The translations under genes were made by a program, and so were the position numbers. From a virus: DNA of 37,709 nt. The notes beneath the pieces are model-generated. The model did no database searches and had not been told where the DNA came from. It was given only the letters and a program-made list of their open reading frames with translations. This document shows positions 1 to 37,709 of this stretch, in pieces (positions within the stretch are counted from its first letter, which is position 1; each line of letters opens with the position of its first letter). The stretch is taken from IMG/VR virus record IMGVR_UViG_3300005518_000014, positions 1-37,709 of that record; one strand, 5' to 3'.

Positions 1-116
1 CGCAGCGGATGCTGAAGCTGCCCGGAAGAAGGCTGAAGCGGAAGCCAGGAAAGCGGCGAAGTAGGCCCCACCCCCGCCCTCCCCAAATATCCTTCGGAGT
101 ATTTGGAGAGGGAGCT
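1..116. repeat. Terminal direct repeat (circular closure), left copy
   Basis: Bases 1-116 are identical to 37594-37709. The repeat carries the last codons of the Ala-rich head-region gene (stop at 61-63), the following hairpin and the ribosome binding region of the next gene. Reading across the junction gives one uninterrupted operon, so the contig represents a circular or circularly permuted molecule of about 37,593 bp. Whether 116 bp is a true terminal repeat or only an assembler overlap cannot be told from the sequence. Confidence 0.93.
83..106 (+). promoter_or_regulatory. Hairpin just upstream of the connector gene RBS
   Basis: CCAAATATCC and GGAGTATTTGG pair around a TTC loop with one bulged G. 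The stem is directly followed by the purine-rich GAGAGGGAG Shine-Dalgarno region of the gene starting at 129. The same motif recurs at 37676-37699 (the same locus on the circle), and a related form lies at 8521-8540 upstream of the tail-fibre gene. It may be an RNA processing or translation-control hairpin; there is no T-run, so a terminator is unlikely. Confidence 0.5.
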
Positions 117-128
117 GAAGTGAGATGA

Positions 129-647
129 ATGGCCAATATTCTGACCGCTCAACAGGCTGCCAATGCGCTGCGCGTCGAAGTCGGGGACCTGCGCATGCTC
201 GACTTACTGCCGCAGGTGGATAGGTTCATCGAGCGCGCCACGGGCCGCGATTGGACACAGGACGCAACGAAGAATGTCATCGCGATCGCAGCGGCTACGA
301 TGCTGATTGTCATGTGGTTCGATAACCCATCACAGCTGGGCGGGGAAGGCAATTTGCCTTTCGGCTTGAACGCAGCGCTGGCCCAGCTGGAAGTGGAAGC
401 CTTACGATATCGCAAGACTCAATTCTACGGTTTGAGTGGTGTGGGCAGCATCTCCATCCCTGGCGCGTGTGTAGGCGATGATGTGATCAGCCTGGTCGGT
501 GTATATGGTTCGAGTGGCAGCCAGGTCTCGAAGTTCGAAAGCAAGATCTCCGTGCATGGGCAACTCCAGCAGACCAATGCGAGCAATCTCTCTGCGAATT
601 TGTACGTGGTGATCCTGAAGTCACCGGCTGAGGATATCGTTGCGTAA
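129..647 (+). CDS. Head-tail connector protein (gp6-like) with C-terminal beta module
   Basis: 172 aa. The N-terminal ~90 residues are helical and fit the phage gp6-like/head-tail connector family (the LLPQVDRFIERATGRDW segment is typical); such proteins form a ring under the portal. Residues ~105-168 form an extra beta-rich module that resembles the C-terminus of the tail-tube protein at 2260-2904: both share a G-A-x-V-G-D core and an NLS...V..L..PA ending. The start is ATG at 129 after GAGAGGGAGC. It is followed by the head-closure gene, as expected for a head-completion operon. The family call is from pattern recognition; the shared module is seen directly. Confidence 0.8.
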   Translation: MANILTAQQAANALRVEVGDLRMLDLLPQVDRFIERATGRDWTQDATKNVIAIAAATMLIVMWFDNPSQLGGEGNLPFGLNAALAQLEVEALRYRKTQFYGLSGVGSISIPGACVGDDVISLVGVYGSSGSQVSKFESKISVHGQLQQTNASNLSANLYVVILKSPAEDIVA

Positions 648-710
648 CCCCCCTGCGCTGCGCGCGTCCCCCCAAATGGAAGAACGCAATTTGGGTGGAC
701 TGGAGATTGA

Positions 711-1049
711 ATGTCTCCGATGATCAACGCGGGCAAGTACCGCCACCAGATCGTCATCCGTAACCCGGCAGCAGACGCCAGCCGGGATGAGTACGGTGGT
801 CGCAAAGGGAGCGGCGCGACAGTGGCCACGGTCTTTGCAGAGAAGCAGGACTGGGGCGGATCGGAGCTCAACGAAGCGAACCGCGAGACGGCCACTGTCA
901 CCACGAAGTGGAAGATCCGTTATCGGACAGACATCCTGCCGAAGATGCAGATCGTCCATGGCAGCGATGTATACGACCTTATGAATGTGCTTGATTTCGA
1001 TGGCACCAAGCGCGAGCTGGTGCTCGAAAGCAGAAAGGTGGTTTCGTGA
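711..1049 (+). CDS. Head-tail joining (head closure) protein
   Basis: 112 aa, matching the small beta-barrel Phage_H_T_join family (SPP1 gp16-like stopper). It begins with the characteristic INAGKYRHQIVIRNP strand and ends with the family's G-x-x-R-E-L-V-L-E strand. It would close the capsid channel below the connector ring. A second in-frame ATG lies at 720; 711 is used because GGACTGGAG precedes it. The stop overlaps the GTG start of the next small gene, indicating translational coupling. Confidence 0.88.
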   Translation: MSPMINAGKYRHQIVIRNPAADASRDEYGGRKGSGATVATVFAEKQDWGGSELNEANRETATVTTKWKIRYRTDILPKMQIVHGSDVYDLMNVLDFDGTKRELVLESRKVVS

Positions 1050-1219
1050 AAGTCATACTTATTAAAGACAAAGTGATCAGCGGATCGGTGTGGCTGGCGG
1101 GTTCTGAGGTCGATTTGCCGGCTGAAGAAGCAAAGGCGTTGATCGATGCGGAAGAAGCGACCCCCTCCCATGCCTCCCCCAAATCGGACGATGGGAAGAA
1201 AAAGGCAGCGAAGGAATAA
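1046..1219 (+). CDS. Small head-completion-region protein
   Basis: 57 aa, starting with GTG at 1046 that overlaps the previous stop (GTGA) and ending in TAATG shared with the next start. The N-terminal ~35 residues (VKVILIKDKVISGSVWLAGS, then a valine/proline strand and EEAKALI) fit a small fold common in phage head operons, often fused or placed next to connector genes. The C-terminus is Lys/Asp/Ser-rich and probably disordered. Tight overlaps on both sides and good in-frame codon usage support a real gene. Function is unknown. Confidence 0.75.
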   Translation: MKVILIKDKVISGSVWLAGSEVDLPAEEAKALIDAEEATPSHASPKSDDGKKKAAKE

Positions 1220-1839
1220 TGGCCGGTCGCCCGCGCCTCCGACAAAGCTCGAACATACGCGGCAGGTTGACTCTCGATCCCAAATCCCTGGCTGAGTTCA
1301 ACCGTGTGTTAAAGCGGTTGGAAGCTGCTGTGCGCAAGGAGGTTGTGGAGAGGGCATTACTGGCGGGCGGTGGTGTGATCCATGATGCTGCGGAAGGCAA
1401 GGCGCCTGGTCCCCACATCGAATTGGAGATCATGACCGGCGCCCAATTGAAGAAGGGTTGGAAAAGCGCAGGCGCACAGGGAATTGTTTCGGAGGGTATC
1501 TACGCGGTCATTGGGCCCGACAATGCTCACTGGTTCTACCGCTTTTCCGAGTATGGGACCAAGGCGCATGGTGTCAAGAGACGCAAGCGCACCCAGAAGG
1601 AGATCACGCAGCGTTATTCTCAGGGCCGCGGCTCGTACCGGAGCCTGAAGAAACAATTCGCAGGCCGTAAACCTGCGATGGTCTTCTCGATCGATGGCAA
1701 GCTGATCTTCACTCGCAGGGTGCGGGGCATGGCAGCTCATCCGTTTATGCGACCAGCTGTGGACTCAAGGGGCGATGCCGCGATCGTTGAAGTTGGCAGG
1801 GTGCTGGGCAAAGAAATCGAAAAGGCAGCGCGAGGATGA
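1219..1839 (+). CDS. HK97 gp10-like tail-completion protein
   Basis: 206 aa. Family hallmarks are the central segment with a Tyr/Phe-Glu-x-Gly-T motif (RFSEYGTKAHGVK) and the C-terminal AAHPFMRPAVD motif. Proteins of this family cap the tail tube at the head end. Between those motifs there is an insertion of about 65 residues rich in basic residues (roughly 115-175), longer than usual for the family. The start overlaps the previous stop by one base. The end overlaps the next gene (ATGA at 1836). Confidence 0.88.
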   Translation: MAGRPRLRQSSNIRGRLTLDPKSLAEFNRVLKRLEAAVRKEVVERALLAGGGVIHDAAEGKAPGPHIELEIMTGAQLKKGWKSAGAQGIVSEGIYAVIGPDNAHWFYRFSEYGTKAHGVKRRKRTQKEITQRYSQGRGSYRSLKKQFAGRKPAMVFSIDGKLIFTRRVRGMAAHPFMRPAVDSRGDAAIVEVGRVLGKEIEKAARG

Positions 1840-2234
1840 CAACCCTTGTGGCAGGCTTGAATGCGTATCTCGTGGCGCAGGTGCCAGCCATCGGCAACGG
1901 ATACCCGGTTGAGATCCCGCAGGACGCGAGTTACCCTGCCTGGTCGTACCAGGTGATCGACGATGATCAGGAACTCGCCCACTCGGGCGGCACCGGCTTT
2001 TGCAGGGCACGCGTTCAGATTGATATCATGGCGAAGGAAACAGCCAGCCAGAGCGCCTATGGGATTGCGCAGGGACTGGCGAAATCAGTCCGCACGAAGC
2101 TGGATGGTTTCAAGGGTTCGATGGGCGGCGTGCAGGTTGAATTCTGCAAGACCTCGCAGAGCGATGACTGGGCAGATCTTCATAACCTGCCTGTTGCGAG
2201 CTTCGACGTGATGATCAATTACATATTGCAGTGA
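1836..2234 (+). CDS. DUF3168-type tail terminator protein
   Basis: 132 aa. The pattern NAYLVAQVP...GYPVEIPQDASYPAWSYQVI, followed by strands around RVQIDIMAKE and a C-terminal ASFDVMINYIL strand, is typical of DUF3168 / SPP1 gp17-like tail-completion proteins. These form the terminator ring on the tail tube. It starts within the end of the gp10-like gene (4-base overlap). It is followed by the tail-tube genes, the normal order in this phage type. Confidence 0.88.
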   Translation: MTTLVAGLNAYLVAQVPAIGNGYPVEIPQDASYPAWSYQVIDDDQELAHSGGTGFCRARVQIDIMAKETASQSAYGIAQGLAKSVRTKLDGFKGSMGGVQVEFCKTSQSDDWADLHNLPVASFDVMINYILQ

Positions 2235-2259
2235 TGCGTAAACGAATCAAGGAGCACTT

Positions 2260-2904
2260 ATGACAAGCAAAGGCGGTTTTGGTCTCACTGTAAAAATCAA
2301 GATTTCATCCACGATGACGACCATCGTGAGCGTGCTCGATGGCGAGATCCCGGAATTCGAGAAGTTCCTGGCTGAGATGACGCCGCACAATGCGACGGGC
2401 GGATATGCCGTGCACCTGGCCACCGGCAAGCGCAAGATGAATGAGTTCAAATTAACGCTTGGCTGGGACTCGGACGAAGCCACTCACGCGGCTGTCTTAG
2501 CTGCCTTCGCTGGCAGCCCTGCGGTTGACATGGCGGTCATTGCGCCGGATGGCACGGATGAGGTGATCGCTTTCAGCGCGCACATCTTCAAGCTGGGCCG
2601 AATCTCACCGCAGGAAGATGGCTACAAATGCGATGTGACGGTGCAGCCCACAGCCGCACCGACGATGGTTACCAGGTACACATTCACAGGCAGGAACGGC
2701 GCAGGTGTATGCACACTGACCGGCGCCAACGTTGGTGACATCGTGGTGCAGGGTTACCGTTCAGCCGGCGGCGCGTATGCCGGTGTGTTTGCCACCGACT
2801 TCCAGACAGTGATCACAGTGGATGACCAGATCCAGCAGGCTTCCATTGCCAATCTTTCAGGCGTGACCTTCACGGTCAAGCTAGTGCCAGCCGGCACGAT
2901 TTAA
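2260..2904 (+). CDS. Major tail tube protein, long form with C-terminal decoration module
   Basis: 214 aa with a strong ribosome binding site (AAGGAGCACTT). Residues 1-135 are the tail-tube domain, clearly paralogous to the next gene (shared stretches such as DGEIPEFEKFLAEMTPH, YAVH.ATGKRKMNEFK and SPQEDGYKCDVT). Residues ~147-214 form an additional beta module with the G-A-x-V-G-D pattern seen at the end of the connector protein. The module probably projects from the tail surface, as Ig-like tail decorations do. Having both long and short tube proteins encoded side by side suggests a mixed or two-part tube. Confidence 0.87.
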   Translation: MTSKGGFGLTVKIKISSTMTTIVSVLDGEIPEFEKFLAEMTPHNATGGYAVHLATGKRKMNEFKLTLGWDSDEATHAAVLAAFAGSPAVDMAVIAPDGTDEVIAFSAHIFKLGRISPQEDGYKCDVTVQPTAAPTMVTRYTFTGRNGAGVCTLTGANVGDIVVQGYRSAGGAYAGVFATDFQTVITVDDQIQQASIANLSGVTFTVKLVPAGTI

Positions 2905-2922
2905 TCAAAGGAGTAGTGCACT

Positions 2923-3333
2923 ATGACATCAATAGGTGGTTTCGGACTCACTGTCCAAATAACTGTTTCCGCGGCGCTGACGGCCATCGCCGATTTGGTC
3001 GATGGCGAGATCCCGGAATTTGAAAAGTTCCTGGCTGAGATGACGCCGCACAGCGCGAGCGGTGGATATGCCGTGCACGTGGCCACCGGCAAGCGCAAGA
3101 TGAATGAATTCAAGATCACGCTGGGCTGGGATTCGGATGCAGCCACGCATGCCGCGATCCTGGCTGCGTTCGACAGCAACGACCCGGTGGGCATGGCTGT
3201 GATAACGCCTGGCGCGGATGAAACGATCACATTCAGCGCGCATGTTTCCAAAGTGGGACGGCTCTCGCCGCAGGAAGATGGTTACAAATGTGATGTCACC
3301 ATCCAGCCGACCGGCGCACCGGTGATCACATGA
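2923..3333 (+). CDS. Tail tube protein, short paralogue
   Basis: 136 aa, preceded by AAAGGAGTAGTGCACT. It is homologous over its whole length to the first 135 residues of the upstream gene, with DNA identity obvious in the segment encoding DGEIPEFEKFLAEMTPH. It lacks the C-terminal module. The pair is a tandem gene duplication. The last codon overlaps the ATG of the tail chaperone gene. One copy may be the bulk tube subunit and the other a variant; the sequence alone does not say which. Confidence 0.87.
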   Translation: MTSIGGFGLTVQITVSAALTAIADLVDGEIPEFEKFLAEMTPHSASGGYAVHVATGKRKMNEFKITLGWDSDAATHAAILAAFDSNDPVGMAVITPGADETITFSAHVSKVGRLSPQEDGYKCDVTIQPTGAPVIT

Positions 3334-3770
3334 GTGAGAATGGGCATCGCCAATTAACTGCCATGGATATCCTCTTAACTGCCCAGGACATCCTCGACAT
3401 CGATGATGTCATCATCGAGCCTCATCCGGTGCCGCAGTGGAAAGGCACGGTCTTCGTCCGATCGGTCTCTGCGCAGGAGCGCGGGGATATTGAAGCGGGC
3501 GCAGCCGTGTTCAAGGAGCACAAAGGCAAGGACTCATCCTTTGCGCGCGATTTCACCGTCCGGTTCGCCTGGCTCGCCATGTGTGACAAAGATGGGAAGC
3601 GCCTCTTCAGCAAGATCGAAGATGTGGCAAAGCTCAAGCAAAAGAACGCCGCTGCGATCGCATCCATTGCCGAGCATGCCCAGAAGCTTTCCGGCTTCAG
3701 CAAAGAAGATATGGAGGAGCTGGAAAAAAACTTCGTAGAAGCGGAACCCGAAGATTTGGCTTCCGCTTAG
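3330..3770 (+). CDS. G: Tail assembly chaperone (gpG-like)
   Basis: 146 aa, starting with ATG overlapping the previous stop. It lies between tail tube and tape measure, the fixed place for the lambda G/GT or TAC chaperone pair. The 0-frame product ends at 3770. Codon 132 onward contains G-GAA-AAA-AAC: the heptamer A-AAA-AAC (3725-3731) is an ideal -1 slippery site in frame. The protein coats the tape measure before tail-tube polymerisation. The symbol is by analogy with lambda. Confidence 0.85.
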   Translation: MSENGHRQLTAMDILLTAQDILDIDDVIIEPHPVPQWKGTVFVRSVSAQERGDIEAGAAVFKEHKGKDSSFARDFTVRFAWLAMCDKDGKRLFSKIEDVAKLKQKNAAAIASIAEHAQKLSGFSKEDMEELEKNFVEAEPEDLASA

Positions 3771-4051
3771 CGAAGGAGCTGGGCATCTGGAATGTGGATG
3801 GCATGCTGAAGCGCATGTCTTCCCGCACATTAACTGAGTGGATGGCCTACCACGAACTGGAACCCTTTGGGGATGAGCTGCTGGATATCCATCTCGCCAA
3901 TATCACTGCTGCCCTGGCAAACGCCAACCGCAAGAAGGGCAGCGCAGCGGCCCAGCCCAAAGAGTTCCGCTTATGGAAAGAGATCAAGACATTCGATCCG
4001 CAGGCTTTCTTCGACAACCTGAAGGCTGCCTTCAGAAATGATGGCGAGTAA
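3330..4051 (+). CDS. GT: Tail assembly chaperone frameshift product (gpGT-like), join 3330-3730 / -1 / 3730-4051
   Basis: A -1 shift on A-AAA-AAC (3725-3731) fuses the first ~134 codons to the reading frame that continues to the stop at 4049-4051. The product is about 240 aa. The downstream T domain contains RRFGFRLAKELG and MSSRTLTEWMAYHELEPFG; the E-W-M-A-Y-x-x-L-E-P-F-G motif is diagnostic of lambda-like T domains. The T frame has its own ATG at 3794, but the homology begins upstream of that ATG (LAKELG from ~3767), so frameshifting and not re-initiation is the better model. Ribosome profiling or mass spectrometry of the fusion peptide would confirm it. Confidence 0.87.
3725..3731 (+). promoter_or_regulatory. 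Programmed -1 ribosomal frameshift site
   Basis: A-AAA-AAC, split as X-XXY-YYZ in the frame of the gene starting at 3330. The -1 frame read from 3731 is open without a stop through 4048 and joins exactly the frame of the T domain. This is the same logic as lambda G/GT. Confidence 0.88.
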
Positions 4052-4081
4052 ATCTAATTATCCACAGGATTGCTTACGCTT

Positions 4082-6199
4082 ATGGCATCCACAATTTCAG
4101 CGCTGCGGGCCTTGCTCGCACTCGACAACAGTGATTACCTTCAGGGCCTGGCGAGCTCTCAATCTGCCGCGAGCAGCTTTGGCACGAAGCTCTCGAACAT
4201 TGGCGGAGCTGTTGTGCTTGGCACGCTGGCAGCTGCAGCTACAGCGATTGTTACGGTGGGGAAAGCTGCCTGGGACGCAGGCAACACGATGGATGAAGCG
4301 ATGGATAAGATTGCCACAGCCACGGGCGCGTCGGGACCTGAGCTGACCGGCCTGCGCGAGGACTTCGAAGCTGTATTCAGTTCTGTGCCCACGGATGCAG
4401 CCAGCGCTTCGGATGCCATCAGCATTTTGAATTCACGCCTGGACATCACGGGGCCAGCGCTGCAAAACCTCGCAAAGCCATTGTTGGAAGCGTCGCGTCT
4501 GCTTGGCGGGGATGTGACGACCAATGCGGAAGCTTTCACGCGTGTGATGGGAGACTGGAACCTGCCTGTTGAGGGTGCGGCTACATCTCTCGATGCTTTG
4601 TTTGTGGCTGCGCAAAAGACTGGCGCGCCACTTGATCAGCTTATGGAGCGCGTGGTGCAGTATGGTGCGCCCATGCGCAACTTTGGGTTCTCGTTCGAGG
4701 ACTCTGCGGCGATGCTTGCAAAATGGGAATCGGAAGGTGTGAATATTGAGACCGTGATGGGCGGCATGCGCATTGCTCAGGGTAAATTCATCACCCAGGG
4801 TAAGGATATGAAGACGGGCCTGTGGGACAGCGTGAAAGCCATTCAAGCAGCGACCGACGCGGAAGGGCTCAAGATCGCTGCGGATGTGTTTGGCGCCAAG
4901 GCTGCCGGCGATATGTTCGACACGATCAAGGCAGGCAAATTTGATATCGACGATCTGACCGGCGCCATGCTGGACGCGGATGGGGCGATCATGGAGACGG
5001 CTGCTTCGACGCAGGACTGGGGCGAGAAGTGGACGATGTTCAAGAACAAGATCACCGTTGCGCTGGCACCGATCGGCGAGAAGATGATGGCAGGGGTGGG
5101 CAAAGCCATGGATTCAGTGGTGGCGATCTTCGAGCGTCCGGATGTGCAGGCGGGACTGGATAAATTTGTGACGATGATCGGCGACTTCATCACGAGGGCG
5201 GTTACTTATATCCCTGTGCTGATCGAAGGTTTTTTTAGCTTCATTACTTTTTTGCAAAACAACCAGGGGATTGTGATCGGGATCCTGGCCGCGCTGGGTG
5301 TGGCGGCGATGGCCTGGGGTGTGACTACTGCGATTGCGGTGTGGACCGCATTGGCTCCACTGCTGCCGGTGATCGCGGTATTGGCTCTGGTCGGTGCTGC
5401 TATTTATTTGTTGTATCTGGCCTGGACGAACAATTGGGGCGGGATCCAGGATAAAGTCAAGGCGGTATGGGCATCACTACAGCCCACGTTCGACGCGCTG
5501 AAGCAGTGGCTGAGCGTGGCGATCCCGGCAGCGATTGAATTCCTGCTGGCGATCTGGAACAGGTGGCTGGATGGCGCCAGGATCATCTGGTCTTTCCTGC
5601 AAACGTATATTTTCCCGGTCCTGGGTGCGGTGGCGAACCTGATCGGCGCGGTGCTGAGCGTGGCCTTTCGTGCGCTGGCTGCGATCTGGCAAAATATAGT
5701 CCTCCCGAATCTCCAGAAGTTGTGGAGCTGGTTCCAGGAGAAGATCCTGCCGGTGCTCAAGGTGGTGGCTGCCTACTTGGGCGAGAAGCTGCGACCCGCG
5801 TTCGACTGGGTGGGCACTGCGATCGGGAAGGTGGTGGACTGGATCAACAAACTGGCGGACCGGCTGCGCAATATCTCGCTGCCGGCGTGGATGACACCTG
5901 GTTCACCGACGCCGTGGGAGCTGGGCCTGCTGGGGGTAGGCGATGCGCTGAAGATACTGGCGCGTTCGAACCTGCCCACCTTCCAGGCGGCGCTGCAGCT
6001 GCAACCTGAGCCTGTTCTGGCCAGCGGCTCGATCGATCTCCAGACGCGGGACGGGGATGCGCCTGACTCGGGATCCGGCTTCGGTGGGTCGGATGGTTCG
6101 CACGATGGGTTGATGAAGGACATCCAACGGCTGCTGCGTGAGCTGCCAGCAGAGATTGCCAAGGCAACGCGGGACGCGACATTACGGATCGCTCGATAA
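4082..6199 (+). CDS. Tail tape measure protein
   Basis: 705 aa from ATG at 4082 (CACAGGA lies 12 bases upstream; a TTG at 4070 is the alternative). Residues ~70-330 match the TP901-type tape-measure core (MDEAMDKIATATGASG, LMERVVQYG, FGFSFEDSAAMLAKWE). Hydrophobic helices cluster around residues 370-470, including a long membrane-type stretch (GILAALGVAAMAWGV, ALAPLLPVIAVLAL). Trp-rich amphipathic repeats follow at 470-600. The protein sets tail length and threads the tail tube; 705 residues predict a tail of roughly 100 nm at ~1.5 A per residue. The C-terminus is low-complexity (Gly/Ser/Asp). Confidence 0.92.
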   Translation: MASTISALRALLALDNSDYLQGLASSQSAASSFGTKLSNIGGAVVLGTLAAAATAIVTVGKAAWDAGNTMDEAMDKIATATGASGPELTGLREDFEAVFSSVPTDAASASDAISILNSRLDITGPALQNLAKPLLEASRLLGGDVTTNAEAFTRVMGDWNLPVEGAATSLDALFVAAQKTGAPLDQLMERVVQYGAPMRNFGFSFEDSAAMLAKWESEGVNIETVMGGMRIAQGKFITQGKDMKTGLWDSVKAIQAATDAEGLKIAADVFGAKAAGDMFDTIKAGKFDIDDLTGAMLDADGAIMETAASTQDWGEKWTMFKNKITVALAPIGEKMMAGVGKAMDSVVAIFERPDVQAGLDKFVTMIGDFITRAVTYIPVLIEGFFSFITFLQNNQGIVIGILAALGVAAMAWGVTTAIAVWTALAPLLPVIAVLALVGAAIYLLYLAWTNNWGGIQDKVKAVWASLQPTFDALKQWLSVAIPAAIEFLLAIWNRWLDGARIIWSFLQTYIFPVLGAVANLIGAVLSVAFRALAAIWQNIVLPNLQKLWSWFQEKILPVLKVVAAYLGEKLRPAFDWVGTAIGKVVDWINKLADRLRNISLPAWMTPGSPTPWELGLLGVGDALKILARSNLPTFQAALQLQPEPVLASGSIDLQTRDGDAPDSGSGFGGSDGSHDGLMKDIQRLLRELPAEIAKATRDATLRIAR

Positions 6200-6203
6200 T
6201 CTA

Positions 6204-8474
6204 ATGGCCGTCTATCCTTCCGCACACCGCATCCTGGCTGATCTGAATGGGACCTGGACTGACTTAACGGGTTACGTGGTCGATGACATCATGGGCAAGT
6301 GGGGCATTCAGGGGAATGGGCCGCTTGACCTGCTGGCAGATACGGGTGTGCTGCGGTTCACTTTGAACAACATGGACCAACGCTTCGACCCTAATTCGGC
6401 TTCGGCCCTGGCCGGCTGGGAAGAGGGCATTGAGATCAAGCTGGAGATCGATTATGACGGACGGACCTATGTGCACCTGGGTACGATCAGTGATATCGAT
6501 GTGCCGCTGGATGACGACCTGGTGGACCGGGCGTTTGTGACGGTGAACGACTGGCTGGACTTCGCAGCTGAACAACCAGTGGTGAACCCTGGAATCCTGA
6601 CGAACCAGCGCGGCGATGATGTGATCCGCACTGTGATGGGCCTGATGCCGATCCAACCGGCGGCGACCGCGCTGGACGTTGGCACAAGCGTCTTCCCTAC
6701 CACGTTCGACACGGTAACAAGCCACACGAAGGCATACACGGAATTGAGCAAGGTTGCCTTTTCGGAACCGGGTCATGTTTATCTCAAGCCAGATGGGACA
6801 CTGGTCTTTGAATCGAGCCACTCGCGGAACGGATTGCGAGAGCTTAGCCCACTGCCGCTGATCTCTGCTGAATCCGGATTTCTGCTGAAGGAAGATGGCG
6901 GATATCTGTTGAAGGAGGATGGCGGCAAGATCCTGCTCGACCAGGCTGAGGAGTTCTTCGCGGACAACAGCATGCTGAGCGTGGATGTGAAGTATGGGAA
7001 GCAGGTGGTCAATTTCTTCACGCTTACCGCGAACCCGCGCAGGCTGGATACGAGCGCGCAGGTGCTCTTCCGACTGGATGCGCCGATCCTGATCAGCCCT
7101 GGCCGGACGATCACGATCAGGGGTAGTTATGCGGACCCGGCAGGCGGACTGCCGATCAATGCGCAGAACTGGATCACGCCCGTCATCACCACCGATTACC
7201 TGATGAACACTGCGGAGGATGGGAGCAGCACCAATATTTCGAGTGATCTGGTGCTGGTGGCGACTCCGTTTGGGACGGAGGGATTTACACACCAGCTCAA
7301 GAACAATTCCAATTATGCGGGATACCTCACGAAATACAACGTGCGCGCCTATGGGATCTATAACTACAACCCGATCGAGCACGTGGCGAAGGATGATTCT
7401 TCGATCGCACAGCGCGGCTACCAGACCGAAACGCTCGACCAGAAATACCAGACATCTCTGGTGCAGGGAGAACTGTACGTGGAGAGAGTGGTCGAGCGCG
7501 ATAGAAATCCGCGCACGGTGCTCAACAGTGTGACCTTCCTGGCGAACCAATCTCCCGCGCTGATGATGGCGTTCCTCAACTTCGGGCCGGGCAGCCTGAT
7601 CCGGATTGCACACGACCGCAGGGACATCGATGGCTGGTTTTACATTCAGGGTGTCAAAGAGTTCAAGATCTCAGACGGAGGCCTGATCATGTACACATGG
7701 ATCCTCAAGGAAGCTCTTTCCCTGGCAATGGGTTTGTCGATGGTTGCAGTGGAGTTCGCGGGCGGATCGGCTGCGGATGGGATTAATTTCGGATATCTGC
7801 CACAGGTTTCCGACCTGCGCCAGCGGACAATTTCGGCGTGGATCTGGCTTGATAGCGATGTTCCTGATACCAGCTATTACAACATCGCAGGCTATGGGGT
7901 CAATTATTTATTTTCCATCAAACAGAATCGAAAGATCAGAGTCTATGACCAACAGGCAGGACCTGGTTATCTTGTTGGATATGGCAACGGCAACTGGACA
8001 TCCACGAACTCAGTGATCCCGCTGGGGGCATGGGTGCATGTGATGGTCACGCACGATACCCAGGGATGGCCTGCCAGCAGCGTGCCGATCATCTATGTCA
8101 ACGGCTCAGCTGTTGCGCTCACGGAAGGCACTGCACCAAGCGGCGCTTTTGGAACAGAGACAGGCATGGAGTTTGTGATCGGGAATGTCCACTCCTCAGA
8201 CAATGACTACAGTGAGGCGGTTGACGGAAAGATCTTCGATGTGCGTGTGTATGGCTCCATTCTGACCGCCGCGAATGCAGTCACGCTCTATAACGGCGGG
8301 ACACCTGATAGCACCCTGCTCAAGACTGGACTGGTGTTCCAGGCTTTCTGTGTGCGGACGAAGGAGCTGGCTCAGTTTGTGGGTGTCACTTTGACCGAGG
8401 CGGATAAGTTGCTGGATGACATTTATGGCGTGGTAGGGACGCCGCATGGAAACCCGGTTGGGAGAGCTCAGTGA
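6204..8474 (+). CDS. Tail-tip protein with C-terminal LamG-like domain
   Basis: 756 aa from ATG at 6204; upstream in-frame ATGs overlap the tape measure gene and are rejected. The N-terminal half looks like a tail hub/tip protein: a beta-rich start, GTISDIDVPLDDDLVDR, and a tandem motif near residues 225-250 in which LLKEDGG is repeated (FLLKEDGGYLLKEDGG). From about residue 512 a LamG/concanavalin-A-like domain is evident (SAWIWLDSD, LGAWVHVMVTHD, IIYVNGSAVALTEG, GKIFDVRVYGSILTAANAVT). Such domains usually bind glycans, so this protein may contact the host surface. It ends at 8474 before a hairpin-rich gap. Confidence 0.85.
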   Translation: MAVYPSAHRILADLNGTWTDLTGYVVDDIMGKWGIQGNGPLDLLADTGVLRFTLNNMDQRFDPNSASALAGWEEGIEIKLEIDYDGRTYVHLGTISDIDVPLDDDLVDRAFVTVNDWLDFAAEQPVVNPGILTNQRGDDVIRTVMGLMPIQPAATALDVGTSVFPTTFDTVTSHTKAYTELSKVAFSEPGHVYLKPDGTLVFESSHSRNGLRELSPLPLISAESGFLLKEDGGYLLKEDGGKILLDQAEEFFADNSMLSVDVKYGKQVVNFFTLTANPRRLDTSAQVLFRLDAPILISPGRTITIRGSYADPAGGLPINAQNWITPVITTDYLMNTAEDGSSTNISSDLVLVATPFGTEGFTHQLKNNSNYAGYLTKYNVRAYGIYNYNPIEHVAKDDSSIAQRGYQTETLDQKYQTSLVQGELYVERVVERDRNPRTVLNSVTFLANQSPALMMAFLNFGPGSLIRIAHDRRDIDGWFYIQGVKEFKISDGGLIMYTWILKEALSLAMGLSMVAVEFAGGSAADGINFGYLPQVSDLRQRTISAWIWLDSDVPDTSYYNIAGYGVNYLFSIKQNRKIRVYDQQAGPGYLVGYGNGNWTSTNSVIPLGAWVHVMVTHDTQGWPASSVPIIYVNGSAVALTEGTAPSGAFGTETGMEFVIGNVHSSDNDYSEAVDGKIFDVRVYGSILTAANAVTLYNGGTPDSTLLKTGLVFQAFCVRTKELAQFVGVTLTEADKLLDDIYGVVGTPHGNPVGRAQ

Positions 8475-8576
8475 CCCCTATCGCCCCGACCCCCCTGTCA
8501 CCGAGTACGGTGACGTCCCCCCAAATATTCCTTCGGAAGTACGATTTGCTAAGCAAATCGGGGAGAGGAGAGCATT
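8475..8576 (+). promoter_or_regulatory. Hairpin cluster between tail-tip and fibre genes
   Basis: Three hairpins lie in 100 bp. The first is GTCACCG-AGTA-CGGTGAC (8497-8514), a perfect 7-bp stem. The second is ATTCC-TTC-GGAAGT (8527-8540), related to the hairpin at 83-106. The third is CGATTTGC-TAA-GCAAATCG (8542-8560), an 8-bp stem that belongs to a dispersed palindrome family with copies at 33415 and 34347. The purine-rich GGGGAGAGGAG follows and serves as the RBS for the fibre gene. No T-run follows the stems. Confidence 0.6.
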
Positions 8577-9749
8577 ATGCCCACTGATGAAAAAGGAACT
8601 CAAATTCAATCCACGCAGGACATCGTCGACGGTGACCTGTGGTACACGGTTCATAACATGTTGACCACGCCGATCACAAAAACCAAGACGGGAACGAAGA
8701 TCAAGGCATGGTTGAAGACATACTTCGATGCTCTCTATCCGCCAGGAGTAAACGTGCTCACCAATGGGGGCTTCCGTGTTGCCCAGCGCGGTGTAGGTCC
8801 ATTCACATCCGTTTCAACATTCGTGAACAATGACGATTCGTACCTGTTGGATGGCTGCGTGTTTTTGGCCAATGGATCTGATACCTGTGATGTGTCCCGA
8901 GTGTACGACGCTGAATTCAAATCTGATTATAAGATCAGGCTGGATGTAGAGACGGCCAATAGAAGGTTTGGGATCTTGTTGCCGGTTGGGTATAAGGACA
9001 GTTTGAATATTATCAAGAACGGCAGAGCCAGTTTGCAATTCAAGATCAAACGAACCGGTACTTCCGTATCCAATATTCGCGCCTATCTTTTATCCTGGAA
9101 TGGAACGGCTGATGTGATTACGTCGGATCCCATTTCAGCCTGGGGCTCCGCCGGATCGGACCCAACGTTTGTTGCCAACTGGACAGCGGAAAACGTCGCA
9201 GCCAATATCCCCATTACCACTTCAACTGTTCTTCAGCAAATCGAGAACATTGTAGTAGATACCGCTAGTGTAGCCAATTTAGGAGTATTGATCATTGTGG
9301 ATGACACGGACGCCGTGGTGGGAGATTTCATTGACATTGGAGATATAAAGTTAGAAGCCGGGTCCACCTGCACTGCATGGGTGAATAAACCTGCTGCTCA
9401 AGAAGAAGCGGACTGTCAAAGATTATGCACGGTGTTTCAAGGTGAGGCAGTCACCTGGGCAGTGTTCGGCATGGGTATGTGTATCTCCACAACTGCTTGC
9501 TATGTAGCCGTCCATTTTCCGGTTGAAATGAGAGTCGTTCCCACACTTTCCTATGATGCCTTAGCCAATTTCAGGGTTTGGGTGGATGCTGTTACTGCAA
9601 CACCGACTGTCATGGCCAATACATATGGCACCAAGAAAACAGGACTGCTTGCGATCACCGTTGCATCTGGTCTTGCTGCCGGGAAAGCAGTTATGCTCAG
9701 CATCAACAATACGACCAATGCAATATTAGTGTTTTCGGCGGAGTTGTGA
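8577..9749 (+). CDS. Tail fibre / receptor-binding protein
   Basis: 390 aa with RBS GGAGAGGAG. The N-terminal ~55 residues are the virion attachment part (PTDEKGTQIQSTQDIVDGD). From residue ~58 it has the widespread phage fibre pattern NVLTNGGFRVAQRGVG followed by a beta-sandwich resembling a carbohydrate-binding module. It ends in a small beta domain closing with INNTTNAILVFSAEL. It is followed by a tail-fibre-assembly-like gene, which supports a receptor-binding role. Confidence 0.8.
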   Translation: MPTDEKGTQIQSTQDIVDGDLWYTVHNMLTTPITKTKTGTKIKAWLKTYFDALYPPGVNVLTNGGFRVAQRGVGPFTSVSTFVNNDDSYLLDGCVFLANGSDTCDVSRVYDAEFKSDYKIRLDVETANRRFGILLPVGYKDSLNIIKNGRASLQFKIKRTGTSVSNIRAYLLSWNGTADVITSDPISAWGSAGSDPTFVANWTAENVAANIPITTSTVLQQIENIVVDTASVANLGVLIIVDDTDAVVGDFIDIGDIKLEAGSTCTAWVNKPAAQEEADCQRLCTVFQGEAVTWAVFGMGMCISTTACYVAVHFPVEMRVVPTLSYDALANFRVWVDAVTATPTVMANTYGTKKTGLLAITVASGLAAGKAVMLSINNTTNAILVFSAEL

Positions 9750-9752
9750 AAA

Positions 9753-10148
9753 ATGTACAAAAAAGATGCCAATGGAATCATCATACGTATCCGGGACAAC
9801 GCAAGCATTCCAGCAGTTGACAGCAACGCTGATTACATGGATTATCTTGCCTGGGTTGCAAAGGGGAATGTGGCGCCTGTTGATCCGAATCCGGTGCCTG
9901 GTGCAACTGAGCTGCGATTTCAGGCAGCCAAAACAAGCGCAAAAAACATCCCCAATTGGGCGACGTGGTCGCAGCAGGATTGGGCGATGTGGCGGGATCT
10001 GAATGTCTCTGCGACGCAGATCAACGCGATCGGAAATCTCACGGATGCCAAAGCGATGCTCAATAAGATGAGCGTTGTGCTGGACAGCCTGGCGAAGATG
10101 GAGATCTCGCTCCGGGACCAGGTGTGGCCGGATCTGCCTAACGCCTAA
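9753..10148 (+). CDS. Tail fibre-associated (assembly-like) protein
   Basis: 131 aa, starting three bases after the fibre gene stop. The first 50 residues (MYKKDANGIIIRIRDNASIP ... NADYMDYLAWVAKGN) are a recurrent pattern in proteins encoded just after phage fibres. The remaining ~80 residues are helical. It probably aids fibre folding or attachment, a role inferred from position and the N-terminal pattern. The RBS is weak, so translation may be coupled to the fibre gene. Confidence 0.7.
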   Translation: MYKKDANGIIIRIRDNASIPAVDSNADYMDYLAWVAKGNVAPVDPNPVPGATELRFQAAKTSAKNIPNWATWSQQDWAMWRDLNVSATQINAIGNLTDAKAMLNKMSVVLDSLAKMEISLRDQVWPDLPNA

Positions 10149-10181
10149 GGTACTGATCAGTAAGGGGAGTAGAATGGCCGC

Positions 10182-10733
10182 ATGCACAGCACTATAGTGG
10201 ATTCACCGACAGATCGACCACGCATTTTTTCACATCTGACACGGACGCGCTTTCTGCACATCGAGGATTCGCTCGAGCGTGGGAAGCTGCGTTTTTTTAT
10301 TGGCTCATTTGAGAGGGGCAAAGGCTCGAGTTCCATGGCATACGCTTTCCTGGACGTGGATGATGCGCGCGTGGTCTTCAGTGATATGGCCTGGGGCAAG
10401 CCGGTTGAGTTCATCGATTTCAAAGGCGGGAGAGACAGCAGATTTCATGCGTTGATCTCGCGCGTGTTGAAGATTGACACGAAGGCCGGCATGCCGCGCG
10501 AGGCATCGGCAGTCTGGATCGAGGTGCAGAATGGACCAGGGCAGCAGCTGGGTGATGGCGCAGTGAAACCAGACGGGCTTCCGTCATTGGCGATCTCGAT
10601 CCCGTTGACGATCTTCGAAGCGAGAACGCTGGCATTCGCGTGCCTGGCTTATATGCAGGCTTGGGATGTCGCTCGTCTTGTGCGCAGGCCTGGTGCCGCG
10701 GCGAAACAAGATGATCTCAGTAATTGCCATTGA
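10182..10733 (+). CDS. Uncharacterised protein with a repeat element in its 3' end
   Basis: 183 aa; start ATG at 10182, with AAGGGGAG about 12 bases upstream. I do not recognise a family. The middle (AYAFLDVDDARVVFSDMAWG) and the C-terminal half (IEVQNGPGQQLGDGAVKP, IPLTIFEARTLAFACLAYMQ) look like an ordered alpha/beta protein. The last ~20 codons are made by one of the TCTTGT-N24-ACAAGA elements (10676-10711) and following DNA, so the natural C-terminus may have been replaced when the element arrived. It sits at the end of the late operon. Confidence 0.65.
   Translation: MHSTIVDSPTDRPRIFSHLTRTRFLHIEDSLERGKLRFFIGSFERGKGSSSMAYAFLDVDDARVVFSDMAWGKPVEFIDFKGGRDSRFHALISRVLKIDTKAGMPREASAVWIEVQNGPGQQLGDGAVKPDGLPSLAISIPLTIFEARTLAFACLAYMQAWDVARLVRRPGAAAKQDDLSNCH
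10676..10711. repeat. 36-bp element unit 1 (TCTTGT-N24-ACAAGA)
   Basis: Half-sites at 10676-10681 and 10706-10711. The core contains the palindromes CAGGCCTG (10685-10692) and GCCGCGGC (10695-10702). This unit overlaps the last codons of the gene ending at 10733, the only intact copy inside a coding region. Confidence 0.9.
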
Positions 10734-10760
10734 TTTAATGCACAGCACCCGCTTCGCTTG

Positions 10761-10796
10761 TCTTGTGTGCGGTCGCTCGAGCCTGGCTTCACAAGA
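10761..10796. repeat. 36-bp element unit 2 (TCTTGT-N24-ACAAGA)
   Basis: Half-sites at 10761-10766 and 10791-10796. The core includes GCTCGAGC overlapping AGCCTGGCT. The unit and its right flank (TTGATCGGCGA) are duplicated at 30262 with a different right half of the core. Confidence 0.9.
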
Positions 10797-10811
10797 TTGA
10801 TCGGCGACTAA

Positions 10812-10847
10812 TCTTGTTTGGATATCTCCGGAGCTGCAGGAACAAGA
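10812..10847. repeat. 36-bp element unit 3 (TCTTGT-N24-ACAAGA)
   Basis: Half-sites at 10812-10817 and 10842-10847. The core holds GATATC, TCCGGA and CTGCAG in succession. It forms a composite with unit 2, separated by 15 bp, matching the composite at 30262-30348. Confidence 0.9.
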
Positions 10848-10872
10848 TGATGCACAGCACCCGCTGCGCTTG

Positions 10873-10908
10873 TCTTGTGTGCCGGTGATCATCTGGCCAG
10901 AAACAAGA
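10873..10908. repeat. 36-bp element unit 4 (TCTTGT-N24-ACAAGA)
   Basis: Half-sites at 10873-10878 and 10903-10908. The core holds TGATCA (10886-10891) directly followed by the 10-bp palindrome TCTGGCCAGA (10892-10901). Confidence 0.9.
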
Positions 10909-11097
10909 CAATGGACCATTTTGGGGATAGTCTCGAAATTCGTGACCACAGGAAGCGCCAGGACGAACGCAGTGGAGTCGGGCCACACAGCAACACCCCG
11001 AAATTCCGGATTAATTCTTGTTTGGAAAATCGCTCGAGAAATTACAACCCCCAATCTTGTGCAAATTTAATTGGCCACTTTGCCATTTCCAGAAAGA

Positions 11098-11133
11098 TCT
11101 TGTCGTACTGAAGAGGCGAGATCCTGAACAAGA
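11098..11133. repeat. 36-bp element unit 5 (TCTTGT-N24-ACAAGA)
   Basis: Half-sites at 11098-11103 and 11128-11133 with exact 24-bp spacing. The core palindromes are weak here (AGG...CCT only), so it may be a decayed copy. Confidence 0.85.
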
Positions 11134-11186
11134 CGCACGCACGTTGACCCCTGCCCTCCCCAGATCTGCCCCTGTAAATTTAATAT

Positions 11187-11315
11187 CGCGTAGCCACTAT
11201 ATCTCTCTCCAAACTTTGGGCGTCTGTGTGGCTGGATGGGGCGGGCGGGGGCTGCGCCCACACGGAAGGCGCGAGGCTCCGATCCCCCTGCGCGCGTGCT
11301 GAGTGGCTACACGCG
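11187..11315. other. Long-range inverted repeat with inner GC-rich hairpin (possible structured RNA)
   Basis: GTAGCCACT (11190-11198) pairs perfectly with AGTGGCTAC (11302-11310). The pairing is extended by CGCG on both sides with a 2-base bulge. Inside, GTGTGG (11226-11231) pairs with CCACAC (11258-11263) around a G-rich loop. It lies just upstream of the promoter at 11345. It could be a structured RNA, an operator loop, or the ends of a small mobile relic; nothing decides between them. Confidence 0.35.
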
Positions 11316-11344
11316 CATGAATAGAACATATGTACCTGATTTAA

Positions 11345-11353
11345 TGCTATACT
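11345..11353 (+). promoter_or_regulatory. Extended -10 promoter for the HTH gene
   Basis: TG-C-TATACT: extended TG at 11345-11346 and -10 TATACT at 11348-11353. No good -35 is visible. A start of transcription near 11360 leaves a ~24-base leader containing TTGGAG before the ATG at 11384. Confidence 0.55.
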
Positions 11354-11383
11354 CGATTCATGGTATTGCAATTGGAGATGGTT

Positions 11384-11617
11384 ATGGAAGAGGAAAAAAT
11401 CTTGACTGCCGCTGAAGCCGCTGCACGATTGGGTGTGACCCCGGGCGCGATCGCGCAGTGGTTGAAACAGGGTTATTTCCCCCGTGCCTACCGGGTGAAT
11501 CCACGGACACAATCTGCCTGGCGAATTCCGCAAGGAGATGTGGACGCGTTCATCGAAGAGCGCCGGAAACAACGCGGCTTTTTTTATACGCCAACAAATC
11601 CCCCCATAGCAGCATAG
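11384..11617 (+). CDS. Helix-turn-helix regulator (excisionase/MerR-like HTH_17 fold)
   Basis: 77 aa from ATG 11384, chosen because TTGGAG lies 6 bases upstream; ATG 11360 would be almost leaderless. ILTAAEAAARLGVTPGAIAQWLKQGYFPRAYRV is the classic helix-turn-helix of small excisionase/AlpA-like proteins, followed by AWRIPQGDVDAFIEER, the usual wing and C-terminal helix. Candidate roles are lysogeny regulator or recombination directionality factor. It stands alone, transcribed toward the convergent minus-strand operon at 11652-12200. The 36-bp repeats upstream could be its binding sites, a speculative link. Confidence 0.8.
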   Translation: MEEEKILTAAEAAARLGVTPGAIAQWLKQGYFPRAYRVNPRTQSAWRIPQGDVDAFIEERRKQRGFFYTPTNPPIAA

Positions 11618-11651
11618 ATAGCAGGCTTTCCCCGAATGCTGAACACGCGTT

Positions 11652-11837
11652 CTATTTCAGCGCGCCCTTTGGTAGGATTTTGGATTGGCCATTCATGACG
11701 GCGGTTTCGTATGCGGACCAGGATGGCTGGCCTTTGTAGAAGTAACCAGCCTCACCTGCTATCTTATTGAGTGTGGCCATGCGTTTCGATGAGCGACGGG
11801 TGCTTGTTGTGTCACCCTTGGGCGCGGACTTGTTCAT
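11652..11837 (-). CDS. Small basic protein of unknown function
   Basis: 61 aa, minus strand. Start ATG at 11837 overlaps the previous gene's stop (ATGA) and has AAGGAGCTAACGT in front. Rich in Lys/Ser/Thr in the first 25 residues, then a short Tyr/Trp-containing segment (EAGYFYKGQPSWSAYE). No family recognised. The coupling and RBS support translation. Last gene of a three-gene operon. Confidence 0.6.
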   Translation of the reverse strand: MNKSAPKGDTTSTRRSSKRMATLNKIAGEAGYFYKGQPSWSAYETAVMNGQSKILPKGALK

Positions 11838-12007
11838 ACGTTAGCTCCTTGCAAGGTACAGGTGTGAAAATTGAACTTGACGGTCTGTGATCCATCGAAT
11901 TTCGGATGGGCTTTTATTGGGCTTGATTTGATGGCCTGGTAAGCTGCGACGACGAGGATCCATGTCCAGAAATAGCAGTACGTGAGTGCGGTTTTCAGGT
12001 TTGACAT
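11834..12007 (-). CDS. Small single-pass membrane protein
   Basis: 57 aa, start at 12007 directly after the upstream stop (TAA-A-ATG), with GGGGGAA as RBS. Residues ~5-25 (LKTALTYCYFWTWILVVAAY) form one membrane helix, followed by a short polar tail. Function unknown. A longer reading frame from 12160 exists but would overlap the upstream gene almost completely, so the internal start is preferred. Confidence 0.6.
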   Translation of the reverse strand: MSNLKTALTYCYFWTWILVVAAYQAIKSSPIKAHPKFDGSQTVKFNFHTCTLQGANV

Positions 12008-12008
12008 T

Positions 12009-12200
12009 TTATTCCCCCGCCTTGAATCTGTTTCTGTTTTGGTAGAGCCAGATTTCAAGCCATTCGGCTTTGATGTGCTCAACGTCAGTCTGTGGGTCGA
12101 GCGACTTGGCTGAGGCAATGAGAAGGTTGGCTGTGCTTTGCTCCTTGGCGTCAAATGCACGTTTGATGAGATTTCGGGCAGATTCCTGATTGTTGTTCAT
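12009..12200 (-). CDS. Small acidic/helical protein, first gene of minus operon
   Basis: 63 aa, start ATG 12200 preceded by AAAAGGAAAACAGCC. Predominantly helical (NLIKRAFDAKEQSTANLLIASAK pattern, given here in part: NLIKRAFDAK). No family recognised. It opens the minus-strand operon 12200-11652. Upstream is an intergenic region with a plus-strand extended -10 and a strong hairpin. Confidence 0.6.
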   Translation of the reverse strand: MNNNQESARNLIKRAFDAKEQSTANLLIASAKSLDPQTDVEHIKAEWLEIWLYQNRNRFKAGE

Positions 12201-12220
12201 GGCTGTTTTCCTTTTCCGGG

Positions 12221-12229
12221 TGATATAAT
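12221..12229 (+). promoter_or_regulatory. Extended -10 promoter (TGA-TATAAT)
   Basis: Consensus TATAAT at 12224-12229 with an upstream TG. Expected start near 12236, giving a short RNA that would end at the hairpin 12259-12284. The promoter points away from the minus-strand gene at 12200. Confidence 0.5.
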
Positions 12230-12235
12230 TTGGGC

Positions 12236-12296
12236 GGCTGACCTTTCCGGGTGAGCCGGTCCCTCCCGTTCCTGCGGGAGGGACTATTTGTTTCTC
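12236..12296 (+). ncRNA. Candidate ~60-nt small RNA ending in a strong hairpin
   Basis: Downstream of the extended -10 the sequence folds into two hairpins. The first is GGCT-G-ACC-N5-GGGT-G-AGCC. The second is GTCCCTCCCG-TTCCTG-CGGGAGGGAC (12259-12284), a perfect 10-bp stem followed by TATTTGTTTCTC. This has the shape of a small RNA with an intrinsic terminator. The hairpin alone could instead be a shared terminator. No homologue is known to me. Confidence 0.4.
12259..12284 (+). terminator. Strong hairpin, possible intrinsic terminator
   Basis: Perfect 10-bp GC-rich stem with a 6-base loop. The + strand side is followed by TATTTGTTT, a broken T-run, so termination of plus-strand transcription is plausible. 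The minus-strand side has no T-run. Confidence 0.55.
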
Positions 12297-12421
12297 AATG
12301 ATGTAATATTATCACCGTCCTACAACGGTGTCAAGCTCTACACATGTCAATTGTGCAAGTTAGGGGAGTGACTTTTACGCTTAGTGTAAAACCGATGAAT
12401 GGGAAGTGGCTCAGCGCGCGG

Positions 12422-12435
12422 TCCCGACGTCGGGA
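12422..12435. repeat. Palindrome TCCCGACGTCGGGA, copy 1
   Basis: Perfect 14-bp palindrome, followed after one T by the TCTTGT of unit 6. The same arrangement recurs at 13153-13173, and a third copy lies at 30353-30366. Companion of the 36-bp element family. Confidence 0.85.
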
Positions 12436-12436
12436 T

Positions 12437-12472
12437 TCTTGTATGTGGCCACAGCTTCCAGGAATAACAAGA
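12437..12472. repeat. 36-bp element unit 6 (TCTTGT-N24-ACAAGA)
   Basis: Half-sites 12437-12442 and 12467-12472. The core has two clear palindromes: TGTGGCCACA (12444-12453) and TTCCAGGAA (12456-12464). Unit 7 begins 3 bases later. Confidence 0.92.
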
Positions 12473-12475
12473 TCT

Positions 12476-12511
12476 TCTTGTATACCTGGCGCCCAGGTCC
12501 TGAGGACAAGA
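12476..12511. repeat. 36-bp element unit 7 (TCTTGT-N24-ACAAGA)
   Basis: Half-sites 12476-12481 and 12506-12511. Core hairpins are ACCTGG-CGC-CCAGGT (12484-12498) and CCT-G-AGG (12499-12505), packed side by side. The element abuts the stop codon (12512-12514) of the minus-strand membrane protein gene. Confidence 0.92.
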
Positions 12512-12703
12512 CTAGCGCCGCTCCCGATCGGTAAGAATATAGATCCCCAGTGGGAGCACATAAAGGATCAGCCATACCAGGGCCCAATCTTCCAGAGTCT
12601 GTTGATCGATCAATGACTTGGTGAATGCCCAGAAGAGCACCGCGAAAGTTAGAACGATGACGACGAACACGTGCTTCTCACGGCGGGTGAAGAAGTTAAA
12701 CAT
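12512..12703 (-). CDS. Small two-helix membrane protein
   Basis: 63 aa. Start 12703 lies inside the last codons of the upstream PH-domain gene (8-base overlap), so translation is likely coupled. Two membrane helices: residues ~10-28 (KHVFVVIVLTFAVLFWAFTK) and ~39-57 (DWALVWLILYVLPLGIYIL), with charged ends. It forms the end of a minus-strand operon with the PH-domain protein and may be its membrane anchor, an inference from position only. The stop codon touches a 36-bp repeat unit. Confidence 0.68.
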   Translation of the reverse strand: MFNFFTRREKHVFVVIVLTFAVLFWAFTKSLIDQQTLEDWALVWLILYVLPLGIYILTDRERR

Positions 12704-13112
12704 TATCTGCGGGTGGTTGTTTATCTGGCAGTTGAGGGTGAGCTTCTGTAAGGATTTGTTTCATAATATAGCGATAGGCTTTATGCGCCTTATCTGCTCC
12801 GCGGAACTGAAAGCTGTAATTCCCTGCCGCGGTGAGCAGTGTGATCTCGCTTGTCTGAAATATCATGCCTTCATCGGCAGAAGCCACTCCAATGATCTGG
12901 TTGTATGGGATCGAAACCATGGACTTCTTTTTGGTTAGGAAGGCCTGATCGTAAAAGATGATCCGTTGATCAGTAAAACCAACAAATCCTGTTCCAGCAC
13001 CTTTGCAGTCAAAAACCCCCACCAGCGTTTCGCCTGGGATCACATATGCCTGGATTCGCTTGAGCTGACTCTCGTTGTCGTATACAACTTTTTGTTCCGC
13101 AGGTTGGGTCAT
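12696..13112 (-). CDS. Bacterial PH-domain protein
   Basis: 138 aa, start 13112 with GGAAAGGAGAAACG upstream. The body (residues ~15-120) fits the bacterial PH domain: YVIPGETLVGVFDCKGAGTG, FVGFTDQRIIFYDQAFLTKK, SIPYNQIIGVASADEGMIF, then an EITLLTAAGNYSFQFRG strand pair and a closing helix KAHKAYRYIMKQIL. These domains usually mediate membrane or protein association. It sits between the PD-(D/E)XK gene and the small membrane protein, in a position where prophages often carry lysogeny-expressed (moron or defence) genes. Confidence 0.78.
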   Translation of the reverse strand: MTQPAEQKVVYDNESQLKRIQAYVIPGETLVGVFDCKGAGTGFVGFTDQRIIFYDQAFLTKKKSMVSIPYNQIIGVASADEGMIFQTSEITLLTAAGNYSFQFRGADKAHKAYRYIMKQILTEAHPQLPDKQPPADNV

Positions 13113-13130
13113 CGTTTCTCCTTTCCAATT

Positions 13131-13166
13131 GGTTCAACGTTGAACCGCGCGGTCCCGACGTCGGGA
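13131..13166. repeat. Paired palindromes GGTTCAACGTTGAACC and TCCCGACGTCGGGA
   Basis: A 16-bp perfect palindrome (13131-13146) and a 14-bp perfect palindrome (13153-13166) separated by GCGCGG. The same pair occurs in inverted order at 30353-30388. They lie upstream of the PH-domain gene's RBS, so they could be operators. GTTCAACGTTGAAC also appears at 16875-16888 inside a coding region. Confidence 0.85.
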
Positions 13167-13190
13167 TTCTTGTCCACAGGACTGACTTTG

Positions 13191-13226
13191 TCTTGTATGC
13201 CTGGTGGCCAGGACCTGAGGACAAGA
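13191..13226. repeat. 36-bp element unit 8 (TCTTGT-N24-ACAAGA)
   Basis: Half-sites 13191-13196 and 13221-13226. Core: CCTGG-TGG-CCAGG and CCT-G-AGG, close to unit 7. It ends one base before the stop codon of the minus gene at 13228. A lone TCTTGT half-site at 13168 looks like a unit interrupted by this one. Confidence 0.92.
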
Positions 13227-13227
13227 T

Positions 13228-14055
13228 TTAGCTTTCAGTTGTTGGCGGCTGTGTGGTTTCGGGTTCTTCAGGTTTGGGTTCAACATTGGATGAAGGCGAT
13301 TCTTTGGTCACTTTTTTGACGGGGCGTTTGTTGACACGGTTGACCTTGCGCAGGGCTTCATCGGCTTTCTCGCCTTCCATGACATCGCGCTTGATAATCT
13401 CCAGGACTAGAACATCCTTGATCTGATTGTTATCTATTTTCACATCAGGGGAGATCTTGCGAAGCTCGCGACGAATGACATCGAGAACTGGATCGCTCAA
13501 TGTAATTGCGCCGATGAAGAAGCGGCTGAGCGCCTGGCGTTGGGTATGGTAGCCACCTAGGACGGACCTGCTGAGTCCTTCCTTGCTGAGCAGATATAGG
13601 TTTTCGATATCGCCGGTGATCTTAGCATTGAGACGCATGAAGTCGATTTGGAGAACCAGGTCAAAGCCAATGGGTTTGCCATATGTGACCTTATAAATAT
13701 TCCAAAATGCACCATTGGTGAGGGCAACCCATTCGATGCCTTCATTGGCGGCGTAATCGACAGCCTGTTTGATATAGGCATCCTTCAAGTCAAGCCCGAT
13801 TGCTTTCACTTCGATGAGCATTTGTGATTTTCCATCAAGTTTGATGGCGAGATCCACGAAAGTGCCACGGATAACATATTCGGATGTGATCTCGGAATAT
13901 TTATCGAAGCCGAACACATCGGCAAGCATGTCGACGATAATGGTGACGGTATCGGATTCGTTTATGTCGCGGGATTTGGCGGAGGTGAGAACAGGTTGAA
14001 ATCTTTTGATGCCTGCACTTAATCTATCAGATACTTTTGTGGGGACGGTTGCCAT
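13228..14055 (-). CDS. PD-(D/E)XK protein, type I restriction HsdR N-terminal-like
   Basis: 275 aa, start 14055 with AAGGAGAATACAAT upstream. Nuclease-fold motifs in order: E33 (INESDTVTIIVDMLADVFGF), D68 (TFVDLAIKLDG), E82-V-K84 (MLIEVKAIG) and Q98 (IKQAVDYA), matching HSDR_N / type I restriction R N-terminal domains. The domain stands alone, without helicase parts, at residues ~10-130. Residues 130-235 are helical and the last 40 are Pro/Glu/Lys-rich. Stand-alone versions are common in prophages, and a role in defence or in nucleic-acid binding is possible. Transcribed divergently from the HTH gene at 14154, with a 36-bp element between. Confidence 0.78.
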   Translation of the reverse strand: MATVPTKVSDRLSAGIKRFQPVLTSAKSRDINESDTVTIIVDMLADVFGFDKYSEITSEYVIRGTFVDLAIKLDGKSQMLIEVKAIGLDLKDAYIKQAVDYAANEGIEWVALTNGAFWNIYKVTYGKPIGFDLVLQIDFMRLNAKITGDIENLYLLSKEGLSRSVLGGYHTQRQALSRFFIGAITLSDPVLDVIRRELRKISPDVKIDNNQIKDVLVLEIIKRDVMEGEKADEALRKVNRVNKRPVKKVTKESPSSNVEPKPEEPETTQPPTTES

Positions 14056-14075
14056 ATTGTATTCTCCTTCTTGTA

Positions 14076-14111
14076 TCTTGTTAATCAGATCCTTAGCGGC
14101 GCCCTACAAGA
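14076..14111. repeat. 36-bp element unit 9 (TCTTGT-N24-ACAAGA) in a divergent promoter region
   Basis: Half-sites 14076-14081 and 14106-14111. The core has ATC-A-GAT and GGCGCC. It fills the space between the divergent genes at 14055 (-) and 14154 (+) and lies just upstream of the -35-like TTGACG at 14119, an operator-like position. Confidence 0.9.
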
Positions 14112-14118
14112 TTGCCTC

Positions 14119-14147
14119 TTGACGGCAGATGGTAAGTATAGTAAGGT
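14119..14147 (+). promoter_or_regulatory. Putative promoter for the HTH operon
   Basis: -35 TTGACG (14119-14124), 17-bp spacer, weak -10 TAAGGT (14142-14147). It ends 7 bases before the ATG at 14154, leaving little leader; an AAGG is present. The -10 is poor, so activation may be required. Confidence 0.4.
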
Positions 14148-14153
14148 TGGTCT

Positions 14154-14372
14154 ATGAAAAAGACCGACACAGTCACAGTCACAGAATTCGCTGAGCAAGC
14201 AGGCGTGGATCGCAATACGGTTACTCTATGGGTGCGGGCCGGCAAGGTGAAGGGAAGCAAAAAAGGTCCCTTCCCTGGCAAGACCTCACCCATTTTGATT
14301 CCCAGGAGCGAGCTGGAGCGTGTGAAGAAGCTCATCAGCGAGGGCACCGGGAACGGTCACTCGGAGTCGTAG
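14154..14372 (+). CDS. HTH DNA-binding protein (MerR/excisionase-like)
   Basis: 72 aa. VTVTEFAEQAGVDRNTVTLWVRAGKVKG is a helix-turn-helix of the MerR/excisionase type; ILIPRSELERVKKLI completes the wing and helix. First of three plus-strand genes leading toward attP and integrase, so excisionase or a lysogeny control protein is plausible. The C-terminal tail GNGHSES resembles the tail of the protein ending at 14901 (GNGHSTS), hinting at shared ancestry of the 3' ends. Confidence 0.75.
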   Translation: MKKTDTVTVTEFAEQAGVDRNTVTLWVRAGKVKGSKKGPFPGKTSPILIPRSELERVKKLISEGTGNGHSES

Positions 14373-14375
14373 CGC

Positions 14376-14594
14376 ATGCCGAATCTTAGAAAGCTCAAGC
14401 GCCGCGAATATGATGAGCTCGAGCAGGCTCTCCTCGATGTGGAAGAGGCAGAGGCTGATTTCGGAAGGCCGGCTGGCAATCATTACAAGCTCATGCAATT
14501 GCTCCATAGGCTTTTTGGGCTCATGCATTTGGATAAGATCGAAATGAAGCGCGTAGCGCAGGAGGCAATCAATAATGGCTTTGAACCAGACTGA
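14376..14594 (+). CDS. Small helical protein of unknown function
   Basis: 72 aa, start 14376 with CGGAG nine bases upstream. Almost entirely helical and charged (LKRREYDELEQALLDVEEAE, then YKLMQLLHRLFGLMHLDKIE). No family recognised. It overlaps the next gene by 20 bases, supporting co-translation. Confidence 0.6.
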   Translation: MPNLRKLKRREYDELEQALLDVEEAEADFGRPAGNHYKLMQLLHRLFGLMHLDKIEMKRVAQEAINNGFEPD

Positions 14595-14901
14595 GATCCA
14601 AGCCAGACGAAAGAAGCTCCTGGAGTGGCGCCTGGCGTATCCTCATTCGCATTATGAGTTGCGCGATCCACATTTACGTTCTCTGCTGGCCAATGAGCTT
14701 TGGGTTCTACGACGCAGATTGAGGGAGATCGGCGCCTCAATGACCAGCGAATCTGTGAAAGGCATTCGCATGGGACTGGAGACTATGGCCCGCCGCGTGC
14801 AGGATGTGAACAAACGCGGGATCGAGAACGTTTACGCTGAGAATTTCGCAGAGCGTGAGCAGAAGCTCATGAGCGAGGGCAACGGTCACTCCACATCGTA
14901 G
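14575..14901 (+). CDS. Small helical basic protein of unknown function
   Basis: 108 aa, with GGAGG ahead of ATG 14575. Arg-rich helices (ELWVLRRRLREIG; METMARRVQDVNKRG) suggest nucleic-acid or protein binding, but no family is recognised. Ends in GNGHSTS, like the HTH protein two genes upstream. Followed by a strong hairpin. Confidence 0.6.
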   Translation: MALNQTEIQARRKKLLEWRLAYPHSHYELRDPHLRSLLANELWVLRRRLREIGASMTSESVKGIRMGLETMARRVQDVNKRGIENVYAENFAEREQKLMSEGNGHSTS

Positions 14902-14922
14902 ACGCTGCCTTTAAAAAGCAGA

Positions 14923-14944
14923 GCGCCCGCCGGCTAGCGGGCGC
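14923..14944. terminator. GC-rich hairpin between HTH operon and integrase
   Basis: GCGCCCGC-CGGCTA-GCGGGCGC, perfect 8-bp stem. It lies after the plus-strand operon and downstream of attP on the minus side. No T-run follows on the plus side, so termination, if any, would be imperfect. On the minus strand the 3' side reads TGCTTTTTAAAGG, a better U-tract, so it may rather terminate the integrase transcript. Confidence 0.65.
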
Positions 14945-15006
14945 CCGGCAATGGCCCAGCGTCAAGGTAAGCCTCTTAACTCCAGCACCTTAACAACTTA
15001 GACCAA

Positions 15007-15053
15007 AGCGGGTGATGGGACTCGAACCCACGATATCTTGCTTGGGAAGCAAG
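15007..15053 (-). other. attP core: 3' half of a tRNA-Gly(CCC) gene
   Basis: On the minus strand the sequence reads anticodon stem CTTGC, loop TTCCCAA (anticodon CCC), stem GCAAG, variable loop ATATC, T-arm GTGGG-TTCGAGT-CCCAT, then 3' acceptor strand CACCCGC and discriminator T. The D-arm and 5' acceptor are absent. This is the usual composition of a phage attP that restores a host tRNA gene on integration. It lies 48 bp beyond the 3' end of the integrase gene. Confidence 0.88.
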
Positions 15054-15100
15054 CGTTCCCAAGTTAATATTTGGAGCGATGTACCCTGGATTATACCTTT

Positions 15101-15940
15101 CTATTCAGAATTCTCCCCTAGCAGACCGTCCACAATCAGGTATTTGCGGACCGCTTCCAGCCGCAGGGTCCGCGTGTAGCGTTTGATCATTTTCGAATCG
15201 CTCCAACGACCGCCCTCCATCAGAACTCGTTCAGGTGCCCCGTTGATCGTGCCGATCACGGCAAAGGACCTGCGGAAGTCATGCGGGGAAAGCTGAATAC
15301 CAATCTTCCGTCCCCATTCCCTGACAATTGAGTATAAGCCCTCTGGCGTAAGGCCTTCTCCAGTTCTGCTGTGCGTGAATAGGAAGCCTTGACCATCTGC
15401 AATTTTGCGGAAGGCTTTCCAGCGCTCGATATGCGCGGCAGTCTGCTCACCAAAAACGGCAGCCTCCCACTGGCCGCCTTTCGTGATCACTTGCAGGACG
15501 CGACGCTCCGTATCGGTATCGGCTTGTTGAAGCCTGCACAGTTCTGATTCGCGCAAGCCTGTATCGAGATCGAGGGAACAAATGGCGAGGTCCCTGGCTC
15601 CCTTGGGCTCATAGGGGTTGAATGACGCGAGCAGCTTCAAGGCAGTTTCTTTATCGAGCGCGCGCTGTGGCTTTCCCTGGATGCGTTTTAGTCTTGCTGT
15701 AAGAGCGGGGTGATTATGACCAAATTTCCATGCCAGATATTTTTGTGTGGCTGCCAGTCCAACACACTGGCGCGCGTTCCCCCATCCACTTTGTTCCAAA
15801 ATTTCCAATAACTCTGAGGCCGGCATATTCGCCAGATCTTGGCTCCTGGCGAATATGCGGCTCAGAACATCGAGATAGGTCCGCCGCGTAGATGCGGCAT
15901 AGGGAAACGATGCAAGGAAGTTCGCAAGATCATCATTCAT
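15101..15940 (-). CDS. int: Tyrosine recombinase (integrase)
   Basis: 279 aa, start 15940 with AGGTGAAAA upstream. An N-terminal SAM-like core-binding domain (residues ~1-85) precedes a catalytic domain with R130 (DTGLRESEL), K154 (ITKGG), H220-x-x-R223 (SPHDFRRSF), W246 at the usual His/Trp position (GGRWSD), and nucleophile Y255 (MIKRYTRT). No separate arm-binding domain is evident; the protein is XerC/D-sized. Adjacent to the tRNA-Gly fragment, which strongly supports site-specific integration. Confidence 0.95.
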   Translation of the reverse strand: MNDDLANFLASFPYAASTRRTYLDVLSRIFARSQDLANMPASELLEILEQSGWGNARQCVGLAATQKYLAWKFGHNHPALTARLKRIQGKPQRALDKETALKLLASFNPYEPKGARDLAICSLDLDTGLRESELCRLQQADTDTERRVLQVITKGGQWEAAVFGEQTAAHIERWKAFRKIADGQGFLFTHSRTGEGLTPEGLYSIVREWGRKIGIQLSPHDFRRSFAVIGTINGAPERVLMEGGRWSDSKMIKRYTRTLRLEAVRKYLIVDGLLGENSE

Positions 15941-16139
15941 TTTTCACCTGGATGTTGAAACGGCATTAGCCAGGCACGGATTACCCCCGGACCTGTTGAT
16001 GCGAATGGCGATGGATTTCGACGATCGGTCGCCACGAAATTGCAACTGTCCGCTGGCCGGAGATCTACCAGAAAACCATGAGCGGACAGTTGCAAGATGT
16101 ATTTTACCAAACAAGAAATTAACTAAAAGGAGATCTACC
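15941..16139. promoter_or_regulatory. Divergent control region with 15-bp inverted repeat
   Basis: TTGCAACTGTCCGCT (16040-16054) and AGCGGACAGTTGCAA (16081-16095) form a perfect 15-bp inverted repeat separated by 26 bases. It sits between integrase (-) and the membrane-protein operon (+). The gap contains GGAGATCTACCA and an ATG (16078) opening a 14-codon frame. An operator or an RNA hairpin sequestering a Shine-Dalgarno are both possible. Confidence 0.6.
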
Positions 16140-16337
16140 ATGTTCATGTATACCTCTCAAGAAAAGGAATCCATAAAAGCAGACTTCGAACGAGCAACTG
16201 GCACCTCTCAGCACGAAGACGAGGGACGCCAGGAAGTTAAGCAAGGATTATCCAAGTTACTTATTGCAGTGTTGGTGATTGCAGCCGCAGCGATGCTTAT
16301 CGCCGGCGTGCAAATTGCAATCCAGGCACTGCTGTGA
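16140..16337 (+). CDS. Small tail-anchored membrane protein
   Basis: 65 aa, start 16140 after AAAGGAGATCTACC. The N-terminal 40 residues are charged, and residues ~42-64 (LLIAVLVIAAAAMLIAGVQI) form one membrane helix at the C-terminus. First gene of the membrane/ATPase operon that runs to 20368. No family recognised. Confidence 0.7.
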   Translation: MFMYTSQEKESIKADFERATGTSQHEDEGRQEVKQGLSKLLIAVLVIAAAAMLIAGVQIAIQALL

Positions 16338-16365
16338 TTTGTGTGAGCAGATCAGGAGATCTACC

Positions 16366-16647
16366 ATGAAAAAATCTATTCAATCACTCGGGGGCCAGGC
16401 AGTCATTTCCAAAAGCGCGCCCGCCTTATGTCCGCGATGCAACGCGTCGATGATTGGGCGGAGCTGGCATAGCTTCCTGGGTCATCTTGGTTTGCATGGC
16501 CTGGCGAATAAGTATTTCAATGGCGATATCCATGCTGCTCAAAAACAATTGCGGGAGAATGGGCTTGCCCGCCAGGATCCATTCCCTGGGAACGGCGCGT
16601 GGCAAGCTTATCGCCCGGTACAGCAACCAACATTATGGGAGGCTTGA
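16366..16647 (+). CDS. Small zinc-finger-like protein
   Basis: 93 aa, start 16366 after CAGGAGATCTACC, an RBS almost identical to the previous gene's. The CPRCNASMIGRSWHSFLGHLG segment (residues ~22-42) gives C-x2-C followed by two His (H34, H39), a plausible zinc site. The helix LHGLANKYFNGDIHAAQKQL follows. A nucleic-acid-binding role is possible. No named family recognised. Confidence 0.62.
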   Translation: MKKSIQSLGGQAVISKSAPALCPRCNASMIGRSWHSFLGHLGLHGLANKYFNGDIHAAQKQLRENGLARQDPFPGNGAWQAYRPVQQPTLWEA

Positions 16648-16648
16648 G

Positions 16649-17092
16649 ATGTTGTATATCGTGATTGGCATCTTATTGATCATGGTGATCATCTTCGGCG
16701 TGTCTTCGGGCATGCAGTCGTATGCAAGTGCTCAGCAGGCGCAGGCGACGATTGAAGTGGCACAGGCTGCCCAGGTGAGCGCCTGGGGCAACCTGGTGAC
16801 CATTCTGACGTTTGCGATGCTGGTGGTCCTGACCGTGGCGCTGGTGGCCGCGGTGTTGTGGTTTCTGTACCGGCGTTCAACGTTGAACCGGGCCGGCAAC
16901 GATCAGCGATCAGAAGTTAGCAGGCCGATGGCAGAAGCAAGGCCACAGAGCCAGATGTCGGTGAACGAGCTCACGCAGCTGATGATGCTGGATGTGCTGC
17001 GGTCCATGCGTTCATCCGCTCCGCCTGCTTCTCTCCCGTCGGGGAATGGCAGTGGTCCGCATGATGATGAGCCACTTCAATGGCTCAAGTGA
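16649..17092 (+). CDS. Two-pass membrane protein
   Basis: 147 aa, start 16649 (GGAGGCTTGAG upstream). Helices at residues ~3-22 (YIVIGILLIMVIIFGVSS) and ~47-75 (LVTILTFAMLVVLTVALVAA), then a ~70-residue cytoplasmic tail rich in Ser/Pro/Gly. A GTTCAACGTTGAAC palindrome lies within the gene at 16875-16888, coding for STLNR. Part of the cluster around the FtsK-like ATPase. Confidence 0.68.
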   Translation: MLYIVIGILLIMVIIFGVSSGMQSYASAQQAQATIEVAQAAQVSAWGNLVTILTFAMLVVLTVALVAAVLWFLYRRSTLNRAGNDQRSEVSRPMAEARPQSQMSVNELTQLMMLDVLRSMRSSAPPASLPSGNGSGPHDDEPLQWLK

Positions 17093-17097
17093 GGTGA

Positions 17098-17274
17098 ATG
17101 ATGCTGAACACAATTCTGACGATCCTTACGTTTCTTATCGGGCTGGCACTTGGTCTGCTAGTCATCGCGATACTCATTGGCATATACGCGCTTCTCTTCG
17201 TACGAGATGATCCCTGGGGCTGGGGTGAGATCGTGGAAGAACTCAGAAAAGAATACCCCGGGAAGGGATGGTGA
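17098..17274 (+). CDS. Small membrane protein
   Basis: 58 aa, ATG-ATG start at 17098 with GAGGTGA upstream. Residues ~5-35 form a long hydrophobic helix (TILTFLIGLALGLLVIAILI), followed by an acidic cytoplasmic end (DDPWGWGEIVEELRKEYPGK). Ends one base before the lipoprotein start. Too short to be assigned; gene order and RBS make it credible. Confidence 0.65.
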   Translation: MMLNTILTILTFLIGLALGLLVIAILIGIYALLFVRDDPWGWGEIVEELRKEYPGKGW

Positions 17275-17275
17275 T

Positions 17276-18208
17276 ATGGATAAAAAACTATTCTTCACGA
17301 TCTTTGTACTCTTCGCCCTAGCGGGGTGTGGTTCTCCGCCACATCAGCAGGATCTATATTCCAATTCCGTGAGCAGTCGCGCGACCGCGGATGCCTTGCT
17401 TCAGCAGGCGCAAGTCCAGGAACTATTTCTGACGGCCACCGCTGAAGCGCCGATCATCCGGATCACCGAGACTGCTGCGGCCATGGCAATGCAACAGCAA
17501 TTGTGGACCATCACAGCACAGAGCGTGGAAGGCACGCAGATCGCTGCCATGACACAGACTTCTATGGCCTGGACGCCCACACCGAATGCCACTTCGACCG
17601 CAGCCTTTGCACTGTTGAATGCGCAAGGAACACAGATGGCCAATAATGCGATCCGTGACAATTTGGAGCTCCAACGACAACGGGATATCAACGACTTCAA
17701 GGGCAAGCTGCCTGTATATAGTTTTGTGGTCCTGGTGTTGGTGCTGGCGATCTGCATGATGTTGATCGTCCGTCGTTGGAGTTTTCAAACAGCGAAGGTG
17801 GATGATCGAGGGAATGTTTTGCCGGTACTCAATATCGTCGATGGCATATACACCGATATCGATCGCAGTCCCAATTATCAGGGGCAATTGAAAGCGGGTT
17901 TGATCAGTCGCTGGGTTGAGAAAAAGTTAAACATGACTCCTTTACTGCCTGCCGTTACAGCTGCCCGCCAGGATGCGACCACCGAACGAGATCAGATGAT
18001 CGATCTTGCGACACGTGGTCTGCCTAGCGAGGGGAAGTCAGAAGGCAGGAAGCAACTGGCAGGCCAGGCGATCATGAAACAGGTAACTGATTCCAATGTG
18101 GTAAGCCGGCACGAGATCCTGGATCCTCAGACGAGTCGTCTCGAAGTGATCGATGGGGTGATTGTCCAGGAGCTGGATAGTTCCTGGAAGGAGGCTCAAA
18201 AGAAATGA
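17276..18208 (+). CDS. Lipoprotein with a second membrane helix
   Basis: 310 aa from ATG 17276 (GGAAGGGATGGTGAT upstream). Signal peptide MDKKLFFTIFVLFALAGC has a lipobox L-A-G-C with the lipidated Cys at residue 18. Residues ~25-140 are Ala/Gln/Thr-rich and helical, with a short Thr-Pro stretch (WTPTPNATST). A membrane helix at ~146-165 (VYSFVVLVLVLAICMMLIV) is followed by a ~145-residue domain that would be cytoplasmic. So it may span from the outer leaflet into the cell. It directly precedes, and overlaps by 4 bases, the FtsK-like ATPase, so its inner domain could contact that motor. Confidence 0.75.
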   Translation: MDKKLFFTIFVLFALAGCGSPPHQQDLYSNSVSSRATADALLQQAQVQELFLTATAEAPIIRITETAAAMAMQQQLWTITAQSVEGTQIAAMTQTSMAWTPTPNATSTAAFALLNAQGTQMANNAIRDNLELQRQRDINDFKGKLPVYSFVVLVLVLAICMMLIVRRWSFQTAKVDDRGNVLPVLNIVDGIYTDIDRSPNYQGQLKAGLISRWVEKKLNMTPLLPAVTAARQDATTERDQMIDLATRGLPSEGKSEGRKQLAGQAIMKQVTDSNVVSRHEILDPQTSRLEVIDGVIVQELDSSWKEAQKK

Positions 18209-19482
18209 ATACAATTTTCAACAACACAACTTTCATTGAGCGTGTGGCATGGAAGACGCAAAACCTGCTGACGCAGTATAAGGCGTTCTATTACACATCA
18301 GGCATCGCGTTCTATTTATGGCTGAGAGCGGACCGCATCATTGTGGCGTTCAATCCGGGTGCCATCATCTCGAACCGTATCAACGATAATTTTGCTCATG
18401 ATCTTTCCACGCGGCTCGAGGGCCGGCTTGTGGTGCGCACGAACACGCGCGGCATCTTCCTGCAAGTGGGATTGAATACCCCGCCCAGGTCGATCTCCCT
18501 CGATGAAGCGCTGCCACTGGACCTGGCACAGCAGCCGTCGCCCTGGCATCTGCCAGTTGGCATGACTGAGAATGGTCCGTTGTGGATCCCGTTGATGGGT
18601 GGCATTTCATTCCTGCTGGGCGGCTCGACGGGCATGGGCAAGACAGGCGAGGAGCATGCGTGGATCCAAGCCCTGCTTCACGGAGGCAAGACCCTGGTGT
18701 TTGCATGGGACGGAAAGCACAGCGTTGAGTTCATCCGCTATGCAGATAAGCGGAACTTCCATCTGATGTTCGAGGTGGTGGAACTCGAAGCGCTGCAATC
18801 CATATTGAGGGACCGCGAGCAGCAGCTGGTGAAGAGTGGGAGCGTGAACATCCTGATGCACAACGAAGCGCATCCGGATGATGAGATTTTGCCCATCGCT
18901 CTCTTCGTGGATGAAGCTGCGGACCTGCCCGATTCGGCGAAGCTGCTGCTGAAGCAGATGATCCGGATCTATCGCTACGTGGGACTGTATCCGATCATCG
19001 CAACCAACCAGCCCACCCAGGCGGAAATGTTTGCGAAGACGAACCTTGCCACGCGTGTGGCTTTCCGTGTTCCGCAGCTCAGTGACAGCATGAGTGTCTT
19101 GGGTGCCAAGGGCGCCGAAAACCTGCCCGCTGGGGATGATGGGCGCGGGCGTGGGTTGATCATCTGGAGAGGCAGGCTGGTCGAGTTCCAGGCCTTCAAG
19201 GTGACGTACCCCCCGATCTCGGAGGAGGCGCGGCAGTTGATGGCGGACACGGCTGAAGCGGAAAGCCAGATGCCTGCCCAGGAAGACGATAAGTCTGAGC
19301 TGGTGAGGCAACTGCATGCGCAGGGGAAGTCCAACACTTTCATCGTCTATGAATTGTGGGGGAAGTCCGGGGAAGCGTTTGCGGAGCGGATGAAGCTGGT
19401 CAAGCACATTTTAGCCACTGCTTCCACTTCTACTGCTTCCAGCACCCCTGTTTCACCCCCAAATGGGCACACACGGAAGTAG
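18205..19482 (+). CDS. FtsK/HerA-type DNA translocase ATPase
   Basis: 425 aa, ATG overlapping the previous stop. Walker A GGSTGMGKT (139-147), a D-G-K motif (AWDGKH, 168-172) as in FtsK's D-P-K, Walker B IALFVDEAAD (231-240) and the sensor motif LYPIIATNQPT (261-271). Residues ~28-42 are weakly hydrophobic, a possible membrane contact. A C-terminal helical domain (~340-410) may bind DNA or partners. FtsK-like motors move double-stranded DNA in chromosome segregation and in actinomycete-type conjugation; packaging here is already served by the terminase. Its neighbours are membrane proteins, pointing to a membrane-bound complex. Confidence 0.85.
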   Translation: MNTIFNNTTFIERVAWKTQNLLTQYKAFYYTSGIAFYLWLRADRIIVAFNPGAIISNRINDNFAHDLSTRLEGRLVVRTNTRGIFLQVGLNTPPRSISLDEALPLDLAQQPSPWHLPVGMTENGPLWIPLMGGISFLLGGSTGMGKTGEEHAWIQALLHGGKTLVFAWDGKHSVEFIRYADKRNFHLMFEVVELEALQSILRDREQQLVKSGSVNILMHNEAHPDDEILPIALFVDEAADLPDSAKLLLKQMIRIYRYVGLYPIIATNQPTQAEMFAKTNLATRVAFRVPQLSDSMSVLGAKGAENLPAGDDGRGRGLIIWRGRLVEFQAFKVTYPPISEEARQLMADTAEAESQMPAQEDDKSELVRQLHAQGKSNTFIVYELWGKSGEAFAERMKLVKHILATASTSTASSTPVSPPNGHTRK

Positions 19483-19504
19483 AAGCAGTGAAAGGGAAAC
19501 TAAC

Positions 19505-19684
19505 ATGATCGGTGCATACATCACTATCGGAATATTGATCACAGTCCTGGTGCTGGTTGGATTCTCGATCCTCCAGCCCAGGCTCAGAAAATACCGACTG
19601 ATCCTCAAGCGCGTTGAGCCACGGAAGAAGCGACGCGTCAAGTCAGCAAAGAAGCGAAAATCAGTTTGGCTACGGATCGTGTAG
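19505..19684 (+). CDS. Small basic membrane protein
   Basis: 59 aa, ATG 19505 with AAAGGGAAACTAAC. One N-terminal helix (IGAYITIGILITVLVLVGFS) followed by a very basic tail (VEPRKKRRVKSAKKRKS) facing the cytoplasm and suited to DNA or RNA contact. An upstream in-frame ATG at 19463 lies within the ATPase gene and is not preferred. Confidence 0.65.
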   Translation: MIGAYITIGILITVLVLVGFSILQPRLRKYRLILKRVEPRKKRRVKSAKKRKSVWLRIV

Positions 19685-19693
19685 GGAGAAGAC

Positions 19694-20368
19694 ATGAAGA
19701 AGAAACCCAAGAGCTTGAAATTCGGAACGGTCTTGTTGATCCTGGCCGCGCTCGTGAATCTGGCCCGGTGGACTGGCTTGTTTACTTTCAGTGAGCATGC
19801 GCCTGCCTGGGTGCGGGATGCCATCCCGATCCTGGACGTGATCAGCGGCTTGTTCACTGGTTTGGCAATTGCGGGTGGGCTGGCATTCGTGGCGCATCGT
19901 TTGGGTGGCTTACAACCATTCACACCGAAGGGTAAACCAGTGATGAGATTCTGGGGCGCTGCGGTGAGTGGAATCATGATCCTGGTTTTATCTGCCTTCC
20001 TGCTGCCTCCATATGTACGCATGACGACGCCAGAAGAACTGCGCGCAGAGATCTCGGATCTGGGGGCGTGGTCTGTGATGTCGGTCCTGGTGGGTGATTT
20101 GATCATCGTAGCGATTGCTCTAGCGGACGGTAAATCCGCTGGGTTCACTCGCTCAAAGCCTGAGCGGGTTAAGAAAAGCCGCTCAGCGAAAACGAGCGGT
20201 CGCTCAGCGAAGGTCAGCAAGAAGCAAGTGAAGATTCCATGCCGCTACTCACCCTCATGCGAGAGAACTTTCGCTAGTCAGAATGCGGCCAACGCACATG
20301 CAGCGAAGTGTAAGTTCAAGACATCACTGGCTGAAGCACTGTTCACACCGGCGGATCACAAGTCATGA
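19694..20368 (+). CDS. Multi-pass membrane protein with C-terminal C2H2-like finger
   Basis: 224 aa, start 19694 after GGGAGAAGAC. Four likely membrane helices (about residues 10-28, 48-68, 85-105, 123-143). A highly basic Ser/Lys/Arg linker (~150-182) precedes IPCRYSPSCERTFASQNAAN and then AHAAKC, a C-x5-C-x12-H-x3-C pattern like a zinc finger. A membrane protein carrying a DNA-binding finger beside an FtsK-like motor suggests it tethers DNA at the membrane (inference). Overlaps the next gene by 4 bases. Confidence 0.7.
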   Translation: MKKKPKSLKFGTVLLILAALVNLARWTGLFTFSEHAPAWVRDAIPILDVISGLFTGLAIAGGLAFVAHRLGGLQPFTPKGKPVMRFWGAAVSGIMILVLSAFLLPPYVRMTTPEELRAEISDLGAWSVMSVLVGDLIIVAIALADGKSAGFTRSKPERVKKSRSAKTSGRSAKVSKKQVKIPCRYSPSCERTFASQNAANAHAAKCKFKTSLAEALFTPADHKS

Positions 20369-21243
20369 ACACACTGCAATTTACACACGACACGATTCGC
20401 ATGTTGGGCATTCATGGATTGGCGGTCTATATGCTGATGCGCTGCGCGGAAGAAGAGGGGATCGTGCCTGTCAGTCACCAATGGATTCTGGATCACATGC
20501 CTGGCAAGACCGGTCCCAACACGGTGACCGCTGAGTTGCGCAGGCTGTGCAGCCCAGAGCGGCAGATTGCAATCAGAGTTAAAGGTGGATGGAGGTTAAA
20601 CCGGGACAACGCATTTCAACTGCCACTGACCTATAACCTTCCAGAAGGCGAAAACCTCTCCCAGCGCGATTTCCTCTCCCAGAGTGAAAACCTCTCTCAG
20701 CGCGATTCTTCTGCTCCTATTATTATTATTGAATCTCCCTTAATTAATGAGTCTTTAACCAATAATAATAATAAGGACAAGATTCGCGCTCAGCGCGATT
20801 CTCAAATACAAGATTTGGGGACTGAGAGTAATCCGGAAGCCCCTTCATCTATCGACTCGGCATACCAGCGAACACCTACAGAGCTGGAAGCACTGAAAGC
20901 TGCGTTGAAGGCTCATACTATCGTCGGGAAAAAGCATGATGAGTTGGTGGCGTGTGAATGGGTCTCTGTTGAATATGTGCATGCGAGTGTGGATTTTGCA
21001 AAGGCAGAAGGACGCGGGGAATATGCGATAGGGATCGCGATCACAAGGATGCTCGCCCATGTGGATCAACCAGCGCGGCGTGAGAATGGGCACATTGAGA
21101 ATTGCAGGTGTGCGAAGTGTCAGCTGGATGATTTCTTTGGGCAGGGTGATAGGTATACGAGCGGGCCATATGCTGAATTTATCAATCGGGATGATGAAGA
21201 GGAAGATGATGTCGATGAAAGTCAGCATGAGGAGCAGCCATGA
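20365..21243 (+). CDS. Replication initiator-like winged-helix protein with internal origin-like repeats
   Basis: 292 aa. The N-terminal ~95 residues look like the winged-helix domain of phage replication/primosome proteins (LGIHGLAVYMLMRCAEEEG, WILDHMPGKTGPNTVTAELR). A linker (~95-170) is encoded by repeats: the peptide NLSQRD recurs and the DNA has iterons plus an AT-rich hairpin. A C-terminal helical domain follows, with CRCAKC (~250) and an acidic tail (DDEEEDDVDE). The domain layout and the internal repeats recall lambda O. The assignment is an inference from fold and context. Confidence 0.65.
   Translation: MNTLQFTHDTIRMLGIHGLAVYMLMRCAEEEGIVPVSHQWILDHMPGKTGPNTVTAELRRLCSPERQIAIRVKGGWRLNRDNAFQLPLTYNLPEGENLSQRDFLSQSENLSQRDSSAPIIIIESPLINESLTNNNNKDKIRAQRDSQIQDLGTESNPEAPSSIDSAYQRTPTELEALKAALKAHTIVGKKHDELVACEWVSVEYVHASVDFAKAEGRGEYAIGIAITRMLAHVDQPARRENGHIENCRCAKCQLDDFFGQGDRYTSGPYAEFINRDDEEEDDVDESQHEEQP
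20650..20800 (+). other. Candidate replication origin (iterons and AT-rich hairpin)
   Basis: Repeats of GAAAACCTCTCYCAGCGCGATT occur at 20650-20671 and 20686-20707, a partial copy at 20672-20690, and GCGCTCAGCGCGATT at 20786-20800. Between the third and fourth lies an AT-rich stretch whose arms CCTATTATTATTATTG (20716-20731) and CAATAATAATAATAAGG (20760-20776) are inverted repeats. Iterons followed by an unwinding element inside an initiator gene match the lambda ori plan. Confidence 0.6.
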
Positions 21244-21506
21244 ACGAGCGCGATCAACCGATGTTGAGCCAGGAAGATTTCCTTTTGAAATCTCGCACCT
21301 TGGGAATCAAACTGCAGGGCTTATGGTTATATACCTTTCAGGCATTGACTCTGGGCATGACACCCGAGCGCATGGCCATCATCCAGCGCACCATGCACGA
21401 AGCCAATCAACTACATGCCGAAATGTTTCCCGACTTCGAGCATTCCCTGTACAGTGACGATTATCTTTCCATGCTCGAAGATGACGATGAAAGCGCGGGT
21501 GAGTGA
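21240..21506 (+). CDS. Small helical acidic protein of unknown function
   Basis: 88 aa, ATG overlapping the initiator stop (ATGA). Mostly helical (LLKSRTLGIKLQGLWLYTFQ; PERMAIIQRTMHEANQLHAE) with an acidic C-terminus (LEDDDESAGE). It is next to the initiator, where a helicase loader or primosome partner could lie, but no family is recognised. Confidence 0.6.
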   Translation: MNERDQPMLSQEDFLLKSRTLGIKLQGLWLYTFQALTLGMTPERMAIIQRTMHEANQLHAEMFPDFEHSLYSDDYLSMLEDDDESAGE

Positions 21507-21808
21507 TGGAAAACATAACCGACAAAGAGCTTCTTAGAGGATTTACACGCGAGATCACGCAGCTTGCTCAACAGGACGTGACCATCCGCTTGAGCCTCAC
21601 ACCGGAGCAGGCGATGGCATTGATCGCTTCGGTGCAGCTCGCGAGCCGGCATCCGTTCTATACGGGTCCATCGCGGCTCGTTGCCAGACGGATCGTGGAC
21701 CGGATGCAATCTGCGTTTGGACATTATGGCGTGCCGCACATCATCGAGATCATCCGGCGCGGCTGGCTGGAAAAATACGATGAGAGCCAGGGATGGGCGC
21801 TGGAGTAA
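21506..21808 (+). CDS. Small protein of unknown function
   Basis: 100 aa, start 21506 in TGATG overlap with the previous stop. Helical; the pattern LTPEQAMALIASVQLASRHP followed by GPSRLVARRIVDRMQSAFG is common among small early phage proteins of unknown role. Translation is coupled in both directions. Confidence 0.62.
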   Translation: MENITDKELLRGFTREITQLAQQDVTIRLSLTPEQAMALIASVQLASRHPFYTGPSRLVARRIVDRMQSAFGHYGVPHIIEIIRRGWLEKYDESQGWALE

Positions 21809-21810
21809 GC

Positions 21811-22137
21811 ATGAGAATCTACATCATCACACCCGTGCGAATACCAACATCATTGGGTCAGGCGGTCCAGGCGAATAAACGCCTGGACAAGCCTCTAACC
21901 AAAACAGAGAAGCGGGTCCTTTATGTGCTGATGAAGAGCGATCTGGGAGAGATCCCGGATGAGGAAACCCGTAAGCTAATCCTGTGGGTCACCAGGACGG
22001 ACTCAAACCAATGGGCGCGGATCGTAGAAGCCAGCCCTGATAAAGCGGAGATCGTGGAAGCCATAAATAACTTTTTCTTTGGAAACTTGATCGACCGATG
22101 TATCGCTAGCAAACAAAAGGAGATCTATCATGAATGA
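21811..22137 (+). CDS. Small protein of unknown function
   Basis: 108 aa, start 21811 with TGGAGTAAGC. Begins with a hydrophobic strand (MRIYIITPVRIP), then is helical. No family recognised. Its 3' end overlaps the start of the next gene, whose RBS AAAGGAGATCTATC is embedded here. Confidence 0.58.
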   Translation: MRIYIITPVRIPTSLGQAVQANKRLDKPLTKTEKRVLYVLMKSDLGEIPDEETRKLILWVTRTDSNQWARIVEASPDKAEIVEAINNFFFGNLIDRCIASKQKEIYHE

Positions 22138-22504
22138 AGATATCAAAGTCAATGGCGTGACGTATCGCCAGCAATTTCGGAAATGTGGAAAGCCAGGCTG
22201 CAAGTGCAACACCGGTGAGGGGCACGGTCCTTACTGGTATTCATACGATGGCAACAGCGCTGCGCATTACGTTGGCATCAAGCTGCCCGAGCACGTCATG
22301 AATCACAGAGCGCTGCTCAAAGCGAGCAAAGACAAACTGAAGGCCATCAAAACGAAGATCACCAAACGCCGCGATGATCTGTACATAGCTTATCGCAATG
22401 CTGATCGTGAGCTGAGCACCGTGCGGGCGCTCGAAGCAGGGGAGCGCGTTGATTCGCAGGTTCTTAAGTCTTTAGGGCTTGCTCAATTCAATGGGCATGA
22501 ATAA
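22130..22504 (+). CDS. DUF6788-like small zinc-binding protein
   Basis: 124 aa, start 22130 after AAAGGAGATCTATC. YRQQFRKCGKPGCKCNTGEG followed by HGPYWYSY is the conserved core of a small widespread family (DUF6788, recalled and not searched) found in phages and mobile elements; three Cys (C-x4-C-x-C) may bind zinc. The C-terminal half is helical and basic. Function unknown. One base after its stop begins a 36-bp repeat unit. Confidence 0.7.
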   Translation: MNEDIKVNGVTYRQQFRKCGKPGCKCNTGEGHGPYWYSYDGNSAAHYVGIKLPEHVMNHRALLKASKDKLKAIKTKITKRRDDLYIAYRNADRELSTVRALEAGERVDSQVLKSLGLAQFNGHE

Positions 22505-22505
22505 G

Positions 22506-22541
22506 TCTTGTGCGCCGGCGTGGTCCGCAGCGGAGACAAGA
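22506..22541. repeat. 36-bp element unit 10 (TCTTGT-N24-ACAAGA)
   Basis: Half-sites 22506-22511 and 22536-22541. Core palindromes CGCCGGCG (22513-22520) and TCCGC-A-GCGGA (22524-22534). Begins one base after the stop codon at 22504. Confidence 0.93.
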
Positions 22542-22544
22542 CTA

Positions 22545-22580
22545 TCTTGTATGCCTGGCGCCACGATCGGGATGACAAGA
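22545..22580. repeat. 36-bp element unit 11 (TCTTGT-N24-ACAAGA)
   Basis: Half-sites 22545-22550 and 22575-22580. Core palindromes TGGCGCCA (22556-22563) and CGATCG (22564-22569). Three bases separate it from unit 10; an extra ACAAGA follows at 22582. Confidence 0.93.
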
Positions 22581-22600
22581 AACAAGAAAGGCAGGTAAGC

Positions 22601-22990
22601 ATGCTTCATGTGCATGAAGAACACAGAATCAAAACAGGCCCGCTGGCAACCATACCCGACCAGGGGAATAATGGGGCTTTTACACTTCCCCCTCTAAGAG
22701 GCGGTCGCTGGCTCTTGTGCATCGTCAGTGATGGTAAAGGCTGGGAGCATGTCAGTGTACATGTGCAGGATGGAAAGAAACTTCATACACCTTCCTGGAA
22801 CGAAATGAGCTATGTCAAAGGAGTGTTTTGGGATGATGAAGATGTTGTCATTCAATATCACCCTGCGCGGAGCCAGTATGTAGATAACCATCCTCACACA
22901 CTGCATTTATGGCGACCGACTGATCAGAAAATCCCCACGCCTCCCAGTATTCTGGTTGGCGTAAAAGGGTTTTCTGTGCCGATGGAGTGA
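22601..22990 (+). CDS. DUF7694-like phage protein
   Basis: 129 aa from ATG 22601 (AAAGGCAGGTAAGC upstream); a longer frame from 22508 would run through the repeat units and is rejected. The segment SWNEMSYVKGVFWDDEDVV, then QYHP..S.YV.NHP, then LHLWRP is the conserved signature of a small phage family (DUF7694, recalled and not searched). Function unknown. Located in the early block. Confidence 0.75.
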   Translation: MLHVHEEHRIKTGPLATIPDQGNNGAFTLPPLRGGRWLLCIVSDGKGWEHVSVHVQDGKKLHTPSWNEMSYVKGVFWDDEDVVIQYHPARSQYVDNHPHTLHLWRPTDQKIPTPPSILVGVKGFSVPME

Positions 22991-22993
22991 ACC

Positions 22994-23341
22994 ATGACCC
23001 TGCCAAGCATCACGTGCCCTCAATGCGGAATGACCAGCTATAACCTGCACGACATCGTGAATCGTTATTGTGGCAACTGTCACGCCTTTCACGCGGATAT
23101 GATCGAAACACCACTTCTTCACTTCAAAGATGAAATGGTCCATTTGCTCACGTGGTTCAAGGACTCACCCGACAGAGGGGACCCCGCATGCATCTGTTCT
23201 CTGTGTGGCGAGATCATTGACGAGGACGAGATGCCGCTCCGTGTGTTTCGCGAGAGCGACAACGCAGAGCTTCGCCTGCACATGGATTGTGCGAAGCAAG
23301 TGATTCAAGAATTTGACATTTCACAAGGAGATCAACCATGA
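22994..23341 (+). CDS. Small protein with two zinc ribbons
   Basis: 115 aa. The N-terminal ribbon TCPQCGMTSYNLHDIVNRYC-x2-C gives C-x2-C-x16-C-x2-C. A second Cys cluster (C-I-C-x2-C-G-E at ~68-73, with H and C in LHMDCAKQ) makes another metal site. Likely nucleic-acid binding, unassigned. The stop overlaps the next start (ATGA at 23338). Confidence 0.65.
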   Translation: MTLPSITCPQCGMTSYNLHDIVNRYCGNCHAFHADMIETPLLHFKDEMVHLLTWFKDSPDRGDPACICSLCGEIIDEDEMPLRVFRESDNAELRLHMDCAKQVIQEFDISQGDQP

Positions 23342-23640
23342 AAAACAGATTGCAAGAAATTCTCGAAGATCAATTGGTCGAAGCGAAGGCAAAGGCGGGA
23401 CAGAAGATCATCAGGAAACTCGGTAGAGGCTTGCGAATAGAATTGATCTGTGTCAACAGCAATGTCTGTCTGGCCATCACCCGGGATGATAAATTCCCGA
23501 GCCTGAAGGAATGGGAGACGGTGACGAATAGCTTTCCCTGCCAGGTGCCGAAAGTCGAAACCACGTCGGACCAGAACGGCAGCCGCTATAGCATCAGTGC
23601 GCGCTTTGCTCTAGAGCGCGCGGTGCAGCTGAAATTCTAG
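23338..23640 (+). CDS. Small protein of unknown function
   Basis: 100 aa, start 23338 with CAAGGAGATCAACC. A helical N-terminus (LQEILEDQLVEAKAKAGQKI) is followed by a beta-rich second half (IELICVNSNVCLAITR; SRYSISARFALERAV). No family recognised. Confidence 0.6.
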   Translation: MKNRLQEILEDQLVEAKAKAGQKIIRKLGRGLRIELICVNSNVCLAITRDDKFPSLKEWETVTNSFPCQVPKVETTSDQNGSRYSISARFALERAVQLKF

Positions 23641-24027
23641 GTGTCGAACTCAAAAATTTATACTCTAAATCGTGTCAGAAACATGTCAGAAACCACGAAA
23701 ACTACAAAAAAATCAAAAAACGATGTCTTATACATCCTGCGTGCGTTTCTGCCCAAAAAGGGCAAAGTCAAATATTACCAAAAACGCGCATTGGAACTAT
23801 CAAAGATAGTGAATAAGAATCCGCCGTGGTCGTGGCGATATGTACAGAGTGTAGATCATGGAACCGTCGAACCAAGCAGGAAATTTATTAAGGCTATGCA
23901 GCTTTTGGAAAACCCGCGCGAACGCAAACCGCGAACGCGCGTGCAGGAAACGATAATCGCCATGTCGCAGATGGCGCGGCAAGGACTGAGACTATGGAAA
24001 CTGAAGAGGAGGATGAACGGCAAATGA
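23641..24027 (+). CDS. Small basic protein of unknown function
   Basis: 128 aa from GTG 23641, immediately after the previous stop, or 114 aa from ATG 23683; neither has a good RBS. Basic and helical (KKGKVKYYQKRALELSKIV; RVQETIIAMSQMARQGLRL), with the middle segment NPPWSWRYVQSVDHGTVEPS resembling a short helix-turn-helix. Its DNA is more A-rich than its neighbours (AAAACTACAAAAAAATC at the start), perhaps a recent arrival. May bind nucleic acid. Confidence 0.5.
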   Translation: MSNSKIYTLNRVRNMSETTKTTKKSKNDVLYILRAFLPKKGKVKYYQKRALELSKIVNKNPPWSWRYVQSVDHGTVEPSRKFIKAMQLLENPRERKPRTRVQETIIAMSQMARQGLRLWKLKRRMNGK

Positions 24028-24082
24028 AGAATAACGATTATGATGAGCCCAGAATGTTTCACGACTAAGAAAGGAGATTGAT

Positions 24083-24640
24083 ATGAATGACGTGTTTACA
24101 ATCGTTGTCCCGCCCGAAGTGGCAGAGCAAAAGATCGGTGAATATAAAACTATTTTGAAGACCCAACGACGCGCAGAAGATGTTGAAATGCGGCGCATGT
24201 ATAAAGCAGCTTCGAGGGGAAAGCCGATCATTGATGTGTCCGCGGCGTGGAAGTCAACTGGCTTGAAGGATGGTTATCCGCGTTTGGCATTGGCGCGAGC
24301 GGATTGGAGCGAATGTCACTTTAGCAAATGGCTGAAAGAATTTCGAGATCAGCGCTTCAGCAAAAGAGCGCGTGAGCATTGGATTCGAATCCCTGATGAT
24401 GCCTGGAATTGGGATGCAGTGGGCGCAGGGGATGCGTTTTCAGCTGTGCCTTTCATGCCTCCATCGGTGCGACCGAGGAGATGGTTATCAACCTATCACA
24501 TTCTCTTTGAAGTGGAGAAGTGGACTGAATATCCAGCAGACCCGTTTTTGCTGAAGCGCATTACTGGCTGGTTATTCGTGGTGGAAGCCGAATGGGATCT
24601 GACTGAGCTCGAGCGTGCTCTGTTGGCAGGGCTTAGATAG
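24083..24640 (+). CDS. Uncharacterised early protein
   Basis: 185 aa, strong RBS AAAGGAGATTGAT before ATG 24083. Contains several Trp-rich segments (WSECHFSKWLKEFRDQRFSK; WIRIPDDAWNW; RRWLSTYHILFEVEKW). No family recognised. One base after the stop a 36-bp repeat unit begins. Confidence 0.62.
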   Translation: MNDVFTIVVPPEVAEQKIGEYKTILKTQRRAEDVEMRRMYKAASRGKPIIDVSAAWKSTGLKDGYPRLALARADWSECHFSKWLKEFRDQRFSKRAREHWIRIPDDAWNWDAVGAGDAFSAVPFMPPSVRPRRWLSTYHILFEVEKWTEYPADPFLLKRITGWLFVVEAEWDLTELERALLAGLR

Positions 24641-24641
24641 T

Positions 24642-24677
24642 TCTTGTATTGATCAACTGCGGATCCATAGGACAAGA
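24642..24677. repeat. 36-bp element unit 12 (TCTTGT-N24-ACAAGA)
   Basis: Half-sites 24642-24647 and 24672-24677. Core palindromes TTGATCAA (24649-24656) and GGATCC (24661-24666). One base after the stop codon of the preceding gene, as with units 8 and 10. Confidence 0.92.
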
Positions 24678-24682
24678 AACAC

Positions 24683-24709
24683 ACTTGCACCTGCATGCAA
24701 GTGCAGGTG
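24683..24709 (+). promoter_or_regulatory. Overlapping inverted repeats before an RBS
   Basis: ACTTGCA (24683-24689) can pair with TGCAAGT (24696-24702), or CACCTGCA (24688-24695) with TGCAGGTG (24702-24709). The two hairpins are mutually exclusive and precede the RBS GAGAAGGAGAAT of the gene at 24721. Possible operator or translational switch. Confidence 0.4.
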
Positions 24710-24720
24710 AGAAGGAGAAT

Positions 24721-24927
24721 ATGATGTCAAAAACAAAAGAAGAACTTGATCAATTGGAAGACAAGGTGCGAGAGGCTGTGCTCGCAGCGCTGGGTGATTT
24801 GGCAGCGCAATACGATTTGCCATTACATACCATTCAGCCGCCTGAATCAATCATTGAAGCTGCCGCAGTTGCTGCCACTCAGGTGTTTATGGCATTTGAG
24901 CGCGGCTATCGTATGAGCGGTGAATAA
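24721..24927 (+). CDS. Small helical protein of unknown function
   Basis: 68 aa, ATG-ATG start after GAGAAGGAGAAT. Helical throughout (KTKEELDQLEDKVREAVLAA; ESIIEAAAVAATQVFMAFER). No family recognised. Last gene before the structured gap 24928-25179. Confidence 0.58.
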   Translation: MMSKTKEELDQLEDKVREAVLAALGDLAAQYDLPLHTIQPPESIIEAAAVAATQVFMAFERGYRMSGE

Positions 24928-25179
24928 GCAGAAGACCCAACGTAGAACGTAGGGTAATCGGAGGCTTTGAAGGAGAAGCTGTAACCTTCTAACTATTGTG
25001 TTTATTTGGGAATGGGCGTAAACTGCCCAAAGGACAGACCTACTCTGCTTAGCGAGGTCTGTCCCTTTTTAATGTCAGAGTAGGTCTGTCAACCTGGCGG
25101 GGACCGCAAGAGCAGCCGCGTAAAGCTTTTGGATTATCTTCATAACAACAAAGGCAAGTGTGTTTTCGCAAAGGTGAAC
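24928..25179 (+). other. Structured intergenic region upstream of the HD-GYP gene
   Basis: About 250 bp without a supported gene. It holds GGGC-N7-GCCC (about 25014-25028), a clear intrinsic terminator (25032-25070), and then CAGAGTAGGTCTGTC (25076-25090), a perfect 15-base complement of GACAGACCTACTCTG (25033-25047). The two 3' arms can compete for the same 5' arm. A GC-rich stretch (GCGGGGACCGCAAGAGCAGC) follows before the gene. Confidence 0.65.
25032..25070 (+). terminator. Intrinsic terminator of the early block
   Basis: GGACAGACCT (25032-25041), 13-base loop, AGGTCTGTCC (25055-25064), then CTTTTT. Textbook stem plus T-run on the plus strand. A downstream 15-base arm (25076-25090) could form an alternative, longer hairpin. 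Confidence 0.85.
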
Positions 25180-25746
25180 ATGGATGATCTTTTCAAGATA
25201 CTATCGATCATAGAGTTGATGAGGGACAATTACAACCATCACGCGTCTCGCGTCGCAGAATACACAGTGAAGCTGGCAGAAGCTATGGGGCTGCCGGATA
25301 TAGAACTGATCAGCGCCGGCGCACACTTGCACGATGTGGGAAAACTTCTGGTATCCAAAGACGTGCTAAATCTCGATCGCAAACTAGAACCACATGAGCG
25401 GAAGAAGGTTGAAGAACATGCTCTGCTCGGATGGGCAGTCGTGGCAGAAGCCAAATACGACTCGATCATTCAAAGCATGGCGCGCTCGCATCACGAAAAA
25501 TGGAATGGCACAGGCTACCCGGACCAGCTCGCAGGCCAGCAAATCCCAATTGCAGCGCGCATGCTGTCCGTGTGCGATGTGTACGACGCGCTCACAAACC
25601 AGAGACCTTATCGAGATCGCTATACCTACGAATTCACAAGAACATACATGGAGGGATTGAAAAACATAGCCTTCGACCCGGAGCTCGTAGACTTGTTTTT
25701 CGAGAAGGTTATACCGACAGAGGAGGAAGGAGCAGTGGACTCGTGA
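25180..25746 (+). CDS. HD-GYP domain phosphohydrolase
   Basis: 188 aa from ATG 25180 (AAAGGTGAAC upstream; TTG 25129 is an alternative). Motifs in order: H20/H21 (NHHASRVAEYT), H51-D52 (HLHDVGK), H80 (EEHALLGW), H104-H105 with the GYP signature (SHHEKWNGTGYP, 104-114) and D133 (VCDVYDAL). Complete metal-binding set of HD-GYP cyclic-dinucleotide phosphodiesterases. No receiver or PAS partner is present, so it is a stand-alone catalytic domain. In a phage it might degrade c-di-GMP or a defence cyclic dinucleotide; substrate unknown. Neighbours are a coiled-coil protein and a holin-like protein. Confidence 0.88.
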   Translation: MDDLFKILSIIELMRDNYNHHASRVAEYTVKLAEAMGLPDIELISAGAHLHDVGKLLVSKDVLNLDRKLEPHERKKVEEHALLGWAVVAEAKYDSIIQSMARSHHEKWNGTGYPDQLAGQQIPIAARMLSVCDVYDALTNQRPYRDRYTYEFTRTYMEGLKNIAFDPELVDLFFEKVIPTEEEGAVDS

Positions 25747-26267
25747 AGATGGCAGAGACCATCGGCCTGATTGTTGGCGTGCTGGGGTTTCTGAGCACGA
25801 TCATTACTCTGATCTTCACACGTCGTAAGCTGGGCGCTGAGCGTGAGAAGCTCCTGGCTGAGGCGGAGTCTGCTCGATCTGGTGCAGCCTCCACAGATGT
25901 GGATGCGTTCGATAAGTTCTCGGACCTACTGAAAAAACTACAGGATCGGAATGATGAGCTTTATGGTGAAAACGTCGCCCTGGAAGTAGCCGCGACGGAA
26001 CGAAACCGAACAATTGAGCAATTGCAGCTGCGGCTGTCAGACCGCGACGCCCAGCTCCTGCAGGCGACCAAGCAACTGGAGCTTCTGCGGGAGCTGGCTA
26101 AATCCGTGCCGATCAGCGACACTTTGCGCAGCCAACTAGAAAGCATGAATGTAATTGTGGCGAATTTGCAGGACGCACAGAAGCAAATGCAAGAAGTGTT
26201 GCTTGAGAGAGACAAAGCGATCAGCGCACTGATGGAGAGTAATCGCAACCTGGCGGTAAAGGCATGA
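25743..26267 (+). CDS. Membrane-anchored coiled-coil protein
   Basis: 174 aa from GTG 25743 (overlapping the HD-GYP stop; GGAGGAAGGAG upstream) or from ATG 25749. One membrane helix at the N-terminus (TIGLIVGVLGFLSTIITLIF), then ~130 residues of heptad-rich coiled coil with many Glu/Leu/Gln (ERNRTIEQLQLRLSDRDAQL). In this position it could be a spanin-like or lysis accessory protein, or a partner of the HD-GYP enzyme; neither is proven. Confidence 0.68.
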   Translation: MKMAETIGLIVGVLGFLSTIITLIFTRRKLGAEREKLLAEAESARSGAASTDVDAFDKFSDLLKKLQDRNDELYGENVALEVAATERNRTIEQLQLRLSDRDAQLLQATKQLELLRELAKSVPISDTLRSQLESMNVIVANLQDAQKQMQEVLLERDKAISALMESNRNLAVKA

Positions 26268-26608
26268 GCACATCGATGTCAACACGGAAGTTTTTCTTAT
26301 GCACCGGTCAGTGCGTGCCAGCAGATGAGCTCCGCAATTATCCGAACAGTCATATTGTTGGCGAAGTGCATTACGTGCTGGATGAAGGACAAAGGGTGAC
26401 CGCCCTGGCTGTGTATGAAACTTCTTTGCCATCCTCTATCATCCCGGCCAGCGAGCCCAATATCCGCGTGGAAGTTATTGGTGATGCACGCAGGATCCAA
26501 TGCACAGTTTCGTATTGTAAGCATTTCATCAAGCGTTGGGAGATTGGAAAGGTGACCTTCCTGCAATTGTCGCGACGATACGAACTGTATTTCAGTAAAG
26601 GAGAATAA
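26264..26608 (+). CDS. Small protein of unknown function
   Basis: 114 aa, overlaps the previous gene by 4 bases. Two in-frame ATGs (26264, 26276). Beta-rich (EVHYVLDEGQRVTALAVYET; IRVEVIGDARRIQCTVSYCK) with four Cys in total. No family recognised. Co-translated with the membrane proteins around it. Confidence 0.6.
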   Translation: MSTSMSTRKFFLCTGQCVPADELRNYPNSHIVGEVHYVLDEGQRVTALAVYETSLPSSIIPASEPNIRVEVIGDARRIQCTVSYCKHFIKRWEIGKVTFLQLSRRYELYFSKGE

Positions 26609-26610
26609 AC

Positions 26611-26928
26611 ATGATTGCTTATTTTGTCACTCTACCGGATGATGCCAAGCTGTTGATCCTTGGCTTGATCACATCGCTGCTTACGGCGCTCTTCAGCTTC
26701 CTGTTTGTGAAGTGGGGTCTTGATCTGCGAGGCTATATCACTGGACTATCTGCGACCATCGCGGCCATTGTGGTTACGGTGTTTGAGTTCCTGTTGAAGA
26801 CGCTTGTCTTTGTCCCGGATCAAATCCTGTTGACCATTATCCATTTGATCGTGTTGGCAGTTTCTGGCTATGGCGCGGCATTGGCACTCAATAGAATGCG
26901 CACGCCTGGCTATCAAAGCCTCCGTTAA
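26611..26928 (+). CDS. Holin-like three-helix membrane protein
   Basis: 105 aa, RBS AAAGGAGAATAAAC. Three membrane helices at about residues 14-33, 44-66 and 70-95 with a short charged C-terminus; size and topology fit a class I holin. No endolysin gene is recognisable beside it, so the assignment rests on topology and on position before the HNH/terminase genes. Confidence 0.6.
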   Translation: MIAYFVTLPDDAKLLILGLITSLLTALFSFLFVKWGLDLRGYITGLSATIAAIVVTVFEFLLKTLVFVPDQILLTIIHLIVLAVSGYGAALALNRMRTPGYQSLR

Positions 26929-26931
26929 CTC

Positions 26932-27273
26932 GTGCCATTCGCATCCCTGCGCAAGTGCACACAGCCAGGCTGCAATGTGCTGGTCAAGAGTGGGCGATGT
27001 GCTGCTCACTCGACGAAGCGCTTCGTCCGTGATCCTGCGATCAAGAAGCTGTACAACAGTCCGGTGTGGCAATCCATGCGAGTGGCGCAGCTTGCCAGGG
27101 AACCATGGTGCGTGGATTGTTTGGAGCGTGGGGTGCACACCAGGGCAACTGAGGTGGATCACATCAAGCCACACCGCGGCGATCCGGAGTTGTTCTTCGA
27201 TGTAAACAATTTAGCATCTCGTTGCAAGCCTGATCACTCAAAGAAAACAGCTGAAGAAGTTTTGCACGCGTGA
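26932..27273 (+). CDS. HNH endonuclease
   Basis: 113 aa, GTG start at 26932, three bases after the holin-like gene. Cys/His pairs (KCTQPGCNV, C-V-D-C) frame a beta-beta-alpha metal fold with VDHIKPHRGDPELFFDVNNL and SRCKPDHSKKT carrying the H-N-H residues. HNH proteins next to terminase genes assist cos cleavage/packaging in HK97-type phages, so this gene suggests cos packaging. Confidence 0.92.
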   Translation: MPFASLRKCTQPGCNVLVKSGRCAAHSTKRFVRDPAIKKLYNSPVWQSMRVAQLAREPWCVDCLERGVHTRATEVDHIKPHRGDPELFFDVNNLASRCKPDHSKKTAEEVLHA

Positions 27274-27399
27274 TCGCTCCCCCCCCGTCAAAGAAAGTTA
27301 CACATCGTGGGAGTAGAACGTCGGTGAAGGCAGACGCGTGAAAGAGTCCCCAATCCGCTTTCTGTTATTTTCAGGGACAATATGAGATTGTGAGCCGCG

Positions 27400-27861
27400 A
27401 TGCCAGCCAGGACTGTTGCTGCAAAAACCATGGATGTGGGGAAGAAAAATGGAGGAAAACACTGGACAGCGAAAGAGATCCAAGCGCGCGAGGATAGCGC
27501 GCGGGCCTTCGAGCGCGCGGATAAGGCAAGTATTGCCCCTCCGATCTGGCTGAGCAAGCCAGCGCGCGAGATCTGGGACAAGAAGATCGCTGAGATCGCC
27601 GGTCTGACTGGTGGGAAGGATATGCTCGATGCACTGGACAGTGAGATCCTTGCCTTGTTTTGTGAGGGGATCGCGAATTACAAGAAGCTCTCCAATAAGT
27701 CTCGCCTGGCAAAGGATGATCATCGACTTCTACAAACGTATATGCGGAGGATCCTGGAATATTCTGAGAGGTTGGGATTCACTCCAGATGCACGCACGCG
27801 ATTGATCAAGAAGCGCGCGGATGAAGCGCCGAAAGATGAATTTGGGGAGAAGTTTGATTGA
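27400..27861 (+). CDS. terS: Terminase small subunit (P27 family)
   Basis: 153 aa, start 27400 (a second ATG at codon 11 is possible). A basic N-terminus rich in Lys/Gly is followed by PPIWLSKPAREIWDKKIAEI and a helical body ending GFTPDARTRLIKK, the P27-type small terminase pattern. It recognises phage DNA for packaging. Followed by a 93-aa gene and the large subunit. Confidence 0.88.
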   Translation: MPARTVAAKTMDVGKKNGGKHWTAKEIQAREDSARAFERADKASIAPPIWLSKPAREIWDKKIAEIAGLTGGKDMLDALDSEILALFCEGIANYKKLSNKSRLAKDDHRLLQTYMRRILEYSERLGFTPDARTRLIKKRADEAPKDEFGEKFD

Positions 27862-27876
27862 TGAAAGGATACAGTC

Positions 27877-28158
27877 ATGGATCTAGATCAATATGCAAGC
27901 CTGAGACCCAGCGATGTTGTACGCCATAAGTTAAGCAGCGATTCATATGCTGTTGCCGAGAGGTTGGGAAATCGAGTGCTGCTGATTAAATTTATGGAGT
28001 TGGCTAATCCAGCCGAATGGGATCTTATTATCAAAAGGCCCATCATCGTGCAGGTTACCAGACCGGCTGTGGAATATATGGTGCATGAAACTGGCCTGGA
28101 GCCAGGCACTGCAGAGGAGTTGTTGCAATCGCTGCTTACTATGTGTCAGGTTAAATAA
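27877..28158 (+). CDS. Small protein between terminase subunits
   Basis: 93 aa, RBS AAAGGATACAGTC. Begins with a beta-rich domain (ASLRPSDVVRHKLSSDSYAV; RVLLIKFMELANPAEWDLII). Not recognised. Its place suggests a packaging accessory, but no motif shows this. Confidence 0.62.
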   Translation: MDLDQYASLRPSDVVRHKLSSDSYAVAERLGNRVLLIKFMELANPAEWDLIIKRPIIVQVTRPAVEYMVHETGLEPGTAEELLQSLLTMCQVK

Positions 28159-28170
28159 CGATGGAGTAGG

Positions 28171-30099
28171 ATGCATCCCGCTACGCAATACGCAGTCAAC
28201 GCGGTCGAACAGACCATCGTTACGGGGAGATGGGAGCGGCTTGCCTGTTTGCGTCACTTGTATGACCTGGCGCGCGCTGGGCAGCTACCGGCATTGGTCG
28301 CAAAGCGGATCGAGAAGGCCACAGGCAGACCGGTCCCGCCGCGCGATCCGGAGTGGTTGTGGGTTTTCGATGAAGAGCAGGCAACCTTTGTTTCGATAGA
28401 ATGGTTTAAGCAACTGGTCCATGTGGAGGGACAATTAGCAGGGCAGCCGATTGAATTAATTCCAGCGCATGTGTTCGAGCTCAGCTGTATCTTTGGATGG
28501 GTTTCCAAGTTGGAAAGGCTCAAGCGCGCGAATGGTCGTGAAACAGGCCTGCGCCGATTCAATATTGTGTTCATCACCGAAGCACGCAAAAATGCCAAGA
28601 CCACACGCGGCGCTGGTATTGGGAATTACATGATGGTGGGCGATATGGAAATGAGCCCGTCGGTATACTGCACCGCGGTGGATCGCAAACAGGCACGCGT
28701 GCTGTATCACTATTCGGCAACGATGGCAGATAAGAGTAGAGATCTGCGAAAGCGGCTTCGTATTGGAAGATTTGAAATGCGGCACCGCACTCGCGGCGGG
28801 GAAATGACAGCTTTTTCAGGTGAGATAAAAAATAAAGATTCATTCAATCCGAGCTGCGCATTTATTGACGAGTATCATGCACACCCCACATCGAAGCTGT
28901 TTGATGTGATGTCCAATGCGCAGGGGCAGCGCGCGCAATCGTTGATCTTCACCATCACGACCGCCGGCGATGATGTGGAGAGTCCGTGTCACCAGGAATA
29001 TGAATATTGCAAGCTGATCCTGGAGGGATCGGTGAGCGACAAATCGGATGCGACGAAGAATGAGAATTATTTTGTGATGATCCGTGAAATGGATGAGCAC
29101 GATGATGAGCACGATCCTCGCAACTGGATCAAATCGAATCCGCTGCGGGCATCCACGCCGAAAGGATTGGAAAAATTGAGACAGCAGCACGATACCGCTT
29201 TCGGCTCCAAGATCCCGGAGAAGATCCGCGCGTTCCGGATCAAGAATTTGAATAAATGGCAGCACGGGAACGAGCACAGCTATATGGGCGATTTCATGAT
29301 AGGTGAAGGGAGCCAGCAATCCAAATGGGAACAGTGTGCAGTCTCGCGCGAGGCGTTCCTGGGAATGACGCGCGGTTTGTTGTGCGTTGTGGGGGGAGAT
29401 CTTTCCAAGAAGATCGATCTGACCGCGCTCGCGTATGTCTTTGCGCTGCCGGATGACTGCATTGGGATCACGGCCCATGGATTCATGCCTGAAGGCGCGG
29501 TTGAAAAACATCGGAAATCCGACAAAATTCCTTATCGGGATTGGGCAAAGGCCGGATGGCTCACCATCACTCAGGGCGATGTGACCGATTATCAAACCCT
29601 GATCGATCAGATCGAAGCGATCAACGGGAAGCTGCTCGCCGATAAATTGGCTGTGGATGATGAAAAAGAAAAAAAACGGACAATGACCAGGCTCTTGAAG
29701 TATCATTATGCGGCGTTGAATGGCTGGCAGGTGCATGAATTTTGCTACGACCCATATAATGCGACGCACCTGAAAAACGAGCTGGATGATCTGGGATACA
29801 CGACCATCGAAGTGCGGCAGACGATGCCAAATCTAAACGAGCCAACAAAATTATTTCGGGAGGCTGTCGCCGCTGGAAAAGTTGTGCACGATGGATCGCC
29901 TTTGCTGACCTGGTGTGTGGGCAACGCGCAAGAGATCGTCGACACGAAGGAGAATATTATGATCTCGAAGAAACACGCCGGCGACACAAAGCGCGTGGAC
30001 CTGCTGGCTGCCGGCATTGATGCCTTGTTCCGGATCCAACCACTGCGTGAGCAGACCCGGTATCAGAATTATGTTAATTCGGATGAGTTTGGGCTTTAG
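28171..30099 (+). CDS. terL: Terminase large subunit (HK97 type)
   Basis: 642 aa. ATPase: Walker A-like EARKNAKTT (137-145) and Walker B CAFIDEYH (229-236), with the coupling motif IFTITTAG (~259-266). The nuclease domain begins with GGDLSKKIDLTAL (D410) and continues to the conserved C-terminal acidic cluster near KRVDLLAAGIDA. It fits the Terminase_1 family (HK97 gp2-like), and the length is slightly above the usual ~550-600. With the HNH protein and P27 small subunit this forms the packaging motor. Confidence 0.95.
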   Translation: MHPATQYAVNAVEQTIVTGRWERLACLRHLYDLARAGQLPALVAKRIEKATGRPVPPRDPEWLWVFDEEQATFVSIEWFKQLVHVEGQLAGQPIELIPAHVFELSCIFGWVSKLERLKRANGRETGLRRFNIVFITEARKNAKTTRGAGIGNYMMVGDMEMSPSVYCTAVDRKQARVLYHYSATMADKSRDLRKRLRIGRFEMRHRTRGGEMTAFSGEIKNKDSFNPSCAFIDEYHAHPTSKLFDVMSNAQGQRAQSLIFTITTAGDDVESPCHQEYEYCKLILEGSVSDKSDATKNENYFVMIREMDEHDDEHDPRNWIKSNPLRASTPKGLEKLRQQHDTAFGSKIPEKIRAFRIKNLNKWQHGNEHSYMGDFMIGEGSQQSKWEQCAVSREAFLGMTRGLLCVVGGDLSKKIDLTALAYVFALPDDCIGITAHGFMPEGAVEKHRKSDKIPYRDWAKAGWLTITQGDVTDYQTLIDQIEAINGKLLADKLAVDDEKEKKRTMTRLLKYHYAALNGWQVHEFCYDPYNATHLKNELDDLGYTTIEVRQTMPNLNEPTKLFREAVAAGKVVHDGSPLLTWCVGNAQEIVDTKENIMISKKHAGDTKRVDLLAAGIDALFRIQPLREQTRYQNYVNSDEFGL

Positions 30100-30123
30100 A
30101 AACGATTGAACTAGGAGACTATC

Positions 30124-30252
30124 ATGTGTATTTCGATCTTGATGCTTATTCTCGTTTGTTTGATAAGCTGCGTTGTTGGCACGTTCATTGGTTACGGCCT
30201 ATGCTACCGGTTATTCACGAAGGCACTCAAAGACCGTTCGATTTTTGGTTAG
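30124..30252 (+). CDS. Very small membrane protein
   Basis: 42 aa, start 30124 after CTAGGAGACTATC, stop TAG at 30250-30252. One membrane helix near the start (ILMLILVCLISCVVGTFIGY) and a short basic end. Its size and RBS make it plausible. A 36-bp repeat unit starts 9 bases after the stop. Confidence 0.55.
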   Translation: MCISILMLILVCLISCVVGTFIGYGLCYRLFTKALKDRSIFG

Positions 30253-30261
30253 GCGATTTTG

Positions 30262-30297
30262 TCTTGTGTGCGGTCGCAGCTCCCAGGAATAACAAGA
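30262..30297. repeat. 36-bp element unit 13 (TCTTGT-N24-ACAAGA)
   Basis: Half-sites 30262-30267 and 30292-30297. It shares the left core GTGCGGTCG with unit 2 and the right core CCAGGAATA with unit 6, i.e. a mosaic of the two. Confidence 0.92.
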
Positions 30298-30312
30298 TTG
30301 ATCGGCGATCAG

Positions 30313-30348
30313 TCTTGTTTGGATATCTGGCCACGTGCAGGGACAAGA
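30313..30348. repeat. 36-bp element unit 14 (TCTTGT-N24-ACAAGA)
   Basis: Half-sites 30313-30318 and 30343-30348. It shares the left core TTGGATATC with unit 3 but has a different centre (TGGCCA, CACGTG). Confidence 0.92.
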
Positions 30349-30352
30349 GTTT

Positions 30353-30388
30353 TCCCGACGTCGGGATTGCGCGGTTCAACGTTGAACC
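30353..30388. repeat. Paired palindromes TCCCGACGTCGGGA and GGTTCAACGTTGAACC, inverted order
   Basis: 30353-30366 and 30373-30388, separated by TTGCGC. Inverted relative to the pair at 13131-13166, with GCGC kept between them. Confidence 0.85.
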
Positions 30389-30395
30389 ACGTTCG

Positions 30396-30431
30396 TCTTG
30401 TCTCTGCAGGAGCTGTGCCAGGCACACAAGA
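30396..30431. repeat. 36-bp element unit 15 (TCTTGT-N24-ACAAGA), inverted orientation
   Basis: Half-sites 30396-30401 and 30426-30431. The reverse complement core begins GTGCC-T-GGCAC and contains CTGCAG, resembling the left-core consensus of the other units. So the family has a polarity, and this copy is flipped. Confidence 0.9.
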
Positions 30432-30452
30432 CCGTGACAGTCCGGGGATTGT

Positions 30453-30499
30453 GACTTCTCGATCAGTCACGACCGCTGCAAAGTCACAAGCGTGACTCG
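30453..30499 (+). repeat. 47-bp inverted repeat, left copy, bounding the methyltransferase cassette
   Basis: Perfect reverse complement of 31403-31449. It overlaps the last codons and stop (30484-30486) of the minus-strand methyltransferase, so the gene's C-terminus is encoded by the repeat. Contains several GTSAC motifs. Suggests a mobile or invertible cassette. Confidence 0.93.
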
Positions 30500-31284
30500 G
30501 CGACCGTGACTCCTCCTGGAACTGTCACAGTCAGCTCAGTCACACTTCGACGCCGCTCCATTCGCTTTCTACAAGCGGCCAAAGCCATCACTTTCCGACC
30601 TTCAACCAATCGGCTACACCCACACAAGCACAGCCGCGTGGACCGTGACGAGAATCTATCTGTGACTGCACGTGCGAGCACACGTGCCATCGGCACAGGT
30701 ACGCCATTCCCAACCGCGTGATACTTCGCAGTCACAGACATAGACAGATCGAAGTCACGCGGCAAGCCTTGTAATTCACAGAAGTCAGGCCAGCCGCGAC
30801 GATCAACCTTACCGCCCTCCGTTGCTAGTGCAATCTTCAAAGGCGAACCCATAGGGGCAACACGAACAGGAACAATCACAGATCCATCGAGAGAGCCGAA
30901 TTGAAAATGCCGGAGCCGGACTTGTCGCATCCCACACTCACGCGCGTTCAGGTCGAGCCGTTGGATTGAATAGCCATCAATCGAAACATTCGGCACACGC
31001 GGAACATTCTCGAGCAAAAACCAAGAAGGCCGAGCATCCAATACAACGCGCTCGAACTCATGCAGCATTTCAAGACTGTAGCCTGTTGGGTTTCTGTTCG
31101 AGCCGCTGAAGTCCTGGCATGGACTCCCGCCTATCACACCATCAAAGTGACCAGCCGGAACATTGAATGTTCGAATATCTCCACCCCAAAGTAAATCGGG
31201 CCCACGTACAACACAGAACCCCTCCGCTTCGAATCCACGACCAAGCAGATCAATGCCAGGAAAAATTGATAGCACAATTTCCAT
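30484..31284 (-). CDS. DNA cytosine-5 methyltransferase
   Basis: 266 aa. Motif I SIFPGIDLLGRGFE (6-19), motif IV GGSPCQDFSG with catalytic C56, motif VI ENVP (92-95), motif VIII RQVRLRHF (120-127), motif X YHAVGNGVPVPMA (188-200). The target-recognition region between VIII and IX is short (~35-40 aa). A C-terminal Cys cluster (LCLCGCSRLVEGRKVMALAA, then C-R-K-R) is a small zinc-like knuckle seen in phage methyltransferases. No restriction partner is present, so it is probably protective or regulatory. Lies between perfect 47-bp inverted repeats and opposes the surrounding late genes. Confidence 0.9.
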   Translation of the reverse strand: MEIVLSIFPGIDLLGRGFEAEGFCVVRGPDLLWGGDIRTFNVPAGHFDGVIGGSPCQDFSGSNRNPTGYSLEMLHEFERVVLDARPSWFLLENVPRVPNVSIDGYSIQRLDLNARECGMRQVRLRHFQFGSLDGSVIVPVRVAPMGSPLKIALATEGGKVDRRGWPDFCELQGLPRDFDLSMSVTAKYHAVGNGVPVPMARVLARAVTDRFSSRSTRLCLCGCSRLVEGRKVMALAACRKRMERRRSVTELTVTVPGGVTVAESRL

Positions 31285-31478
31285 GCTTCAAAATTTAACA
31301 GAGAAGCCGTGACTTGTCAATAGTAAACGTGACAGGACCGGTCACAATAATCAAAGCTCAGTCACACTTGGCTGTGACTGAGCTTTGAATCTCTGTGCTC
31401 GACGAGTCACGCTTGTGACTTTGCAGCGGTCGTGACTGATCGAGAAGTCGCGTTTGCCGGTGGGTCACATTTCGGTGC
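31285..31478. other. Non-coding region rich in GTSAC motifs and a 15-bp hairpin
   Basis: Upstream of the methyltransferase start. It holds nine GTGAC/GTCAC motifs, the pair GTGAC-N7-GTCAC (~31330-31346), the hairpin CAAAGCTCAGTCACA-CTTGGC-TGTGACTGAGCTTTG (31352-31387, 15-bp perfect stem) and the right 47-bp inverted repeat. No gene supported. Confidence 0.75.
31403..31449 (-). repeat. 47-bp inverted repeat, right copy
   Basis: Perfect reverse complement of 30453-30499. Lies upstream of the methyltransferase and just before the promoter at 31454-31484, so inversion of the segment would change the promoter environment little but would flip the gene. Confidence 0.93.
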
Positions 31479-31484
31479 TATAAT
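31454..31484 (+). promoter_or_regulatory. Strong promoter for the portal/head operon
   Basis: Consensus -10 TATAAT (31479-31484) with an extended TG at 31476; -35-like TTGCCG (31454-31459) with a 19-base spacer. The best-looking promoter in the window. It points to the head genes starting at 31643. Confidence 0.7.
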
Positions 31485-31490
31485 GCGGAG

Positions 31491-31642
31491 ACGATTTGCT
31501 TACGCCGGGCCAAGCACCGGCAGAATCGACAACTGAGCGCACTCCTGGTGTAGTCCGGGAGACCCATTGGAAAAGATGCGTCCGATGAATCTCTTAAGAG
31601 ATTTATCGGACGTTCGTGTTTAACTCCGGAGAAGGCAATGGC
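31491..31642 (+). ncRNA. Structured leader RNA upstream of the head operon
   Basis: A ~150-base leader between the promoter and the first gene. Possible stems are GCCGGGC-region pairing (about 31501-31520) and CTCC...GGAG (about 31541-31560). A striking stem is CGTCCGATGAATCTC-TTAA-GAGATTTATCGGACG (31579-31612): 15 bp with one G-U, followed by TTCGTGTTT. It may be an attenuator or a processed 5' leader. No known riboswitch core recognised. Confidence 0.45.
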
Positions 31643-31978
31643 ATGGAACCGAAATATCTTCTTATTGTAAAAGTGGTGCGCGGTCTCGCGGTGCGAGATA
31701 CACCGAGACCCGAATCACAGGGAGCAAAGCTCATACGGAATATGCCAGTGGGCAGCCAGTTATATGCCTATGACATTCATCATTTCGAAAATGTCCCCTA
31801 TGCCCGGTTAGTGCCGCTCAATGCTCAGCGCCCGGAGTGGGTGAGGGTGGCGGAAGCTGATAACAACACAGTGTATGTGGATGTGATCGAGCTGGAAACC
31901 AAAGACAGCATGTCTGCCCTGGCAGACGCGATCACTCTCCTGGCCACCGCAATTCGTGAAGCAGCACATAAAGCATGA
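31643..31978 (+). CDS. SH3-like domain protein
   Basis: 111 aa from ATG 31643 (GGAGAAGG seven bases upstream; GTG 31616 is less likely). Residues ~5-80 look like a bacterial SH3 domain: RGLAVRDTPRPESQGAKLIR, GSQLYAYDIH, EWVRVAEADN, VYVDVIEL. A helical C-terminus (ALADAITLLATAIREAAHKA) follows. Such domains bind cell-wall or protein ligands, but no lytic domain is attached. First gene of the head operon. Confidence 0.7.
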   Translation: MEPKYLLIVKVVRGLAVRDTPRPESQGAKLIRNMPVGSQLYAYDIHHFENVPYARLVPLNAQRPEWVRVAEADNNTVYVDVIELETKDSMSALADAITLLATAIREAAHKA

Positions 31979-32145
31979 AAGATTGGATAAGCAATTATCT
32001 CGACGATATTTTTTACTGGCTGGGGGCTGCGTTGATCACCGCGGGCGCGTATCTTATTACTCCTGTGGGAGCTTTTTTTTCTGCCGGCATCTTTTGTTTG
32101 GTTTTTAGTTACTTGATCGGAAAGGCTAAGGCGAATCAGTCATGA
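31975..32145 (+). CDS. Small two-helix membrane protein
   Basis: 56 aa, start overlapping the previous stop (ATGA at 31975) and its own stop overlapping the portal start (ATGA at 32142). Helices at residues ~12-30 (IFYWLGAAL..AGAYLI) and ~31-49 (GAFFSAGIFCLVFSYLI). Small membrane proteins in front of portal genes are frequent; function unknown, holin-like topology possible. Confidence 0.65.
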   Translation: MKDWISNYLDDIFYWLGAALITAGAYLITPVGAFFSAGIFCLVFSYLIGKAKANQS

Positions 32146-33365
32146 TTGTTGCCAGTGCGTTAACACCTGCGAAGCCAGCCGAACAGCCGAAGCTCGAGTC
32201 CGTGCCGGACCAGGGCGGGGGCATCTACGCGGGCCGCGCGCAAACGAAGGCCCGGCAGCCTGTGGGTCCGGAGCTGTCGAAGAGGGTGGCAGTAGTCTTT
32301 CGCTGTGCGAATGGCATCAGTGACGATATCGCCAATATGCCGCTTCAGCAGTATCGCCGCACGAATAACAAGACCGATCAAGTCCCACCGGATGTGACCC
32401 TCCGCAATATGGCCTATCTGCTCGAGGTGGCGCCGAACCGCTGGATGACGCCATTCGTTTTGAAGAAGACATCAGTCATGTGGCTGCTGTTCTGGGGCAA
32501 TGCGTTGATCTGGCAGCCAGCGCCGCCCGCCCAGCGCGAGTTGTTCATCCTGCCTACCAACATGACGACGCCCAAGCTGGATCAAAATGGATATCTTTGG
32601 TACGAGGTGCGCTTCCCTAACGGTGATAAAAAAATGATCCCCGCGGTCGAAGTGATGCACGTGATGATCAACTCGACGAACGGACTATGGGGCAGATCTG
32701 TGTTGGAGTATGCGCGCGAGACAGTCGGCCTGCGGCTGGGGATGGCTGCAACGCAGAGTAGCATTCAGGGCCATGGCTTGAACCCTTCGGCGTATGTGCA
32801 GGTGAATGCATCGCTCGACAAAGCCGGGCGGGAGAAATATCGAGAGGCTTACAGCGAGGTCATCTCGGGTTCCGAGAATGCGGGCAACCTGGTGGTCTTC
32901 GACAACAAAGTGACGAAGTTCGAACCGATCACAATGAATCCCCATGATGCCCAGTTCCTGGAACAGATCAATGTAACTGATTTTGACCTGGCTAATTTTT
33001 TCAAGTACCCGGCTTATAAGCTCAACATGGGGAAGCAATCGTATGAGAGCAACGAACAGCAGGACCTGGATTATCTGAAATCCACGCTCGACCCGCACCT
33101 GGTGCAGTGGGAGCAGGCAGCGCGTTTGCGCTGGTTGCCAGAGACTGATCAGGAGAGCGGTTATTTCAAATTCATCCGTGAGTCGATCCTGCGCACGAAT
33201 GCCAAGAGCCGAGCGGATCTGCATACGACCCAGATCGCTTCCGGCATGTTGACGCCTAATGAGGCACGCGCGATCGAGGACCGCAACAGTTATCCCGATG
33301 GCGATAAGTTCTGGATGAACCGGAACAATGGCGAGATTGGAGTACCAGACAATGCCCCAGCATAG
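32142..33365 (+). CDS. HK97-family portal protein
   Basis: 407 aa. Typical features: RVAVVFRCANGISDDIANMP near the start (residues 49-67), WLLFWGNALIW, the loop EVMHVMINSTNGLWGRSVLE, the wing segment GKQSYESNEQQDLDYLKSTL (helical clip), and the crown region with LTPNEARAIEDRNSYPDGDK at the end. It forms the dodecameric DNA channel at one capsid vertex. Overlaps the small membrane gene by 4 bases. Confidence 0.94.
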   Translation: MIVASALTPAKPAEQPKLESVPDQGGGIYAGRAQTKARQPVGPELSKRVAVVFRCANGISDDIANMPLQQYRRTNNKTDQVPPDVTLRNMAYLLEVAPNRWMTPFVLKKTSVMWLLFWGNALIWQPAPPAQRELFILPTNMTTPKLDQNGYLWYEVRFPNGDKKMIPAVEVMHVMINSTNGLWGRSVLEYARETVGLRLGMAATQSSIQGHGLNPSAYVQVNASLDKAGREKYREAYSEVISGSENAGNLVVFDNKVTKFEPITMNPHDAQFLEQINVTDFDLANFFKYPAYKLNMGKQSYESNEQQDLDYLKSTLDPHLVQWEQAARLRWLPETDQESGYFKFIRESILRTNAKSRADLHTTQIASGMLTPNEARAIEDRNSYPDGDKFWMNRNNGEIGVPDNAPA

Positions 33366-33501
33366 AACAAAGGCAGCGGTCAGCGGTCAGCAGTCAGCCG
33401 GTGATTGGGCATCTGATTTGCTAAGCAGATCGACTGATCAGTTGATGGTGAGCGATGAACAGATCGTGATCGATGCGGCACCATACGAGGAGAAAATAAC
33501 G
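33366..33501 (+). other. Gap between portal and protease containing tandem CAGCGGT repeats and a palindrome
   Basis: GCAGCGGTCAGCGGTCAGCA (tandem 7-mers) at about 33373-33395, and GATTTGCTAAGCAGATC (33415-33431), a member of the dispersed CGATTTGC palindrome family. A frame is open here and could extend the protease by 50 residues from ATG 33352, but its sequence is low-complexity and the family starts at 33502. Confidence 0.6.
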
Positions 33502-34479
33502 ATGAAGCGATCTTATGTCTTGCAAGCTTTTGTTGAAACTCCCTGGGCAATTTTGCCCCACAAGCTGGTCATCCTGGAATCGATCGTGATCCGGCATGTG
33601 TCTGGCGAGAAGCTGGATGCGGAAGAAATACAGGCTCGTATCAACGGGGCGAGCCGCCCGCCGGATCGCGTGGTGAGCGCCGTGGCAGTGCTGCCATTAT
33701 TCGGGGTCATATTTCCCAGGGCGAACATGATGACCGATATGTCTGGTGCAACCAGCGCAGAGCGTTTCGGCGCCCAGTTTACGAAGCTGGTCAAAGACCC
33801 GGAAATCACTGCAATCATATTGGATGTGGATAGCCCGGGCGGGCAGGTGGATGGCATTGAAGAACTCTCCCAGCAGATCTTTGATGCGCGCGGGCAAAAA
33901 CCAATTGTTGCGGTATCGAATCATTTAATGGCTTCAGCCGCCTACTGGATCGGGACCGCAGCGGATGAGGTGGTGATCACCCCATCTGGCGAGGTGGGTT
34001 CCATCGGTGTGTTTGCTGTGCACGAGGATATCAGTGCAGCTCTCGAGAAAGAGGGAATCAAAGTTTCTCTGATCAGCCAGGGAAAATACAAGACAGAGGG
34101 GAACCCTTATGAGCCGTTGACTGACGAAGCCAGGGCCGCCATCCACGCAAGGGTGGGTGATTATTATGATTCGTTTGTCGATTCGGTTGCCCGCAATCGC
34201 GGAGTGAAATCAGCCAGCGTGCGAAATGGTTTTGGCGAGGGGCGTGTGGTGGGCGCGCGCCAGGCAGTGGAGTTGGGGATGGCTGATCGAGTGGGGACTC
34301 TGGAGGAAACGATCGATCGTTTACTTGGCAATCATATTCCGTCTGGCGATTTGCCTAGCAAATCGGGCCAGGCTCATCTTATCAATGATCCGCATGAGGT
34401 GGCATCCAGCGATCCATCGCACGCGGATTTTGTACGCGAGGCGCAGCGCCTGCGTGACTATGTTGATCTATACAAATAA
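33502..34479 (+). CDS. S49 (SppA-type) prohead protease
   Basis: 325 aa from ATG 33502 (GAGGAGAAAATAACG upstream), the usual family start MKRSYVLQAF..PWAILP. Motifs: LDVDSPGGQVDG (108-118, oxyanion region), Ser145 in LMASAAYWIG and Lys195 or Lys197 in SQGKYKTEGNP, the Ser-Lys pair of SppA-like phage proteases. It trims scaffold and coat during head maturation. The C-terminal linker (around GDLPSKSG) is encoded by a perfect CGATTTGC-N3-GCAAATCG palindrome at 34347-34365. Confidence 0.92.
   Translation: MKRSYVLQAFVETPWAILPHKLVILESIVIRHVSGEKLDAEEIQARINGASRPPDRVVSAVAVLPLFGVIFPRANMMTDMSGATSAERFGAQFTKLVKDPEITAIILDVDSPGGQVDGIEELSQQIFDARGQKPIVAVSNHLMASAAYWIGTAADEVVITPSGEVGSIGVFAVHEDISAALEKEGIKVSLISQGKYKTEGNPYEPLTDEARAAIHARVGDYYDSFVDSVARNRGVKSASVRNGFGEGRVVGARQAVELGMADRVGTLEETIDRLLGNHIPSGDLPSKSGQAHLINDPHEVASSDPSHADFVREAQRLRDYVDLYK
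34347..34365. repeat. Dispersed palindrome CGATTTGC-CTA-GCAAATCG in the protease gene
   Basis: 8-bp perfect arms, as at 8542-8560; an imperfect copy is at 33415-33431. Located in frame inside the protease C-terminal linker. Confidence 0.8.
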
Positions 34480-34490
34480 GGAGAATATCA

Positions 34491-34859
34491 ATGCCAAACC
34501 TGAAACCCTATTACGATGCTGCACTGGCTGCAGATGCAGAAGTGAAGCGCATCCTGAATGAGATGGATGCTGCCTTCAACGAGGGAACGGAAGAAGGGCA
34601 GAGTAAGGCGCTTGAGCTGCGTCCCACGCTGGATGGGGCCAAGGTCAAGGCCGAAGAAGCCAACAAGTTGTATGCCAGCATGCGGGATGCGTCGCTGGTG
34701 AATGACAGCTCGGCTGCGCTCTTCACAACCCCTCCCGATCCTGCCAAGGACGAACAGACAGATGCGAGTCCCAAGGTCATGAAGCTGTCCGAGTTCCGGG
34801 CGCTTCCTCCCAAAGACCGTCTTGCTTTCTCGAAAGCTGGCGGGAAAATCGAAGACTAG
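34491..34859 (+). CDS. Scaffold-like head protein
   Basis: 122 aa, RBS AAGGAGAATATCA. Helical and charged (AALAADAEVKRILNEMDAAF, KVKAEEANKLYASMRDA), then a Pro/Asp linker and KLSEFRALPPKDRLAFSKAG at the end. Between protease and coat protein, the usual place of scaffolding or delta-domain proteins. Short for a full scaffold. Confidence 0.65.
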   Translation: MPNLKPYYDAALAADAEVKRILNEMDAAFNEGTEEGQSKALELRPTLDGAKVKAEEANKLYASMRDASLVNDSSAALFTTPPDPAKDEQTDASPKVMKLSEFRALPPKDRLAFSKAGGKIED

Positions 34860-34901
34860 GTCTCGATATATCGATCTGTTTTTACATAAGGAAACAATAT
34901 C

Positions 34902-36056
34902 ATGGCAAACGAAAATACACTCACGGGGTTGCTCCCCACCATCTATGTAGCCGCTGACATCGTTTTGCGCGAGCAGCTTGGTTTCGTTGGCGCGGTCTAC
35001 ATGGATCCGTCTGGCGAGATGGTCGCCAAAGACCAGAACGTTACCTACCCAATCGTGCCTACGATCGCCGCAACAGACGTTGTGCCTGCAGCAGTTCCCA
35101 CTGAGCCAGCTGGCGCTGCGCTCACCACAGGTACGATGACCATCAGCAAAGTGAAAAAAGCTCCGTTCGTGTGGAAAGGCGAAGAGCAGTTTTCCATTGG
35201 TGAAAACTACGAGAAGGTGAAAGAGAGCCAATTCGCGCAGGCATTCCGCGTGCTTGTGAACGAAGTCGAGTTGGACCTGTTCCTGGCTGCCAAGCGCGGT
35301 GCCTCGCGTGCCTACGGGACCCCGGGCACCACGCCCTTTGCAACTGCCGGCGTGCTCACCGATGTCTCTGAAACCCGAAGGATCCTGGTTGAAAACGGTG
35401 CCTGGACCAGCGACATGCATATGGTGCTCAACAGTATCGTGGGCTCGAAGATCCGCGGCACACAGTCCAACCTGTTCAAGGTCAACGAAGCCGGAAGCGC
35501 CGAGCTTCTACGCGATGGCAATCTTGGCAGGCTGGAAGGTTTTAATATGCACGAATCCGCGGCGATTGTCCAGCATGTCAAAGGCACCGGCACGAGTTAT
35601 GTGTTCAATGGTTCGCATGCGATTGGTGCGACCACCGTTGTTGCCAAGACTGGCTCAGGGACCGTCCTGGCTGGGGATGTGCTCGCCTTCGAGGATGACA
35701 CCACAGACCCAACCCACAAGTACGCGGTCAACAGCGGCATTGCCGCAGCTGGATCACTGGTCATAGGCGGGCCGGGCTTGCGCAAGGCGCAGACCGATGG
35801 CAAGACCATCACCGTGGGAGATAGTTACACGGGCAACTTTGCGTTCGAACGGAATGCCATCCACTTGCTCACCCGCGTTCCCAAACTGCCGAAGGAAGGC
35901 GCGTTGGGCGAGCATGAGATCATCACCGATCCATTCAGCGGCATTTCGTTCCTGGTGTCGGTCTATCCGGCGTATCACGAAGTCATTGTTGAAGTCTCCC
36001 TGGCCTGGGGCACGAAGGCAGTCAAGAGCGACGCCATCGCGATCCTGTTGGGTTAG
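34902..36056 (+). CDS. Major capsid protein (P22 coat-like)
   Basis: 384 aa, RBS AAGGAAACAATATC. The N-terminus NTLTGLLPTIYVAADIVLRE, then GFVGAVYMDPSGE, resembles the P22 coat family start more than HK97 gp5. The A-domain-like region (~130-230) and an inserted beta domain (~235-330, GTGTSYVFNGSH...GSGTVLAGDVLAFEDD) are followed by the C-terminal part ending WGTKAVKSDAIAILLG. It builds the icosahedral shell. A long hairpin follows the gene. Confidence 0.88.
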   Translation: MANENTLTGLLPTIYVAADIVLREQLGFVGAVYMDPSGEMVAKDQNVTYPIVPTIAATDVVPAAVPTEPAGAALTTGTMTISKVKKAPFVWKGEEQFSIGENYEKVKESQFAQAFRVLVNEVELDLFLAAKRGASRAYGTPGTTPFATAGVLTDVSETRRILVENGAWTSDMHMVLNSIVGSKIRGTQSNLFKVNEAGSAELLRDGNLGRLEGFNMHESAAIVQHVKGTGTSYVFNGSHAIGATTVVAKTGSGTVLAGDVLAFEDDTTDPTHKYAVNSGIAAAGSLVIGGPGLRKAQTDGKTITVGDSYTGNFAFERNAIHLLTRVPKLPKEGALGEHEIITDPFSGISFLVSVYPAYHEVIVEVSLAWGTKAVKSDAIAILLG

Positions 36057-36078
36057 GTCGTTATTACCTAACCCCCAA

Positions 36079-36100
36079 CCCCTTCCCTAAAGGGAAGGGG
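36079..36100 (+). repeat. Hairpin CCCCTTCCCT-AA-AGGGAAGGGG after the capsid gene
   Basis: Perfect 10-bp stem, preceded by ACCTAACCCCCAA and overlapping the purine-rich RBS (GGGGAGACTGAGAG) of the next gene. No T-run. Could dampen translation of the downstream gene relative to capsid, or be a mobile repeat; similar repeats are frequent in some bacterial genomes (recollection). Confidence 0.7.
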
Positions 36101-36115
36101 AGACTGAGAGAAAGC

Positions 36116-37216
36116 ATGACAACTGTGTTGATGCAAAAACCAGGAGAGACTGACATCCTCGTTGATTCGACCAACGTGATTCCGCATGAGGCGCTTGGTT
36201 GGAGACGGGCGAAGATCGAGATCAGCGCGGACGGTCAGTCGCTGATCGTTCCGCGTGGAACCTATATCGATGTTCAATCTGGCGCGCTGAAACTCGATGG
36301 TGTGCAGATGGTCAGTTCCGCGGCGGAACTTAATTCGCTCGATCTGAATGAAGACCTGCGGCAGATGGTGCATTATGGCATCACTCCGGATGCGGTCAGT
36401 GTGTCAGGGGTCCTGGCTGCGACTAACCTGGCGGCTGCCGGCCAGAATGTGACAGCAGGAATCACGAACCCGGATGTGCCTCGTACCGTGACAATCAAAG
36501 GCAATGTCTCAGGCATTACAGGCAACGTGGTGGTGACTGGAACAAATATCCTGGACGCGGAGATCGAAGACACCATCGCTTTGAACGGTACCTCCGAAGT
36601 GGAGGGCGTGAAGGCTTTCAAGACCGTCACTCAGGTGGCACTGCCGGCCCGCACTCATACGCCAGTGGCGCAGGTCGAAACTGCCACCGTCGTTGGAACG
36701 ATCACTGGCAGTGGAAATGCAGCGGTGATCGTGACCGCGGCAGGCATGACAGGCAGCCCGAAGACGATCCAGGTGGCGGTGCTTGCTGATGACACTGCCA
36801 GCGACGTGGCTGGAAAGATCCGCACGGCTTTAGGTCTGGATGCTGCTGTGATTGCTTTGTTCAACGTTACCGGTGCAACCGATAAGGTCATCCTGACTCG
36901 CAAGACTCCCGCCGCGAACGATGCCACGATTAATATCGCGGTCGATAATGGGACCTGCACAGGCTTGACCCCCGCGGCATCTTCTGCCAACACGACTGCA
37001 GGTGTAGTGACCGATTCTGTGAGCGTGGGGATTGCCAAGAAGTTCGGCATCCCGCACGTGATTGACAACGTCACCTTGCTGGAAGAAAAAATATTCGATG
37101 GGTCGGATGACAATGGCACACTGGCTTTGGACGCCGATGAGATCGAGAAGAACCTGTTCTCATTGGATGGCACACCGGATGGCGCCAAAGTGCTCGACCT
37201 GTATTACCTAGCCTAG
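36116..37216 (+). CDS. Head structural protein (decoration/fibre-like)
   Basis: 366 aa. The middle has the SSAAELNSLDL motif (~63-73) seen in phage head fibres and decoration proteins. Residues ~180-290 contain a beta module (VGTITGSGNAAVIVTAAG; KTIQVAVLADDTASDVAGKI; TDKVILTRKTPAANDATINI) common in phage structural proteins. Thr/Ala/Val-rich throughout. Just after the coat gene, so it probably decorates the capsid or stabilises the head (inference). Confidence 0.72.
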   Translation: MTTVLMQKPGETDILVDSTNVIPHEALGWRRAKIEISADGQSLIVPRGTYIDVQSGALKLDGVQMVSSAAELNSLDLNEDLRQMVHYGITPDAVSVSGVLAATNLAAAGQNVTAGITNPDVPRTVTIKGNVSGITGNVVVTGTNILDAEIEDTIALNGTSEVEGVKAFKTVTQVALPARTHTPVAQVETATVVGTITGSGNAAVIVTAAGMTGSPKTIQVAVLADDTASDVAGKIRTALGLDAAVIALFNVTGATDKVILTRKTPAANDATINIAVDNGTCTGLTPAASSANTTAGVVTDSVSVGIAKKFGIPHVIDNVTLLEEKIFDGSDDNGTLALDADEIEKNLFSLDGTPDGAKVLDLYYLA

Positions 37217-37234
37217 TTCAAAAGGAGAACGATC

Positions 37235-37657
37235 ATGGCCAAGAAAGCTGTTCAGGAAGATAACGATTTTATCAAGGTCACCAAGGATGGTGAGGTCATC
37301 GAGATCAGCCCGCTGGCGCTGGCTAACCACATTCAGCTGGGCTGGGTGCTCTTCGCTGAAGAGATGGGTAACGCCCAGGCAGTGGATGCCCAGGCCGCGC
37401 ATGAGAAGGCAGAAGCGGATGCGATTGCGGCTCAAGAGAAGCTCGCGGCGGATAACAAGGCTGCCATAACGAAAGCGGAAGCTGATGCCAGGGCTGCCCT
37501 GGCAAAGACGGCGCCTGCATCCAGGGCTGCCCAGAAGAGCGCGGAGGCCGCCGCTGAAGTTGCACGCAAGAAAGCTGAAGCCGAAGCTCAAGCCGCAGCG
37601 GATGCTGAAGCTGCCCGGAAGAAGGCTGAAGCGGAAGCCAGGAAAGCGGCGAAGTAG
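37235..37657 (+). CDS. Ala-rich coiled-coil head-region protein
   Basis: 140 aa, RBS AAAGGAGAACGATC. The first ~45 residues (FIKVTKDGEVIEISPLALAN, then QLGWVLFAEE) form a small domain common beside phage head genes. The remainder is a long Ala/Glu/Lys coiled coil (heptads such as AEAARKKAEAEA). Its 3' end is repeated at bases 1-63 because the contig was cut here. The next gene on the circle is the connector at 129. Confidence 0.75.
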   Translation: MAKKAVQEDNDFIKVTKDGEVIEISPLALANHIQLGWVLFAEEMGNAQAVDAQAAHEKAEADAIAAQEKLAADNKAAITKAEADARAALAKTAPASRAAQKSAEAAAEVARKKAEAEAQAAADAEAARKKAEAEARKAAK

Positions 37658-37709
37658 GCCCCACCCCCGCCCTCCCCAAATATCCTTCGGAGTATTTGGA
37701 GAGGGAGCT
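37594..37709. repeat. Terminal direct repeat, right copy
   Basis: Identical to 1-116; see the left copy. Confidence 0.93.

Follow-up and report, generated by a model that had tools for sequence, protein, structure and literature searches.

We found that a C5-cytosine DNA methyltransferase gene carried by a phage is flanked by arrays of GTGAC sites, and that among its relatives such arrays accompany the enzymes that possess a cysteine-rich C-terminal tail. The reading we favour, at a probability of roughly 60%, is that of a horizontally exchanged orphan methyltransferase that would bind its own portable operator array through the zinc-ribbon-like tail. The gene lies in the window, the whole stretch of 37,709 nucleotides that was analysed, a circularly closed contig of a 37.6-kb phage with identical ends (1–116 and 37594–37709). 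The initial annotation had singled out the gene for the perfect 47-bp inverted repeats on its two sides. The finding is real and much wider than that: the enzyme is ordinary, and it is the portable, tail-linked site arrays that are unusual.

The methyltransferase gene and its flanking GTGAC dyads

The methyltransferase matched PHROG 116 and belongs by its features to the C5 class, with a catalytic PC motif, ENV, the AdoMet motif FPGxD, GN(G/A)V and the HhaI/HaeIII fold. An AF2 model (mean pLDDT 86) was confident up to the tail helix and of low confidence for residues 250–266, and a Foldseek search with this model returned M.HaeIII (3ubt_A, E 1.8e-12) and M.HhaI. The target-recognition region is short, and the C terminus forms a cysteine-rich, zinc-ribbon-like tail (CxCGCxR..ACRKRMERRR, residues about 215–250). 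When 18 sequences were aligned, C219, C221, C223 and C238 together with R239, R241 and R244 were invariant in the tail, as were the catalytic residues. No Pfam DNA-binding model matched the tail above the cut-off.

The gene is surrounded by the terminase large subunit gene, the site clusters, a gene for a 120-aa protein without known function and the portal gene (Table 1), and it runs against the terminase and portal genes, in agreement with the initial annotation. No cognate restriction endonuclease gene was found beside the methyltransferase, so the locus does not qualify as a restriction-modification system; the sole HSDR_N gene seen was 17 kb away (13228–14055). Nor did a recombinase gene adjoin it. 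The sequence at the right border of this variable gap was kept in phages with and without the cassette (L005, L019 and L022). It lies upstream of the 120-aa gene that precedes the portal gene and, with its strong palindrome, resembles a regulatory element or a conserved RNA.

Table 1. Positions of the methyltransferase gene, its site clusters and its neighbours in the window
Feature	Position	Strand	Details
Terminase large subunit (TerL), left neighbour	28171–30099	plus	PF20441/PF03354
Three TCTTGT-N24-ACAAGA dyads beside the cassette	30262–30431		at 30262, 30313 and 30396; separate site family
3′-side dyad cluster	30434–30543		dyads 30434–30470, 30451–30487, 30492–30528
Left copy of perfect 47-bp inverted repeat	30453–30499		part of downstream site cluster
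C5-cytosine DNA methyltransferase	30484–31284	minus	266 aa; PF00145, E 1.4e-20
Further 3′-side pair	30506–30543		spacing 33
Predicted methyltransferase promoter	31292–31320	minus	TTGACA-N17-TAAATT
5′-side dyad cluster	31309–31468		dyads 31309–31345, 31329–31365, 31374–31410, 31432–31468
Right copy of perfect 47-bp inverted repeat	31403–31449		part of upstream site cluster
Degenerate 5′-side dyad	31415–31451		
Right border of variable gap	31540–31615	plus	CCTGGTGYAG.CCGGGA...; palindrome 31579–31612
Portal	32142–33365	plus	

Aligned with each other, the two flanks matched over 47 nt at 100% in minus orientation (E 9e-24), which confirmed the 47-bp sequences as perfect inverted copies. The left one spans the stop codon and last codons of the gene; the right one lies upstream of the start, beginning 119 bp before the ATG. 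Around this perfect core the inverted repeat extends to arms of 70 nt (87%; 30434–30503 and 31399–31468), and the window has just one other inverted pair that reaches 25 nt. By scanning for inverted 5- and 6-mers at a fixed distance, we found that both copies are built of GTGAC-N27-GTCAC dyads, which had been overlooked at first. Each dyad measures 37 bp overall with half-sites exactly 32 bp apart; the whole window held seven exact dyads (0.02 expected), all of them beside the methyltransferase gene. They form two clusters, of which the one on the 3′ side overlaps the last codons and the stop of the gene, and the outer ends of the 70-nt arms coincide with the outermost GTGAC and GTCAC of these clusters (30434 and 31468). 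Flank-to-flank comparison revealed no long inverted repeat like that of the window in L005 or other relatives, where the matches next in rank were a direct repeat of 31 bp (L006/L136) and short matches of the arrays. Because the other members are without long inverted repeats, the perfect repeat reads as a probable local duplication between the two clusters in the window phage, not as a transposon end.

Site arrays follow the cysteine-rich tail among relatives

Relatives were sought in IMG/VR, both by two adjacent GTGAC dyads and by enzyme homology, and in GTDB with one genome per species. They were found in tailed phages, in inoviruses (in L161, genes for M13-type proteins I and IV adjoin the methyltransferase), in a corticovirus (Pseudoalteromonas phage GXT1010), on a Methylomonas plasmid, and in chromosomes or prophages of Verrucomicrobiota, Chloroflexota, Pseudomonadota, Bacteroidota and Thermodesulfobacteriota. 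A single one of 50,697 annotated phage records contained a relative, annotated as a hypothetical protein. Searching annotated phages with the region itself gave no match, and a 23-base array segment had no exact match in IMG/VR.

The same dyads, often on both sides, adjoined homologs that were 52–82% identical and lay in unrelated contigs. We found GTGAC/GTCAC arrays beside 47 of 55 distinct loci with cysteine-tail homologs and beside none of 18 tail-less homologs of the same family (at least 39% identity). Median enrichment of GTGAC/GTCAC in the flanks was 4.9-fold for the 55 tail-bearing loci versus 0.6-fold for 32 tail-less ones (p 1.5e-12), and seven tail-bearing homologs were without arrays. 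The presence of the tail predicts GTGAC sites; the tail itself has no Pfam match above the cut-off. Array type also clustered on a tree of the catalytic domain, with 10 label changes versus 35.8 in shuffles: the dyad enzymes grouped together, the tandem-array enzymes formed one branch (support 99) and the tail-less enzymes another (support 86).

The tandem arrays belong to a sister clade, in which a half-site recurs directly every 23 or 24 bp instead of in dyads spaced by 32 bp. Arrays of 23 bp had 8 copies in L112, 11 in L113 and 5 in corticovirus GXT1010, arrays of 24 bp were present in L160, L161 and L163, and the sequence between tandem copies differed. The half-site common to dyads and tandem arrays is Y-GTGAC-N4-C; its C at position 10 (C10) reaches 85% conservation both in the dyads and in the arrays of 23 bp.

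Several variants of this arrangement were observed. In L160 and L161 (2917–3830) the 24-bp GTGAC array runs in frame into the gene, where it codes for an N-terminal extension and for the linker from the catalytic part to the zinc tail, with repeated V-T residues. In L017, L080 and L188 the clusters persist around a methyltransferase gene that is missing most of its catalytic part. Four records (L068, L078, L098 and L076) had scattered GTGAC-N27-GTCAC dyads, either far from a methyltransferase gene or with none found in the record (L076 and L078). Many of the hits to the dyad arrays, matches of 82 bp with two sites 45 bp apart (for example L058, L060 and L063), are probably unrelated and were left out, as no methyltransferase was present in the locus.

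A candidate operator at the enzyme's own promoter

In the window, a half-site AGTCAC directly follows the first hexamer of the predicted promoter (TTGACA-AGTCAC), and the same TTGACAAGTCAC layout was seen at the predicted promoter in three close relatives, L005, L006 and L007. Judged by position alone, 39 of the 55 loci had candidate sites in the last 100 bp before the start, and several inoviral loci had sites at −4, −18, −36 and −50. A promoter-like match overlapping a site was found in only 4 of the 55 loci, by a simple consensus. The position of these sites is that of a candidate regulatory site at the enzyme's own promoter, as in M.SsoII-type enzymes.

M.SsoII, which represses its own gene, places an extra domain on a regulatory site and its methyltransferase domains on the DNA alongside (PMC3978073). 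Like M.SsoII and M.Ecl18kI (PMC3978073), the window enzyme combines a C5 methyltransferase with a small extra domain and an inverted-repeat site at its own promoter, and by analogy negative feedback would be expected. On our proposal, the zinc-ribbon-like tail would bind GTGAC, and each dyad would take up two enzyme molecules, with their catalytic domains on the DNA between the anchors, close to the conserved C10. Half-sites 32 bp apart are separated by about three helical turns, which would put the two anchors on the same face of the DNA. Enzyme bound at the 5′ cluster may then repress its own gene, and such repression would keep the enzyme level low and the cassette functional in any new host genome.

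M.SsoII and M.Ecl18kI differ from it in several ways: their extra domain is an N-terminal region and not a C-terminal cysteine-rich tail, the window gene has no adjoining cognate restriction gene, its family has many sites of fixed spacing, often on both sides, rather than one 15-bp quasipalindrome, and its carriers are several kinds of phages and plasmids. The controller (C-protein) boxes of restriction-modification systems also consist of operator repeats, inverted or direct, set at a fixed spacing in front of a methyltransferase gene, but the window has no C-protein gene and the sites track the tail of the enzyme itself. Solitary phage C5 methyltransferases (PHROG 116/PF00145), which include multispecific Bacillus phage enzymes, share the catalytic core, the PC and ENV motifs, carriage by phages and the lack of a restriction partner; they differ in that the window enzyme has a very short target-recognition region, the zinc-ribbon-like tail and linked GTGAC arrays. 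A search of the open-access literature found no described system of this kind. We regard a new form of self-regulating orphan methyltransferase, with putative binding and repression by the tail, as the probable interpretation.

Some observations count against the operator or go beyond it. Dyads lay remote from the gene in L068, L078 and L098, seven tail-bearing homologs had no arrays, promoter overlap was limited to 4 of the 55 loci, and the tail did not match a Pfam DNA-binding model above the cut-off. An operator would not require as many as 11 sites, sites on the 3′ side or the in-gene array of L160 and L161, and the operator reading leaves the variable palindromes inside the sites (see below) unexplained.

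From sequence alone, the results tie a phage methyltransferase family to a defined DNA anchor, and its target and regulation are therefore directly testable. They also suggest how an orphan methyltransferase can travel with its control region among unrelated viruses, namely tailed phages, inoviruses and a corticovirus, as well as among plasmids.

The gene and its arrays travel as a unit

Over 933–940 bp, the cassette of L160 was 95–97% identical to its counterparts in L161 and L163, with no flanking homology outside the cassette, and the phage backbones of L161 and L163 were only 83% identical over 3.8 kb. The left edge of the segment common to the three coincides with the first array site or falls just outside it. 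Since near-identical cassettes lie in non-homologous flanks, the cassette travels as a unit. The proposal of a transposase-less mobile cassette in the initial annotation is therefore supported in outline, given that relatives with their clusters lie in unrelated phage contexts, but the perfect inverted repeat does not mark the defining end of the cassette, since only the window has a repeat of that length. Conserved terminal inverted repeats were lacking in the other copies, whose best flank matches were short or direct. When target-site duplications were checked, a 31-bp direct repeat was found to bound the cassette in L006 only, and the window was without a clean empty site.

In the closest relative, L005, the ortholog (82% amino-acid identity) occupies the same terminase–portal gap in the opposite orientation; L019, of the same phage group, has no cassette in this gap. 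Cassette DNA was 74% identical between L005 and the window and terminase DNA 83%. With one in four DNA positions differing between the two cassettes, inversion is indistinguishable here from independent insertion. As with phage 'morons' and other transposase-less cassettes, an accessory gene with its own promoter sits between structural genes, against the operon, and moves as a unit; unlike them, it brings a conserved array of sites resembling protein-binding sites, and neither defined ends nor a conserved target duplication were seen.

These data bear on an alternative that we consider unlikely, in which the dyad clusters are recombination sites at which a recombinase acting in trans, from phage or host, inserts the methyltransferase as cargo in either orientation, in line with the transposase-less element of the initial annotation. 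The edge of the L160/L161/L163 segment at the first array site, the opposite orientations of the window and L005 cassettes at a single locus, the direct repeat around the L006 cassette and the arrays on both sides in many members are all consistent with it. However, homologous exchange could yield the same L160/L161/L163 mosaic, many members have one-sided arrays (L099, L111–L113, L166 and L170), and there is no conserved terminal repeat, conserved target duplication or adjoining recombinase. Moreover, site type tracks the enzyme tail and the tree, which a foreign recombinase would not need.

A second family of dyads in the window phage

Next to the cassette we found dyads of a different kind, TCTTGT-N24-ACAAGA, exactly 36 bp long. 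The window contains 15 of them versus 0.00 expected, mostly at gene borders (10676–14111, 22506–22580, 24642–24677 and 30262–30431), and they occur also in other members of the same phage group (L020–L022, L024, L029 and L037–L054). Their interiors are perfect palindromes of varying sequence. The idea that they are sites of another C5 methyltransferase was rejected, as no such enzyme was present in nine other dyad-bearing records; in related phages the dyads had no link to any PF00145 gene, and a motif scan of TCTTGT phages gave no convincing second zinc-tail protein. Candidates for the binding protein are an HTH_17 protein (11360–11617) and an integrase (15101–15940).

A stretch carrying two TCTTGT dyads occurs twice in the window (10758–10847 and 30259–30348, 79% identity) with its palindromic interiors altered en bloc, CTCCGGAG in one copy and TGGCCA with CACGTG in the other. 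The dyad at 30262 resembles a hybrid, with a left half like that of the dyad at 10761 and a right half like that of the dyad at 12437 (12437–12472). The HSDR_N gene, a stand-alone gene on the minus strand for the N-terminal part of a type I restriction nuclease (13228–14055), is directly bounded by TCTTGT dyads at 13191–13226 and 14076–14111.

Palindromes inside the sites and further readings of the arrays

The GTGAC half-sites, too, hold perfect palindromes of varying sequence, which overlap C10 and lie in the approximately 10 bp after the anchor (GCCGGC, CGATCG, GGCGCC, ATCGAT, TCCGGA and CCWGG are examples). Even palindromes of at least 6 bp were present in 109 of 310 dyad half-sites (60 ± 7.5 in column shuffles), in 24 of 61 tandem half-sites (8.6 ± 2.6) and, for the TCTTGT dyads, in 107 of 157 (30 ± 4.7). 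Palindromes of at least 8 bp were present in 44 of 79 TCTTGT elements, with 7.3 expected from a first-order Markov model. Column, within-site and Markov shuffles ruled out an effect of composition. CCWGG, GCWGC, GATC, AGCT and TCGA were enriched, and CCSGG, GCSGC and CATG were not, a vocabulary that appears like that of restriction-modification systems. The rest of the window genome revealed no avoidance of palindromes (631 observed, 640 expected). Because the TCTTGT phages examined had no C5 methyltransferase, the palindromes belong to the type of site and not to the enzyme. Variable palindromes in sites of fixed length, in two unrelated families, may bear on how phages handle restriction-modification.

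A speculative extension, to which we give a small chance, is a portable array that joins a GTGAC anchor bound by the tail to a varying, restriction-site-like palindrome, such that anchored methylation or competing host enzymes would switch the gene. If true, this would be an exchangeable phage module with a built-in sensor of, or buffer against, host restriction-modification, and the anchor-swapped TCTTGT version would serve other genes in the same phages. Marginally less probable still is that the clusters are preferred methylation substrates instead of operators, the tail anchoring on GTGAC and C10 being methylated within whichever palindrome comes next; the array would then be an epigenetic switch, or it would sense host restriction-modification enzymes competing for the palindromes. 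Such methylation would fit the conservation of C10, the excess of palindromes after the anchor over shuffles and the selective enrichment of certain words among them. But the TCTTGT dyads of the same phages have stronger palindromes still without a C5 methyltransferase, so that the palindromes need not concern this enzyme, and the lack of palindrome avoidance elsewhere in the phage genome also speaks against it.

A simple invertible switch, in which recombination of the 47-bp arms flips the methyltransferase gene on and off, was suggested by the perfect repeat and would suit the opposite orientation in L005, but it is highly improbable, given that the predicted promoter lies inside the arms so that inversion keeps gene and promoter together, that L005 and other relatives have no long inverted repeat, and that no invertase lies near the gene.

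Elsewhere in the window, the tail region (2259–3326) contains a tandem gene duplication, with blocks of 288 and 117 nt that are 77–78% identical.
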